Shown here: piece after piece, positions 1-64,000 of the stretch
Position numbering within the stretch: position 1 is the stretch's first letter
Layout: the number at the start of each line of letters is the position of its first letter
Origin: Deltaproteobacteria bacterium TMED58
GTDB taxonomy: Bacteria; Desulfobacterota_D; UBA1144
Direction: 5' to 3'
DNA: 64,000 bases
Assembly: GCA_002167555.2 (NCBI GenBank)
Contig: NHDL02000003.1
Coordinates: forward strand, 83,107 to 147,106
The notes under the pieces: model-generated
Seen by the model: the letters and a program-made list of their open reading frames with translations, nothing else
Told to the model about the DNA's origin: nothing
Database searches by the model: none
Made by a program: the position numbers and the translations under genes

Positions 1-6593
<6,593 letters not shown>

Positions 6594-6632
6594 AAAGTAC
6601 TCTCCTTGGATTAAACAAAATAAATACTAAGA

Positions 6633-7019
6633 CTATGCTAATGTAACTTTAGCGCCAACTTCTTCAAGTCTTTTCTTCACTTCTTCCGCTTCATCTTTCT
6701 TGACCCCTTCTTTGAGAGGTTTTGGGGCAGATTCAACAAGCTCTTTTGCTTCTTTTAATCCAAGAGCAGTAATTTCTCTGACAATTTTAATAACTTTAAT
6801 CTTTTCAGATCCAGCTTCAGCCAGAGTTATATTAAATTCTGTTTTTTCAGCTGCAGGAGCGTCTCCACCAGCAGCAGGTGCAGCTGCGGCAGCAACAGCA
6901 ACTGGTGCGGCTGCTTCAACACCAAATTTTTCTTCTATATCTTTTACTAGCTCTGAAATTTCCAGCAAACTAGCTTTTTCTAGATAAGTAATGACATCTT
7001 GTTTTGATAGTTCAGGCAT
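6633..7019 (-). CDS. rplL: 50S ribosomal protein L7/L12
   Basis: The 128-residue stalk protein that recruits translational GTPases. An N-terminal dimerisation helix region comes first, then the Ala/Pro-rich flexible hinge (residues ~34-56), then the conserved C-terminal domain with the [12 protein letters not shown] and [10 protein letters not shown] segments that contact EF-G and EF-Tu. The ATG at 7019 is preceded by GGAGG. The Ala-rich hinge makes this one of the few locally G+C-richer patches in the window. It follows rplJ by 37 bases, as expected for the L10-L12 pair. Confidence 0.98.
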
Positions 7020-7056
7020 AAAAATCCTCCAAATATTGAATTCGTATTATATACGT

Positions 7057-7572
7057 TTATTTTTTATCTTTCAAGTTATTTAATACATTAACTAGATTTC
7101 TAGGAATTGCTTGGGAAACATTTATAAATTTAATTAATGGCTGGTTCAACATAGATATCAGCTGACCAATTAATATTTCTCGTGAAGGAAGCTTGGATAT
7201 CTTTTCTAATTCTGACTTATCAACTGACTTTCCTTCAATAAAACCTATACGAATTTCAAGATTAGGATAATCTTTCTCTATTTCTACAAAGGTTTTTGTA
7301 ACTTCAACATAATTCTCTTCTAAAAAGGTTATTGCAGTTTCTCCAGAAGCATCAGTAAAAATTGACTCAAATTCAGTATCTACGGAGGCTTTTTTCAACA
7401 AATTATTCTTAACAACAGTCAAGACGGCGTTGTTTGCTCTCAACTTCTTCCTTAAAAGCTCAAACTCAGATACTTTTGCACCCCTAAAATTTACTAATAA
7501 AAAAGAAGGAGTATCTGCGAATGAACTCTTAAAGTTATTAACTATTTGCTCTTTTTGTTCTCTTCCTAACAT
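7057..7572 (-). CDS. rplJ: 50S ribosomal protein L10
   Basis: L10 of 171 residues, the base of the ribosomal stalk. The N-terminal rRNA-binding domain carries the family segment ELLRKKLRANNAVLTVVKNN. The C-terminal helix that holds L12 dimers follows. It begins only four bases after the rplA stop, so the long leader that carries L10 autoregulation in some bacteria is not between these two genes. Any control would have to lie upstream of rplK or in the rplJ-rplL gap. Confidence 0.97.
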   Translation of the reverse strand: MLGREQKEQIVNNFKSSFADTPSFLLVNFRGAKVSEFELLRKKLRANNAVLTVVKNNLLKKASVDTEFESIFTDASGETAITFLEENYVEVTKTFVEIEKDYPNLEIRIGFIEGKSVDKSELEKISKLPSREILIGQLISMLNQPLIKFINVSQAIPRNLVNVLNNLKDKK

Positions 7573-7576
7573 TTAA

Positions 7577-8308
7577 CTAGGCCATTGCTCCGTTATATTT
7601 TTTCAACTCTTCTTTGAGTAATGCAACATCAATCTTAAAACCAGGACCCATAGTGCTAGAGACACTCACCTTCTTAAAGTAATTGCCCTTAGAAGATGCG
7701 GGTTTAGACTTATTAATCGACTGAACTAAAAAGTATAGATTATCCATAATTTTTGCAATTTCAAATGATTTTTTACCACATGGAAAATTAACTAATCCTA
7801 ACTTATCATTTTTTATCTCAATTCTACCTGCTTTTGCATCCTTAATAGCCTTTTCCACATCACTTGTAACAGTTCCCATTTTAGGGCTTGGCATTAAACC
7901 TTTAGGTCCTAGTACTTGTCCCAATCTTGCAATTTTAGGCATCATTTCGGGAATTGACACCAAAACGTCAAAATCTGTCCATTTCTCATTAATAATTTTT
8001 TCAATCATATCTTCCCCACCCACATAATCAGCGCCCGAAGATTCAGCCTTTTTAACATGTTCACCATTACATATGGCAACTACTCGTACTTTTTTTCCTA
8101 GAGGATTTGGAGGTACTGTCGCAATTTTTATCTGTTGATCCGACTTCTTAGGATCTATTCCCAATTGAATAGATAAATCAATTGTTTCATCAAACTTTGA
8201 AGTACTAATACTTTTAATTATCTCAATTGCCTCACTAGGTGAATAAAATTTATTCTTATCAATTTTATCATTATCTAAAATAACTTTTTTATTTTTTGTT
8301 GTCTTCAT
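7577..8308 (-). CDS. rplA: 50S ribosomal protein L1
   Basis: L1 of 243 residues, forming the mobile stalk near the E site. The signature segment around GLMPSPKMGTVT and the KAGRIEIKNDK motif are both present. Its N-terminal extension (KTTKNKKVILDNDKIDKN) is lysine-rich, as in many L1 proteins. It sits 8 bases after rplK and 4 before rplJ in the normal order. Confidence 0.98.
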   Translation of the reverse strand: MKTTKNKKVILDNDKIDKNKFYSPSEAIEIIKSISTSKFDETIDLSIQLGIDPKKSDQQIKIATVPPNPLGKKVRVVAICNGEHVKKAESSGADYVGGEDMIEKIINEKWTDFDVLVSIPEMMPKIARLGQVLGPKGLMPSPKMGTVTSDVEKAIKDAKAGRIEIKNDKLGLVNFPCGKKSFEIAKIMDNLYFLVQSINKSKPASSKGNYFKKVSVSSTMGPGFKIDVALLKEELKKYNGAMA

Positions 8309-8316
8309 AATCCTAC

Positions 8317-8736
8317 CTATCCTTTAATTTCTACTCCCATACTTCGTGCTGTACCCTCAACAATTTTTTTAGCTGCGTCTATATCATTTGCATTGATATC
8401 ATCCATCTTAGTTTTAGCAATTTCTTCCAGCTGTGATTCAGAAATCTTTCCAACTTTAACTAGAGGGACAGTACTAGATCCTTTCTCGATTTTTGCTGCC
8501 TTTTTTATTAAATAAGAAACAGGTGGAGTTTTAACAACAAAAGAAAAAGATTTATCAGAATATACGGTCACTACAACTGGCAGCAAACCTTCCAGCTTAT
8601 CAGTTTGTGCATTAAAAGCCTTGCAGAATTCCATTATGTTGATTCCTTTTTGTCCTAAAGCTGGACCTATGGGTGGTGCCGGAGAAGCTTTACCTGCCTC
8701 ACATAATAATTTTAAAGATCCCTGAACTTTTTTCAT
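8317..8736 (-). CDS. rplK: 50S ribosomal protein L11
   Basis: L11 of 139 residues, part of the GTPase-associated centre. The proline-containing N-terminal motif [20 protein letters not shown] is clear, and the C-terminal rRNA-binding domain ends in [12 protein letters not shown]. The ATG at 8736 directly abuts the TAG stop of nusG (8737-8739), indicating translational coupling. Length is normal for the family. Confidence 0.98.
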
Positions 8737-9294
8737 CTAAATTTTCTCCACTTGATTAAAATCTAAATCGATAGGTGTTGCCCTACCAAAGATTTCAACT
8801 AAAACTTGTATTTTTCCTTTATCCATTTTAACTTCTTCAACCATACCTGTAAAATTCTCGAAGGGCCCTTCTATTACTTTGACTGACTCACCCTTATCAA
8901 AAATAACTTTTGGCGTCGGCTTTAAGGTTCCCTCTTCTATTTTATTCCTCATTTTATTAATTTCAGACTCATCAACTGTAGGCACAGATTCCACTATTAA
9001 TTTTCCATCCTTAACCTTCCCCCCGACAAATCCAATCACCTTAGGTATATTTCTTAAAAAATGCCAAGACTCCTCATTCAGCTGTGTTTTCACTAAAAGG
9101 TAGCCAGGAAAAAATTTTTTTTCTGATGTTTTTTTTCTACCGCCCTTTAATTGCTCTTCTATAGTTTCTGTAGGTACAAGGATATCTGAAATCAATTCCT
9201 CACACTTATCCATTTTCATCTGTGCAATTATATAACCTTTTACTGTATCTTCCGATCCAGTATTACAGTGAACAACGTACCACTTTTCTGCCAT
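8737..9294 (-). CDS. nusG: Transcription termination/antitermination factor NusG
   Basis: NusG of 185 residues, which binds RNA polymerase and couples it to Rho or the ribosome. The N-terminal NGN domain starts with WYVVHCNTGSEDTVKGYI. The C-terminal KOW domain contains DKGESVKVIEGPFENFTGMV. The ATG follows immediately on the secE stop, the usual secE-nusG pair. Confidence 0.98.
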   Translation of the reverse strand: MAEKWYVVHCNTGSEDTVKGYIIAQMKMDKCEELISDILVPTETIEEQLKGGRKKTSEKKFFPGYLLVKTQLNEESWHFLRNIPKVIGFVGGKVKDGKLIVESVPTVDESEINKMRNKIEEGTLKPTPKVIFDKGESVKVIEGPFENFTGMVEEVKMDKGKIQVLVEIFGRATPIDLDFNQVEKI

Positions 9295-9474
9295 TTAGTT
9301 ACCACCCAATAAAAATTCAGTAATTGAAGACAAAATAAAATCAACAAGTAATAAAAATATTCCTAATATTATAGTAACGAGCACTACACCACCTGTGGAT
9401 TTAATATTTTCTCTTTTATTTATCCAAGAGATTTTACCTAATTCTGATTTAATATCATCAAAAAATTTTTTCAT
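9295..9474 (-). CDS. secE: Preprotein translocase subunit SecE
   Basis: A 59-residue single-spanning SecE of the short bacterial type. The amphipathic segment FFDDIKSELGKISWINKRE is followed by one transmembrane helix (about residues 29-52). I start it at the ATG at 9474, which has GGAG 4 bases upstream formed by the last codon of rpiB. A longer reading frame up to 9501 would overlap the rpiB end by 26 bases and add nine residues not typical of the family. tuf, rpmG and tRNA-Trp, often found just upstream of secE, are absent here; rpiB occupies that place. Confidence 0.95.
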   Translation of the reverse strand: MKKFFDDIKSELGKISWINKRENIKSTGGVVLVTIILGIFLLLVDFILSSITEFLLGGN

Positions 9475-9475
9475 A

Positions 9476-9928
9476 TTACTCCGCGAAATTGATATTTTCA
9501 ATTTGCTTTAACTTATTTAGCCTAACATCATGCCTTCCTGCTTCATAGTCAGTAGTAAGCCATAGCTCTATTATATTCTTAGCGACGTCAGTTGATACAT
9601 ATTTTGAGCCTAAAGTTATAACATTTGAGTTATTATGAGCTCTTGACATGATAGCAAGATTAACATCATTTGCAACTACAGCCCTAATATTTGGGTATTT
9701 ATTAGCGACAATATTCATTCCAGAACCTGATGCGCATATAAGTATTCCTCTATCATATTGGCCCTGGGAAACTTTTAAAGAGACTTCAGCAGCAGAATCA
9801 GGGTAGTCAGATTTTTCCTCGGAAAATGTTCCAAAATCCTTGTAATCAAAACCTAGTTTTTGAATATAATCTTTTAAATCTTCTTTTAAAATGAAGCCTC
9901 TATGGTCAGAACCTATTGCGATTTTCAT
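9476..9928 (-). CDS. rpiB: Ribose 5-phosphate isomerase B
   Basis: RpiB/LacAB family enzyme of 150 residues that interconverts ribose 5-phosphate and ribulose 5-phosphate. The N-terminal GSDHRGF motif and the catalytic cysteine segment ILICASGSGMNIVANK are visible, and the C-terminal RHDVRLNKL phosphate-binding stretch is present. It is 2 bases from fabF and overlaps the ribosome-binding site of secE. Linkage fabF-rpiB is common in Desulfobacterota-type genomes, where rpiB is usually followed by glyA and nrdR; here it is followed by secE instead. Confidence 0.95.
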   Translation of the reverse strand: MKIAIGSDHRGFILKEDLKDYIQKLGFDYKDFGTFSEEKSDYPDSAAEVSLKVSQGQYDRGILICASGSGMNIVANKYPNIRAVVANDVNLAIMSRAHNNSNVITLGSKYVSTDVAKNIIELWLTTDYEAGRHDVRLNKLKQIENINFAE

Positions 9929-9930
9929 TG

Positions 9931-11166
9931 TTAATCCTCAAACTTCTTAAAAATTAAAGTACAATTAGTTCCCCCAAATCCAAAAGAGTTGCTGACAGCA
10001 ATCTTTATGTCTTTATCTAAGGTCTCATGTGGAACATAATTTAAATCACACCCTTCTTGTGGATTATCCAAATTTATAGTAGGTGGAACTACTCCCTCAT
10101 GAAGAGCTAGAGATGTTATCCCTGCCTCTAATCCTCCGGCAGCGCCAAGAAGATGACCTGTAATAGATTTAGTTGAGCTAACTAAAAGGTTGTAAGAATG
10201 TTCACCAAAAACTTTTTTAATTGCATTTGTCTCATTTATATCATTTTGCTGGGTTGATGTTCCATGAGCATTAATATAGTCAACATCTTCAGGATTAATA
10301 TTTGAATTTTTTAACGCAGATTCCATACAAATAACTGGACCATCAATATTTGGGGAAGTTATATGATGAGCGTCTCCGCTCATACCAGAGCCGATAAGCT
10401 CAGCATATATAGTAGCACCACGTTTTTTTGCATGCTCCATTTCTTCTAAAACAATAAGACCAGAGCCTTCACCCATAACAAAACCATCTCTATCATTATC
10501 AAAAGGCCTTGAGGCCGCACTAGGATTATCATTTCTTGTTGAAATAGCTCTCATAACATTAAAACCAGATATTGCTACGTGAACTAATGGAGCTTCGGCA
10601 CCGCCGGCTACCATAGCAACAGCATCACCTCTTTCAATCATCATCGCGGCATATCCAATTGAATGTGCTCCAGCCGCACAAGCTGTACAAGCAGCACAGT
10701 TTGGCCCTTTTAAGTTATTAAAAATTGAAACATATCCCGCGGCCATATTTGGAACCATAGATGGAACAAAGAAAGGGGAAACTCTTGAAGGTCCTTTGTC
10801 GTTATAGACAAGAGTATTATCAACAAAAGTCTGTATGCCACCAATTCCTGAACCTATATAAGATCCAACCAAATGGGAATTTGAGTCATTAATTTCTAGC
10901 TTGGAATCTTTTAATGCTAAAGATGCAGCAGCAACAGCAAATCTTATAAATGGATCGCTTCTTCTAGCTTCTTTTGCATCCATAAAATCTTCTGCATTAA
11001 AATCAGAAGAAACCTCTGCACCAAATTTTGTTTTTAAATCTGATGCATCAACTTTTTTTAAAAAGTCTACTCCAGATATACCATCTTTTATTTTTGGCCA
11101 AATTTCATTATGCCCTATTCCTAGGGAAGATAACATTCCAATTCCAGTTATTACGACTCTTTTCAT
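9931..11166 (-). CDS. fabF: 3-oxoacyl-ACP synthase II
   Basis: Beta-ketoacyl-ACP synthase II of 411 residues for chain elongation. The Cys-His-His triad is intact: the nucleophile in CTACAAGAHSIG, the first His in NAHGTSTQQND and the second in KSITGHLLGAAGG. The C-terminal glycine-rich GFGGTN loop is present. It starts 4 bases after acpP, the common acpP-fabF arrangement. Confidence 0.98.
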   Translation of the reverse strand: MKRVVITGIGMLSSLGIGHNEIWPKIKDGISGVDFLKKVDASDLKTKFGAEVSSDFNAEDFMDAKEARRSDPFIRFAVAAASLALKDSKLEINDSNSHLVGSYIGSGIGGIQTFVDNTLVYNDKGPSRVSPFFVPSMVPNMAAGYVSIFNNLKGPNCAACTACAAGAHSIGYAAMMIERGDAVAMVAGGAEAPLVHVAISGFNVMRAISTRNDNPSAASRPFDNDRDGFVMGEGSGLIVLEEMEHAKKRGATIYAELIGSGMSGDAHHITSPNIDGPVICMESALKNSNINPEDVDYINAHGTSTQQNDINETNAIKKVFGEHSYNLLVSSTKSITGHLLGAAGGLEAGITSLALHEGVVPPTINLDNPQEGCDLNYVPHETLDKDIKIAVSNSFGFGGTNCTLIFKKFED

Positions 11167-11170
11167 AATA

Positions 11171-11410
11171 TTACTTTGAATTCTTTACAACGTAGTCGAC
11201 TGCATCGCTTACTTTAAGAATTTTCTCTGCATCCTCGTCAGCAATTTCAACACCAAACTCGTCTTCCATGCTCATGATAAGCTCAACTAAGTCTAAAGAG
11301 TCCGCACCTAAATCTTCGATAAATTGCGAATCAAGCGTTACTTCATTCTCAGATTTTCCTAACTGCTCTGCAATTAAAGATACTACCTTTTGTTTAATTT
11401 CTTCTGACAT
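11171..11410 (-). CDS. acpP: Acyl carrier protein
   Basis: A 79-residue acidic carrier protein. The phosphopantetheine attachment serine is in the canonical [10 protein letters not shown] motif at about residue 37. The start ATG at 11410 has a strong GGAGG ribosome-binding site. It lies between fabG and fabF as in most bacteria. Confidence 0.98.
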
Positions 11411-11422
11411 AATAGTCCTCCA

Positions 11423-12163
11423 TTAAGTGTATAAACCACCATTAATTTTTAAAACTTCTCCAGTTATATATGATGAATCATCTGAGGCTAAAAACAATAC
11501 GGCTTTAGCAACATCCTCAGGTTGCCCAAATCTTGAAAGAGGGATTATCTCTTTATATTTTTCTTTTATGGTATCAGACAAGACATCAGTAATTTCTGTT
11601 TCAATAAAACCTGGACTTACAGCATTGACATTTATGTTCTTTGAGCCCAACTCTTTTGCTAAGGATTTTGTAAAACCAATAAGTGCTGATTTAGTAGAAG
11701 AATAGTTAACTTGACCTGGGTTTCCCATTTCACCCACTACAGAACTAATATTGATTATTTTTCCGTATTGGTTCTTTATCATCATCCTAACCACATTCTT
11801 TGTACAATTAAAAACTCCTTTTATGTTAGTTTCAAAAACTTCATCCCATTGATTTTCTTTCATTCTCATAAACAATGAGTCTCTTGTAATTCCAGCGTTG
11901 TTAACCAAAATGTCTATTCTTTCATACTTATCTATTATTTCTTTAATTGATTGTTCAACTTCATTCGAATCTGAAACATCAAATTTTACAACTTCCCCAT
12001 TACCACTGGAAGATTCTATCTGCTTTAATACTTCTTCGGCTGAATCCTTGGAATTTGAATAGTTAATAATTACAGTAGCTCCTGCCTTAGCTAACTCAGT
12101 ACATATAGAACTACCTATTCCTCTAGACCCTCCGGTTACTAATGCAATTTTATCCTTCAACAT
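11423..12163 (-). CDS. fabG: 3-oxoacyl-ACP reductase
   Basis: NADPH-dependent beta-ketoacyl-ACP reductase of 246 residues, a short-chain dehydrogenase. The cofactor motif TGGSRGIG, the NNAG motif and the catalytic Ser-Tyr-Lys (INISSVVG, then YSSTK) are all in place. It sits directly between fabD and acpP, which fixes its role in fatty-acid elongation rather than a generic dehydrogenase. Confidence 0.97.
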   Translation of the reverse strand: MLKDKIALVTGGSRGIGSSICTELAKAGATVIINYSNSKDSAEEVLKQIESSSGNGEVVKFDVSDSNEVEQSIKEIIDKYERIDILVNNAGITRDSLFMRMKENQWDEVFETNIKGVFNCTKNVVRMMIKNQYGKIINISSVVGEMGNPGQVNYSSTKSALIGFTKSLAKELGSKNINVNAVSPGFIETEITDVLSDTIKEKYKEIIPLSRFGQPEDVAKAVLFLASDDSSYITGEVLKINGGLYT

Positions 12164-12165
12164 AT

Positions 12166-13080
12166 TTAGATTTTTTCCAAATCTGCTTTTTCACCGAAAT
12201 TTAGAGTTTGGCAGTCTGGAACTATCCTTTTTATTAAACCAGTTAAAACATTTTTAGGTCCTACTTCCATAAATGATTTAACACCCAAATTGGAATTTAA
12301 ATAATGAATAGATTGATGCCATAGAACTGGGCTAATCAATTGGTCCAATAAAAGAGTTTTAATTCTATCTTTATCTGTAATAGTTTTGGCGTCAAAATTT
12401 GTAACCATAGGTATTCTAAAATCCAGAAAATTTATTCCATCTAAAACTTCTCTCATTTTATCAACTGCTGATTTCATTAACTTTGAATGGAAAGGAGCAC
12501 TCACATCTAATAAAACAACCCTTTTGGCACCAGCTTCTTTTGCAAGTCTAGCTGCATTATCTACAGCTTTCTTTACCCCTGAGATTACTACTTGGCCTAT
12601 ACTATTATAGTTTGCTGCGGATACATATGAATCATCATTCGAAACTTTGTTACAAATTTCGTCAACTTGATCGTCAGGTAATCCTAAAACTGCAGCCATA
12701 CCGCCTACGCCTAAAGGGACTGCTGCCTGGGTATATTCTCCTCTTTTTCTTACCGCCCATATTGCATCTTCAAAATCAAGTGATCCTGAAGCTACTAGAG
12801 CTGAATATTCTCCTAAACTATGTCCGGCTACGAAATCGGCCCTTATCTCCCTTTCAGATGTTAAAACTCTAAAAGCAGCTGTACTGACAGTCAGAATTGC
12901 AGGTTGTGCATTTACAGTAAGATGAACATCTTCAGATTCAAAACATAGTTTCTTAATGTCTAAATTTAATTTATCGCTTGCTTGTGCAAAAGTTTCCCTA
13001 GCAATCTTAAAATTGTCATAAAGATCTTTTCCCATTCCTACAAACTGGGAACCTTGTCCGGGAAAAACTAAACTTAACAA
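12166..13080 (-). CDS. fabD: Malonyl-CoA:ACP transacylase
   Basis: A 304-residue malonyl transferase that loads ACP. The N-terminal FPGQGSQFVGMG and the nucleophile elbow GHSLGEYSAL are canonical. The start is a TTG at 13080, with GAGGAG about 9 bases upstream; there is no usable ATG before the conserved FPGQGSQ. plsX and fabH, which usually separate rpmF from fabD, are missing here, leaving only a 30-base gap. Confidence 0.96.
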   Translation of the reverse strand: MLSLVFPGQGSQFVGMGKDLYDNFKIARETFAQASDKLNLDIKKLCFESEDVHLTVNAQPAILTVSTAAFRVLTSEREIRADFVAGHSLGEYSALVASGSLDFEDAIWAVRKRGEYTQAAVPLGVGGMAAVLGLPDDQVDEICNKVSNDDSYVSAANYNSIGQVVISGVKKAVDNAARLAKEAGAKRVVLLDVSAPFHSKLMKSAVDKMREVLDGINFLDFRIPMVTNFDAKTITDKDRIKTLLLDQLISPVLWHQSIHYLNSNLGVKSFMEVGPKNVLTGLIKRIVPDCQTLNFGEKADLEKI

Positions 13081-13110
13081 AATAAATAACTCCTCAAAAT
13101 GGAATATATA

Positions 13111-13275
13111 CTAAGCTTTTTTTGATTCTTCATATTTCTCAATAGAGCTGTATCTGTGAGGAACTTTCAACTCACCAGATTTTTTCTCCCTAGAAAGTCC
13201 AGGCAAATTAACTTTTGTATTATTTCTTCGTTTACCTACTTTTGATTTTGATGATTTTCTTTTTGGTGTAGCCAT
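13111..13275 (-). CDS. rpmF: 50S ribosomal protein L32
   Basis: A 54-residue basic protein read from an ATG at 13275. It opens with the L32 signature MATPKRKSSKSK and ends in a PHRYSSIEKYEE tail. It has no cysteines, so it is the zinc-free form of L32. An AAGGA ribosome-binding site and a consensus promoter lie just upstream. It heads the fab genes, the common rpmF-fab linkage, but with plsX and fabH lost or moved. Confidence 0.93.
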   Translation of the reverse strand: MATPKRKSSKSKVGKRRNNTKVNLPGLSREKKSGELKVPHRYSSIEKYEESKKA

Positions 13276-13296
13276 TTTCTATCCTTTTTTACCTCT

Positions 13297-13324
13297 ATTA
13301 TATGATATAAATACTATTTTACAA
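13297..13324 (-). promoter_or_regulatory. Predicted promoter of the rpmF-fab-rpl-rpo run
   Basis: On the minus strand a -35 box TTGTAA (13319-13324) is followed after 16 bases by a perfect -10 box TATAAT (13297-13302). Transcription would begin near 13290, about 15 bases before the rpmF start codon. The -35 box lies inside the last codons of the ABC gene. This is the best promoter I see for the entire downstream series of 14 genes. Confidence 0.6.
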
Positions 13325-14831
13325 CTTCCAATATTTTTTTTGTTGCAGAATTTGATGGATTAGTAAAAACTTTAGATGTTTCCCCCTCTTCTACTATTGT
13401 CCCCTCGGATAAGACCATAACACGATTACATATAGATTGAACAAGTCTATAATCGTGAGTAATAAAGAGAATTGTTATTTTATGCTCTAAATATAAGGAT
13501 TTGATGATAGATAAGATTTCATTTTGTGACTTTAAATCTAATGATGACATTGGTTCATCAAAAATAATAACTTTAGGTTTTACAAGCAAGGCCTTTAAAA
13601 TTAATATCTTTTGTCTTTGGCCACCACTTAAGGATTTGGGAAACCTTAATAATATATCTTTATTTAACCCTAATTCCTCTAGATAGAGATCTACTTCCTC
13701 ACGATAATTAATATTTTTGGATATTCTATCTTTAGATAATGATTTAAGTTCTTCTCTAATCAAAAAAGAATCTAACAATATATCTAAAATCTTTCTTTTA
13801 GGATTAAGCGATCCATACAAATCCTGAAAAACTATTTGTATATTTGATGCATAAGATTTAGGTGTATATTCTTTTAGATTTTTTTCAAATAACGTACATG
13901 TACCTTTTTTTGGAGAGTAAATCTTCATCAAAACCTTAGTTAAAGTGCTTTTACCTGACCCACTTAGTCCTACTAAACCTAAAATTTCTCCTTTGTGTAT
14001 CTTGAAATCAACTTTTTTTAAAATATTTTTATTATCATTAAACCCAAAACTTAAATCCTTTACTTTTAATATCTCCTTCGAGTTATCAATATCTAATCCA
14101 TCAAATATTTGATGTTTTGCTTTTGACTCTAGGTCTGCTAATTCATTATTGCTGAGATTTATAAGAGTTTTATTTTGTATCAAATAGTGGTCATTACAAT
14201 AATTCTTAGCAATTCTTAAATCATGAGTTATAACTAATACACTCAAACCTCTCGAATTTGATATTGTAACTAATAAATCTAAAATAATTTTTTCATTTAC
14301 TGCATCTAGGGATGACGTAGCTTCATCAGCCACTAATACATTGGGATTATTTTGAAGAGCCAATGCAATCAAAATTCTTTGAGCCATCCCACCACTTAAT
14401 TCATGTGGATATAAATTTAAAAGATTTTCTGGCTCAACAAAACCAACCTCCTCTAACAAATTTATATAATTTGATTCTTGAGAATCATTCTTTTCATTTG
14501 GAATTCTATTAATTTCAAAATGTTCATAAATAGTTATAACTGGATTTAAAGATGAAAGTGGCTCTTGTGGAATGTAAGAAAAAAAATTAATTGGAATAGA
14601 ATTTTTTAAATAATCATGGCATTTAAATGAATCAAACTCTTTTATAACATTATAAAGATATTCCTTGGAGGATAATGAAAAACCAAATAATGATTTACCA
14701 CTTCCACTCTCGCCAATAATAGAAATTATAGAATTTTTATTTAATTTAAAGTTAATGTTCTCTAATAATGGCTTGGAATAGTTATCCTTTGGATATAGTT
14801 TCATATTTTTTATTTCAATTAAATAACTCAT
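13314..14831 (-). CDS. Double ATP-binding ABC protein, peptide/oligopeptide type (YejF-like)
   Basis: A 505-residue protein with two complete ABC ATPase domains. Domain one (about 1-235) has Walker A GESGSGKSLF, signature LSGGMAQR and Walker B LVADEATSS. Domain two (about 255-505) has GLSGSGKSTL, LSGGQRQK and VIIFDEPMSSLD. Both keep the switch histidine (VITHD, FITHD). This fused layout matches YejF/DppDF-type import ATPases for peptides or related solutes. No permease or solute-binding protein lies in the window, so the transported substrate is unknown. Start at the ATG at 14831. Confidence 0.85.
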   Translation of the reverse strand: MSYLIEIKNMKLYPKDNYSKPLLENINFKLNKNSIISIIGESGSGKSLFGFSLSSKEYLYNVIKEFDSFKCHDYLKNSIPINFFSYIPQEPLSSLNPVITIYEHFEINRIPNEKNDSQESNYINLLEEVGFVEPENLLNLYPHELSGGMAQRILIALALQNNPNVLVADEATSSLDAVNEKIILDLLVTISNSRGLSVLVITHDLRIAKNYCNDHYLIQNKTLINLSNNELADLESKAKHQIFDGLDIDNSKEILKVKDLSFGFNDNKNILKKVDFKIHKGEILGLVGLSGSGKSTLTKVLMKIYSPKKGTCTLFEKNLKEYTPKSYASNIQIVFQDLYGSLNPKRKILDILLDSFLIREELKSLSKDRISKNINYREEVDLYLEELGLNKDILLRFPKSLSGGQRQKILILKALLVKPKVIIFDEPMSSLDLKSQNEILSIIKSLYLEHKITILFITHDYRLVQSICNRVMVLSEGTIVEEGETSKVFTNPSNSATKKILEVVK

Positions 14832-14870
14832 CTATCTTATCTTAGTTTAGTCGAATTTAAATTAAAAGTG

Positions 14871-14876
14871 TATAAT
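14871..14876 (+). promoter_or_regulatory. Perfect -10 box, leaderless start predicted
   Basis: TATAAT stands exactly six bases before the ATG at 14883. Transcription normally starts about 6-7 bases after the -10 box, so the mRNA would begin at or next to the start codon. I see no convincing -35 box and no Shine-Dalgarno sequence. The spacing repeats in front of several other plus-strand genes in this window. Confidence 0.5.
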
Positions 14877-14882
14877 TGTTTT

Positions 14883-15341
14883 ATGGAAAGTCTTGCTAAA
14901 AAAATCATTTTATTTTCGATAATTGGAGTTATTTCTTATGCAGCTATAATTTTTGTATCTAACAAAAGAGAAGTCAAAGAAAGAAGTAATAATAGCTTAG
15001 TAAATCAGAGTATTAATAATGTGGACTATAAGAATACGGCTAGAATTAAGACTTTAATGAAGTCAATTGATGAAACTTACAATTCTACAAATACAATAAA
15101 ACTTTTGTATGCAAATGAATTACTTGAAGAAGGTTCATTTGATAAATCTATTGAAATTCTTGACTCTATTAGCAATACAAAGTCTGTTGTTACAAATGAA
15201 TTAGTCTACTCATTAAAAGCAAAAGCATTTGCAAGCAAAGGGCTATGCAGTGTAAGTGAAAGTTATTCTAAGAAAATTACTCAACACATTTCTATAAAGG
15301 AAATTTCAAACATTCATGTTTCAAATTGTAAAAATGAATAG
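14883..15341 (+). CDS. Membrane-anchored protein of unknown function
   Basis: I do not recognise this protein (152 residues from the ATG at 14883). One N-terminal transmembrane helix (about residues 5-22) is followed by an outward or inward soluble domain rich in Ser, Asn and Lys. The region LYANELLEEGSFDKSIEIL reads like one helical TPR-type hairpin, suggesting a scaffold role, but this is weak. A longer frame from a GTG at 14868 would run across the TATAAT box, so I prefer the ATG. It is 13 bases upstream of the TauE/SafE gene and probably co-transcribed with it. Confidence 0.6.
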   Translation: MESLAKKIILFSIIGVISYAAIIFVSNKREVKERSNNSLVNQSINNVDYKNTARIKTLMKSIDETYNSTNTIKLLYANELLEEGSFDKSIEILDSISNTKSVVTNELVYSLKAKAFASKGLCSVSESYSKKITQHISIKEISNIHVSNCKNE

Positions 15342-15354
15342 GAGGATTTATTAA

Positions 15355-15705
15355 ATGATATATTTTATTTTAACAGGTCTGATAGGCGGTTTCTTTAGCG
15401 GATTCATGGGAATTGGAGGTGGATTGATAATGGTTCCATTCCTAGTTCTTTTTGCGAAGTTTAGCCAACATTTGGCTCAGGGTACGTCCTTGGCTGTTTT
15501 AACAATACCTGTTGTAGCAATAGGAGCTTTTAACTACTATCAAAATGGAAATGTTGATATAAAAGCAGCGTTAGCTATTGCATTATTCTTTTGCATAGGT
15601 ATTTTCTTTGGTTCTAAAATTGCTCAAGTTATATCTCCAGAGAATCTTAAAATTTTTTTCGGGCTTTTCATGGTCTTAGCTGGAATTAAGCTTGTAATTA
15701 GCTAG
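15355..15705 (+). CDS. Half-size TauE/SafE (TSUP) family permease
   Basis: A 116-residue membrane protein with three to four helices. It carries the TSUP/DUF81 glycine-rich N-terminal motif GGFFSGFMGIGGGLIMVPFL and the typical GTSLAVLTIPV. Usual family members are about 250 residues with two such repeats; this one has a single repeat and would have to dimerise. Family members export or import sulfite, sulfoacetate or related anions, but the substrate cannot be told. AGGAGG precedes the ATG. The last 8 bases overlap the end of miaA on the opposite strand. Confidence 0.8.
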   Translation: MIYFILTGLIGGFFSGFMGIGGGLIMVPFLVLFAKFSQHLAQGTSLAVLTIPVVAIGAFNYYQNGNVDIKAALAIALFFCIGIFFGSKIAQVISPENLKIFFGLFMVLAGIKLVIS

Positions 15706-16618
15706 TGCCATATTTGGCGGAGAAGGTAATTAAATCATCGAATTTATCAAACCAATTTATTTCGGAATCTTTTCTTAGCCATGTTCTCTGCCTCTTGGCA
15801 AATTGTTTTGTTCTAATTTTTATCAACTCTATGGCATTCTCTAATGTAATATCAGAATTAAGATATTTATTAATTTCCAAATAACCTATTGAACGAAAAG
15901 GTTTTATGTTTAAGGGATAAATTTCTCTTAATCTTTTAATTTCATCAACTAATCCATCCTTAATCATTTTATCGACTCTTTCATCTATTTTTTTATTTAA
16001 ATATTCCTTCTCTATAGACATAGCAACTTTAATATATCCAATATTTTGGAGTCTTTGTTTTGTATTTCTTAAAAATATTTCTGAGACACTCATACCTGTT
16101 GAATAATTTATTTCTAAATATCTAATGACTCTTTGCTTATCATTAGAACTTATGCTTTTTGCACCTTCAGGGTCTATTTTTTTTAATTTTGAATATAAAT
16201 ACTTTAAGCCTTTGTTTTTAAAATCGTTGACTATTGAGTTTCGAATTTCATTATCTTTAGATATATCTATATCTAATCCTTCTAGTAAAGCTTTTATATA
16301 AAGCTGAGTTCCACCTACTACAATAAAATTTTTGGTTTCTGATTTTTTTATTATTTCCCTGGACATTCTCATATATGCCCAAGCATTAAATTCCTCTAAT
16401 GGACTTACTACGTCGATAAGATGGTGCTTAACTTTCTTCCTTACCGAAATTGATGGCTTTGCAGAACCAATATCAAAATCCTTATAAACCAACATGGAAT
16501 CAGCGGAAATAATTTCTGATTTAACTAAATCGTATAAATTTAGTGCTGTTGATGATTTTTCTGAACATGTTGTCCCAGTTAGGACAATTAGCTTCTTTTT
16601 ATTCTCTGAAATCTTCAA
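15698..16618 (-). CDS. miaA: tRNA dimethylallyltransferase, altered P-loop
   Basis: MiaA of 306 residues, which prenylates A37 of tRNAs reading U-starting codons. Family segments are clear: ISADSMLVYKDFDIGSAKPS, HHLIDVVSP, FIVVGGTQLYIKALL and the C-terminal KRQRTWLRK. The P-loop reads GTTCSEKSS (residues 15-23), where the glycine before the invariant lysine is glutamate (codon GAA, versus GGA). That Gly-to-Glu change is unusual and may impair substrate binding, or be a sequence error. The ATG lies 20 bases inside the end of pnp. Confidence 0.93.
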   Translation of the reverse strand: MKISENKKKLIVLTGTTCSEKSSTALNLYDLVKSEIISADSMLVYKDFDIGSAKPSISVRKKVKHHLIDVVSPLEEFNAWAYMRMSREIIKKSETKNFIVVGGTQLYIKALLEGLDIDISKDNEIRNSIVNDFKNKGLKYLYSKLKKIDPEGAKSISSNDKQRVIRYLEINYSTGMSVSEIFLRNTKQRLQNIGYIKVAMSIEKEYLNKKIDERVDKMIKDGLVDEIKRLREIYPLNIKPFRSIGYLEINKYLNSDITLENAIELIKIRTKQFAKRQRTWLRKDSEINWFDKFDDLITFSAKYGTS

Positions 16619-18701
16619 TGTTTTGATCGAGAGCCTCTTTTCTGCTCAATCTAATTTTACCATCTCGTCCCTTTTCTAAACACTTAACTAGAACTTCATC
16701 GCCTTCATTAAGGATATCTGTAACCTTTGCTACTCTTTCCTTTGCAAGCTCCGAAACATGTATTAAACCATCCATAGTAGGACTTAGGCCGACTATAGCT
16801 CCAAAATCTAAAACTCTTTTTACAGAACCTATATAATAATTACCTACTTCAATATCACGAACAATATAAGCTATATCTTTTAATGCGCCTTTAGCGTCCT
16901 CTTCGTTCACTGCGATAACATTTACTCTACCAGTATCATCAACATCAATTTTAACGTTATTATCTTCGATAAGTTTCCTTATATTTTTTCCGCCAGATCC
17001 AATAATATCTTTTATCTTTGCTGGATCAACCATTATCGTTGTAATCCTAGGAGCATATGAAGAAATATTTTCTTTCTGTGATGATATTGTTTTAGACATT
17101 TCAGAAAGTATATGATTCCTTCCTTTCTTAGCTTGCTCTAATGCCTCTTTCATAATATCTTCACTGATACCTTTTATTTTGATATCCATTTGTAACGCTG
17201 TGATTCCCTCAGAAGTTCCACAAACTTTAAAGTCCATATCTCCTAAATGGTCTTCATCACCCAAGATATCTGAAAGTATAATATAGCTATCTCCTTCTTT
17301 TATTAAACCCATTGCAATTCCAGCGACAGGGGCCTTAACAGGAACCCCAGCATCCATTAAAGAAAGTGAGGATCCACAAACAGTTGCCATTGATGACGAG
17401 CCATTTGATTCAAGAACATCTGAAACAATACGAACGGTGTATGGAAAATCTTCATTATCTGGAAGTACAGCTTGAATAGCTCTCTTTGCTAGTTCTCCAT
17501 GACCAATCTCTCTTCTTCCTGTTCCTAGCCTCATAGAGACCTCCCCAACACTAAATGGAGGGAAATTATAGTGCAACATAAAAGGTTTTTTTTCTTCTCC
17601 AATTAATGAATCGACTCTCTGTTGATCTTCTTTGCTACCCAAAGTAACAGCAACTAAAGCCTGTGTCTCTCCTCTAGTAAATACTGCTGAACCGTGTGCT
17701 CTAGGCAAAAGACTAATTTCAGTAGAAATATCTCTTATATCTTCAAAACCACGTCCATCAATCCTAGATTTTTTATTTATCATCATTTCTCTAATTGAAT
17801 TTTTCCTAATTTTATCAAATATGGATTTTACTTCTTTTTCATCAAAATTAGATTCATTTTCTAGATTAGAAACCGCATTAGTATATATCTCATTAAATTT
17901 TGAACTTCGCTCTTGTTTGGATTTTATAGTGGCAGCTACACCAATATCTTTTGTAACAATACTCTTTACCGATTCGACCAAATCTGTATTTACTTGTTTT
18001 TCTACGAAATCTCGTTTTACTAAATCTTCTGATACCAATTTCTTTTGAAATTCAATCAATTTCTTAACTTGTTCGTGACCAAACATTAGAGCATTAATAA
18101 TATCTTGTTCGGGTGCAACATCAGCACCGCCTTCGACCATAAGTATGGCATCTGAACTACCTGCTACTATGAAATTTAAATCAGAGTTCTCTATTTCTTC
18201 ATAGCTAGGATTACATACTAGACTACCATCAACCCTTGCAACTCTGACAGCCGCAATAGGGTCCTCCCAGGGAATATTTGATACTGTTAAAGCTGCGGAA
18301 GCTGCTGTTAGAGCTAAAACATCTGGTGGATTAGTATCATCTGCTGAATATACAGAAATAATTATCTGTGTTGGGAAATTATAATCCTTATGGAACATTG
18401 GCCTTAATGGGCGATCAATGAGTCTGCAAATTAAAGTTTCAGCCTCAGTAGGTCTACCTTCTCTTTTAAAAAAACCACCTGGAATTTTACCTGCCGCAAA
18501 AGCTTTTTCTTGATAGTTGACAGTTAAAGGGAGGAAGTCTCCATCCACTGCTTCATGTGAAGAAACTACAGTAGCTAGAACTTGTGTCTCTCCTATTTGA
18601 GCAAAAACAGATCCATCTGCTTGTTTAGCTAACTTGCCTGTTTCAAAAGTAAAATCTTTACCTTCAATGTTTTCGGATATTTTTTTGTAATTCGACATCA
18701 A
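16599..18701 (-). CDS. pnp: Polyribonucleotide nucleotidyltransferase
   Basis: PNPase of 700 residues: phosphorolytic 3'-5' exoribonuclease. Two RNase PH-like domains (the second with FSVGEVSMRLGTGRREIGHG) are followed by a KH domain (IIGSGGKNIRKLIEDNNVKI) and a C-terminal S1 domain (about 620-690). Length is normal. It follows rpsO by 3 bases, the conserved rpsO-pnp pair. The start is one of two adjacent ATG codons. Confidence 0.98.
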   Translation of the reverse strand: MMSNYKKISENIEGKDFTFETGKLAKQADGSVFAQIGETQVLATVVSSHEAVDGDFLPLTVNYQEKAFAAGKIPGGFFKREGRPTEAETLICRLIDRPLRPMFHKDYNFPTQIIISVYSADDTNPPDVLALTAASAALTVSNIPWEDPIAAVRVARVDGSLVCNPSYEEIENSDLNFIVAGSSDAILMVEGGADVAPEQDIINALMFGHEQVKKLIEFQKKLVSEDLVKRDFVEKQVNTDLVESVKSIVTKDIGVAATIKSKQERSSKFNEIYTNAVSNLENESNFDEKEVKSIFDKIRKNSIREMMINKKSRIDGRGFEDIRDISTEISLLPRAHGSAVFTRGETQALVAVTLGSKEDQQRVDSLIGEEKKPFMLHYNFPPFSVGEVSMRLGTGRREIGHGELAKRAIQAVLPDNEDFPYTVRIVSDVLESNGSSSMATVCGSSLSLMDAGVPVKAPVAGIAMGLIKEGDSYIILSDILGDEDHLGDMDFKVCGTSEGITALQMDIKIKGISEDIMKEALEQAKKGRNHILSEMSKTISSQKENISSYAPRITTIMVDPAKIKDIIGSGGKNIRKLIEDNNVKIDVDDTGRVNVIAVNEEDAKGALKDIAYIVRDIEVGNYYIGSVKRVLDFGAIVGLSPTMDGLIHVSELAKERVAKVTDILNEGDEVLVKCLEKGRDGKIRLSRKEALDQNIEDFRE

Positions 18702-18704
18702 ATA

Positions 18705-18965
18705 TTATTTTCTTAAACCTAGTTTATTTAATATGTCTAAATATTGATTGTTATTCTTATTCTTAATATACTTCAGCAACTTCCTTCTTTTGTCTATCAG
18801 CAATAAAAGGCCTCTCCTAGATGATACATCTTTCTTCATAACTTGAATGTGCTTAGTAAGGACTTCTATTCTTTTGGATAAAATTGAAATCTGAACTGCA
18901 GTTGAACCTGTGTCTTTAGAATCTTTACCAAATTTAGATATTATATCTTGCTTATTAATCGTCAA
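18705..18965 (-). CDS. rpsO: 30S ribosomal protein S15
   Basis: S15 of 86 residues. The core DTGSTAVQISILSKRIEVLT and the C-terminal SRRGLLLLIDKRRKLLKYIK are canonical. I start it at a TTG at 18965 because AGAGG lies 5 bases upstream and the resulting length matches the family. An ATG at 19022 would add 19 hydrophobic residues (IFLNYSLIIKLLK...) never seen in S15. A 63-base gap separates it from truB. Confidence 0.95.
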   Translation of the reverse strand: MTINKQDIISKFGKDSKDTGSTAVQISILSKRIEVLTKHIQVMKKDVSSRRGLLLLIDKRRKLLKYIKNKNNNQYLDILNKLGLRK

Positions 18966-19028
18966 AGTAACCTCTTTAATTTTTAATAGCTTAATAATTA
19001 ATGAATAATTCAAGAAAATCAAGTAAGT

Positions 19029-19919
19029 TTAATTTTTTTTATTAAAAAACTTTATTTTGGAACTTATATACGCTCCATTACTATCAAATTTATTACTAGC
19101 TATCAAAATTGGAATATTACTACATGAAAGAATAACTGGCGAATCCTGATCATTAATATTTAAAAGAGAACCTAAATTTACATCTTTAAAATTCTTTTCA
19201 CTTGATATTCTAGCTACATCGCTTTCTTGGATATTAATAACTGTAAATAATTTACTAATAGGAAAAAAAAGTGGTTCTGAGTCATTTATTAAAGCAAAAA
19301 AATTATTGGAAGTTTTGATATCAAACTTACCAGTTTTAGTTCTTCTTAATTTAGAAACTGTTCCATACGAGCCAAGAGCTAAACCTATATCTCTAGCAAG
19401 TGCTCTGATATATGTCCCCTTAGATGATTCTATTCGTAGGTTAAGAGTTGAAAAGCCGGAATTAATAATTTTAATTTCTTCAATATAAGATTTCTTAATT
19501 CCCAATTCCACGCTTTTACCATCCCTTGCTAACTTATAAGATGGAATACCATTTATTTTAATGGCAGAGAAAATTGGTGGCTTATAATTATATTCTCCTT
19601 TAAAACTTTCAATTGCATCAATTATGTCATCGTTTGAATATTTCTTAATTTTAGATAAATTTAAAATTTTCCCCGATATATCTAGCGTATCTGTCAGAAG
19701 ACCTAAAAGAATTTTAACTTCATAATTTTTAACAGATTCATCAATATATGGAATAATTTTCGTCATGTCATCGAAATACACTACTAAAACTCCTGTTGCT
19801 AGTGGATCTAGTGTTCCAGAATGGCCTGCTTTCTCTGCACCAAAAAATTTCTTCAACTTGTTAACGACATAGGATGATGTAAGTCCATAAGGTTTATCAA
19901 CAACAATTATTTTATTCAT
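19029..19919 (-). CDS. truB: tRNA pseudouridine-55 synthase
   Basis: TruB of 296 residues. The catalytic aspartate sits in the conserved GHSGTLDPLATGVL; the KAGR-like segment, YEVKILLG and the GTYIRALARDIG motif follow. The C-terminal ~90 residues are divergent and low in recognisable PUA features. Its ATG overlaps the nrnA-like stop by 4 bases (ATGA). Order infB, (rbfA), nrnA, truB, rpsO, pnp is widely conserved; rbfA is missing at this site. Confidence 0.96.
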   Translation of the reverse strand: MNKIIVVDKPYGLTSSYVVNKLKKFFGAEKAGHSGTLDPLATGVLVVYFDDMTKIIPYIDESVKNYEVKILLGLLTDTLDISGKILNLSKIKKYSNDDIIDAIESFKGEYNYKPPIFSAIKINGIPSYKLARDGKSVELGIKKSYIEEIKIINSGFSTLNLRIESSKGTYIRALARDIGLALGSYGTVSKLRRTKTGKFDIKTSNNFFALINDSEPLFFPISKLFTVINIQESDVARISSEKNFKDVNLGSLLNINDQDSPVILSCSNIPILIASNKFDSNGAYISSKIKFFNKKN

Positions 19920-20890
19920 TTTTTTAGATTAGATATTATTGATTCAGTTAGATTCTCTAGCTTTCCATTATAGGAAAACCCAGCAGCATTTTTATGACCG
20001 CCGCCGCCAAAGATGTTACAGAATTTTGCTAAGTCAATAAAATTATTTGTTCTAGTGCTTACTTTCCAACTATCTTTTCCTATTTCTCTGATGAATATTC
20101 CTATCTCTATATCATCATAAAATATTAATCCATTAGGTATTCCCTCAGAATCCTCTTTAGTAGTATTTGTATCAGAATAAAAGGAAGATGTTGCGTGACA
20201 TATTGCTAATTTTAAATCTGAATCATGCCTCAGAGTAGAGTGAATTTTATTCCTCAATATTAATTTATTTATTCCACCCAACCTAAAAATATTCTTATTA
20301 ATCAATTCTAAATCTGCACCCAAATCCAGCAAGGTAGATGAGACTGCAAATGATTCAATATTGGAATTAGAATTTTTAAATGATGATGTATCTGTAATGA
20401 TTGAAGTTAAGAGACATGTTGCAACTTCCGAGTTAATTTTCTTTTTAAATCTTGATATTAAGCGATATATTAAAATACCAGTAGAAGAAGCTTTAGAATC
20501 TATAAATAAATTTGCTGATTTGATTTTATTATTTTCATGATGATCAATAATAATAGCTGGCTTTTTATGATTTAAAATCTTTTGAAGATAAGCCATCATT
20601 TCATCACCTGACCTTTCCAAATCATTGAAATCTAAAAGCATATATAAATCGATATTATCCGGAATAGTTTTAACCGAATTATGAAAGTTCTTGGTGGCTA
20701 GAAAATTTAGATAAATTGGAACCTGATCTCTGTTATAAACATGCGCCTCAATGCCAATTGACTCACAGTAATTAGCTAAACCAAAGGAAGATCCTATAGC
20801 ATCTCCATCAGGATTATAGTGACTAATTATTAAAATTTTTTTCTTATTTGATATTATTTTCTTTAAATCTGTAATAGTTACATTATTCAT
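19916..20890 (-). CDS. nrnA: DHH-DHHA1 phosphoesterase, NrnA-like
   Basis: A 324-residue DHH-family phosphoesterase. Metal-binding motifs are SHYNPDGDAIGSS near the N-terminus, MLLDFNDLERSGD, IIDHHENN (the DHH motif) and the C-terminal DHHA1 GGGGHKNAAGF. Homologues degrade nano-RNAs and hydrolyse 3'-phosphoadenosine 5'-phosphate. The position between infB and truB is the typical place for this enzyme. The ATG directly follows the infB stop. Confidence 0.9.
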   Translation of the reverse strand: MNNVTITDLKKIISNKKKILIISHYNPDGDAIGSSFGLANYCESIGIEAHVYNRDQVPIYLNFLATKNFHNSVKTIPDNIDLYMLLDFNDLERSGDEMMAYLQKILNHKKPAIIIDHHENNKIKSANLFIDSKASSTGILIYRLISRFKKKINSEVATCLLTSIITDTSSFKNSNSNIESFAVSSTLLDLGADLELINKNIFRLGGINKLILRNKIHSTLRHDSDLKLAICHATSSFYSDTNTTKEDSEGIPNGLIFYDDIEIGIFIREIGKDSWKVSTRTNNFIDLAKFCNIFGGGGHKNAAGFSYNGKLENLTESIISNLKK

Positions 20891-23398
20891 TTAAAAATCT
20901 AACTTTTGGGTAATCTTGTCATATGTAAAGATTTCAACAATATCACCCTGCTTTATATCATCTTCATTACCAAAGCCTATGCCGCATTCAAATCCATTAG
21001 CTACTTCTTTTACATCATCTTTAAATCTTTTAAGGGAATTTAGTTCGGCCTCAAAAACTAGCTCTCCCTCTCTTTGTACCCTCATGCTGGAGCCTCTAAC
21101 AGCTTTACCATCCATTATCATGCAACCTGCAACTCTACCCTGCTTTGTTAAATTAAATATCTCTTTTATTTCTGCATGTCCAAGGACTCTTTCCTCTAAT
21201 ATCGGATCTAATAAGCCTTCTAATAGCTCTTTAATTCGGTCTAAAATCTCATATATGATTTTAAATGTTTCACATCTTATAGAAGATTTATCTAATAATT
21301 TTTTTACTTTAGGCTCAATATCAGTAGAAAAACCTAAAATAATAGATTGAGTAGATTCAGCTAGTGTAAAATCTGATTCGTTGATATTTCCCACTGCACT
21401 GTGAACCAACTTGGCTTTGCATTTAGAGGACTCAAAATTAAATAAAGCAGATACCAAAGCATCAAGAGAGCCTTGCGTATCAGCTTTTATTATTATAGGC
21501 ATTTCTTTAATAGAATTTTGTTCAAGATCAAAATTAATAAAGTCTAAATCAACTGTATGATTAGAGAATGTTGCCTCTTCCTGAATTGTATCGAATCTAT
21601 TTTTTATAACCTCTTTCGCAATTTTTTCGTTCTTAACTATATGGTACTGTAGTCCAGCCTCAGGAACAGAATTAAGACCTAAAATTTCTATTGGAATAGA
21701 GGGTCCTGACTCTTTAACCTGAACACCTTTATCATTTACAAGAGCCCTCACTTTTCCGGAACTGGTTCCGCACAATATAATATCACCTTTTTTAATTTTT
21801 CCTTCCTTGGGGATAATTGTTGCAACAACTCCTCTACCTTTATCTAAAAAGGATTCCAGGACATATCCAGAGGAAAAAACTTGATTATTTGCTTTTAATT
21901 CCATTACCTCTGCTTGTAAGCTAATTAATTCTAATAATTCGTCTATTCCCTCGCCATTAAGAGCAGATACGCCAATATAAGTTGTATCACCTCCCCAGTC
22001 TTCTGGGGAAAGATCATGTTCAGATAATTTTGTTTTAACTGCATCTATATTTGCTTCAGGCTTATCAATCTTATTAACCGCGACAATAATGGGAACATTT
22101 GCAGATTTTGCATGGTTAATTGCTTCAACCGTTTGAGGCATAACACCATCATCTGCAGCAACAACTAGTATTACTATATCAGTTAAACTTGCTCCTCGAG
22201 ATCTCATAGATGAGAATGCAGAGTGACCAGGAGTATCAATGAATACTAATTCATTTCCGCTAAAATTTACACTATAAGCTCCGATTGATTGAGTAATACC
22301 CCCATATTCTTTATCTGCAACTTTTGATTTTCTTATATAATCAAGAAGGGAGGTTTTTCCGTGATCTACATGGCCCATTACGGTTATTATTGGTGGTCTT
22401 TTCTTGATATCACCATCTTTTCTATTAATTCCCTGGCTTAAAACTGATTTTTCATTATATGAATCAACCTCAACATCATAATTAAATTCAGAGGCAATTA
22501 TAGTTGCTTCGTCCGAATCTATTTCATCTTTGAAAGTTACTGTTAAACCTAAGGAAGATGCTTTCTTTATTACTTCATTGATCTTTACTTTTAATTTACT
22601 GGCCAGCAAAGTGACTAATATCTTCTCTTGGATTTTAATTTTATTTACTTTCTTTTTTGTTTCATCAACATTCTTATCTAAATCATCTTCTTGAACACTG
22701 GTGCTTAAAGTATCTTTAGAGTTTCTGGTTTTTTTGGGAAAATTATTAGAAACAAGGAACTCCTTTCTTGTTCCAGGAAGCTTAGCTTTCACTGCACTTT
22801 TTAATGCATCCATTGCTTCATCGTCAATTATTACTTCCTTTGAAACCTTTATTTTTGATTTCTTTTTAGGCTTGGTTTGATCTGACTCTTTTTTCTTATT
22901 CTGATTAAAATTTGGTTGTGGGCTGGATTCTTCATCTACTTTGGCATCTGACTCTTCTGAAGATTTTAAATCATCTTTGATTGAATCCACTGATTTATCA
23001 TCTTCAATCTTTATATTTTCATCTAGGTCTTTTGATAAAGTCTCTAATTTTTCTTTTTCATTTGAACTTATTTCATTCAATTCATCCTGTTCTTTTATTT
23101 TTAAATTATCTGACTGTACAGAATTTCTTTCTTCTACAACTTCTTTGACTTTAGCTGCTTTTTTTCTTCTTATAGTTACCTTTGACCCAGTACGTTTAAC
23201 AATATCTCTATCAGACTTTTCTTTGACAATTTGAGACTTTGAAAAAGAATTTTTTATCTTTTCAGCATCCTCATCACTTATACTTGAAGATGAGCTTCTA
23301 GCTATAATCGAAAGTTCTTTGCATTTAGACAATATATCTTTAATTTCTACAGAAATTTCTAAGGCTAAATCTTTAACTTTCGTTTTAACTTTTTTCAT
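20891..23398 (-). CDS. infB: Translation initiation factor IF-2
   Basis: IF-2 of 835 residues. An IF2-N type start (VKDLALEISVEIKDILSKCK) is followed by a long, highly charged Lys/Glu/Ser linker (about 60-250), a second N-domain and then the GTPase. The G1 motif GHVDHGKTSLL lies near residue 340, with DTPGHSAFSSMRSRG and NKIDKPEA following. Domains II-IV end in KQGDIVEIFTYDKI. It sits 3 bases after nusA in the rimP-nusA-infB operon. No rnpM/ylxR gene is present between nusA and infB. Confidence 0.98.
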   Translation of the reverse strand: MKKVKTKVKDLALEISVEIKDILSKCKELSIIARSSSSSISDEDAEKIKNSFSKSQIVKEKSDRDIVKRTGSKVTIRRKKAAKVKEVVEERNSVQSDNLKIKEQDELNEISSNEKEKLETLSKDLDENIKIEDDKSVDSIKDDLKSSEESDAKVDEESSPQPNFNQNKKKESDQTKPKKKSKIKVSKEVIIDDEAMDALKSAVKAKLPGTRKEFLVSNNFPKKTRNSKDTLSTSVQEDDLDKNVDETKKKVNKIKIQEKILVTLLASKLKVKINEVIKKASSLGLTVTFKDEIDSDEATIIASEFNYDVEVDSYNEKSVLSQGINRKDGDIKKRPPIITVMGHVDHGKTSLLDYIRKSKVADKEYGGITQSIGAYSVNFSGNELVFIDTPGHSAFSSMRSRGASLTDIVILVVAADDGVMPQTVEAINHAKSANVPIIVAVNKIDKPEANIDAVKTKLSEHDLSPEDWGGDTTYIGVSALNGEGIDELLELISLQAEVMELKANNQVFSSGYVLESFLDKGRGVVATIIPKEGKIKKGDIILCGTSSGKVRALVNDKGVQVKESGPSIPIEILGLNSVPEAGLQYHIVKNEKIAKEVIKNRFDTIQEEATFSNHTVDLDFINFDLEQNSIKEMPIIIKADTQGSLDALVSALFNFESSKCKAKLVHSAVGNINESDFTLAESTQSIILGFSTDIEPKVKKLLDKSSIRCETFKIIYEILDRIKELLEGLLDPILEERVLGHAEIKEIFNLTKQGRVAGCMIMDGKAVRGSSMRVQREGELVFEAELNSLKRFKDDVKEVANGFECGIGFGNEDDIKQGDIVEIFTYDKITQKLDF

Positions 23399-23401
23399 AA
23401 A

Positions 23402-24700
23402 TTATTGCTCTTCCTTCTCCGCATCATCATCAACTTCTTCAACAGGCGCATTCCTTAACTTTTCTTGTAAAGCTGTTTTTGCAGCAATTTGTATTTTTTC
23501 AACATCTTCTCTAGCAGTGATGCCGGAAGATTTTTGAATTGAATCTACTTCACCAAAAGCTACATCTTCTAAGGTATGAAACCCGCCAGCAAATAAAAGG
23601 TTAGCATTAACCTCTGAAACTTTAGGAAGAGTTAATAATAGCTTAACAACACTTTGTTGCTCCTCCCTTAATTGAATATCAGTCTTAATTGTTATCTCCC
23701 ATCCTAGCAATTCTGATGCTAATCTAACATTTTGTCCTTTCCTTCCTATAGTTAAAGAGAATTGATCTTCATCTACGATAACTTCCATAGCCTTAGATAC
23801 ATCATCCATTATTACTTTATTCACTCTTGCTGGTGATAGCGAATTACAAGCGTACCTAGCAACATCAACAGACCAAGGAACTATATCAATCTTCTCACCT
23901 TTTAGCTCTTGTATAATGTTTTGCACTCTTGAGCCTCTCATTCCAACACAAGCTCCCACGGGATCTATGTCTTGATCATTAGAAGAAACAGCAATCTTAG
24001 TTCTTCCTCCAGGATCCCTAGAAATTCCCATAATTTGAACAATCCCTTCTCCTATCTCAGGAACCTCGGCTTTAAATAATGACTCTACAAAATTTTTATG
24101 TGCACGAGAAATAACTAGCTTAGTTCCCCTTTTGTCTTCCTCAATGTTTAGTAGAACAGCCCTTAGTCTATCTTTAGGTTGAAAATATTCTCTTGGAACT
24201 TGTTCTTCATATGGAATGATTGCCTCTGTTCTTCCAATATCTACAATTATTGTTCCCTTCGAGATTCTTCTTACTATTCCATTAACGAGCTCACCTTGTC
24301 TTGATTTAAATTCCTCATAAATAACTTTGGCTTCTGCTTCCTTAAGTTTTTGGATAATTTTCTGCCTTGCATTTTGAATTGCAATCCTTGTGTAACTAGG
24401 ATCTAATTTTATTCCAATTTCCTCACCAATTTCAATTTCTGGGTCAAGCTTTCTAGCCTCTTCAATTGATATTTCCATATCATCATCAAAAAGATCATCC
24501 ACAACCTTTTTAAACTCAAAAAGCTCTATATCGTTATATTCATTAAACTGACATTCTAAATCTTTATAACGAGGATCTGTCTTTAAAAGCTTATGCGCTG
24601 CTGATACAACAGATTCATTTACAGCTTCCAAAATAATTTCCTTTTCAATTCCCTTATCTTTTGAAACTGAGTCTATTACTCTTGCTAGTTCTTCATTCAT
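23402..24700 (-). CDS. nusA: Transcription factor NusA
   Basis: NusA of 432 residues: an N-terminal RNA polymerase-binding domain, an S1 domain (GELVNGIVRRISKGTIIVDIG), KH1 (PVGACVGMRGSRVQNIIQEL) and KH2 (SLTIGRKGQNVRLASELLGW). A short C-terminal helix-hairpin-helix-like tail (LFAGGFHTLEDVAFG) ends in an acidic tract (EEVDDDAEKEEQ). It affects pausing, termination and antitermination. It follows rimP by 9 bases. Confidence 0.98.
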   Translation of the reverse strand: MNEELARVIDSVSKDKGIEKEIILEAVNESVVSAAHKLLKTDPRYKDLECQFNEYNDIELFEFKKVVDDLFDDDMEISIEEARKLDPEIEIGEEIGIKLDPSYTRIAIQNARQKIIQKLKEAEAKVIYEEFKSRQGELVNGIVRRISKGTIIVDIGRTEAIIPYEEQVPREYFQPKDRLRAVLLNIEEDKRGTKLVISRAHKNFVESLFKAEVPEIGEGIVQIMGISRDPGGRTKIAVSSNDQDIDPVGACVGMRGSRVQNIIQELKGEKIDIVPWSVDVARYACNSLSPARVNKVIMDDVSKAMEVIVDEDQFSLTIGRKGQNVRLASELLGWEITIKTDIQLREEQQSVVKLLLTLPKVSEVNANLLFAGGFHTLEDVAFGEVDSIQKSSGITAREDVEKIQIAAKTALQEKLRNAPVEEVDDDAEKEEQ

Positions 24701-24709
24701 TTTATTCCT

Positions 24710-25168
24710 CTATAAATCTAAATTAGCTTTTAAAATATCATCAAAACATATATCAAATATTTTTCCACTATCATTAATGCTTATCTTACTTCCCATAACT
24801 CCTTCAATTGTTCCAACAAAGACTTTTTTAGAACTATCTTCGTAGGGAGCAGAAAGCTTAATTCTAGCCTTCTTTCCTTCGAATCTGATATAATCAGATA
24901 AGTTCTTCAACGGCCTCTTAGGTCCTGGAGAAGAGACCTCGAGTGTATAACTTGAATCAATATAGTCATCTAATCCTCCACTCTCATTGATTAATTGATT
25001 AAAATCAACACAATCATCTAAAGTAACACCATCTTCCTTGTCAATGAAAATGACAATGTTGCTTTTATTGGAGCCACCTAAATGTTCAACGTCAATTAGT
25101 TCGTACTTACTATTCAAACATATAGACTTGATGAAAGAAGTAACTTTTTCTATATTTTCCTTATTCAA
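24710..25168 (-). CDS. rimP: Ribosome maturation factor RimP
   Basis: RimP of 152 residues, needed for 30S maturation. The family segments DCVDFNQLIN and YTLEVSSPGPKRPLK are clear, and the C-terminal small beta domain follows. The start is TTG at 25168, with GAAGG 7 bases upstream. It heads the rimP-nusA-infB-nrnA-truB-rpsO-pnp-miaA series. A hairpin lies just 20 bases before it. Confidence 0.95.
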   Translation of the reverse strand: MNKENIEKVTSFIKSICLNSKYELIDVEHLGGSNKSNIVIFIDKEDGVTLDDCVDFNQLINESGGLDDYIDSSYTLEVSSPGPKRPLKNLSDYIRFEGKKARIKLSAPYEDSSKKVFVGTIEGVMGSKISINDSGKIFDICFDDILKANLDL

Positions 25169-25188
25169 AAAAATACCTTCAAATAAAA

Positions 25189-25209
25189 GAAGCGGGACAA
25201 GCCCGCTTC
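25189..25209 (-). terminator. Rho-independent terminator after uvrB
   Basis: A perfect 8-base-pair G+C-rich stem (GAAGCGGG / CCCGCTTC) with a 5-base loop. On the minus strand it is followed by TTTTATTT. It lies 34 bases past the uvrB stop and 20 bases before the rimP start, so it would end the uvrB transcript. Because it is so close to rimP it could alternatively be a leaky attenuator in the rimP leader. Confidence 0.8.
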
Positions 25210-25242
25210 AAAAACTATTAAAATAATAACATTTAAAGTTGA

Positions 25243-27243
25243 CTATGCAATCTCTTCAATATAGGCAAGCTCCAACTTTTTTAAGATTTTAATTTTATCT
25301 CTTAAAAGTCCGGCTTCTTCAAATTTAAGCTCATTTGATAATATATTCATCTCTTTTCTAAGTTTCTCTATCTCTTTTGGAATTTTATGTGGCGCTATGT
25401 CTAAATCAGAAGGAATAGATTCGCTATTATAATTAATATTATAAATTGAAGATATATCCGAATCTTTATCTTTAGTTATTGATTTTGGTATAATTGCATT
25501 ATCATCATTGAATTTACACTGCAAAGTTCTTCGTCTATTTGACTCCTTAATGGCTGCTTCCATAGACTTAGTTATTTCATCTGCATACATTATTACTCTG
25601 CCATTCAGATTTCGGGCAGCTCTACCAAAAGTCTGTATTAAAGATGTCTGAGATCTCAAATATCCTTCTTTATCTGCATCCAATATCGCTACCAAAGAAA
25701 CTTCGGGTAAATCTAATCCCTCCCTTAATAAATTAATTCCAACTAATACATCAAACTCATCATTTCGCAATTTTTTTAAGATTTCAACTCTTTCCAAAGT
25801 TTTAATATCCGAGTGCATATATTCAACTCTTATACCTAAACCCTTAAAGTATGAAGTTATTTCTTCTGCCATTTTCTTTGTTAGAGTAGTGACTAAGATT
25901 TTCTCATTTTTTTCTACAACACTTTTAATTTCAGACAATAGATTCTCAATTTGATTCTTTGCTGATCTTACTTCAATTGTTGGATCTACTAGTCCAGTAG
26001 GTCTTATGATTTGCTCCACAATATTCTTTCCACTTTTTTCTTTCTCATATTCTGCTGGGGTAGCAGATACATATATAATTTGATTAATCTTGTTTTCAAA
26101 TTCTGTGATATTTAAAGGCCTATTATCTAAAGCGGAAGGAAGCCTAAATCCATGGTCAACAAGAGTTTGCTTTCTACTTTTGTCTCCAGCGTGCATTCCT
26201 TTAATTTGTGGAATTGTTTGATGGCTTTCATCAATAACAAGTAAAAAATCTTCTGGAAAATAATCGATAAGTGTATATGGTGGCTCTCCTGCTACTCTTT
26301 GGTCCAAGTGTCTAGAATAATTTTCAATTCCAGGACAAAAACCCATTATCTCCATTAATTCGAGGTCGTTAGCAGTTCTTTCTTGAATTCTCTTCATCTC
26401 GTCTAGCTTTCCCTGACCCCTAAACACACCAACCTGCTTTTTCAATTCTGCTTCAATAGATTTTATTGCTTTTTCTGTAGTCATTTTTTCAACTACATAA
26501 TGAGTGCTTGGGAAGATAATAATGTTATCAATTTCTTCAATAATTTCACCACTCAAAGGATCTATTTCATATATTGCTAATATTTTATCATCTTGAAACT
26601 TAACCTTTACAGCTTTATCTTCAAAATTTGAAGGAATGATATCTACATTATTTCCAATCGCCCTAAAGGTCCCTCTAGTCAATTCAAACCTAGAGCGAGT
26701 ATATTGAATCTTAATAAGTTCTTCGAGTAAAGTTTCTCTCTCTAACAAGTCCTTAGAACATAATTCTATAGTCATATTAAAGTAATCTTTGGGTGACCCT
26801 ATTCCATAAATACAAGAAACGCTAGAAACAATAATCACATCTTTCCTATTGAAAAGTGCACTAGTTGAAGCATGTCTCAATTGATCAATATGATCATTGA
26901 TTTGAGAGTCCTTGGCAATGTAGGTGTTTGAAGAAGGAATATAAGCCTCTGGTTGATAATAATCGTAATAACTCACAAAATAATGTACAGCGTTATCCGG
27001 AAAAATTTCCCTGAACTCTTCATATAACTGTGCAGCTAAAGTTTTATTATGAGCCATGATCACTGTAGGCCTATTTACTTTCTCAATAACATTTGCAATA
27101 GTAAAAGTTTTTCCACTTCCGGTAACTCCTAGTAAGGTTTGCTCTTTTACACCCGCGGCAAGGTTTTTTGCGAGTTTTAAAATAGCCTCAGGTTGGTCAC
27201 CATTGGGCTTAAACTTAGTTTTTATCTTGAATCTCATGCTCAC
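25243..27243 (-). CDS. uvrB: Excinuclease ABC subunit B
   Basis: UvrB of 666 residues, the damage-verifying helicase of nucleotide excision repair. Walker A is GVTGSGKTFTIANV, the beta-hairpin region is YYDYYQPEAYIP, helicase motifs DESHQTIPQ and GRAARN are present, and a C-terminal UVR domain (LRKEMNILSNELKFEEAGLL) binds UvrC. Start is GTG at 27243 or ATG two codons later (27237). A TACAAT box ends six bases before the GTG, which favours the GTG as a leaderless start. Confidence 0.97.
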   Translation of the reverse strand: MSMRFKIKTKFKPNGDQPEAILKLAKNLAAGVKEQTLLGVTGSGKTFTIANVIEKVNRPTVIMAHNKTLAAQLYEEFREIFPDNAVHYFVSYYDYYQPEAYIPSSNTYIAKDSQINDHIDQLRHASTSALFNRKDVIIVSSVSCIYGIGSPKDYFNMTIELCSKDLLERETLLEELIKIQYTRSRFELTRGTFRAIGNNVDIIPSNFEDKAVKVKFQDDKILAIYEIDPLSGEIIEEIDNIIIFPSTHYVVEKMTTEKAIKSIEAELKKQVGVFRGQGKLDEMKRIQERTANDLELMEIMGFCPGIENYSRHLDQRVAGEPPYTLIDYFPEDFLLVIDESHQTIPQIKGMHAGDKSRKQTLVDHGFRLPSALDNRPLNITEFENKINQIIYVSATPAEYEKEKSGKNIVEQIIRPTGLVDPTIEVRSAKNQIENLLSEIKSVVEKNEKILVTTLTKKMAEEITSYFKGLGIRVEYMHSDIKTLERVEILKKLRNDEFDVLVGINLLREGLDLPEVSLVAILDADKEGYLRSQTSLIQTFGRAARNLNGRVIMYADEITKSMEAAIKESNRRRTLQCKFNDDNAIIPKSITKDKDSDISSIYNINYNSESIPSDLDIAPHKIPKEIEKLRKEMNILSNELKFEEAGLLRDKIKILKKLELAYIEEIA

Positions 27244-27307
27244 ATAAATATTGTAACTGATATAAAGAGATTGACTTTTTATCTCATTTTGGTTTTCCTT
27301 TTTATCT

Positions 27308-28822
27308 ATGAAACCTTGTGTATATCTTGTAGGAGCTGGTCCAGGTGACCCAGGCCTTATAACAGTTAAGGCCCTAGAGTTAATTAAAGATGCAGATGCT
27401 GTAGTTTATGATTATCTTAGTAACCCTTTTTTTCTCTCCCAGGTTAGTACAAATTGTAAACTTATAAATGCAGGTAAAAGATTAGGTTTCAAGGCTCTAA
27501 CACAGAAAAAAATAAATGAAAAACTAATTTTTTTGGCAAAGAGTGGGTACAAAAGAATTGTAAGATTGAAGGGCGGGGATCCGTTTCTTTTTGGTAGAGG
27601 TGGTGAAGAAGCTGAGGAACTTAAAAAAAATAGAATAAATTTTGAGATAGTCCCTGGTATAACTTCAGCAATTGCAGTACCGGCATATGCAGGTATACCT
27701 GTAACTCACCGAGATATAACTAGCACTCTTTCAATTGTTACCGGTCACGAAGATCCAGATAAAAATGAAAGTTCCATAGATTGGACTTCATTATCAAGAA
27801 TGAAATCTATAATTTTCTTGATGGGAACGAAGAATTTAAAGAAAAATCTTAGTAATTTAATAAGTAATGGAATGCCTAAAAAAACTAATATTGCTGTTAT
27901 AAATTGGGGAACTTATTCTAAACAAAAAACAGTCACCGGAAACTTAATCAATATTCATGAAGAAATCAAAAAAAATAAAATCAAATCTCCTTCAATAGTA
28001 GTAATTGGGGATATATGCAAGATGAGATCTAAATTAAATTGGTTTGAAAAAAAACCATTATTTGGAAAAAATATTATTGTCACTAGGGCCAGAAAAAACT
28101 CTAGTAAATTATCAAAAAAAATAATTGAATTAGGTGGAAACCCAATTGAAATACCTACGATAGAAATAAAACCTAAATCTTCAAAAACAATAAGAACTAA
28201 TTTAAATAAAATTAATAATTATGAATGGTTAGTTTTTACAAGTGTTAATGGAGTTGAAATCTTTTTTGATGAATTCCTAAAAATTAATAATGATATTAGA
28301 AAACTAGGAAATTTAAAAATAGCAGCCATAGGATCAGAAACTGCAAGATCATTAAATAAATTAAACCTATCAGTTGATTTAATTCCAGATAAATTTACTG
28401 CTGAAGGGCTTCTTAATTCTTTCAAAAAATTAAAAATTAGGAAATCAAAGATATTCATACCTAGAGCTTCTCTAGCAAGAGATACTCTTGTTAGTGGGCT
28501 GAGAAAAATTGGAAATGAAGTAAAAGAAGTAAAGATTTACGATACTATATTACCCTCAAAGCTAACTAAAAAAGATGTTTTAAATAAAGTTAGTGGTGTG
28601 AATATTGATTTCATAACCTTTACTAGTTCCTCAACTGTTGATAATTTTTTTAAATATATAACTCCAAAAAAAGTGAAATCGAATAAGGATGTAAAATTTG
28701 TAGTTATTGGACCAATAACAGGAAAGAGGCTACTAACATATGGAATCAAGCCACATTTAATTTGTAAAAAGTTTACTATAGATAATCTCTTGGATGAAAT
28801 TGTAAGATATAAAAATAAATGA
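27308..28822 (+). CDS. cobA-hemD: Fused uroporphyrinogen-III C-methyltransferase / uroporphyrinogen-III synthase
   Basis: A 504-residue two-enzyme fusion of tetrapyrrole synthesis. Residues ~1-245 are a SUMT (CobA) with VGAGPGDPGLITVKAL, RLKGGDPFLFGRGGEE and VPGITSAIAVPAYAG. Residues ~250-504 match HemD, with the typical GGNPIEIPTIEI opening and VFTSVNGVEIFF. It converts hydroxymethylbilane to uroporphyrinogen III and on to precorrin-2, for siroheme, heme or cobalamin. The fusion is common in Desulfobacterota and Firmicutes. Its stop overlaps rsmE by 4 bases. Confidence 0.95.
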   Translation: MKPCVYLVGAGPGDPGLITVKALELIKDADAVVYDYLSNPFFLSQVSTNCKLINAGKRLGFKALTQKKINEKLIFLAKSGYKRIVRLKGGDPFLFGRGGEEAEELKKNRINFEIVPGITSAIAVPAYAGIPVTHRDITSTLSIVTGHEDPDKNESSIDWTSLSRMKSIIFLMGTKNLKKNLSNLISNGMPKKTNIAVINWGTYSKQKTVTGNLINIHEEIKKNKIKSPSIVVIGDICKMRSKLNWFEKKPLFGKNIIVTRARKNSSKLSKKIIELGGNPIEIPTIEIKPKSSKTIRTNLNKINNYEWLVFTSVNGVEIFFDEFLKINNDIRKLGNLKIAAIGSETARSLNKLNLSVDLIPDKFTAEGLLNSFKKLKIRKSKIFIPRASLARDTLVSGLRKIGNEVKEVKIYDTILPSKLTKKDVLNKVSGVNIDFITFTSSSTVDNFFKYITPKKVKSNKDVKFVVIGPITGKRLLTYGIKPHLICKKFTIDNLLDEIVRYKNK

Positions 28823-29526
28823 ATAGATTTTTTCTAAATAAAGAAATTAACAAAGATGAGCAAATAATAATTGAGGGTGATAACTTTCATCACTGTATTA
28901 TAGTTTTAAAACATAAAGTTGGAGATAACATTTTAGTTTTTGATAAAAAAGAAGATGAATTTCTGTGCAAAATAATTGGAACAAAAAAAGAATCTATGAT
29001 GATTCAGGCTCAATACCTTCGCCCAAAAAAAACTATTAACGAACCAGACATCAATGTTTATCAATCAATACCAAAAGGTAAAACTATAGAAAATATTATA
29101 GAGAAATCCGTTGAACTTGGTGTGAAAGAATTTATTCCAATAATCTCATCTAGAACTATTAAAAAATCTAGAGAGGTAAAAGAAAGGTGGCTTGAAATTG
29201 TTAAAACTGCTACAAAACAATGTGGAAGAAATGACATTATGAAAATACACGAACCCCTTCAGTACTCAGATATATTCAAAAAAAATAATTCGGGGCTTAA
29301 AATAATTTTTTATGAAAACAGTAAGAATAAAATAAACCATGAAATATTAGAACCTAATAAAAATATTTCCTTAATTATTGGACCAGAGGGTGGCTTTACT
29401 AATGAAGAGATAATTTTGGCAAATAATAATGGTTTTATTGATATGTCACTTGGGAATACGGTACTTAAATCTAACACGGCACTTATATTAGGTGTAGGCA
29501 TTATAAAACTAATTTGCTCACCCTAA
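28819..29526 (+). CDS. rsmE: 16S rRNA (uracil-1498-N3)-methyltransferase
   Basis: RsmE of 235 residues, a SPOUT-fold methyltransferase. An N-terminal PUA-like domain precedes the knotted domain, with SAM-binding motifs LIIGPEGGFTNEEI and LGNTVLKSNTALILG. KSVELGVKEFIPI is also typical. The ATG overlaps the cobA-hemD stop (ATGA), so the two are coupled. Confidence 0.95.
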   Translation: MNRFFLNKEINKDEQIIIEGDNFHHCIIVLKHKVGDNILVFDKKEDEFLCKIIGTKKESMMIQAQYLRPKKTINEPDINVYQSIPKGKTIENIIEKSVELGVKEFIPIISSRTIKKSREVKERWLEIVKTATKQCGRNDIMKIHEPLQYSDIFKKNNSGLKIIFYENSKNKINHEILEPNKNISLIIGPEGGFTNEEIILANNNGFIDMSLGNTVLKSNTALILGVGIIKLICSP

Positions 29527-29529
29527 TTA

Positions 29530-31557
29530 TTAATCTTTTCTCTTGAAAATTGTTAAAACTGTTTGGTTCCAGCCATCATGGTAATTATGCATAAGAGGTA
29601 CAGTCTCAATTTTTTTGTAACCTCTATTTATCACATTTGGTATATCATTCGTCCAGTAAGAATATTTTGCATGTAATAAAAATGGATCCTCGTCAAAGAA
29701 GATCCAGTCTGCCTCGCCAAGTTCAATATAATCAAGAACCTGATCTCCTTGGTTAGCCTGCATTATATGATACGAATTTGCTATAGATAATGGGGATTTA
29801 ATTTTTAATTTCATATATAAATATGCATCCCAAGTTGAAAAAATTATAATTTTGTCGTCTTTACTTATCTTATATTTATTTAACAGGCTTTTAATCTTAA
29901 TGTACCTATCCTTCCATCTTGGAACTAAATCCTCATTGGAATGAAAATCAGACATCCTCACATATTTAACAGAATATTTCCCATTAAGCCCCGGCTCTTC
30001 CCACAATATCTTGGAATTAGAATTATTTTTTAAATAAAACTCATGAATTCTCACATGGTTAAATCTAAATGGATTTTTATAATCCATAACCAACAAGGAG
30101 GTACATAAAAGTAGGAACAATAGAAGTAGGTATGGCAAAAGATTATATGGATTTTTTAATTGTGCTATAGATTTAATTTTTAAAATTAAATTAAAATCAT
30201 TATTCTTAATCCTATTGTCTATATAAAAAATAATTAAAAAGATAGCAGGATATGAAACTCTGGCTGCTACTTGAGGTTGATGCGTATAGGCATGATAGCT
30301 GAAGGAACCAATTCCAAATATGGTAATAAGGAAAATAATTGTATTTATATAATCCTTCCTATTCAGCATCGACCAAATTGAATAATTAAGGGCAAAAATA
30401 TAGGTTGCTACTATTAAAATCCATGTACCATTCAATTTAAGATTAGATAAACCCGAGGAGCTATATCCTGATATATAATATTCATGTACAGCGAACTGCA
30501 TTGTATAATCTGCCCAAGAGCCAAGCGTTAACTTGTAGTAAAGACTATAGAGACTAAGTATGATGATTGGTATTAAAAAACATTTAAAAATCTCAACAAA
30601 GAAAACAGAGAATCTCTTTAGAAAAGACTCTTTTTCACAAAATTTTTGAAATGATACTGTTAAAGTAAAAGCTAATAGGCAAACTATTCCTACATCTGCA
30701 TTCCATATTACACCCATAGATAAAACTACTAAAGTTAAAATAAAATTTTTAATGTTTGGTTTTCTAAAATAAAAATATCCCATCAATATCATTAATGCAG
30801 GAAAGAAAATTCTTATAGGAAAATAAGGAAAAAAGAGCTGGTATGGCCAAAGTGTGGTAGAGAATAAATGTATATAAATATATGATAGGAAGCCTATCAA
30901 AACCAAAAACTTATTATGTATAACTCTATAGAGAAAGAAACCCCATATAAAAAACACTATTGATAGAATAATTCCTAATGTTGTTGATATTGTTATTAAA
31001 TTTAACCCAAACAAAGTTAGTATGGGTTTAAGGAATATAGGGTAGCCGCCATATTGCGAAATTAGATCAAAAAAAATATGCTTACCCAAGCTAACTTGAT
31101 TTATAGCATGAAGCACATTCTGAAAATTCTGTGCATTTTCATTATATCTATGAAATTCATTGAATGGGACCTGATAACCCAAATAGATTATAAATAAAAC
31201 TATAGATCCAAAAATATATCTTGAAGTAATAGCTTTTATTTCATCTGAGATTTTTTGATAAAAAGAAAAAAGAAAAAGAAAGAAGATTAAGAGGGTCCAT
31301 AAAATAGGGTTAGTCAGTAACGATTTTCTGTAAAGGTCTGTTGTGAATCCCCAATCAACGACAAAAAAGGAAAAGATTAGTAATGACAATATCGTAAGCC
31401 ACATAAATTTTTTATTAAAGTATTCAATCCTTAGCTTAAAAAAGCCTTTTTTAAATAATATATAGTTAAATACTAGGGCGAAAAGAATCAATACGAATGA
31501 GGATATTACATAATCTGGTAACAAAAAAAGTTCATTAAAATTAAAAACTGGATTCAA
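29530..31557 (-). CDS. Large polytopic membrane protein of unknown function
   Basis: I do not recognise this 675-residue protein. The first ~490 residues hold roughly a dozen hydrophobic helices, with a soluble C-terminal domain after it (about 500-675). The layout resembles membrane glycosyltransferases of the GT-C type, but I cannot point to a defining acidic motif, so this is only a possibility. The start is TTG at 31557; the next Met is at residue 52, inside the helical region. It is divergent from the radical SAM gene 159 bases away, and its end almost touches rsmE. Confidence 0.7.
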   Translation of the reverse strand: MNPVFNFNELFLLPDYVISSFVLILFALVFNYILFKKGFFKLRIEYFNKKFMWLTILSLLIFSFFVVDWGFTTDLYRKSLLTNPILWTLLIFFLFLFSFYQKISDEIKAITSRYIFGSIVLFIIYLGYQVPFNEFHRYNENAQNFQNVLHAINQVSLGKHIFFDLISQYGGYPIFLKPILTLFGLNLITISTTLGIILSIVFFIWGFFLYRVIHNKFLVLIGFLSYIYIHLFSTTLWPYQLFFPYFPIRIFFPALMILMGYFYFRKPNIKNFILTLVVLSMGVIWNADVGIVCLLAFTLTVSFQKFCEKESFLKRFSVFFVEIFKCFLIPIIILSLYSLYYKLTLGSWADYTMQFAVHEYYISGYSSSGLSNLKLNGTWILIVATYIFALNYSIWSMLNRKDYINTIIFLITIFGIGSFSYHAYTHQPQVAARVSYPAIFLIIFYIDNRIKNNDFNLILKIKSIAQLKNPYNLLPYLLLLFLLLCTSLLVMDYKNPFRFNHVRIHEFYLKNNSNSKILWEEPGLNGKYSVKYVRMSDFHSNEDLVPRWKDRYIKIKSLLNKYKISKDDKIIIFSTWDAYLYMKLKIKSPLSIANSYHIMQANQGDQVLDYIELGEADWIFFDEDPFLLHAKYSYWTNDIPNVINRGYKKIETVPLMHNYHDGWNQTVLTIFKRKD

Positions 31558-31681
31558 TATTCTTATAGTAAAAATTGAAATTATTAGAACAATGAGGCTA
31601 AAAAAAGAGGAAAAAATGGAAATTTGTTTACTCCATGTTAATTAAATCAGTAAGTACTTATAATAATATAAATCTTTATAA

Positions 31682-31710
31682 TTGTAATAACAACCGCGAA
31701 AGACTAAAAT
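31682..31710 (+). promoter_or_regulatory. Predicted promoter, leaderless start of the radical SAM gene
   Basis: A -35 box TTGTAA (31682-31687), a 17-base spacer and a -10 box TAAAAT (31705-31710). The start codon begins six bases after the -10 box, so transcription would start at or next to the ATG. There is no Shine-Dalgarno sequence. Confidence 0.55.
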
Positions 31711-31716
31711 AGCATA

Positions 31717-33036
31717 ATGAAAGTACTTCTTCTTGATGTTTACATAAAAGATTCAAAATATAGAATCTGCAAAGATACCAATGGTTCTTATGGTACAGCT
31801 AATGATTATGGTGATTCCTTATTCCCTAAACTATTAACAAAGATTGCCAAGAATACTAACTTCTGGCCACCTATATATTTAATGTATGTTGGTGCTGTGT
31901 TGAGAGAAAAGGGGCACGAAGTTCATTATTCAAACAATATAGTAAATGATGAAGAATATGATTGCGTTATAATGTCGAGCTCAATTGTCTGTCATGAGTC
32001 TGAGATAAAAGAGATTAAAAAAATAAATAAAAAGAGTAAGGTTATTGTTGTTGGTTCTTTTGTGACAAGTAATCCCGAAAAATATCTTGAAACAGGAGTA
32101 AAGGTTGTGCTTGGAGAGCCTGAATTTTATTTTCTAAGAAATAGTCTTGATAAAATTTTAAAGGATAATAATTTTTCTTTTAATTCAATCAACAAAGAGA
32201 ATGAGGATTTAGATTCTCTTCCTATTCCATGCTGGGACTTAGTAATTAATCGCTTATCATTCAGCGGTGGGCTAAAAAAGAAAAAATGTATACCTATTCT
32301 AGGTGAGCGAGGCTGTCCTTACTCCTGCTTTAATTACTGCACTTACCCATTAGCGCAAGGAAGAACGCCCCGTGCAAGGTCGACTGAAAAAATAGTAGAG
32401 GAATTAAAATATTGGAATAAAAATTTCCAGGTTAATGAATTTGTATTCAGGGACCCTGTATTTTCTATTGATAGAGGCAGAACGGAAAACCTTGCTAAAG
32501 CTATAATTGATGAAGGTTTAGATATTAAATTTACAATAGAAACACATCTAAATAATTTGGACTATGAACTTGTTATGCTTTTAAAAAAAGCTGGTGTATT
32601 CATAATTAGAGTTGGAATCGAATCCGTCAATTATGATGTCATCGCGGACGCAAAAAGATTTAGTTTAAAAAAAGAAAAAGAAAAAGAAAAATTAGATATG
32701 ATTCACTCTATAGGAATTAAAGTAATCGGTATGTATATCTTAGGATATGAGACAGATACTAAAGAATCCTGCCTCGCTACTATAAAATATGCAAAAGAAC
32801 TAAATACATACATTGCAGTATTTAGTGTTTTTACTCCTTATCCTGGGACGCCAATTTTTATGAAGTTTAAAGACAGGATTACATCAAAGAATTATGAGGA
32901 CTTTAATCAATGGAAGCTTGTGTTTGATCATGCAAATATGAGTGGAAAAGAAATAAGGGGACTACTTGACTATGCATTTACAACCTATTATCTGAGCATA
33001 AGATGGATTATAAAGAATCTAAGGTTAGCTCTTTAA
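31717..33036 (+). CDS. B12-binding-type radical SAM protein with unusual cysteine spacing
   Basis: A 439-residue protein: an N-terminal Rossmann-like region (about 50-145) of the cobalamin-binding type, then a radical SAM barrel. The cluster motif is RGCPYSCFNYC (Cys 200, 204, 208), that is CX3CX3C in place of the canonical CX3CX2C. Other barrel features are present (EFVFRDPVFS, FTIETHLNN, IIRVGIESVN, PYPGTPIF). I see no DxHxxG cobalamin-ligand motif, so B12 binding is uncertain. Substrate unknown. It is divergent from a large unknown membrane protein, which may hint at a shared envelope role. Confidence 0.85.
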   Translation: MKVLLLDVYIKDSKYRICKDTNGSYGTANDYGDSLFPKLLTKIAKNTNFWPPIYLMYVGAVLREKGHEVHYSNNIVNDEEYDCVIMSSSIVCHESEIKEIKKINKKSKVIVVGSFVTSNPEKYLETGVKVVLGEPEFYFLRNSLDKILKDNNFSFNSINKENEDLDSLPIPCWDLVINRLSFSGGLKKKKCIPILGERGCPYSCFNYCTYPLAQGRTPRARSTEKIVEELKYWNKNFQVNEFVFRDPVFSIDRGRTENLAKAIIDEGLDIKFTIETHLNNLDYELVMLLKKAGVFIIRVGIESVNYDVIADAKRFSLKKEKEKEKLDMIHSIGIKVIGMYILGYETDTKESCLATIKYAKELNTYIAVFSVFTPYPGTPIFMKFKDRITSKNYEDFNQWKLVFDHANMSGKEIRGLLDYAFTTYYLSIRWIIKNLRLAL

Positions 33037-33048
33037 TATACAAAAAAA

Positions 33049-34302
33049 CTAATTATTCGTATAAGCTTTTTTAAATCTTTTATATAATAATATTCCCACT
33101 ATAAAGAGAGTAAAAACTGCAAAGATAATTGTTTTTGTCTCCTTAAAAATACCATATTTTCTAAATACCAAATTTATTTCATCTCCCTTGTTAATATTAC
33201 TTATTGAATATGTGGTGTATTCGTCATTAGCCAACTCCGCTATAGGAGAATCTTTTTTAACAAAATTTAAACCCTCAATTGATAAAGAAAGCTTATTCTC
33301 AGGAACTATAATCGTTAAACTAGAAATATTATTAAGAAATACTTTTGATAATTTAGTCGAGAAGAAATTAAGCTCTTTTGCGTATGTTAAAACAACTCTT
33401 CTATTGCCTGGTGGCATAGGAAGAGTATCTGTTACCTTATCTTTAGAGACTATAAAAGTACTCTCACTCCTATGGGGGAAACTTAAATCTGTTACTTCAG
33501 GAAATAATGCATATGAATTTATCTTTCTCTGTTTTTCTGAAAAGTCATTAGTACCAATAAAAATTTCACTAGAATTATTAGAAATATTAAAAATCTCAGC
33601 AACTACTATAGAATTTGAATCTTCATCATAACTTATAATTAAATGCCCAGAATCAAGATTTAAATTTTCATAGTCTTGAGTTGAATCATAAACTACCAGA
33701 TCCACAACTTTTTCATATTCGTTAGGTAAAAAATAAAATTTATCAGTTGAATATTCTATTCCATCATAAAAGATTTTTATGCGATATGATATATTCCCCT
33801 CTAGTTTGTCAAAATTAAAATCACCTTTGACAGTTGATACTTTCATCGAGCTTTTAACTTTATCAGCCATTACAAGCTCTAATTCTACTTCTTGGTTATC
33901 AAGAAATTCTTTAGTACTAAAGCTCTGAACTTTTCCACTTATTTTTACTTTTGAGCCTCGCTTAACCAACTCCTTAGTTCGTTCAATATATTTTAATAAT
34001 TTACTTGCTTCATCTTTATTGACATTTATGTAAGGCATAGGAGGATATCCATCATTAATGGGCATTTTTGCATATTTTTTGTAAATAGATTGTGGATTTT
34101 GAATCCATTGAAGAACTTCTTCCTTAGAGTATTTATCTAAAGAATAATAAAGGTCAGGTCCAACGAACCTCCCTCTTCCTATAACATGACAAGTTATGCA
34201 CCTCTTTTCAATAAACACCTTCTCCAAATCCTTCAAATCTTTACTTTGCGAATAAGTCACCACAGGAAATAGCATCAATAATATCAAAAAAATATTTTTC
34301 AT
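33049..34302 (-). CDS. Membrane-anchored mono-heme c-type cytochrome domain protein
   Basis: A 417-residue protein with a signal peptide (MKNIFLILLMLFPVVTYSQ). A small cytochrome c domain has the heme site CITCH at residues 35-39 and a Met-containing segment YAKMPINDGYPPMPY as likely axial ligand. A long beta-rich domain (about 120-380) and a C-terminal transmembrane helix (about 388-407) with a basic tail follow. I start at the ATG at 34302; an upstream TTG at 34323 would overlap the small gene before it. It ends the ccm cluster, so it may be a client of the maturation machinery or a working part of it. Confidence 0.75.
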   Translation of the reverse strand: MKNIFLILLMLFPVVTYSQSKDLKDLEKVFIEKRCITCHVIGRGRFVGPDLYYSLDKYSKEEVLQWIQNPQSIYKKYAKMPINDGYPPMPYINVNKDEASKLLKYIERTKELVKRGSKVKISGKVQSFSTKEFLDNQEVELELVMADKVKSSMKVSTVKGDFNFDKLEGNISYRIKIFYDGIEYSTDKFYFLPNEYEKVVDLVVYDSTQDYENLNLDSGHLIISYDEDSNSIVVAEIFNISNNSSEIFIGTNDFSEKQRKINSYALFPEVTDLSFPHRSESTFIVSKDKVTDTLPMPPGNRRVVLTYAKELNFFSTKLSKVFLNNISSLTIIVPENKLSLSIEGLNFVKKDSPIAELANDEYTTYSISNINKGDEINLVFRKYGIFKETKTIIFAVFTLFIVGILLYKRFKKAYTNN

Positions 34303-34306
34303 AACT

Positions 34307-34417
34307 TTAAATATCCCAATCAATTTTCTTTATGTCAGATTTATTTACTAGTAGAGGATAAAAAATATAAGATAGAGATAATAAAGTAATTAATATAGTA
34401 ATAAAAATTTCCAACAT
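34307..34417 (-). CDS. 36-residue single-helix membrane peptide in the ccm cluster
   Basis: A short gene starting at ATG 34417, overlapping the ccmF stop (TAATG), with a strong AGGAGG 8 bases upstream supplied by the last ccmF codons. It encodes one transmembrane helix followed by a short charged tail (NKSDIKKIDWDI). Placement and spacing argue that it is real. It resembles the N-terminal anchor of CcmI-like proteins only in general shape, so I do not assign a function. Confidence 0.6.
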   Translation of the reverse strand: MLEIFITILITLLSLSYIFYPLLVNKSDIKKIDWDI

Positions 34418-36339
34418 TAAATTTTCCTCCTGAACATAATTAGGACACCACCCAGAATTGATACCAAGCTGCCAATCCAAAGAAGTGAAACCCAAGGATT
34501 AATATATATCTTAAAATTGAATCTACCGTCCTCCATATCATCAATCAGAATAAGATAATAATCTTTTTTTAATGTGTTATATATTGCGACTTCTGTCTCC
34601 TTATTTATCTCCCTATTACCTTCATACTTATATAAATTTTGTTCCGGATATAAATAATAACTACTTCCACTATCTGTAAGCAATAATTTCGCACCCAAAA
34701 TATTCTTAGCCTCGCTCTCTTTTTTATAAGTTTCTAGCAGCTTTATATCATAGTCGTTTATTTTCAAACTCTGCCCTGTTGATAAAATAAAATCTGATTT
34801 TGTCCCATATACAGAAGAAAGCGTTATCCCTATTATAAGTAAAATTATCCCAAAATGAACAAGAAATGAACAATACCTTCTATATCTTTTACTTAGAATA
34901 TCTTTCCATTTTAAGCCTCTTGCTAGCTGTAACTTAAATTCAACAATAATATCTTGGAGAATAACAAAAATTACGAATGAAGATATAAAGAATATTAACA
35001 AAACCTTAAAATTATCAAAGAACATATAGGCAACGAATGTAGTCAAAATTGATAAAATTACCGGCTTTAAAAGCAACATTAATATCGGAGATAATTTTCC
35101 GGTTTTCCAAGGAATTATTGGCGCAACTGACATTAAGGACATTAGAGCTAATACGTTAGGAAAATTAACTAAGTCATAAAATGTTGGACCAACAAGTATC
35201 TTTTCTCCAGTAAAAGCCTCAGAAATTATAGGAAAAACTGTACCCAGAAAAACAGTTAAGGTAATTATTAAAAAAAATATATTGTTAAAAATTAAAAAGT
35301 TTTCTTTTGAAAATAATGATACTATATCTTCGTTAGATGAAATTAATTTTTTATTCTTTTGATACATAAAAATTGCAAATACAACTGTTAAAATTATAAA
35401 GACAATAAAATATGGTCCAATACTTGATTGAGCAAAAGAATGTACGGATGATATTAAGCCGCTCCTTGTTATAAAAGTTCCAAAGATTGATAGAAAAAAG
35501 GCAAGAAATATGAGACATATATTCCATCTTCTTAATAAACTTCGTGTTTCTTGAGCCATAGAGGAATGTAGAAATGCTGTCAATGCTAACCAAGGCATTA
35601 AGGCAACATTTTCAACGGGGTCCCAAGCCCAATAGCCACCCCATCCTAATTCTAAATAAGCCCATCTAGAGCCTAGTAATAGACCTAATGAAAGAAATAT
35701 CCAACTAAAATATGTCCAATTTTTAGATCGAAGAACCCAATTATCAGTTTTATCTTTCGATATTATAGACCCAAGTGCGAATGCAAAAGGTATAGTGAGA
35801 GCAATATAACCAATATACAAAGTTAATGGATGAATGGCCATATAAAAATTCTGAAGTATAGGATTAAGACCTCTACCATTTAAAGGAATGGCACCTAAAG
35901 TATCAAAAGGACTTTCTACAAACACAATTAGGAAAATAAAAAAAGATAAGATAAAGAGTGATACTGATTCCGACGAAGGGAGTAATGATTTAAAAGGTTT
36001 AGAGAACCTAATAGTTAAAGTATAAAGAGACAATATCCACGACCAAAGAAGAAGTGAGCCTTCTTGGCCTGCCCATAATGCAGCTATAGAATATATAAAA
36101 GATAAGTCGTTACTAATATTCTTAGCAACATATGCATTACTGTAGTCTTTTGTTGTAAGCAAATAGATAAGTACTAAGACTGAAATTGAAAGTAATGCGA
36201 ATATAGCTAGAATGGATCTAGTGCCTATCGAAACTAAAAGATTGGATTTCTTTCTTATTCCGACAAAATAAGAGTAGAGGCCTATAAGACCAGCTAAAAA
36301 AGAAATAAAAAGTAGCGTTTCTCCAATATTATTTAACAA
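34417..36339 (-). CDS. ccmF: Cytochrome c heme lyase subunit CcmF
   Basis: A 640-residue polytopic member of the heme-handling protein family. The tryptophan-rich WWD-type segment is WGGYWAWDPVENVALMPW. The His in AIHPLTLYIGY, the periplasmic His in TAFLHSSMAQE and the late one in LVHFGIILLI are conserved. The first membrane His site reads GQEGSLLLW, with Gln where enterobacterial CcmF has His. It ligates heme to apocytochromes in the cytoplasmic membrane. It overlaps ccmE by 11 bases. Confidence 0.95.
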   Translation of the reverse strand: MLNNIGETLLFISFLAGLIGLYSYFVGIRKKSNLLVSIGTRSILAIFALLSISVLVLIYLLTTKDYSNAYVAKNISNDLSFIYSIAALWAGQEGSLLLWSWILSLYTLTIRFSKPFKSLLPSSESVSLFILSFFIFLIVFVESPFDTLGAIPLNGRGLNPILQNFYMAIHPLTLYIGYIALTIPFAFALGSIISKDKTDNWVLRSKNWTYFSWIFLSLGLLLGSRWAYLELGWGGYWAWDPVENVALMPWLALTAFLHSSMAQETRSLLRRWNICLIFLAFFLSIFGTFITRSGLISSVHSFAQSSIGPYFIVFIILTVVFAIFMYQKNKKLISSNEDIVSLFSKENFLIFNNIFFLIITLTVFLGTVFPIISEAFTGEKILVGPTFYDLVNFPNVLALMSLMSVAPIIPWKTGKLSPILMLLLKPVILSILTTFVAYMFFDNFKVLLIFFISSFVIFVILQDIIVEFKLQLARGLKWKDILSKRYRRYCSFLVHFGIILLIIGITLSSVYGTKSDFILSTGQSLKINDYDIKLLETYKKESEAKNILGAKLLLTDSGSSYYLYPEQNLYKYEGNREINKETEVAIYNTLKKDYYLILIDDMEDGRFNFKIYINPWVSLLWIGSLVSILGGVLIMFRRKI

Positions 36340-36745
36340 AGCTTACCTTACTTTCTTCATATGCTTCATCTTCGTATTTTGTAGGACATTTAGCAAATAA
36401 TTTATTTGCAATAAAAGTAGTATCAATTAATTCTCCTTCTACTACTGCTTCAATTTCATCAGTAAAAATATCAGGAACCTCCCCTTTGTATTGAACATTT
36501 ATAGTCTTAACTTTATCGGTAATAATAAAGTTAATTGAACCATCCGAATTTTTCTTTATAGACCCCTCTTCCACAATGCCGGATACCCTCAATCTTTTGA
36601 ACTTGCTAGATGATTTTTCTGCTAAAGCTTCTGACACAGTTAGGTAATATACGAGAGATGATTCAACAGCTTTATATATTAAAAAAGAAAAGAATAGCCC
36701 TATTATTACAACGAATATTTGAATCTTTTTTTTTGGTGACGCCAT
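36329..36745 (-). CDS. ccmE: Heme chaperone CcmE, cysteine variant
   Basis: A 138-residue periplasmic heme chaperone with an N-terminal membrane anchor (about 8-24) and an OB-fold beta domain. The heme attachment site reads KCPTKYEDE, Cys120-X3-Tyr124, in place of the usual His-X3-Tyr. This Cys form is known from some archaea and deltaproteobacteria that have Ccm systems without CcmG and CcmH, and neither gene is in this cluster. It overlaps ccmD (TAATG) and ccmF. Confidence 0.93.
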   Translation of the reverse strand: MASPKKKIQIFVVIIGLFFSFLIYKAVESSLVYYLTVSEALAEKSSSKFKRLRVSGIVEEGSIKKNSDGSINFIITDKVKTINVQYKGEVPDIFTDEIEAVVEGELIDTTFIANKLFAKCPTKYEDEAYEESKVSFVK

Positions 36746-36858
36746 TAGTCCTTACCATTTAATCTTCGATTTATATAAACTAGGTATAAAAATAAAATAA
36801 CCCAAAAAGCTATTTGGGAATAAAAAAGGTACTCTAAAGAATCAATAATAAAATTCAT
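36745..36858 (-). CDS. ccmD: CcmD-like small membrane protein
   Basis: A 37-residue reading frame between ccmC and ccmE. It has one hydrophobic helix (about residues 10-29) and then a basic tail (NRRLNGKD), the shape and position of CcmD, which helps release holo-CcmE from CcmC. Its stop overlaps the ccmE start (TAATG). Sequence identity is too short to prove the assignment; position is the main support. Confidence 0.7.
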   Translation of the reverse strand: MNFIIDSLEYLFYSQIAFWVILFLYLVYINRRLNGKD

Positions 36859-36879
36859 GATATTTATATTAACTTCCAA

Positions 36880-37509
36880 TTATATTTTATCTAGCTTTAT
36901 TCTCATGTCTAACAAATAAAAATAAAGAAATAAAAATGCAATGAATGTTACTATTAATGTATCCATCATTTCTGGGGCTATTCCCCCGCCTTCTCCGCCA
37001 AAAACAACCGGTGAAATTCCTCTCATAACTCTCACTGAAATGTAAACAATAGGAAGATCAATAAAAGCAATAATTGCAAAAATTGACGAGTATCTTGGCA
37101 CTCCAGATTTTTCCGCAAGCTTATGAAAAACAAGATATGTAAAATATAAAATAAAAAGTATTAAAGTAGTCGTAAGTTGTGGATCAGATGTCCACCATGT
37201 GCCCCAAACTGGCTTAGCCCAAATAGAACCAGAAACTAGCGTAAGAAGGGTGAATAGTGTACCAATTTCTGCATTTATATAAGCCATATTAGACTCACTA
37301 GGGTTATTGCTTCTTAGATATTTAATCGAATATATAAGGTTCATAGTAAATGCTATAGTAAAAACTAGAACGTATCCCATATGAAAATAGAATATCCTTT
37401 GCACATCCCCCATAATTTTCTCTTTCGGAGCATATATAAAAATCATATATAAGCTAAGTGTCATAAAAATGGAAAATAATAAAAAGGAGTTTTTTCTCAA
37501 AAAAATCAA
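36880..37509 (-). CDS. ccmC: Heme exporter subunit CcmC, altered heme-binding residues
   Basis: A 209-residue six-helix CcmC, which loads heme onto CcmE. The WWD motif reads WGTWWTSDPQLT (about 102-113), with Ser where most homologues have a third Trp. The first periplasmic His is present (YFHMG, His43). The second, normally in a WW.TLHP-type segment, is replaced: here VRVMRGISPVV, Ser at about 166. A glycine-rich loop (GGEGGGIAPEM) follows. The losses accompany a Cys-type CcmE, so heme transfer may work differently. Confidence 0.93.
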   Translation of the reverse strand: MIFLRKNSFLLFSIFMTLSLYMIFIYAPKEKIMGDVQRIFYFHMGYVLVFTIAFTMNLIYSIKYLRSNNPSESNMAYINAEIGTLFTLLTLVSGSIWAKPVWGTWWTSDPQLTTTLILFILYFTYLVFHKLAEKSGVPRYSSIFAIIAFIDLPIVYISVRVMRGISPVVFGGEGGGIAPEMMDTLIVTFIAFLFLYFYLLDMRIKLDKI

Positions 37510-37513
37510 TATA

Positions 37514-38179
37514 TCACCTTCTAATAGAGTAACTAAAAAGAATAGGACAAATAGTCAGTAAAAGTATATCGAATGCAGCCAAAGCTTGCAAAGGAAAGGA
37601 TTTAAAAAAGAAAAGGCTATCGGAAATATTGACTAGCATGATTGAACTATATCCAAGTATCAAAAAAGGAAGTATAAGAGGGTAGATTAAGATAAACATA
37701 AATTGACCTTCTCCTCTTACTCTTTCAAGCATTAGTGAAAATGTAGATAAAATTGATGACAGCCCTAAAGTAAAAAGAAAACATAAAGAGATAAAGTTAA
37801 TACCATTGATAAATAAGGGTGTATTTGAAATTAAAGATAGAAATATAAAAACAATAAGATGAATAAATAAGCAAATAATCATAAAAAATAAAATCTTTGC
37901 AAAACAAACTATTGATAGATCGATTGGAGCTGATATAAGTATCAACTCTCCATCTAAGGATATTTCTTGTCTTGAAATTCTTTGGTTTGCAACCAACGAA
38001 GATATTAATGATGTATAAAAAAAGAGCTCTATCAAATTATTAGACCCAATAAAAGTAAAACCAATTAATGATAGACTTATTGCTAAAATAATTACATAAA
38101 TTAAATTAAGTTTTTCTCTAAACTCGATTCTAAGATCCTTTTTTAAAATTAAAAAAACAATATCTATAAAATTTCTCAT
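37514..38179 (-). CDS. ccmB: Heme exporter membrane subunit CcmB
   Basis: A 221-residue six-helix permease partner of CcmA. The opening is the cytoplasmic ILKKDLRIEFREK, and the conserved segment RQ-like QRISRQEISLDGELILISAP follows helix two. The gene lies between ccmA and ccmC with 3-4 base gaps, which supports the assignment as strongly as the sequence. Confidence 0.92.
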   Translation of the reverse strand: MRNFIDIVFLILKKDLRIEFREKLNLIYVIILAISLSLIGFTFIGSNNLIELFFYTSLISSLVANQRISRQEISLDGELILISAPIDLSIVCFAKILFFMIICLFIHLIVFIFLSLISNTPLFINGINFISLCFLFTLGLSSILSTFSLMLERVRGEGQFMFILIYPLILPFLILGYSSIMLVNISDSLFFFKSFPLQALAAFDILLLTICPILFSYSIRR

Positions 38180-38182
38180 ATT

Positions 38183-38800
38183 TTACAATTTAACCGATTC
38201 AAAAAACTCAATGTCCTTAAGTCCAGATGAATTATCTGTTATAAAGAAAGATTTTCCTTTATCTGAACTATTTATAATCAAATTATTTAAAACATTTATG
38301 GCTTCGGAGTCCAGGTATGTGTATGGCTCATCCAAAATAAAAAAATCTGGGTTAATTAGGAATAATATTAATATTGAAACTTTCTTTTTAGTTCCATCTG
38401 AGAGTTTATATATTTTTTTTGATTTAAAATCATTTAAATTAAAGCTATCAATTAAACTCTCTACTAATTCTACATTTCCTATATTATTTAGTCGTGTAAA
38501 GAAAATTATATTTTCTTTAACTGAAAGGTGTTGATATAAATTTGGCAATGGCGGGAGATAGCTTACCTTGGTGAAATAATAATGGTCCAAATCCTTAATA
38601 TTATCTTTACCTAAAAATATTTCACCACTATAGTCTAAAATCTGTGAAGCGACAATCTTCATTAAAGTTGTCTTACCTGCACCATTAGGGCCTGACAAAT
38701 TATAAATTTTACCAGGGTTAATATTAAAACTTATTAATTTGAAGACAGTAGTGTCATTATAAGATTTACCTATATTTTGAATTGATAAAGAATCCTTCAT
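38183..38800 (-). CDS. ccmA: Heme exporter ATPase CcmA
   Basis: A 205-residue ABC ATPase that energises release of heme-loaded CcmE. Walker A is GPNGAGKTTLMKI, and Walker B is FFILDEPYTYLD. The signature motif reads LSDGTKKK instead of LSGGQ. I start at the ATG at 38800; the open frame continues to 38860 but would overlap the divergent gloA gene and add 20 residues outside the fold. Confidence 0.93.
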   Translation of the reverse strand: MKDSLSIQNIGKSYNDTTVFKLISFNINPGKIYNLSGPNGAGKTTLMKIVASQILDYSGEIFLGKDNIKDLDHYYFTKVSYLPPLPNLYQHLSVKENIIFFTRLNNIGNVELVESLIDSFNLNDFKSKKIYKLSDGTKKKVSILILFLINPDFFILDEPYTYLDSEAINVLNNLIINSSDKGKSFFITDNSSGLKDIEFFESVKL

Positions 38801-38809
38801 GTTTATAAC

Positions 38810-38838
38810 TTTACTTAATAACAAGTGTAATTTAAAAT
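38810..38838 (+). promoter_or_regulatory. Predicted gloA promoter, leaderless start
   Basis: A -35 box TTTACT (38810-38815), a 17-base spacer and a -10 box TAAAAT (38833-38838). The preferred ATG (38846) begins 7 bases after the -10 box. There is no Shine-Dalgarno. The same TTTACT box with a 17-base spacer occurs before nuoA. Confidence 0.5.
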
Positions 38839-38845
38839 TTGTATG

Positions 38846-39226
38846 ATGAAATTTCTTCATACAATGCTAAGAGTTAGTAATTTAGATGAATCAATTAAAT
38901 TTTATGTTGATATTCTAAAGCTTAAATTGGTCAGAAAAAGTGATTACCCTCATGGAAAATTTACCCTGGCTTTTTTATCCTATGATATAAATGAGGAGCC
39001 CTTTTTAGAGCTAACTTATAATTGGGAAACAGATAATTACAATTTAGGTAATGGTTTTGGTCATATAGCTATAGGGGTGGATGATTTATATTCTACATGT
39101 GAAGAGATTACTAAAAAAGGTGGTAAAATAACTAGAGAGCCAGGTCCCATGAAAGGTAGCAAGTCACTACTTGCCTTTGTTGAAGACCCCAACGGTTATA
39201 AAATAGAGCTCTTGCAGAGAACATAA
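38846..39226 (+). CDS. gloA: Lactoylglutathione lyase (glyoxalase I)
   Basis: A 126-residue glyoxalase I, which turns the methylglyoxal-glutathione adduct into lactoylglutathione. Counting from the second of two adjacent ATGs (38846), the metal ligands fall at the family positions: His in MKFLHTML, Glu in LELTYNW, His in FGHIAIG and Glu in YKIELLQ. That alignment and the promoter spacing decide the start. The stop overlaps the next gene (TAATG). Confidence 0.93.
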   Translation: MKFLHTMLRVSNLDESIKFYVDILKLKLVRKSDYPHGKFTLAFLSYDINEEPFLELTYNWETDNYNLGNGFGHIAIGVDDLYSTCEEITKKGGKITREPGPMKGSKSLLAFVEDPNGYKIELLQRT

Positions 39227-39630
39227 TGATATCAGTTACAAGAAAATCTCATTTCAATGCAGCCCATAGGTTAAATAACCCTAAATGGTCTGATAAAAAA
39301 AATGAGGAATTTTTTGGTTTATGTAACAATGAAAACTATCATGGCCATAACTATGAATTAGACGTAACGGTTTCTGGTGAAATTGATGAAGAATCCGGAT
39401 ATCTAGTAGACATGAAAGAACTGAGCGATATTATAGAATCTGAAATTGAATCTAGGTTTGACCATAAAAACTTAAATCTTGATACTGAAGAATTTAGGGA
39501 ATTAAATCCAACTGCAGAAAATATTGCCATAGTTATTTGGAACATACTTAGAGAAAAAATCCCAAAAAAATTCCAATTGAGTATCAAGTTGTATGAAACA
39601 CCACGTAACTTTGTGGAGTATTCAGGATAA
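39226..39630 (+). CDS. 6-pyruvoyl-tetrahydropterin synthase family enzyme (PTPS/QueD)
   Basis: A 134-residue tunnelling-fold pterin enzyme. Zinc ligands are His14 in HFNAAHR and the HGH pair (39, 41). The catalytic Cys spacing is GLCNNENYHGHNY, CX5HGH, as in true PTPS enzymes, rather than the CX3HGH of QueD. DHKNLN, PTAEN and YETPRNF also follow the PTPS pattern. So a role in reduced-pterin synthesis is possible as well as in queuosine synthesis. It is coupled to gloA by a 1-base overlap. Confidence 0.85.
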   Translation: MISVTRKSHFNAAHRLNNPKWSDKKNEEFFGLCNNENYHGHNYELDVTVSGEIDEESGYLVDMKELSDIIESEIESRFDHKNLNLDTEEFRELNPTAENIAIVIWNILREKIPKKFQLSIKLYETPRNFVEYSG

Positions 39631-39638
39631 TTTTTTTT

Positions 39639-39881
39639 CTAGTCAGATGAAGATGCGATAATACATCTTAAATCAGTGCTTAATTCATTACCTTCAAAAT
39701 TTATATAACACACATTGTGATCATGTCTTCTGCACCAGATTTGAAAGCCTTCATTTGTAAAGCCAGCATCGATTTTGGAATACTCCTTCAATGTCCCAAA
39801 ATCAGTCATACCAGACTCAAATTCTTTCTGGCACTCAGAGCACACTAGATATTCATTAATATTGTTTAATAAGGGATTCAT
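39639..39881 (-). CDS. Small zinc-ribbon-like protein of unknown function
   Basis: I do not recognise this 80-residue protein. It has CSEC at residues 14-17 and a second cluster WCRRHDHNVC (Cys50, His53, His55, Cys58), enough ligands for one zinc site. It is convergent with the PTPS-like gene, 8 bases apart. Codon use and the metal motif suggest a real gene, but short length leaves doubt. Confidence 0.6.
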   Translation of the reverse strand: MNPLLNNINEYLVCSECQKEFESGMTDFGTLKEYSKIDAGFTNEGFQIWCRRHDHNVCYINFEGNELSTDLRCIIASSSD

Positions 39882-39947
39882 AAATACATTTAAACTGATT
39901 CTAAATTTATATCAAAAAAGTATTTTTTTATTTACCTATATCTTATA

Positions 39948-39953
39948 TATACT
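39948..39953 (+). promoter_or_regulatory. -10 box before the M42 peptidase
   Basis: TATACT ends seven bases before the ATG at 39961. The -35 region is only a T-rich stretch. No Shine-Dalgarno is visible, so the gene again looks leaderless. Confidence 0.35.
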
Positions 39954-39960
39954 ATAAATT

Positions 39961-41001
39961 ATGAATCATAACCTTATTAAGGAATTATGCGATACCCCAG
40001 GTGTACCAGGATGTGAAGATGCAATATCTTCTATAGTACTTAGAGAAATTGAAGATTTATGTGTTGCTTACCTTAAAGACCCTATGGGAAACCTTATATT
40101 CCAAGTTAATGATACAATCCCTGAAGCTCCGACAATACTAATTGATGCACATATGGATGAAGTTGGTTTTATTGTTTCTCACATTGAGGATAATGGAATG
40201 CTAAGAGTAATTCCATTAGGTGGAATAGATCCAAAACTGTTTTACGGCCAAAGGTTGACTATATGGGGAAAAGAGAAAGTTGAATCAACAGTAGCAGCTA
40301 TCCCCCCTCATATTTCAGATAAAAACTCTTCTGGGTCAATTCCTGTAGATGATTGCTTAATAGATACAGGTATAAGTCCAAATAAAATTAAAAAAATAAT
40401 TAGTATTGGTGATCAAGTTACTTTTTCAACTGAATGTGTTATTGATAATCAAAGAATTCTTTCAAAATCTTTAGATGATCGTATTGGTCTTTACGTGATG
40501 CTTGAAACAATTAAGAAAGTTAATGTTAAACGTTTAAAATGCAACTTCTTTGCTTCTGCATCAGTTCAAGAGGAAATGGGGCTTAGAGGTGCAAGAATAA
40601 TAAACTCTCAAGTAAACCCTGATTTTTCTATAGCACTCGAAGGAACAGTATCAAATGATTTGCCTGGGATTCCATTACATAAAAAACTTGCTCAATTAGG
40701 AAATGGTCCCGAGATAAGAATTTCAGATAAGTATTTAATTGCCGATAGAGGCTTTAACGAATATATTCAAAAAATAGCAAAGAATAAAAAAATTAATTGT
40801 CAATTGACTGCGAAAAATGCAGGTGGTACTAATTCAACCGCTTTTCAGGTTACTGGAAAGGGCTCAAAAGCTACAGTATTATCTGTTCCAGTTAGATATC
40901 TTCATAGCCCAAGCTCTGTGTGTCTACTAAAAGATGTAGATTCAACGATTAAGCTCCTAACAAGTAGTATTTTAGATATACATAAATTTAAAAATGACTG
41001 A
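39961..41001 (+). CDS. M42 family metalloaminopeptidase
   Basis: A 346-residue cytoplasmic zinc or cobalt aminopeptidase of the M42 (FrvX/tetrahedral aminopeptidase) family. Metal-binding segments are LIDAHMDEVGF, SKSLDDRIGL, the catalytic EEMGLRGA and the late RYLHSPSSV. The KNAGGTNSTAF segment is also typical. Such enzymes trim peptides released by the proteasome or other proteases. It overlaps the next gene by 8 bases. Confidence 0.88.
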   Translation: MNHNLIKELCDTPGVPGCEDAISSIVLREIEDLCVAYLKDPMGNLIFQVNDTIPEAPTILIDAHMDEVGFIVSHIEDNGMLRVIPLGGIDPKLFYGQRLTIWGKEKVESTVAAIPPHISDKNSSGSIPVDDCLIDTGISPNKIKKIISIGDQVTFSTECVIDNQRILSKSLDDRIGLYVMLETIKKVNVKRLKCNFFASASVQEEMGLRGARIINSQVNPDFSIALEGTVSNDLPGIPLHKKLAQLGNGPEIRISDKYLIADRGFNEYIQKIAKNKKINCQLTAKNAGGTNSTAFQVTGKGSKATVLSVPVRYLHSPSSVCLLKDVDSTIKLLTSSILDIHKFKND

Positions 41002-41332
41002 AAAAAACATCATTATTTCAATATTCAACAAAAGCTTTGAAGATTATCCAATTCTAATTTCCAAAGCCTCTCCATTGCTCGTAGTAGAGTTAAAAAAAAT
41101 AAAAATAGATATACAAGATTTATCTTTGATCGAAACTATATCAACTGAAGATTTAGATGAAATAATAAATAAAATAAAAAATGGTAACCAAGAAATAGTT
41201 GAAAAAATTATTAACTCAAAGGGTAATAATGGCAAATTATATGACGAATTAATACAAAATTTCCTAAAAGAAATTACTAATACTATAGATTTCGTATACA
41301 ACTTAATAATTAGCAAACAATTAGGTGGCTAA
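40994..41332 (+). CDS. Protein of unknown function
   Basis: A 112-residue, probably all-helical protein that I do not recognise. It is rich in Ile, Asn, Lys and Glu, with no signal peptide or obvious motif. It overlaps the M42 peptidase end by 8 bases, so it is probably co-translated with it. The 59 bases after it contain the nuo promoter. Confidence 0.5.
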   Translation: MTEKNIIISIFNKSFEDYPILISKASPLLVVELKKIKIDIQDLSLIETISTEDLDEIINKIKNGNQEIVEKIINSKGNNGKLYDELIQNFLKEITNTIDFVYNLIISKQLGG

Positions 41333-41353
41333 AAAAACTTTTTTATTATTGAT

Positions 41354-41382
41354 TTTACTTAATAATTAGTTAAAAATATAAC
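41354..41382 (+). promoter_or_regulatory. Predicted promoter of the nuo operon
   Basis: A -35 box TTTACT (41354-41359), 17-base spacer and -10 box TATAAC (41377-41382). The nuoA ATG starts 9 bases after the -10 box, so the leader would be at most a few bases long. AGGA sits only one base before the ATG, too close for a normal ribosome-binding site. Confidence 0.5.
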
Positions 41383-41391
41383 TCGTAGGAC

Positions 41392-41754
41392 ATGGCTGAA
41401 TATCCCTTTTTTATTATAGTTTTTATGGCTCTTATTAGTCTGCCAATTTTAATGATTTTAACCTCTAAAATCATAAAATTTATAGTGGGCAAAAGAAAAA
41501 ATGTATCAGATACAATTTATGAATGTGGCGAACCCAGCATCGAAAATTCATGGAAAAGAATACCAATATCTTATTTTAAAATTGCTTTAGTATTTATTCT
41601 ATTTGACATAGAGCTCGTATTTATATTTCCTTGGATATTAAATCTTTCAGATCCTACTCCAGGTTCATATTTTTCCTTTATTACTTTCTTAATAATACTG
41701 TTTATTGGTTGGATTTACGCTTACAAAAAAGGATACCTTGAATGGGAGATGTAA
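41392..41754 (+). CDS. nuoA: NADH-quinone oxidoreductase subunit A
   Basis: A 120-residue membrane subunit with three helices. The conserved loop [19 protein letters not shown] and the acidic [11 protein letters not shown] are clear. First gene of the complex I run; it overlaps nuoBC by 13 bases. Confidence 0.96.
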
Positions 41755-42743
41755 ATAAGTCATTAAAGGATATAGGTACTTTTATGAAGTTACCTGGTGC
41801 CAATTTATTTATAACTAGCACTGATCAACTATTCAATTGGGCTAAGAAATCTAGCCTTTGGCCACTATCCTTTGGTTTAGCGTGCTGCGCTATTGAAATG
41901 ATGGCTACCTTTTCCTCTAGGTATGATTTAGACAGATTAGGGATGATTACTAGAGCTTCTCCGAGACAAGCAGATCTTATGATTGTAGCTGGAACTGTAA
42001 CTGTTAAAATGGCAGAAAGAATTAAGACCTTGTATGACCAAATGGCAGGCCCAAAATGGGTCATAGCAGCTGGAAGTTGTGCTATTTCTGGAGACCACTA
42101 TAGACATATATATAGTGTTGTCCCTGGTGTAGATTGGGTAATTCCAGTTGATGTTTATGTGCCAGGTTGTCCACCTACCCCCGAAGCTTTTATTGATGGA
42201 ATTCTTGAATTACAGAATATAATTGGCGAAGGTAAGACTTCTCCAACATTTAACTCATCTCCAGTTCCTGAAGAAAAAACACTTTCACCTCTCGAGGTCA
42301 CTAAACCACCCAAAAAATCAAAAAATGTAATTGAATCAGAATTCATAGATAAAACAAATCTTATTAACCATTCAATGGATTTAAAGAGTCAAGGGTTTAC
42401 CTATCTTAAGTTTATCACCGCTACAGATTTTGACACTAATATCGTCCTTACATATTTTCTAGGAAATAATGTATCAAACAAAGAGGTGGAGTTTAATATA
42501 AAATTGGACGATGATATGAAAGTAAGCTCACTATCAAATATTTATTCTGGTGCCGACTGGCAAGAGAGAGAGATTTTTGATTTGTTTGGAATAATTTTTG
42601 AAGGCCACCCTAACCTAAAAAGAATTATGATGCCCGATGAATGGATTGGGCATCCATTAAGAAAAGAATATGTTATGGATTCTCATTACTACCCATATCG
42701 CCCCACACGAAAGGAATATGAAAAATGGAAGACAGAATTGTAG
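41742..42743 (+). CDS. nuoBC: Fused NADH-quinone oxidoreductase subunits B and C
   Basis: A 333-residue fusion. Residues 1-160 are NuoB, with the four ligands of cluster N2 intact: Cys48-Cys49 ([10 protein letters not shown]), Cys113 (GSCAISGD) and Cys143 (VPGCPP). A Pro/Ser/Lys-rich linker spans about 160-210. Residues ~215-333 are a shortened NuoC carrying [20 protein letters not shown] and the C-terminal HPLRKEYV. NuoC-D fusions are common; a B-C fusion with a separate D is much less so. There is no stop or frameshift in the linker. It overlaps nuoD by 19 bases. Confidence 0.93.
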
Positions 42744-43867
42744 AGAAAGACTTTGGTGATTTAGCTGTTAATATGGGTCCTCAACACCCGTCCACCCATG
42801 GTGTTTTCAGATTAAAACTATATCTTCAAGGTGAAAGAATTAATAAGATTGAGTCGTTTTTAGGATATTTACATCGAGGTGTAGAAAAGTTATCTGAGAA
42901 ACTAAACTATGACCAACTACCACCTGTGCTTGAAAGAGATGATTATTTATCTCCAACTTCTAACTCCCTCGGTTTTGTTAATGCAGTAGAAAAAATTTGC
43001 GATATCGAAGTTTCAAGAAGAGCTTCCTACATCAGAGTCTTAGTAGCTGAGCTTCAAAGAATAAGCTCACATCTTGTAGCATTAGGTACCTACGGTTTAG
43101 ACTTAGGTGGTGCATTAGGTGGAGGAGCAAGTCTTTTTTTATACTGCTTCAGAGAAAGAGAAAAAATTCTTGATATAATGGAAGATTTAACTGGGACAAG
43201 ATTCCATACTAATATTAATCAAATAGGCGGTGTAAGATACGACATTAAAAGTGACTCTATAAGTAAAATCAATAAATTAATATCAGATTTAAAACCTATT
43301 CTAGAAGACTATACAAATATGATATCTAATGATGAAATTTTTATGAAAAGGACTAAAAATATTGGAGTAATATCAAAAAAACTAGCAGAGGAATCGGGTG
43401 GTTCAGGTCCAATTCTCAGAGGATCTGGAATAAATTTTGATATTAGAAAGAACAAACCCTATGAATGTTATTCTGAATTTGATTTCAATATACCCACTGG
43501 TCAAAATGGTGATGCCTATGATAGAACCATCGTAAGGATGAAAGAAAATGTAGAATCCTTAAATATCGTTCAACAAATTATCGAAGGTATTCCCGAGGGT
43601 GATATTCATTCAAGGAAACCACTAAAGAGTCCTAAGTTAACAAGACCACCAAAAGGTTCTTCCTACTTCTCTATTGAATCACCAAGGGGTGAGTTAGGTT
43701 TTTTTATAGTTTCAGATGGAACTTCTATACCTTACAGAATGAAAATTAGGGCTCCATCTTTTTCAAATCTTTCTTTGGTAGAAAAACTCTTGCCTGGAAC
43801 TTTTATGGCAGACTCAGTTGTTATTTTAGGATCTCTAGACCCAGTGTTTGGGGATGTGGATAGATAA
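42725..43867 (+). CDS. nuoD: NADH-quinone oxidoreductase subunit D
   Basis: A 380-residue quinone-site subunit. The N-terminal [16 protein letters not shown] carries the quinone-contacting His, and [24 protein letters not shown] and the C-terminal FGDVDR are typical. No frame joins it to NuoC. The next gene begins on the base of its stop codon. Confidence 0.97.
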
Positions 43868-44847
43868 TGTTTAATTCTTTTATTGAATTTGCACTTCCAA
43901 TTTTTAAAACTATTTCAATTTTAATTTTAATAGTTGCTTATTTAGTTTGGCTAGAAAGGAAAGTTGCCGCAAAAATGCAATCTAGAGTTGGTCCATATAG
44001 TGTTGGATACCCTCATGGTTGGCTTCAACCACTAGCTGATGCTTTAAAACTTATGACAAAAGATGACTCAATTCCTAAAAATTCTGATTCATTACTATTT
44101 AATTTGGGGCCTGTATGGATAATGGTTGTTAGCCTTGCATCTTTCGCTTTACTCCCCTTTTATTTTAATAATCCAATGTTAAATGTTGATTTAAGCTTTA
44201 TGTTATTTATAGCGATAAGTTCATTAATAATTATTGGGATATTTATTTCAGGATGGTCATCAAACAATAAATATGCTCTAATATCAGTCCTTAGAATGAC
44301 TGCTCAGATAATATCATATGAGATTCCACTTGTAATATCACTACTGATTCCATGCATATTAATTGGCAGCCTTAGTTTTGGTGAGATTATTAGATATCAA
44401 GAAGATACTTGGATTATTTTTTATCCCTTATTAGGTCAGTTAAGTTTTATCATCTTTTTTATATCAGCTTTAGCAGAAGGTAACAGAATACCATTTGATT
44501 TATCTGAAGCTGAATCTGAACTAATTTCTGGATATACTACAGAATACTCCGGAATTAAGTTTGCACTATTTTATCTAGCAGAGTACGTCCATTTATTTGG
44601 AATATGCGTATTAGGTTCAATAATTTTCTTTGGTGGATCTAATGGTCCTTTTTTTTCTAGTAATATTCTAATAGTTATCAAAGCATTACTTTTTTTTACA
44701 TTGATACTATTTATTAGATGGAGTTTTTTTAGAATAAGGATTGATCAATTATTGAAATTTAACTGGGTTAAGCTAATACCCTTATCATTTGCAGGATTAT
44801 TATTAGCATGTTTATTAAAATATTATATGGATTTTAGTTCACTATGA
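43867..44847 (+). CDS. nuoH: NADH-quinone oxidoreductase subunit H
   Basis: A 326-residue, eight-helix membrane subunit that forms the quinone tunnel with B and D. WLERKVAAKMQSRVGP and PFDLSEAESELISGYTTEYS are the family signatures. No nuoG precedes it, unlike in 14-gene operons. It overlaps nuoI by 4 bases. Confidence 0.97.
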   Translation: MFNSFIEFALPIFKTISILILIVAYLVWLERKVAAKMQSRVGPYSVGYPHGWLQPLADALKLMTKDDSIPKNSDSLLFNLGPVWIMVVSLASFALLPFYFNNPMLNVDLSFMLFIAISSLIIIGIFISGWSSNNKYALISVLRMTAQIISYEIPLVISLLIPCILIGSLSFGEIIRYQEDTWIIFYPLLGQLSFIIFFISALAEGNRIPFDLSEAESELISGYTTEYSGIKFALFYLAEYVHLFGICVLGSIIFFGGSNGPFFSSNILIVIKALLFFTLILFIRWSFFRIRIDQLLKFNWVKLIPLSFAGLLLACLLKYYMDFSSL

Positions 44848-45341
44848 GATTAATAAAAATTATTAAAAATATATATAGGAACCTCTATTTCACATTGAGT
44901 AATGTAGTAAAACCTGCAGTTACAATCAAATACCCTCAGGAGAAAAGAATTTTTCCTGATAAATTACGCTTAGGTACTTTCGGACTTACATCAGATAAAG
45001 AGACGGGAGAGGAGAACTGCATAGCATGTAAGCTTTGTGAAAAAATATGCCCTTCAGAAATAATAGAAATTGATATAGAGAAAAGAGATGGTAGAGGATG
45101 GGCTAAGAAATTTAACCTTGACCTTCAAAGTTGCATTCAATGTGAGTTGTGTGTGCAAGTATGTCCTGTAGATGCAATAATAATGATGAAAGAAGCTGAA
45201 AAACCAACAACATCTAGAGCAGATTTATTTCTAACAAAGACTAAAATGATGAGAAATGCTGAAAAATTAGAAGAATCTTGGGCCAAAGGTAGCATACTCC
45301 AAGAAAGTCATTCTCCAAATTTGGGTGATAAAAATGATTGA
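44844..45341 (+). CDS. nuoI: NADH-quinone oxidoreductase subunit I
   Basis: A 165-residue ferredoxin-like subunit with two complete [4Fe-4S] motifs, CIACKLCEKICPSEI and CIQCELCVQVCPVDAI, that carry electrons towards cluster N2. The N-terminal amphipathic helix and GLTSDKETGEENC are present. Confidence 0.97.
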   Translation: MRLIKIIKNIYRNLYFTLSNVVKPAVTIKYPQEKRIFPDKLRLGTFGLTSDKETGEENCIACKLCEKICPSEIIEIDIEKRDGRGWAKKFNLDLQSCIQCELCVQVCPVDAIIMMKEAEKPTTSRADLFLTKTKMMRNAEKLEESWAKGSILQESHSPNLGDKND

Positions 45342-45843
45342 GGTCCTAATTTATTTATTTTGCTTATTATCTATAGGCACTGCTCTTACAACATGTCTTA
45401 GTTCAAAAATTATTCGCTCAACTTTCTTTTTTGGTATAACTCTTTTTCTTATAGCCTTCATTTTTATCGTTGTTGGTTCAAATCTTTTAGGAGTTGTTCA
45501 AATATTACTATACACAGGTGGTACGTTAATCTTATTTCTTTTCTCAATATTCCTTACTGGAGACTGGGACTATAACAATCTTGGAGAAACGTTTCATAAA
45601 CCCGTTTCTTCAGTTTTAATAGCATTCTTTTTCTTTCTAACCACTAGCTACCTAATTACAACATCTGAGATATTCATAAAATTAGAGGATAAATTCAATA
45701 TTAATAAAATAGTATCTACTCAGGATATAAGCGTATCATTATTTAATGATTGGATATTTATTCTGGAACTATCTTCTATATTACTTCTTGCTACTATTGT
45801 TGGATGCCTAACATTATTAAAATTTAGAAAGGAGATAGATTAA
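45334..45843 (+). CDS. nuoJ: NADH-quinone oxidoreductase subunit J
   Basis: A 169-residue, five-helix membrane subunit. The motif LLGVVQILLYTGGTLILFLF is conserved. I use the ATG at 45334, which overlaps the nuoI stop; an in-frame GTG three codons earlier (45325) is less likely. Confidence 0.93.
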   Translation: MIEVLIYLFCLLSIGTALTTCLSSKIIRSTFFFGITLFLIAFIFIVVGSNLLGVVQILLYTGGTLILFLFSIFLTGDWDYNNLGETFHKPVSSVLIAFFFFLTTSYLITTSEIFIKLEDKFNINKIVSTQDISVSLFNDWIFILELSSILLLATIVGCLTLLKFRKEID

Positions 45844-45845
45844 GA

Positions 45846-46145
45846 ATGTTTATGTCTTTAATTTATACCTCTTTATTTATTAGTAGCATTGGTATATTCA
45901 TGCTTTTAAGTAAGAAACATATATTATCTATACTTATTGGAATAGAACTCTTTTTAAATGGAATAAATTTATTTTTTATAACAATCTGTAAATCCTTCTC
46001 CGATGATATTGCTAATATTTTTATTTTATTCATTCTTGTAATAACAGCATGTGAAGTGGCAATTGGATTAGCAATTTTTTTACTTAATCAAAGAATCAAC
46101 AAAACAATTGATATCAACAGTCTTGATAGGTTAAGAGATAATTAA
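45846..46145 (+). CDS. nuoK: NADH-quinone oxidoreductase subunit K
   Basis: A 99-residue, three-helix subunit. The membrane glutamates needed for proton pumping are in SILIGIELFLNGINL and TACEVAIGLAI. It abuts nuoL with no gap. Confidence 0.96.
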   Translation: MFMSLIYTSLFISSIGIFMLLSKKHILSILIGIELFLNGINLFFITICKSFSDDIANIFILFILVITACEVAIGLAIFLLNQRINKTIDINSLDRLRDN

Positions 46146-47954
46146 ATGAATAAGAGCATAATAATATTATCGTTATTACCGATTTTTATTACATATTTAA
46201 TTAGTTTTTTTAATTTTAAAAAATTGGAGTTGGAGACATTGAATTACATTGTACCAACAATAATATATTCAAGCTTATTGTTTATTTTATTTTCTATTCC
46301 TAATATTAATTCATTATCAATCCCCTTTTTAACCATTAATGGTAATGATATTAACCTTATTTTTGATTACATAGACAAAAACCTCTTAATGTCAAAAGTT
46401 GTCTTAATAATATCAACTTTGGTACTCATATATTCTTCTAAATTTATTGAAGGTGAGGAAAGAAGGTCTCATTCCAGGTACTTTCTTTTTTTATCGGTTT
46501 TCATTTCGTCAATGTTTATTTTTACGATATCCTCAGACCTTTTCAGTAGCTTTATTTTTTGGGAGCTTTTAGGGCTGTCCTCTTATTTTTTAATAGGTTT
46601 TTGGAATAAAGATTCTGAAGCAATTAAATCTTCAACTATAGCTTTTTGGATTACAAGATTTGGCGATCTTTTCTTTCTTGCTGGAATAATCTTAATTTTT
46701 ACTACTGCTGGTACTTTAGATATAAATAATCTGAATCAAATTGCATCAAATTCAAATTTAGATATTAAGTTTCCATTACTATTTATAGTTATAGGAATTT
46801 TCTCTAAATCAGCTCAATTTCCATTCAACATATGGCTACCTAAGGCAATGAAAGGTCCAACTCCTGTTTCGTCTCTTATTCATTCTGCAACTATGGTTGT
46901 AGCAGGTGTTTTGCTATTATTTAAAATCTATCCATTAATAAGTACTTCAATTGGACTACTTAATTTGCTAACAACGATTGGAATTATCTCTTCATTTATT
47001 GGAGCAATTGCTGCTTTTTATGAGGAAGACCTAAAGAAAATACTCGCATATTCCACAATTTCTCATATTGGATTAATGTTTTTAGCTATAGGCATCTCTA
47101 AACCTGATTTAGCTTATTTTCATATGTTTAGTCATAGTTTTTTTAAATCCTTATTATTTTTATTTGCTGGAATTGTAATAATGTTAAATGGAACTTCCAA
47201 ATTAGAAAACCTAGATTCTTCTATTAAACTAAAGTCAACCATGGGGGCTATATTAATTATTGCATGTTGCTCACTTAGTTCGATTTACTTCTTCACTGGT
47301 TCATTTTCAAAAGAATATATAATTTTTAGCATGATAGATGATGGTTTATACATAGAAGGGCTAATTATTTTATTTGGAGTTATTTTTACTTCTTTATATT
47401 CAGCGAAAATATTATTTACATTAATAGATTTTAATCCTAAGAATGAATCTTTGGATAAAATAGATTTAAAATTTATAGGCCCTTTGTTGATTTTGGCAAT
47501 CCTATCATTATCAGGACCTTTAACTATGTCTATATTTAATAAAAGTATCGAAATAACAAAAGTTCCTCACTCAATTTTATGGATACTTGCTTTGCAAATA
47601 TTAACTTTTTCAACTTTTTATATTTATTTAAAAACGAAAGATATAATTAACGAGAAACTATATAATTTTAGAAGTTTATCAGACTCTCTTTTTGTAACTG
47701 ATAAAATTTATTTAGAAATCTATGATAAAGTTTTTAAATCAACCTCCATATTCATTGCCTGGTTTGATAGAAATATCCTAGATGGGCTAATTAATTTTAT
47801 TCCATTTAGAATTATCTATACATCTAAGAAATTAATGGGATTACAGAATGGGCAAGCTAAGCTTTATGCTGTCAGATCAATAATCTTCTTTATCCTCTTA
47901 ATATTGTTAATAATAGTAACAAGTGATGAATTAATAATAGGAGCATTAAAATAA
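46146..47954 (+). CDS. nuoL: NADH-quinone oxidoreductase subunit L
   Basis: A 602-residue antiporter-like subunit with the long lateral helix at its C-terminus. Pumping residues appear in FIFWELLGLSSYFLIGFW and KSAQFPFNIWLPKAMKGPTP, followed by SSLIHSATMV. It shares a base with the nuoM start. Confidence 0.97.
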   Translation: MNKSIIILSLLPIFITYLISFFNFKKLELETLNYIVPTIIYSSLLFILFSIPNINSLSIPFLTINGNDINLIFDYIDKNLLMSKVVLIISTLVLIYSSKFIEGEERRSHSRYFLFLSVFISSMFIFTISSDLFSSFIFWELLGLSSYFLIGFWNKDSEAIKSSTIAFWITRFGDLFFLAGIILIFTTAGTLDINNLNQIASNSNLDIKFPLLFIVIGIFSKSAQFPFNIWLPKAMKGPTPVSSLIHSATMVVAGVLLLFKIYPLISTSIGLLNLLTTIGIISSFIGAIAAFYEEDLKKILAYSTISHIGLMFLAIGISKPDLAYFHMFSHSFFKSLLFLFAGIVIMLNGTSKLENLDSSIKLKSTMGAILIIACCSLSSIYFFTGSFSKEYIIFSMIDDGLYIEGLIILFGVIFTSLYSAKILFTLIDFNPKNESLDKIDLKFIGPLLILAILSLSGPLTMSIFNKSIEITKVPHSILWILALQILTFSTFYIYLKTKDIINEKLYNFRSLSDSLFVTDKIYLEIYDKVFKSTSIFIAWFDRNILDGLINFIPFRIIYTSKKLMGLQNGQAKLYAVRSIIFFILLILLIIVTSDELIIGALK

Positions 47955-49468
47955 TGATTTTATTATCAATTCTTTTTATTCCATTAATTGCAATTGTTCT
48001 TACCAATATTGTTGATAAAAAATCGTTTTACGTTAAAATTTTTCCTCTTCTAGGATCCTTAGCCTGTCTATTATTGATATTTTACTACTCTTCTCATAAT
48101 AACTTATTGGAACTCGTAACCTTTGTTGAATATATTCATCTTTATGACATATTTCCTAAGCTTGGAATTTCAATGTCATTTTCTATATCAAAGATATCAA
48201 TAATTCTTTTAATTTTGGCAAATATAACAATATCAACCGCTTTGTTCTCAACTTTTAATATTAATAAACGATTAAATGAAATAAATACCCTAATACTTGT
48301 AATATCAATAGGGATATATGGACTTATTATTGCGGATGACCTATTTGTTTTTTTTCTTTTTTATGAAATAGCTGTTGTTCCTATGTTCTTAATGATAACT
48401 AATTGGGGTTATGATTTAAAAAGAGAAATATCTGGCCCGTTTAAAAAAATATTATCTAGCCTTTCAGTTGGAACTAAATCCTATGGAGCATACAAAATAA
48501 CTTTATATTTATTAGTAGGATCACTACTAATTTTTTTAGGTTTAGGAATTGTCGGAATAAATGAAGGGACTTTCTCAATTACCGAAATACTTAAAAACAA
48601 AGATTTTAATAGTGTTTCTGGCTCAGATTTAAAAATTGCATTTTTTCTCCTTGTTTTAGGTTTTGGTTCCCATTCCGCACTTTGGCCTTTACATACTTGG
48701 GCACCAGATGGTCATGGCACTGCACCGACTGCGGGATCTATAATTTTCGCTGGGATACTAATGAAAATTGGTGTTATAGGTTTTATAAAAATCCTTATAA
48801 CAATCTTCAGTGTAACATTTGTTGAATTTTCAAATATATTAATATTTTTAGCTTCAATAAATATAATATATGGCGCATTTACTGCTATGATGCAAGATGA
48901 TTTAAAATACTTAGCTGCTTATGCTTCTTTATCACATATTGGATATATATTTTTAGCACTAGCCATGAATAATGAACTTGGGCTTAGTTCTGCGATACTT
49001 CAAACAGTGTCCCATGGATTAATTATCTGCTTACTATTCTTTTCTGTTGGACTAATATTTAATCATAAAAAAACGAGATCAATAAAAGAACTTAACTCAC
49101 TTTCTGATAATTCACCTTGGATTTCAAAAATTTTTATCTTTGCTGCTTTTGCTAGTATTGGCTTTCCTTTAACTAGTGGATTTGTTGCAGAATTCCTAAT
49201 TATAAGTAGTATAGCCGAAAGCGGAAACTCTCTTTTAATAGTAATTCCTCTAATTGGAATATTCATTACCACTCTTTATATGTTTAGAACAGTGAAAAAA
49301 ATATGTCTCAAGTATGTTGAAGGAGATAAAGAATCCTCTTCTATCTCTTTTGATGAAAAGTTAATCTGTAGCTTTTTAATTATAATAATTATAATTGTTG
49401 GGATAGCTCCCAACTTTTTCCTAAATTTTATAAATGGAGAATCAATCAAGATTTTTCTTGGAATATAA
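47954..49468 (+). CDS. nuoM: NADH-quinone oxidoreductase subunit M
   Basis: A 504-residue antiporter-like subunit. FLFYEIAVVPMFLMI holds the key Glu, and HTWAPDGHGTAPTAGS and AAYASLSHIGYIFLALA are typical. The loop after WGYD (about residues 153-176) is longer than in enterobacterial NuoM; the cause is not clear. Confidence 0.97.
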   Translation: MILLSILFIPLIAIVLTNIVDKKSFYVKIFPLLGSLACLLLIFYYSSHNNLLELVTFVEYIHLYDIFPKLGISMSFSISKISIILLILANITISTALFSTFNINKRLNEINTLILVISIGIYGLIIADDLFVFFLFYEIAVVPMFLMITNWGYDLKREISGPFKKILSSLSVGTKSYGAYKITLYLLVGSLLIFLGLGIVGINEGTFSITEILKNKDFNSVSGSDLKIAFFLLVLGFGSHSALWPLHTWAPDGHGTAPTAGSIIFAGILMKIGVIGFIKILITIFSVTFVEFSNILIFLASINIIYGAFTAMMQDDLKYLAAYASLSHIGYIFLALAMNNELGLSSAILQTVSHGLIICLLFFSVGLIFNHKKTRSIKELNSLSDNSPWISKIFIFAAFASIGFPLTSGFVAEFLIISSIAESGNSLLIVIPLIGIFITTLYMFRTVKKICLKYVEGDKESSSISFDEKLICSFLIIIIIIVGIAPNFFLNFINGESIKIFLGI

Positions 49469-49471
49469 ATC

Positions 49472-50866
49472 ATGGATCAAATTAAATTCTTGCTGCCCGA
49501 AATTACTTTAATTCTTTTATCTTTTGCATTACTTTTTAATTCACTTATTGATCAAATAGATAAAAGAATAACTAATAAAATTCTTTTAATAATCGGTTCA
49601 CTGGTCTCAATAATTTTACTACTAAATGAGAACCCTCAAGGTTACTTTTTGAATGATACTTTTGAAAACAATACTTTAACGAATACAATCAAAGTACTTC
49701 TTGTCTCTGGCACGCTTTTAAGCCTTCTCTTGATTTCAAATTCAAAATCTGAGCAATTTAAAAACTTTTTTAATGAATACTGCTTTTTACTTATTCTGTC
49801 ACTAGTTGGGGGAATGATTGTAGTATCATCTAGGGAATTCTTAACTATGATAATATCCTTTGAAATACTAAGTATTCCCATATATTTAATTTCGGCTATG
49901 GGACCTAATTCAAAAAAATCAATTGAAGCTGCAACAAAACTTTTCTTTTTTGGAACACTTTCAACAGTATTCCTAATTTTCTCAGCTGTTCTTTTTTATT
50001 CAATTAGCGGAAGTACATATATTAATGATATTGCTTGGTCGACAAAAGACTCTGTAATTGTACTAAGCACAATTTTCTTGCTCGTAACGGTAAGCTTTAA
50101 ATGTGCACTATACCCTTTTCATTTCTGGGTTTCCGATACTTATGAATCTGCACCGATGAACATTCTTCCTTTCTTAAGCACTATTCCAAAAATTGCTATT
50201 ATTGCATTCGTTTTCTTTTTCTTTCAAAATTTATATAATTTCAACACCAATAACCAGATTATAAATATAATATCAATATTAATAATTGGCTCTATTTCTT
50301 TTGGGTCTATATTAAGTGTGAAACAAAATAATTTATTTAGACTTCTAGCTTACTCAGGAATACCTCACGCTGGAATTTTGATTGCATGTGCGATAAATCC
50401 TCTCCCAGTCTCATCAGATTTTCTAATCCTATATTTCACTTTTTATATTTTCTCCAATGTGGGTCTTTTTATATGCTTAAATTCCCTTCCTAAAATAAAT
50501 AAAGATTTTACTATCAATGATTTGAGTGGCCTTTATAAAGACTCCTCATTTATAGCAATTTGCTTAACAATTTTCCTTTTATCTCTTGCTGGAGCTCCTT
50601 TATTTGCAGGATTTTGGGGCAAATTTAATGTTGCTTTAATATCATATAAATCTTTCGGCCTCTTTCTACCAATTTTAATCATGGCAAGCGCTGCTGTATC
50701 TTTCTATTACTATATAAAAATTATTAGATTTATATTTTTAAATAAATCAATTGATCAGACTTATAAATTTAGTACTAATACTATAAATATTTTTCTAATA
50801 ATTATTTGTGTAATTATTACTATGGCTTTAGGAATAAATCCAAACTTAATGACTAAGATTTTTTAA
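49472..50866 (+). CDS. nuoN: NADH-quinone oxidoreductase subunit N
   Basis: A 464-residue third antiporter-like subunit, the last gene of the complex I run. SFEILSIPIYLISAM, KCALYPFHFWVSDTYESAP and LLAYSGIPHAGILIAC are conserved. No nuoE, F or G follows; the convergent gltA is 28 bases away. Confidence 0.96.
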   Translation: MDQIKFLLPEITLILLSFALLFNSLIDQIDKRITNKILLIIGSLVSIILLLNENPQGYFLNDTFENNTLTNTIKVLLVSGTLLSLLLISNSKSEQFKNFFNEYCFLLILSLVGGMIVVSSREFLTMIISFEILSIPIYLISAMGPNSKKSIEAATKLFFFGTLSTVFLIFSAVLFYSISGSTYINDIAWSTKDSVIVLSTIFLLVTVSFKCALYPFHFWVSDTYESAPMNILPFLSTIPKIAIIAFVFFFFQNLYNFNTNNQIINIISILIIGSISFGSILSVKQNNLFRLLAYSGIPHAGILIACAINPLPVSSDFLILYFTFYIFSNVGLFICLNSLPKINKDFTINDLSGLYKDSSFIAICLTIFLLSLAGAPLFAGFWGKFNVALISYKSFGLFLPILIMASAAVSFYYYIKIIRFIFLNKSIDQTYKFSTNTINIFLIIICVIITMALGINPNLMTKIF

Positions 50867-50894
50867 TCTAGGATATTCAACAAAGATTCCAGCA

Positions 50895-52172
50895 CTATCT
50901 TTTATCTAGTTTTATATAATCTCTAGAATCATAACCAGTATAAACTTGTCTAGGCCTAGCAATCTTTTGATCTTTATCTTCTAAAAGCTCTTTCCATTGG
51001 GCAAGCCAACCTGGTGTCCTACCGATTGTGAACAAGACTGTAAACATATCTTTTGGAATACCCATGCTTTCGTAGATGAGACCCGAATAAAAATCAACAT
51101 TTGGATACAAATTCCTATCTACAAAGTAATCTTCACTCAGTGCAATTGATTCAAGCTCAAGGGCTATATCTAATAGAGGATTTGTACCAGTGACACTAAA
51201 AACTTTATCTGCAGCTTCTTTTAAATATTTAGCTCTTGGGTCATATGCTTTGTAAACTCTATGACCAAAGCCCATTAATTTAACTTCTTTCTTTTTGACC
51301 TTTTGAATAAATGCGGGAATATTGTCAACTGAGCCTATCTCAGTTAGCATTTGAAGAACAGCTTCATTGGCACCACCATGAAGGGGGCCGTACAAAGCAG
51401 CAGTTGCCGCTGAAACAGCTGAAAAAGGATCTGGCTCAGAACTCCCAACATTCCTCATAACACTTGCACTACAATTTTGCTCATGATCAGCATGCAAAAT
51501 TAACAATGTATCCATAGCGCTGACCAAATCAGGATGCATCTTTTTCTCATCCCCATGAAACATCATATTCAAAAAATTTTCAGCGTAATCTAAGGAATCA
51601 TCAGGATTAATAAAGTCAAGACCTTGTGAGTGCCTATAAAAATTAGCTGCAAGTATTGGAACCTGTGCAATCAGACGACACATACTTCTATAATTCTCAT
51701 CTGCGTCATCAATATTTTTTGATTCAGGGTAAAAAGTTGATAATGCTGCTTCAAGGCTAGTTAGAGCGCCCATTGCATGAGAATTCTGTGGAAATGCTTT
51801 AATTATATTATTAATATCTGCTGGAACACTATTATGTTCTTTAACATCTGCAATCCACTTCTTTAATTCCTCGTTATTAGGCAATTCACCATCAATTAAT
51901 AGCTTTGAGACCTCCAATTGGCTACTACTTTCAGCTAATTGCTCAATAGGATATCCTCTATATCGTAATATTCCTTCATCTCCATCTATATAAGTAACGC
52001 TGCTTCTGCAAGATGCAGTATTTTCAAAAGATGGGTCGTAACTCATCATTCCAAATTCATCTTCATTTACCTTAATTTGTCGCAAATCTTTTGCTCTTAT
52101 ATTTCCGTCATGTATTTCAATCTTATACTCTTTATTAGTTCTACTATCATTTATAGTTAATATCTCAGACAA
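50895..52172 (-). CDS. gltA: Citrate synthase (type II)
   Basis: A 425-residue enzyme of the hexameric, NADH-regulated type. Catalytic segments are LHADHEQNCSASVMR, YGPLHGGANEAVL and MGFGHRVYKAYDPRA. An N-terminal beta domain precedes them. It starts at TTG 52172 with AGGAGG 7 bases upstream; the ATG next to it is out of frame and stops after six codons. It condenses acetyl-CoA and oxaloacetate, the entry to the TCA cycle that would feed the respiratory chain beside it. Confidence 0.97.
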   Translation of the reverse strand: MSEILTINDSRTNKEYKIEIHDGNIRAKDLRQIKVNEDEFGMMSYDPSFENTASCRSSVTYIDGDEGILRYRGYPIEQLAESSSQLEVSKLLIDGELPNNEELKKWIADVKEHNSVPADINNIIKAFPQNSHAMGALTSLEAALSTFYPESKNIDDADENYRSMCRLIAQVPILAANFYRHSQGLDFINPDDSLDYAENFLNMMFHGDEKKMHPDLVSAMDTLLILHADHEQNCSASVMRNVGSSEPDPFSAVSAATAALYGPLHGGANEAVLQMLTEIGSVDNIPAFIQKVKKKEVKLMGFGHRVYKAYDPRAKYLKEAADKVFSVTGTNPLLDIALELESIALSEDYFVDRNLYPNVDFYSGLIYESMGIPKDMFTVLFTIGRTPGWLAQWKELLEDKDQKIARPRQVYTGYDSRDYIKLDKR

Positions 52173-52238
52173 AACATGCCTCCTAGATGTTCACCTTAAT
52201 TAATTTAAAAAATATTTTGCGGTGAATAATAAGTAGTT

Positions 52239-52244
52239 ATTATA
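52239..52244 (-). promoter_or_regulatory. -10 box of the gltA promoter
   Basis: A perfect TATAAT on the minus strand about 66 bases before the gltA start. The -35 region at the right distance is only T-rich. Unlike several plus-strand genes here, gltA therefore has a real leader and a strong Shine-Dalgarno. No other structure is clear in the 122-base gap. Confidence 0.4.
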
Positions 52245-52294
52245 CACAAAATAGACAATGAAAAAAAGATTAAGAAGCCTCTGAACTTAAAATT

Positions 52295-54214
52295 TTAGTC
52301 TTTTAAATTAATAAGCTGTAGATTTTGATAATCTATGTCATCGAAATATAGTTGAATAAAATCGTCTTTTTCGTATGAATTTTTACAATTTACCCTATCT
52401 ACACTATCAAAAAAATTGAATTTATTAAAAAAAATAATATATTTATCTTTTAATTTTGCATAAATATATCCTGAAATCTCATTATGATTTTCCTGAGATA
52501 AATATTTTAGAGCCCATAATTTATAAACTTTTTTTGACTTATCTTTAACGGATGAAAGCTTGGGTAGTACAATAGATAAATGCTTATCAAGGTCATCCTT
52601 GGTAAATAGAATTTCGTTTTTTTGAAGAAAGAATGAAATTTGCCTCATATTAATTGAGTCTAAATATCTACGTACAGGGGATGTAATCTGTAAATATGAG
52701 TCTAAACCTAGGCCACTATGCTTTTCAACTTGAGATGAAATCTCGACTGGTGAGACTTTCCTGTGGAAACAAAAAGGAGGATTGTCATCTATAATTGAAA
52801 TTTCAAGATTATCTGATTTTTTCTGAGATCTGAATATAGCGGGTACTGAATTCTCAATAAAAAATTTTGAGAAATAAAAATTTGCTAATATCATAAGTTC
52901 TGAAACGATTCTTCTAGAATTTATTTGAGGTAGTTCATTAATAATAATATTATTTTTATTATTTAGTTTAATATTAATTTCTTGATTAAAAAACTTAAAA
53001 TCTGCATTTTTTAATCTTTTATTATTTAAAATTTCAGTAAAACTATCAAGGAACTCGTAATTTAAATTATCTGGAATTAAAGATTGAAACCTTGAGTAGG
53101 TATAGTTCTCTTTAACTTTAATAATGCTTTCCTCAATTTCATGAGATATTATTTCAAAGTTTTCAATTTTGAAGTTAATGGATAAAACGGGTCTCAATTT
53201 ACCTGATACTAAAGAAATACTTTCAATCATTTTCTTGCTATATAAATCAAAATTTCCTGAGGGTACATATATCGTATTAATTATTTCTTTTGCTTTCTCG
53301 GTAAAAATAGAATTGTCTAGGAAAAAGGAACTAAAATTAGTTATATGCACAGACAATAAATAGACATCCCCTTCCCTTTTAATAGTGAATGCATCATCAA
53401 AGTCATATGTCTCTTCATCATCTATAGTAAAAGCCTCTAAAAAACTTTTTGATTCTAAATCTTTAGAGGCATTATCTTTTATCTGAGAATCTGAATAAGG
53501 AAAATCATTATCTAAATTTAGCAAACTATATAATGGCTCAAAATTTTTATTAAATACACCAAATGATTTTAAAAGTGATAAAATTTCAAAGTAGTTATTT
53601 GCGCCTAGGGCATACTTGACGGACTCTATAAAAGTCCTAGAATACTTCTTTTCACCAGCTAGATAGTTAATAATCTGAGTTATTTGTTCATTATATTTGG
53701 CCCAATCAACATTATCTGAATTATGATTATCATTCAGCGCTCTAATAAAGTCTTTGGATAAATTCGCTTTTTGCTTCTTTATATCCAAATTATTCAAAAT
53801 TTTTGATACTATATCCTTGGGGTTTAAATAAACTTTGTCCTTATCTACAACTTTATAATATGTGAAATCGCTATTAAAAGATTCTAGGAAAATATTTAAA
53901 TGATCATAATTTTTAATATCATAATAATCAATTGCAGAGATTATAAAGTCCTCAATTGATAATATATTATATTTTTTAATTAAAAATGACCAAAAGTCTT
54001 CATGCGAAAATTGTATTTCTAATTTATCAACCTTTTTATCTTCTAGTTTAATTTCATCGAGTACAATATCTTTGGCTGGTACTTCGTAGGAGTTATCTTG
54101 TTTATATTTGAAAATAATCAACTTTCTTTTTTTCTTATCGAAAGATATTTTTTTTACAAGAAAAATTCTTGAATTATCTTCAATCAATATTGAGTATTCG
54201 GACATAGAAATCAT
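52295..54214 (-). CDS. RNB-domain exoribonuclease (RNase II/R family), divergent
   Basis: A 639-residue hydrolytic 3'-5' exoribonuclease. The N-terminal ~250 residues are divergent. The RNB catalytic motif TIDDEETYDFDDAF (Asp265, 271, 273, 274) keeps all four metal-binding aspartates. ITSPVRRYLDSINMRQ holds the conserved Arg. The end is short, with at most a degenerate S1 domain. It starts on the pyrG stop (TAATG) or at an ATG three codons on. It is nearer to the compact RNase II-like forms than to RNase R, which is longer. Confidence 0.85.
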   Translation of the reverse strand: MISMSEYSILIEDNSRIFLVKKISFDKKKRKLIIFKYKQDNSYEVPAKDIVLDEIKLEDKKVDKLEIQFSHEDFWSFLIKKYNILSIEDFIISAIDYYDIKNYDHLNIFLESFNSDFTYYKVVDKDKVYLNPKDIVSKILNNLDIKKQKANLSKDFIRALNDNHNSDNVDWAKYNEQITQIINYLAGEKKYSRTFIESVKYALGANNYFEILSLLKSFGVFNKNFEPLYSLLNLDNDFPYSDSQIKDNASKDLESKSFLEAFTIDDEETYDFDDAFTIKREGDVYLLSVHITNFSSFFLDNSIFTEKAKEIINTIYVPSGNFDLYSKKMIESISLVSGKLRPVLSINFKIENFEIISHEIEESIIKVKENYTYSRFQSLIPDNLNYEFLDSFTEILNNKRLKNADFKFFNQEINIKLNNKNNIIINELPQINSRRIVSELMILANFYFSKFFIENSVPAIFRSQKKSDNLEISIIDDNPPFCFHRKVSPVEISSQVEKHSGLGLDSYLQITSPVRRYLDSINMRQISFFLQKNEILFTKDDLDKHLSIVLPKLSSVKDKSKKVYKLWALKYLSQENHNEISGYIYAKLKDKYIIFFNKFNFFDSVDRVNCKNSYEKDDFIQLYFDDIDYQNLQLINLKD

Positions 54215-55818
54215 TAAGACTTTTTAGAGGAAGCTTTTATAAAATTCAAAAATAACGGATGCGGCTGAAACGGCTTAGATTTAAACTCAGGATGAAATTG
54301 ACAAGCAACAAACCAAGGGTGCTCTTTAATTTCTATTGTTTCTGCAAGCTTACCGTCAGGTGAAAGCCCACTTAGAATTAGCCCCTTTTTAGATAAAATA
54401 TTATGGTATTTAGGGTTAACTTCATATCTATGCCTATGTCTCTCAATAATTTTAGTTTTTCTATATGCTTCGGCAACTTTAGTTGACTTCTTAATTTCAC
54501 AGGGATAGTCTCCAAGTCTCATATTCCCCCCTTTAGAATCAAGATTTTTTTGGTCTTCCATAATATCTATAACAAAATCTTTAATTTTTCTTCCGGATTC
54601 TCTAGAGTTAGCATTTTTTAAATCACAAACATTTCTAGCATACTCTACAACAGCCATTTGAAGTCCTAAACATATGCCAAAAAAAGGAATATTTTTCTCT
54701 CTTGCATATTTGATTGCAGAAATCTTGCCTTCAAAACCTCTATTCCCAAATCCACCTGGAACCAGAATTCCGTCACAATCAGAAAGAAGATTTTTTGGTG
54801 TTTCCTTTTGCAAATCTTCAGAATCAATATAATTAATCTTAAGCTTTACATTATTATGAAAAGAGGCGTGATAAAGCGCCTCATGAAGGCTTTTATATGC
54901 ATCTTTTAAATCTATATATTTTCCAACTACGCCAATAGTAACTTCTTTCTTTAATTTCTTAATCTTTGAAACTATATTTTCCCACTTGGAAAAATCTGGC
55001 TCTTTAGTCCAGATTTTAAGATTTTCTAGGATGATGTCATCCAGCCCCTCTTTATGAAGAACAAGAGGTATTTCGTATATTATATCAACATCTTTTGCTG
55101 TGATAACTGACTCCACATTTAAATTACAAAAAAGCGCTATCTTCTTCTTGATATCATTAGATAAAAACCTATCTGTTCTACAAAGTAAAATATCTGGCTG
55201 AATTCCTATTTGAAGAAGATCCTTAACACTATGCTGAGTAGGCTTTGTTTTTAATTCACCTGCAGCTGTTAAATATGGAACATAAGTCAAATGAATGAAT
55301 ATTGCATTTTCCCTACCGAGCTGGGACCTAATTTGTCTTATTGATTCTAGAAAAGGTAGGCTCTCTATGTCGCCAACTGTTCCACCAATCTCAACTATAG
55401 AGACATCCTGTTTTTGCTTCAATGAATAAATTCTTTTTATTATCTCGTCTGTTATATGAGGTATAACCTGAACTGTTTGACCTAAATACTCTCCCTTCCT
55501 TTCCTGAGAAATTACTTCGTCATAAACCCTACCGCTTGTCACATTATTTTCTTGAGAAAAGGATGCATTAGTAAACCTTTCATAGTGCCCCAGGTCTAAA
55601 TCGGTTTCAGCTCCATCGTTTGTAACAAAAACTTCTCCATGTTGGTATGGGTTCATAGTTCCTGGATCAATATTAAGGTATGGATCAAGCTTTTGCAGCG
55701 AAACTCTCATTCCACGTGCTTCCAGCAAGGCACCAATACATGCACTAGCCAGACCCTTTCCAAGAGAAGACATTACTCCTCCTGTTACAAATATATATTT
55801 CGTTACTTTCTTACGCAT
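54214..55818 (-). CDS. pyrG: CTP synthase
   Basis: A 534-residue CTP synthase: amidoligase domain (YIFVTGGVMSSLGKGLASA, the P-loop; DPYLNIDPGTMNPYQHGEVF) and a C-terminal glutaminase domain with the nucleophile in FFGICLGLQMAVVEYARN and the late His-Glu in CQFHPEFKSKP. The open frame extends to a TTG at 55851, but I start at ATG 55818, which matches the family N-terminus. No clear Shine-Dalgarno. Confidence 0.97.
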   Translation of the reverse strand: MRKKVTKYIFVTGGVMSSLGKGLASACIGALLEARGMRVSLQKLDPYLNIDPGTMNPYQHGEVFVTNDGAETDLDLGHYERFTNASFSQENNVTSGRVYDEVISQERKGEYLGQTVQVIPHITDEIIKRIYSLKQKQDVSIVEIGGTVGDIESLPFLESIRQIRSQLGRENAIFIHLTYVPYLTAAGELKTKPTQHSVKDLLQIGIQPDILLCRTDRFLSNDIKKKIALFCNLNVESVITAKDVDIIYEIPLVLHKEGLDDIILENLKIWTKEPDFSKWENIVSKIKKLKKEVTIGVVGKYIDLKDAYKSLHEALYHASFHNNVKLKINYIDSEDLQKETPKNLLSDCDGILVPGGFGNRGFEGKISAIKYAREKNIPFFGICLGLQMAVVEYARNVCDLKNANSRESGRKIKDFVIDIMEDQKNLDSKGGNMRLGDYPCEIKKSTKVAEAYRKTKIIERHRHRYEVNPKYHNILSKKGLILSGLSPDGKLAETIEIKEHPWFVACQFHPEFKSKPFQPHPLFLNFIKASSKKS

Positions 55819-55861
55819 AGGACTTAATCTTATAATATTGAAAGTTTTCAATATTTACAAA

Positions 55862-56443
55862 TTAAATATTTATTCTTTTCATTAAATTCCTTATAGCCTC
55901 ATATCTATGACTTATTAAATTTTTTTCCACCTGAGATAACTCTGCGAGAGTCTTTCCAAATTTTGTAACATAAAATATAGGATCATACCCGAACCCAGAG
56001 ATTCCTCTTCTCTCAGTAATAATTTCACCTGCACATTCTCCTTGGCTTATAATGATATCCTCTCTAGTTAAAGGGTTAAAATAAGCAATAGTGCAAACAA
56101 ATTTACCTTTCCTATTTTGTGAGTTTCCCAATTCTAATAAGAGTTTTTCTATATTGCTATCATCAGATGCATTTACCCCTGAATATCTTGCGGAATGCAC
56201 ACCAGGTCTCCCACCGAGTTCTTCTACTTCTAATCCAGAATCATCAGTAATAATTGGTATTGGAGATTTATCTTTTAAATAATTAAGCTTTAAAAGGGCA
56301 TTCTCTTCATAAGTTAAGCCAGTTTCGTCAACATCAAGTGTTAATTTTAAATCAGATATAGGTATTGGGTCAAAATGAGGTTGCAGAAGGGCTTTATACT
56401 CTGCAATTTTGCCAAGATTGCTAGTTCCTACTAATATTTTCAT
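55862..56443 (-). CDS. rdgB: XTP/dITP pyrophosphatase
   Basis: A 193-residue house-cleaning nucleotidase of the Ham1/RdgB family. The N-terminal VGTSNLGKIAEYKALL, ITDDSGLEVEELGGRPGVHS and the C-terminal SHRYEAIRNLM are canonical. The ATG lies just 13 bases after the 3' end of the tmRNA. The AAGGA ribosome-binding site occupies that gap, so it is probably made from the same primary transcript. Confidence 0.95.
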   Translation of the reverse strand: MKILVGTSNLGKIAEYKALLQPHFDPIPISDLKLTLDVDETGLTYEENALLKLNYLKDKSPIPIITDDSGLEVEELGGRPGVHSARYSGVNASDDSNIEKLLLELGNSQNRKGKFVCTIAYFNPLTREDIIISQGECAGEIITERRGISGFGYDPIFYVTKFGKTLAELSQVEKNLISHRYEAIRNLMKRINI

Positions 56444-56456
56444 TTTAATCCTTCAT

Positions 56457-56800
56457 TGGAGGCGCTGGGAATCGAACCCAGGTCCGGAAATCAGCTAAAT
56501 AGAGCCTCTACATGCTTATTTTAGCTTTAATTTAAAAATATCCCCTGTGGCTAAAAAACAAAAGATACTTCGATTCTCTTAAATACTAATAAAAAGTCAG
56601 AGAAAACATTTTTATCAGGCCTATATAAATGACATTGAAAAAAACCCTATAGGCAAAGTTATTTCCAATGTTGCTACTCTATTTTAGGCAGCAAGTTGAT
56701 TGATTGGTTCTGCACTTATTGTGCGAGTGCCAGTTTAACGAGTTAGCTCTCGGCATGCAGCATCTAAATGCTCAATTTACGTCGAAACCAAATCGCCCCC
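56457..56800 (-). ncRNA. ssrA: Transfer-messenger RNA (tmRNA, one-piece)
   Basis: About 344 bases on the minus strand. The 5' end GGGGGCGATTTGGTTTCGACG and the 3' end TGGGTTCGATTCCCAGCGCCTCCA are the tmRNA hallmarks. The seven-pair acceptor stem forms perfectly (GGGGGCG with CGCCUCC), including the G3-U70 pair used for alanylation. The discriminator is A, and CCA is not encoded. The central part carries the tag frame. smpB is directly upstream. Confidence 0.96.
56684..56713 (-). other. ssrA: tmRNA proteolysis-tag reading frame
   Basis: The frame resumes at a GCA codon (56713-56711) after ATAAGT and encodes AEPINQLAA, then TAA. With the alanine carried by the tmRNA, the tag would be A-AEPINQLAA, ten residues. 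The Leu-Ala-Ala ending matches the recognition end used by ClpXP-type proteases. The tag is short, like that of E. coli, but with a different middle. Confidence 0.85.
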
Positions 56801-56833
56801 AAACAATATATATTAGAACATATTTAGAGGATA

Positions 56834-57286
56834 TTAAATACTTGTTTTATTTTTAAATTCTCTTTGAAGCTCTCTTTTAAGGTCTTTTTTCTTTAAATCC
56901 ACTCTTTTATCATACAGCTTCTTACCCTTTCCTAGACCAATCTCAAACTTGATAAGGTTCTTTTTTGAGTAAACTTTTATAGGAACTAATGTGTAGCCTT
57001 TAATTTTAGTTTTACCAATTAATTTTCTTATTTCAATTTTATTTAACAGAAGTTTTCTGTCTCTGGTTTCATCATGATTAAAGTATGAGGAATTAGTATG
57101 CTTTGGTATGTAAGAATTTATTACATATAATTCACCTTTTTTTATAATGGCATAACTTTCTTTAATACTAATTTTACCATTCTTTATAGATTTGACCTCA
57201 GATCCTGAGAGTACAACACCTGCTTCGAACTTTTCTTCAATATGAAAATTTCTGTTTGCATTAGGATTGGATGAGTAGATTGCCAT
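56834..57286 (-). CDS. smpB: tmRNA-binding protein SmpB
   Basis: A 150-residue partner of tmRNA in ribosome rescue. Motifs are FHIEEKFEAGVVLSGSEVKS, GELYVINSYIP and the basic C-terminal tail KLYDKRVDLKKKDLKRELQR that enters the mRNA channel. It starts 1 base after the mlaD stop and is 33 bases upstream of ssrA. Confidence 0.97.
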   Translation of the reverse strand: MAIYSSNPNANRNFHIEEKFEAGVVLSGSEVKSIKNGKISIKESYAIIKKGELYVINSYIPKHTNSSYFNHDETRDRKLLLNKIEIRKLIGKTKIKGYTLVPIKVYSKKNLIKFEIGLGKGKKLYDKRVDLKKKDLKRELQREFKNKTSI

Positions 57287-57287
57287 A

Positions 57288-58262
57288 TTAGAAAAGTGTC
57301 ATAACCCCAAATGCAGCTGAAATTGTAGTTAAAGGAGCCAGGTCTTCTTGAGTTTCTGTTGCATTTTTTAACTTTCTTACAGAATTAAGTGCATCATAAT
57401 ATAGCCTATCATCATTAATAAGCTTTCCTAAAGTTCCCTCACCAGAATTAATTTTAGATACTAAAGAATTTAAATTGCGGGATAAATCATTTATAGAATC
57501 ATAGAGTTCCTCGTCATTAATTAGCCTACCAAGTGATCCATCACCAGTTGCTAATTTGTCAGTAAGCATATTTATCTTCTCTAAAGTATCTTTTGCTTTT
57601 AAATAAACAGATTTATCATTTATTAATAGTCCTAAGGTCCCATCACCTTGATCAATTTTTTTTGTTATATTTGAAAAAAAATCCAAGCTTGATTTTAAAT
57701 CATCATATATTGAGGGATCATTAACAAGTTTACCAATTGTTCCTTTTGAGTTGGCGACATTTGATACAATTATATTAAGATTTGATAAAATCGATTTGAT
57801 TTGATCATTATATTCAAATAATTGGGAGTTAAACATATCAACTGTTTTATCTAATTTTGTTATAAGTGTATTAAAATCAACGGGTTTGGTTGATAGGATA
57901 ACTCCACCATCACTAAGTATCCTAGAATTGGGAGACCCAAAAGTAATTCCTACATAGGTACTACCAAGAAGGCTTGTCATATTAATCGAGGCAATTGAGT
58001 CATCCTTCAAAATAACTTCTTTGTCGACAGAAATTTCAACCGCTACATTTTGACCAGATAAAGTAATTTTCTTTACTCTACCAACTTCAACACCTGATAG
58101 CTTAACTTCATTGCCAACTCTAAGCTCACCAACAGAGGAAAAATAACTTGTATAAGTATTTTCCTTTTTTAAAAAATCAACACCTGACACGACTTCAAAA
58201 AGAATCAAGAGAGCTACGATTCCAAAAACAAAAAAAGTCCCAAGTTGCATTTTTTTATTCAT
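57288..58262 (-). CDS. mlaD: MCE-domain lipid transport protein (MlaD-like) with GTLG repeats
   Basis: A 324-residue periplasmic MCE protein. A membrane anchor (about 7-26) and one MCE domain (about 36-120; VGELRVGNEVKLSGVEVGRV) are followed by a helical region. In that region a motif G-x-G-[TS]-[IL]-G-x-L-[VI]-N-D recurs four times with a 34-residue period (near 173, 207, 241, 275). E. coli MlaD is about 180 residues and lacks this tail. It follows mlaF by 14 bases. Confidence 0.9.
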   Translation of the reverse strand: MNKKMQLGTFFVFGIVALLILFEVVSGVDFLKKENTYTSYFSSVGELRVGNEVKLSGVEVGRVKKITLSGQNVAVEISVDKEVILKDDSIASINMTSLLGSTYVGITFGSPNSRILSDGGVILSTKPVDFNTLITKLDKTVDMFNSQLFEYNDQIKSILSNLNIIVSNVANSKGTIGKLVNDPSIYDDLKSSLDFFSNITKKIDQGDGTLGLLINDKSVYLKAKDTLEKINMLTDKLATGDGSLGRLINDEELYDSINDLSRNLNSLVSKINSGEGTLGKLINDDRLYYDALNSVRKLKNATETQEDLAPLTTISAAFGVMTLF

Positions 58263-58276
58263 AACAGATATTCTAC

Positions 58277-58990
58277 CTAAATTGGCTCTAAAATTGCATT
58301 ATTTGATTCTTTTATAGTATCTACAGAGCCTGAAATAATAATTTTACCATTCTCAAGTATTGAGATTTTATCAGCAATTGAATATGCAAAATTAATATCA
58401 TGAGTTACTACAATTTGCGTTATAGAACTATCATTCTTAAGTTTTTTTATGATTTGTGCTATAACTTTTGTATTAATTGGATCAAGTTCTGCAGTGGGCT
58501 CATCATAAAGCAAGATATCAGGAGAAATAATTAAAGATCTAGCAATAGCAACCCTTTTTCTCATACCACCACTTAATTCAGATGGAAAGCTTTTTGCAGA
58601 ATCCTGAATTCCTAAATCTGATAATATATCATATGCTTTATTAACTCTCTCATCTTTTGAACCAATACGATTCTCATCAAGAAATATAGTTATATTGTCT
58701 AAAACATTCAATGAATTTAAAAGAGCAGATGATTGAAAAATATAAGATAAAATTAAATCATTTTCATTAACCGCAATATTTAAATCCTTATTATCAATTA
58801 GAATTCTTCCAAGTTCAGGTTTAAAGAGCCCCATAATCATTTTTAATAAAACAGATTTACCTGTTCCTGATTTACCCAAAATTACATGGACTTCTTTATT
58901 CTTGAATTCACATGTAATTTGATCTATAACGGTCTTTCCTTCAAAACCTTTCGAAACATTATCTAATTTTATAGCCAAAAAATTCTTCAT
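58277..58990 (-). CDS. mlaF: Mla-type lipid transport ATPase
   Basis: A 237-residue ABC ATPase. Walker A VILGKSGTGKSVLLKM, signature LSGGMRKRVAIARSL and Walker B ILLYDEPTAELDP are the MlaF/Ttg2A forms. I start at ATG 58990, which overlaps the mlaE stop by 4 bases. The open frame continues to 59128 but only over mlaE. No STAS protein (MlaB) is present. Confidence 0.95.
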   Translation of the reverse strand: MKNFLAIKLDNVSKGFEGKTVIDQITCEFKNKEVHVILGKSGTGKSVLLKMIMGLFKPELGRILIDNKDLNIAVNENDLILSYIFQSSALLNSLNVLDNITIFLDENRIGSKDERVNKAYDILSDLGIQDSAKSFPSELSGGMRKRVAIARSLIISPDILLYDEPTAELDPINTKVIAQIIKKLKNDSSITQIVVTHDINFAYSIADKISILENGKIIISGSVDTIKESNNAILEPI

Positions 58991-59754
58991 AATAGTCCCA
59001 CAAGAATTAAAAATCTTGTTAAAAAGTAATCCAGTATTAGTATCGATATGAAAGATGCTACTACAGATTTTGTTACCGAGCTTCCAATCTCCCTTGGTCC
59101 ACCTGAGGCAAGTAATCCAACAGAACAAGAAATAATCGAAATAGTTACCGCAAAAAATAGAGATTTAATCAGTCCAACAGCTATATCAGAAATAGTTACC
59201 ACCTGACTTAAATCATTATAAAAAGATGAAAATGATACAGAAATAGTTTGATTCATTGAGGAAACTAGAGATCCACCAAGCCATCCAATTAAATCCATAT
59301 AAATTACCAAAAAAGGTAGAGTTACTAAACAAGCCAGAAACCTAGGCAGTACAAGATATGTAACAGGATCTATCTTCATTGTTTCCAAGGCAGATATTTC
59401 CTCATAAATTTTCATAGATGAAATCTCCGCTGTTATAGAAGACCCAACTCTTCCTGCCATTAAAATTGCAGCCATTACAGGTGCAAGCTCTGTACACAAT
59501 GAAACTCCAACAATACCTCCAATCTTATCTTCAATACCATAGCCTGACAACTGAATTCCTGTCTGTAAAGCCAGGACTGAACCAATTGATAATGAAATCA
59601 AAGCGGCTACAGGTAGCGTTCTATTTCCCATATCAAATACTTGGAAAAGAAACTTATCAACATTTGTAGAGAATGATTTAATTGATTTTAAGGTCTTCCA
59701 TAAAAGATCTAAAAACTCCCCAATACCAATGGCAACCTTAGTAAAATTATTCAT
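58987..59754 (-). CDS. mlaE: Mla-type lipid transport permease
   Basis: A 255-residue MlaE/YrbE permease with five or six helices. Motifs include GIVGVSLCTELAPVMAAILM and AGRVGSSITAEISSMKI, followed by EEISALETMKIDP. With MlaF and MlaD it would move phospholipids between the membranes. It overlaps the repeat-protein gene upstream by 4 bases. Confidence 0.95.
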   Translation of the reverse strand: MNNFTKVAIGIGEFLDLLWKTLKSIKSFSTNVDKFLFQVFDMGNRTLPVAALISLSIGSVLALQTGIQLSGYGIEDKIGGIVGVSLCTELAPVMAAILMAGRVGSSITAEISSMKIYEEISALETMKIDPVTYLVLPRFLACLVTLPFLVIYMDLIGWLGGSLVSSMNQTISVSFSSFYNDLSQVVTISDIAVGLIKSLFFAVTISIISCSVGLLASGGPREIGSSVTKSVVASFISILILDYFLTRFLILVGLL

Positions 59755-61136
59755 AAGCTTATAGGTATATATAATATTCTAATTTTCTTTTTCTCACCAG
59801 TCTCAAGACCTATCAAACCACCTAAAATATTAAATTTATTTGATGATGAATCTGATTCATTAGAAATAATGGGTAAAAGAATATTGATTGCAAATCTTTT
59901 TTTGTTTTCTATTTTATTATTTTTATAACTTATAAAATTAAATAGAATAGAAGTTTCAGACAGGGTGTTATCATTCCTTACTCGAATCAAAGACCAAAGT
60001 GGAGACCAGATTTTTCTCACTTTAACATTATTTGAGAAAAAACTCTCTACTGGGGAAAGTATTCGTAAATCATAGCCATTTAAATCAGAATCTTTAGAGT
60101 ATATAGGCCAGAAGCTTGAAAATTCTTTTTTTATTTTATTCTCTCTTAAATCATAGTAAGTATCTTGCTTATATAAGAAAAATAAAAAACTTTTAGTTTT
60201 AAAATAATCAGTGCCCAGAATCTCATTTTTATATTTATATAAAGGCCAAAGAAAAAAACCTTTTTCAACATTTTTTGTTTTAACATAGGAATAAAATGGA
60301 AAGAACCTTTTACTTTTTATATTAGCTCCTTGCTTATATTGGATAAATGGCCAAGGCATATTGTAGGTTTTTTGGTTTCGTATCTTATCAACATAGACAT
60401 TAAAGAATGGCCAGAGATAAGTCCTAGCTTCATGAACTGTTGAAGTTGATGAGAGATAAAATGGAAAATATGCTTTCTCCTCAAGATTAAGTCCTTTGGT
60501 CAAATCCCTTTTATAGCTGTAAAAGGGCCATAAGAAGAATTTGCTTTCTTTAACAACAGAAATCCCTTGATTATCAACCTTATTTACATATCCAAACAAA
60601 GGCCATAGCTTAAAACCTGATACGTACTTTCCTTCTGTTTTTGAAATAATTGGCCAAAGAAAATGTGTATTTTCCGAATTTTTTACTTTTGTTTTCAAAT
60701 ACAAGGGAAAAAATAAATAGTTTATCTCATCCTTTGTAAACTTATTTTTTAAGTTTCCATAAATTGGAAAAAAAGAAAAATAGTCATTTTCTTTTTTTCC
60801 AGACCATGAGATATCTAATATTGGGAATATAGAAAAATTTTTCTCCTGTAAGTTATCATAATCATTAAAATTCTTGTATTTTATTAAATAAAAAAAAGCT
60901 TGAAATTGATTTCGTTGATTATCTTCTTGATATCCAATAAAAGGATAAAGTATATCTAGAGATCTATATTTTAATTCATAGTTCGCCTCGTAATAAACTA
61001 GTGGTCTAAATGCATAAACTTTTGAGCCTGAATCTTTTTTAAATTCAAAGAATGGGCCAAAGAATGTCTCTTCATAAGCTAAAGAATTGGTAGGTATAAG
61101 AAAAATAAAAAGAAGTAAGATTATTTTTATTTTCAT
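59751..61136 (-). CDS. Secreted aromatic-Pro repeat protein of the Mla operon, unknown function
   Basis: I do not recognise this 461-residue protein. A signal peptide (about 1-20, ending NSLAY) is followed by some 16 short repeats of the form [FL][FW]P[FLI][FYI]xxY, for example LWPLFGY (177), LWPFYSY (202), LWPFFNV (241), PWPFIQY (261), FFPFYSY (278), LWPLYKY (296) and FWPIYSK (342). They recur every ~17-25 residues, separated by charged Lys/Asn/Glu stretches. Alternating aromatic and charged stretches suggest beta strands, perhaps an outer-membrane barrel or sheet. It is tightly coupled to alr and mlaE by 4-base overlaps, hinting at a role in lipid transport. Confidence 0.75.
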   Translation of the reverse strand: MKIKIILLLFIFLIPTNSLAYEETFFGPFFEFKKDSGSKVYAFRPLVYYEANYELKYRSLDILYPFIGYQEDNQRNQFQAFFYLIKYKNFNDYDNLQEKNFSIFPILDISWSGKKENDYFSFFPIYGNLKNKFTKDEINYLFFPLYLKTKVKNSENTHFLWPIISKTEGKYVSGFKLWPLFGYVNKVDNQGISVVKESKFFLWPFYSYKRDLTKGLNLEEKAYFPFYLSSTSTVHEARTYLWPFFNVYVDKIRNQKTYNMPWPFIQYKQGANIKSKRFFPFYSYVKTKNVEKGFFLWPLYKYKNEILGTDYFKTKSFLFFLYKQDTYYDLRENKIKKEFSSFWPIYSKDSDLNGYDLRILSPVESFFSNNVKVRKIWSPLWSLIRVRNDNTLSETSILFNFISYKNNKIENKKRFAINILLPIISNESDSSSNKFNILGGLIGLETGEKKKIRILYIPISL

Positions 61137-62212
61137 TTATAAATCCTCTTAACTCTTTTGCTAATACCACATATTATTTCATATGGAATGGTTTCACAGA
61201 TTTCAGCTACTTCATTGGCTGATATTTTATCGTTACCAAAGATTGTCACATCATCTCCTACTTTAGGATTTCTGACATTAGAAATATCTATAATTGTAAG
61301 ATCCATGCAAACTCTGCCTAAAATTGGGCACTCTATATTATTACAAACAACTTTACCTTTATTGGAAAGTGCTCGAGGTAAACCATCAGCATAACCAATT
61401 GGAATAACGCCTATCTTCATATTCCCCTTAGCTGTAAAGGTTCTCCCATAACTTATTGAATCACCCTCTTTTATATTTCTTATTTTTATTACTGAGGTCT
61501 TTAGTTCCATTATGGGATAAAAATTATTGTCATCAGAATAAAGGCCATATAAAGCTAATCCGGGTCTAATCATATTTAAATGAGAATCTTTAAAATTAAA
61601 TATTCCTGAACTGTTTGCAATATGAAAAAAATCTATGCCGGTTATAGCATTTTTATAATCTGTAATAATTTTATTAAATTCCATTATCTGTAATTTTGTA
61701 AAAGAAGAAGTTTTTAAATTAGATTCCGGAAAATGAGTATAGATTCCTGTTAAAGATAAATTCTTATTTTTTTTAATAATATCAATTGATTCTGGGATTT
61801 CTTTAATTTCTATTCCTAGTCTATTCATTCCAGTATCAATCTTTAGATGAAAAGGAATATTATTTATATTTTTAAGAGAGTTTATAAAATGAAGCTGAGA
61901 TATGTCATATATTGTAAAAACAATATCTCTTGAGATCGAGCTAATTATTTCCTCATTAGTTATTGAACCTAGAATTAAGATATTTGCCTTAATTCCCGCA
62001 GACTGAATCTCTATAGCTTCTTCATATGTTGCAACTGCTAAGTCATTTACGTTTAATGATGTAAGTTTCTTGCTAATTTCAACCGAACCATGTCCGTAAG
62101 CATTAGCCTTGACAACCGCAAGTATTCTTACTCCATTTCCAATTTTTTTTCTAATGCTAGCAACATTTTTCTCTAAATTTGTTAATTTAATTTCGGCAAA
62201 TGCAAATGACAT
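61133..62212 (-). CDS. alr: Alanine racemase
   Basis: A 359-residue PLP enzyme making D-alanine for peptidoglycan. The PLP lysine is in AVVKANAYGHG, the catalytic Tyr in GDSISYGRTF, and RPGLALYG and GYADGLPR are typical. First gene of the alr-repeat protein-mlaEFD-smpB-ssrA-rdgB-pyrG-RNB run. It is divergent from the MFS transporter. Confidence 0.96.
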   Translation of the reverse strand: MSFAFAEIKLTNLEKNVASIRKKIGNGVRILAVVKANAYGHGSVEISKKLTSLNVNDLAVATYEEAIEIQSAGIKANILILGSITNEEIISSISRDIVFTIYDISQLHFINSLKNINNIPFHLKIDTGMNRLGIEIKEIPESIDIIKKNKNLSLTGIYTHFPESNLKTSSFTKLQIMEFNKIITDYKNAITGIDFFHIANSSGIFNFKDSHLNMIRPGLALYGLYSDDNNFYPIMELKTSVIKIRNIKEGDSISYGRTFTAKGNMKIGVIPIGYADGLPRALSNKGKVVCNNIECPILGRVCMDLTIIDISNVRNPKVGDDVTIFGNDKISANEVAEICETIPYEIICGISKRVKRIYK

Positions 62213-62296
62213 TATTTTCTAAATCTAACATAGATGAATTTATTTCTCGAATTGTCTATATTAGTCTTATTTTATGATATATTTCATTTAACTCTA

Positions 62297-63469
62297 ATGT
62301 CATTCACAACAATAGAAAAAAAGGCAACTACAGTAGTCAGTCTTATACTATCATTGAGATTACTAGGCCTATTCATGCTACTTCCAATATTCAGCATTTA
62401 CGCTATTGAATACGAAAGTTCAAGTATTTTTCTTGCTGGTATTGCAATTGGAATTTACTCGTTAGCTCAAGCTATTATGCAAGTTCCTTTAGCCTATTTA
62501 AGTGATAAGTTAGGAAGGAAAAAAATTGTATTATTCGGACTTTTTTTGTTCACAATAGGGAGTTTGATATGCTTTTTTTCCTCTAATATAAATATGCTAA
62601 TAATAGGCAGAATAATTCAAGGTTGTGGTGCAATCAGTTCAGTCGGGGTTGCGACGTTATCAGAAAATACTTCAAAAGATAATAGAGCAAGTGCTTTTAC
62701 AATTGTGGGACTCTCAGTTGGAATAGCTTTTGTGATCGGCTTTTTAATAGGACCAATTATATCTTCAATTTTCAATTTCAGAATTCTTTTTCTATTATTA
62801 TTTTTCTTTGGAATATTAGCAATAGTCACAACTATAATTTTTTACCCCGAAAAAATAAATACTTCCCATGATAAAATTGATAAAAAAGAATTTAGATTTT
62901 CCAAGGACATAATTAAGATATATCTCGCTTCGTTTATGCTTTCTTTAATTTTAAGTATTTTTTTATTTATTTATCCGCTTTTTTGGCAATCTTCTCAGTC
63001 TTCAGAAGTAAACCTTTCTTTAGTATATTTAATAATTTTTCTTCCAGCGGCAATTTTTATATATCCTTCAATAAGATATCTTGAGAAAAAAAATAAAATA
63101 GATTTGGCTATCATGTCTGGTTGGGTTCTTCTTTTGATAGGATTTATTTATTTCTTACTACTCGGAAGTAGTGAGATGACTTTGTATATTCTTGGAACTT
63201 TCTTTTTTCTTGGAATAACAATTTTTCAATCTGTTTTACCAAGCTTATTATCTTTATATGTATCAGAAAAAATGAGAGCTACTGGAACTGGTCCATATTA
63301 TATCTTTAGCTTCCTGGGTCATGCGATAGGTAGTATCAGTGCAGGTTATATTTACTCAAAAGAATTAGTACTTGGTCAACCCGTATCTTTTATTTTAATT
63401 TTAGCAATAACATTGATTTTAGTTGTTTGGATGAAGATTGGAGTTCCAAATTACCAAAAAAGATTATAG
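62297..63469 (+). CDS. MFS transporter, YajR-like
   Basis: A 390-residue transporter with about twelve helices. The MFS loop 2-3 motif reads YLSDKLGRKKIVLFG, and the first helix RLLGLFMLLPIFSIYA resembles YajR-type members. I start at ATG 62297, since the frame from 62234 adds 21 hydrophobic residues not usual in the family and covers the likely promoter. No cytoplasmic YAM domain is present. Substrate unknown. Confidence 0.8.
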   Translation: MSFTTIEKKATTVVSLILSLRLLGLFMLLPIFSIYAIEYESSSIFLAGIAIGIYSLAQAIMQVPLAYLSDKLGRKKIVLFGLFLFTIGSLICFFSSNINMLIIGRIIQGCGAISSVGVATLSENTSKDNRASAFTIVGLSVGIAFVIGFLIGPIISSIFNFRILFLLLFFFGILAIVTTIIFYPEKINTSHDKIDKKEFRFSKDIIKIYLASFMLSLILSIFLFIYPLFWQSSQSSEVNLSLVYLIIFLPAAIFIYPSIRYLEKKNKIDLAIMSGWVLLLIGFIYFLLLGSSEMTLYILGTFFFLGITIFQSVLPSLLSLYVSEKMRATGTGPYYIFSFLGHAIGSISAGYIYSKELVLGQPVSFILILAITLILVVWMKIGVPNYQKRL

Positions 63470-63475
63470 CTAACT

Positions 63476-64000
63476 TTACATATCTAAAAGTCTTTTGACT
63501 CTTTCTTCCGTTGGGGGGTGTGAGCTAAATAGTTTGCCAACTCCACCCGAAATAGGGCTTATAATAAACATGTGACTAGTCGCTGTTTGTAATTCCTTAT
63601 TTGATTCTTTTTGTTGTCTAAAGTCCAGATGATACTTTTGAATTTTTGTCAATGCACTGGCAAGAAATTTAGGTTTATCTGTAATTTGAGCTGCCGTACT
63701 ATCTGCTTTATATTCTCTTGTCCTTGAGATAGCCATTTGAATTATTAATGCAATTAATGGGGCTAAAATAGCAATTAAAAGGTTCCCTATAAGGCCGCCT
63801 GAATTTCTATTTCCTCTAAAGGCACCAAAAATTAACCCCCACTTAATCATACTGGCTATCATACTAATTGCTCCTGCAAATGTTGCAGCTATTGATCCAA
63901 TTAATATATCTCTATTTTCGATATGTGCTAGCTCATGTGCCATAACACCTTCAATTTCCTCTAAATCAAGGATATGTATTAGCCCGGATGAAAGCGCAAC
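63476..64000 (-). CDS. htpX: Membrane metalloprotease HtpX, 5' end outside window
   Basis: The C-terminal 174 residues of HtpX; the reading frame stays open to the right edge, so the gene starts beyond 64000. The zinc motif is MAHELAHIENRD (HExxH), the third ligand is in REYKADSTAA, and the terminal SHPPTEERVKRL is typical. It degrades damaged membrane proteins. The Met at 63943 is internal, not the start. Confidence 0.93.
   Translation of the reverse strand, partial: VALSSGLIHILDLEEIEGVMAHELAHIENRDILIGSIAATFAGAISMIASMIKWGLIFGAFRGNRNSGGLIGNLLIAILAPLIALIIQMAISRTREYKADSTAAQITDKPKFLASALTKIQKYHLDFRQQKESNKELQTATSHMFIISPISGGVGKLFSSHPPTEERVKRLLDM

What the first reader, a model, noticed from the sequence alone, without database searches (positions are those of the whole stretch)
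59751..61136. Unrecognised aromatic-Pro repeat protein wired into an Mla lipid-transport operon
Seen: a 461-residue secreted protein with about 16 copies of a [FL][FW]P[FLI]-type motif every ~17-25 residues, overlapping both alr and mlaE by 4 bases. Mla systems need outer-membrane or periplasmic partners, and no MlaA or MlaC is present here. Inference: this could be the lineage's outer-membrane or bridging component for phospholipid transport.
Basis: partly seen in the sequence, partly recalled or inferred. Interest (0 to 1): 0.75.

Follow-up and report, generated by a model that had tools for sequence, protein, structure and literature searches.

The report
Undescribed partner of a lipid pump
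A previously unnamed family of secreted repeat proteins travels, in at least eight phyla of two-membraned bacteria, with one type of Mla lipid pump that lacks the known outer-membrane parts; it is probably the missing piece that lets the pump reach the outer membrane.

Summary
Window 59751-61136 (-) encodes a 461-residue secreted protein with 15 or more aromatic-Pro motifs, overlapping alr and mlaE by 4 bp each. No Pfam, NCBIfam or PDB sequence family covers it. The family is real: 39 of 57 genomes of the window's phylum carry it, plus named members in Geobacteraceae, Thermodesulfatator, Methylomirabilota, Verrucomicrobiota, Planctomycetota, Spirochaetota and Sumerlaeota. In every confident case examined (51/51 non-redundant loci) it lies beside mla genes, in three gene orders. 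In the window's phylum every genome with the linked MlaE type has it (37/37). MlaA and MlaC are absent from all 57. Its presence is coupled to a hydrophobic C-terminal MlaD tail (37/38 with, 0/29 without) and excludes long barrel-type MlaD (0/38 versus 13/29). Two AlphaFold models (pLDDT 91, 89) give about 45 short antiparallel strands with the WP motifs in the turns, resembling single-layer sheets (MORN, TCP10, OspA), not a classical outer-membrane barrel. Best reading: a dedicated envelope-side partner of MlaEFD that receives the MlaD tip and replaces MlaA/MlaC or the MlaD barrel. The functional link is near certain; location and lipid contact are inferred.

The parts
59751..61136 (-). The finding: 461-aa secreted aromatic-Pro beta-hairpin repeat protein (P0001)
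61077..61136 (-). Putative signal peptide (residues 1-20, cleavage after SLA)
   Evidence: sequence; helix 2-11 and low pLDDT at 15-19; inference
59763..61061 (-). Array of about 18-20 beta-hairpins with [FL][WF]P[FLI][FY] turns (residues 26-458)
58987..59754 (-). mlaE, permease of the linked subtype
   Evidence: PF02405 E 2.8e-70; subtype
58277..58993 (-). mlaF, ABC ATPase (238 aa from the internal ATG; the listed ORF starts further upstream at a TTG)
   Evidence: PF00005 E 3.4e-31
57288..58262 (-). mlaD, 324 aa: membrane anchor, MCE domain, long helical region, no C-terminal barrel
   Evidence: PF02470 E 3.6e-19 at residues 34-109; length compared
57291..57347 (-). Hydrophobic C-terminal MlaD tail EDLAPLTTISAAFGVMTLF, the feature coupled to the repeat protein
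61133..62212 (-). alr, alanine racemase; upstream operon neighbour, not a constant partner across phyla
   Evidence: TIGR00492 E 2.5e-115

Best explanation
The protein is a dedicated, undescribed component of a three-gene Mla (MlaE-MlaF-MlaD) lipid ABC transporter. It is exported to the periplasm and folds as a long antiparallel ribbon of about 20 beta-hairpins whose turns, all rich in Trp/Phe-Pro, form one aromatic edge. It takes the role played elsewhere by MlaA plus MlaC, or by the C-terminal barrel of long MlaD: it docks the tip of the MlaD hexamer, whose hydrophobic C-terminal tail co-occurs with it, at the periplasmic side of the outer membrane, so that lipid can pass between the MlaD channel and the outer membrane. 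Shown: family, gene linkage, link to one MlaE subtype in the window's phylum, coupling with the MlaD tail, absence of MlaA/MlaC. Predicted: secretion and fold. Inferred: outer-membrane position, contact with MlaD, contact with lipid. I put about 0.93 on 'functional partner of MlaEFD' and about 0.55 on the full statement.
For: Linkage: 51/51 non-redundant members lie beside mla genes in the orders X-E-F-D, F-X-E-D and E-F-D-X. In a search made with the family itself, outside the window's phylum, 11 of 11 confident hits lie in mla operons. In the window's phylum all 37 genomes with the linked MlaE subtype (46% or more identity to the window's) also carry the family; the 18 genomes without the family have no such MlaE. 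The label needs 6 changes on the MlaE tree against 37.5 in shuffles. MlaD tail: a score trained on the window's phylum separates carriers from non-carriers in other loci with AUC 0.984, tail hydropathy 0.999; 37/38 against 0/29, and 4-5 of 5 independent tree pairs go the same way, none against. MlaD over 400 aa: 0/38 with the family, 13/29 without. MlaA and MlaC 0/57. Fold: two concordant models. PMC10665443 shows that MlaEFD without MlaA/MlaC can reach the outer membrane through an MlaD barrel, and that PVC bacteria, where this family occurs, lack that barrel.
Against: No direct evidence of location, binding or transport. Five independent tree pairs cannot reach p below 0.05 (p 0.0625), and the tail rule was set after the tails had been seen. 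L090 has an F-ending MlaD tail but no family member within the fetched stretch. The fold is only a prediction; matches to MORN, TCP10 and OspA are of a common single-layer sheet type and say nothing on function. Some members have a lipobox-like Cys, most do not, so the mode of membrane attachment is unclear.
Confidence: 0.55

Rival explanations
1. It is a true transmembrane outer-membrane beta-barrel, a split-off version of the C-terminal barrel of long MlaD or an analogue of chloroplast TGD4, that receives lipids from MlaD.
For: Mutual exclusion with barrel-sized MlaD; L097 sits in the main MlaE clade, lacks the family and has a 418-aa MlaD with a C-terminal extension of beta-type sequence; all-beta prediction; aromatic-rich sequence.
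Against: Strands are mostly 5-8 residues (44 strands, median 6, one of 9 or more), too short to cross a membrane; the best structural matches are open single-layer sheets, porins and LptD come lower; no conserved C-terminal aromatic signal across the family alignment.
Confidence: 0.15
2. It is a structural scaffold or sheath that holds the MlaD helical tube in place or anchors it to the wall, without touching lipid.
For: Strict coupling with the barrel-less MlaD type; long ribbon shape compatible with running along a tube.
Against: No known wall-binding domain; the aromatic edge suggests contact with a membrane or lipid.
Confidence: 0.13
3. It is a soluble or peripherally bound periplasmic lipid carrier that shuttles lipids like MlaC.
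For: Secreted, mostly without lipobox; MlaC absent; strong aromatic content could line a lipid site.
Confidence: 0.12
4. It belongs to cell-wall metabolism through alr and only happens to sit beside mlaE.
For: 4-bp overlap with alr in the window; alr precedes it in most examined loci of the phylum.
Against: In other phyla alr is absent beside it or stands at the far end of the operon (L066, L067: alr-E-F-D-X); Alphaproteobacteria have alr-mlaE-mlaF without it.
Confidence: 0.02

Closest known systems
Minimal MlaEFD system of Veillonella parvula with elongated MlaD (PMC10665443)
   Same: MlaE, MlaF and MlaD without MlaA and MlaC; MlaD longer than in E. coli; the need to reach the outer membrane without MlaC
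   Different: There the outer-membrane part is a C-terminal beta-barrel of MlaD itself. Here MlaD (324 aa) has no barrel but a short hydrophobic tail, and a separate secreted protein is always present. The text of the paper, searched for such a component, does not describe this protein.
E. coli MlaA-MlaC-MlaFEDB
   Same: MlaE/F/D core with Pfam-level matches
   Different: MlaA and MlaC absent from the whole phylum; no sequence match of the protein to either family
MORN-repeat proteins and TCP10/OspA-type single-layer beta-sheets
   Same: Predicted elongated antiparallel sheet of short strands and hairpins (Z 11.8, 3.9 A over 156 residues to T. brucei MORN1)
   Different: No MORN sequence motif or other Pfam hit; secreted; hydrophobic WP turns
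NCBIfam NF047486 LA_1737 family (leptospiral proteins)
   Same: Weak matches of 22.7, 17.7 and 15.5 bits in three Desulfuromonadales/Methylomirabilota members
   Different: All far below the 60-bit cut-off; no match with the window protein
Chloroplast TGD1-2-3 with TGD4 (own knowledge)
   Same: MCE-type ABC transporter with a separate outer-envelope partner
   Different: No sequence comparison made here; TGD4 is described as a barrel-type protein, which the present models do not resemble

Membership tests
Mla/MCE lipid ABC transporter operon (system level) | MlaE permease, MCE-domain MlaD and MlaF ATPase encoded together | tested here: met
   PF02405 2.8e-70, PF02470 3.6e-19, PF00005 3.4e-31 in adjacent genes
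Six-component E. coli-type Mla | MlaA and MlaC present in the genome | tested here: not met
   0/57 genomes for PF04333 and PF05494, controls positive
V. parvula-type trans-envelope MlaD | MlaD with C-terminal beta-barrel (about 420 aa or more) | tested here: not met
   MlaD 324 aa ending in EDLAPLTTISAAFGVMTLF; no room for a barrel after the MCE and helical parts, as in its relatives L030 and L031
MlaA, MlaC, or any other Pfam/NCBIfam family (the repeat protein itself) | Profile match above cut-off | tested here: not met
   None for the window protein nor for 26 family members; best is 22.7 bits to NF047486, cut-off 60
Classical outer-membrane beta-barrel | Long (about 9 or more residues) membrane-spanning strands in a closed barrel | tested here: inconclusive
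   Predicted strands: median 6, one of 44 reaches 9; coordinates could not be inspected for closure
MORN repeat proteins | MORN sequence motif (Pfam) | tested here: not met
   No Pfam match in any of 26 members at E 0.01
MORN repeat proteins | Single-layer sheet of beta-hairpins | tested here: inconclusive
   Z 11.8 (3.9 A, 156 aa) for model 1; Z 9.6 (12.1 A, 162 aa) for model 2; a common arrangement, no proof of kinship

The most novel reading that the evidence does not exclude
The protein is a new kind of bridge-like lipid-transfer protein: a single-layer beta-ribbon up to about 20 nm long (44-46 strands at 4.8 A) with one continuous aromatic edge, along which lipids slide between the MlaEFD pump and the outer membrane. 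It would form an alternative to the beta-groove bridges (LptA, TamB) and to the helical MCE tunnels.
Probability: 0.22. Interest if true: 0.92.

Novelty: new variant of a known kind. Interest (0 to 1): 0.75.

Why it matters
It is not settled how the many bacteria that have MlaEFD but neither MlaA, MlaC nor a barrel-bearing MlaD connect the pump to the outer membrane. The published survey of this question (PMC10665443) notes that the barrel is missing in PVC and FCB bacteria and describes no extra component. This family fills that place in several such lineages, with gene-level coupling to the MlaD tail that makes a direct, testable prediction: the tail docks onto this protein. It also gives a sequence marker for a distinct type of Mla system.

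Tried and rejected
Known families: Pfam and NCBIfam on the window protein and on 26 members, PDB by sequence and by profile: nothing above cut-off. Peptidoglycan role via alr: rejected, alr is not a constant neighbour. Link to any MlaE: rejected, paralogues of 38% identity or less in the same genomes have no family member beside them. L073, a 612-aa protein with a marginal match (E 1e-10 to 1e-15), lies in no mla operon and was left out as unproven. Foldseek hits to WD40 and teneurin proteins have rmsd over 15 A and were not used. Phylum searches around G212, G226 and G083 held only 1-3 genomes each, all positive. Plasmid records: no match. Literature: no paper found that describes the protein. 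NF047486 in the phylum: no match, but the control rang nowhere, so this shows nothing. The structure alignments used only the window and loci of the search for related loci, as the tool requires.

Full report
WHAT IS IN THE SEQUENCE. The ORF at 59751-61136 on the minus strand encodes 461 residues and overlaps the genes on both sides (alr 61133-62212, mlaE 58987-59754) by 4 bp each, so it is part of a tight unit alr - repeat protein - mlaE - mlaF - mlaD - smpB. The strict aromatic-Pro pattern occurs 13 times against 0.89 expected and at most 5 in 2000 shuffles. The protein has no Cys and its mature part 21% Phe+Tyr+Trp. No Pfam, NCBIfam or PDB sequence matches it. The neighbours are confirmed as Alr, MlaE, MlaF (ABC ATPase) and MlaD.

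IT IS A FAMILY. With the protein as query, 25 of 40 relatives have it; with an 18-sequence profile, 39 of 57 genomes of the phylum, 21 of 22 genera. A wider search found it in further genomes outside the phylum (E 1e-49 to 1e-96, and one split match of 1e-24, G083). Named members come from Methylomirabilota, Geobacteraceae/Desulfuromonadales, Thermodesulfatator autotrophicus, Verrucomicrobiota (including Cephaloticoccus primus), Planctomycetota, Spirochaetota, Sumerlaeota and UBP10. Identity to the window protein outside its phylum is 19-27%, yet the motif prolines P45, P65, P124, P144, P162, P179, P225, P280 and P298, with G127, stay invariant over 26 diverse sequences.

IT FOLLOWS THE MLA GENES. 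Every confident non-redundant locus examined, 51 of 51, has an mla gene beside it on the same strand, in three orders: X-E-F-D (with contig-cut forms such as X-E-F and X-E), F-X-E-D, and E-F-D-X. About 25 of these loci were fetched with MlaE as bait, so they are biased; the unbiased part is the phylum and the 11 confident foreign hits, all 11 in mla operons. In L066 and L067 the order is alr-E-F-D-X, so the protein keeps to mla, not to alr. Alphaproteobacteria show alr-mlaE-mlaF without it.

IT IS TIED TO ONE MLAE TYPE. The phylum's genomes carry up to three MlaE. Identity to the window's MlaE is bimodal: 46-100% for the linked type, 38% or less for the rest, apart from one 42-residue contig-end scrap at 69%. 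All 37 genomes with the linked type have the family on the same contig next to it; the two family-positive genomes without it (G036, G056) have the family near a contig end; the 18 genomes without the family have no linked-type MlaE. On a tree of 114 MlaE proteins, presence needs 6 changes against 37.5 with shuffled labels; 43 of 50 carriers fall in one clade of 45, and the others (L065/L070, L066/L067, L133, and the gappy rows L121/L131) suggest separate gains or losses.

IT IS COUPLED TO THE MLAD TAIL. MlaD proteins that accompany the family end in a short hydrophobic tail of the type [DE]QxPISxxGxxxGxLF-COOH; the window's is EDLAPLTTISAAFGVMTLF. A substitution-matrix score built only from the window's phylum separates 30 carriers from 31 non-carriers among the other loci with AUC 0.984 (p 4e-11); plain hydropathy of the last 14 residues gives 0.999. 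With a simple rule the table is 37 of 38 carriers with such a tail, 0 of 29 non-carriers; MlaD longer than 400 aa, the size of barrel-bearing MlaD, occurs in 0 of 38 carriers and 13 of 29 non-carriers. The rule was set after seeing the tails, and related sequences count many times; the tree-controlled test has five independent pairs, 4-5 in the same direction and none against, p 0.0625. L097 is instructive: its MlaE lies in the main clade, it lacks the family, and its MlaD has 418 aa with a C-terminal extension of beta-type sequence, as if one solution had replaced the other. That this extension is a barrel was not modelled here.

WHAT IS MISSING. MlaA and MlaC are absent from all 57 genomes, while the same searches find them in E. 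coli and Caulobacter. Grasekamp et al. (PMC10665443) showed that Veillonella MlaD carries its own outer-membrane barrel, proposed MlaEFD as the ancestral core, and reported that the barrel is completely absent from PVC and FCB MlaD. Verrucomicrobiota and Planctomycetota are among the carriers found here, so the family fits that gap.

PREDICTED FOLD. AlphaFold2 with 26 sequences gave pLDDT 91.3 and pTM 0.77 for the window protein, and 89.2 and 0.76 for a Desulfuromonadales member. Both consist of 44-46 strands of median length 6 joined by short turns. The WP/FP motifs lie in the turns at one end of the hairpins: hydrophobicity peaks at positions -2 to +2 around the proline (about 85-100%), and charged or polar residues dominate at 6-8 residues on both sides. 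All the aromatic turns should therefore line one edge of the sheet. Structural alignment places stretches of the models on single-layer sheets: TCP10/CPAP (Z 12.0, 6.7 A), MORN1 (Z 11.8, 3.9 A over 156 residues) and OspA for model 1; TCP10 (Z 12.1, 9.6 A) and OspA (Z 10.1, 3.9 A over 117 residues) for model 2. Such Z values show a common arrangement, not kinship or function. Porin and LptD matches are lower.

HOW IT MOST LIKELY WORKS. Shown: gene linkage, dependence on one MlaE type in the window's phylum, coupling with the MlaD tail, exclusion of long MlaD, absence of MlaA/MlaC. Predicted: secretion and fold. Inferred: the MlaD hexamer reaches across the periplasm and its six hydrophobic tails dock on this protein, whose aromatic edge sits in or against the inner leaflet of the outer membrane or lines a lipid path. 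The direction of transport cannot be told from sequence. A transmembrane barrel, a non-lipid scaffold and a soluble carrier remain possible, at similar and lower odds.

VERDICT. A real, widespread, undescribed component of a known kind of system. The link to Mla is about as strong as sequence evidence can make it; the mechanism is a well-founded guess.

Noticed in passing
window 56457-56800 (-): tmRNA gene (tag peptide AEPINQLAA) between smpB and the rdgB-like gene, 34 bp from smpB; ssrA-smpB pairing, ordinary but tight.
   Followed up: no
L073:8041-9879 (-): A 612-aa protein with similar short hydrophobic-Pro repeats, only marginally matched (E 1e-10 to 1e-15) and not in an mla operon: a distant relative or a convergent repeat protein.
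   Followed up: partly
L074:6428-7225, L079:5992-6789 (genus g6 of the phylum, 13 species): These genomes lack the whole linked unit (repeat protein and its MlaE) and keep only a divergent MlaE with no MlaD found within the fetched several kb; what serves as their MCE protein is unclear.
   Followed up: partly
L104, L108, L109, L112, L115, L124 (Omnitrophota) and L076, L080, L082: Other MlaD types without barrel end in a [HN]PWKLL tail or a PSW/L..FG.PPP tail, which may mark further undescribed docking partners.
   Followed up: no
L090:8570-9526 (+), Planctomycetota: MlaD with an F-ending tail and an MlaE of the main clade, but no repeat protein within the fetched stretch; it may lie elsewhere in that genome.
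   Followed up: partly
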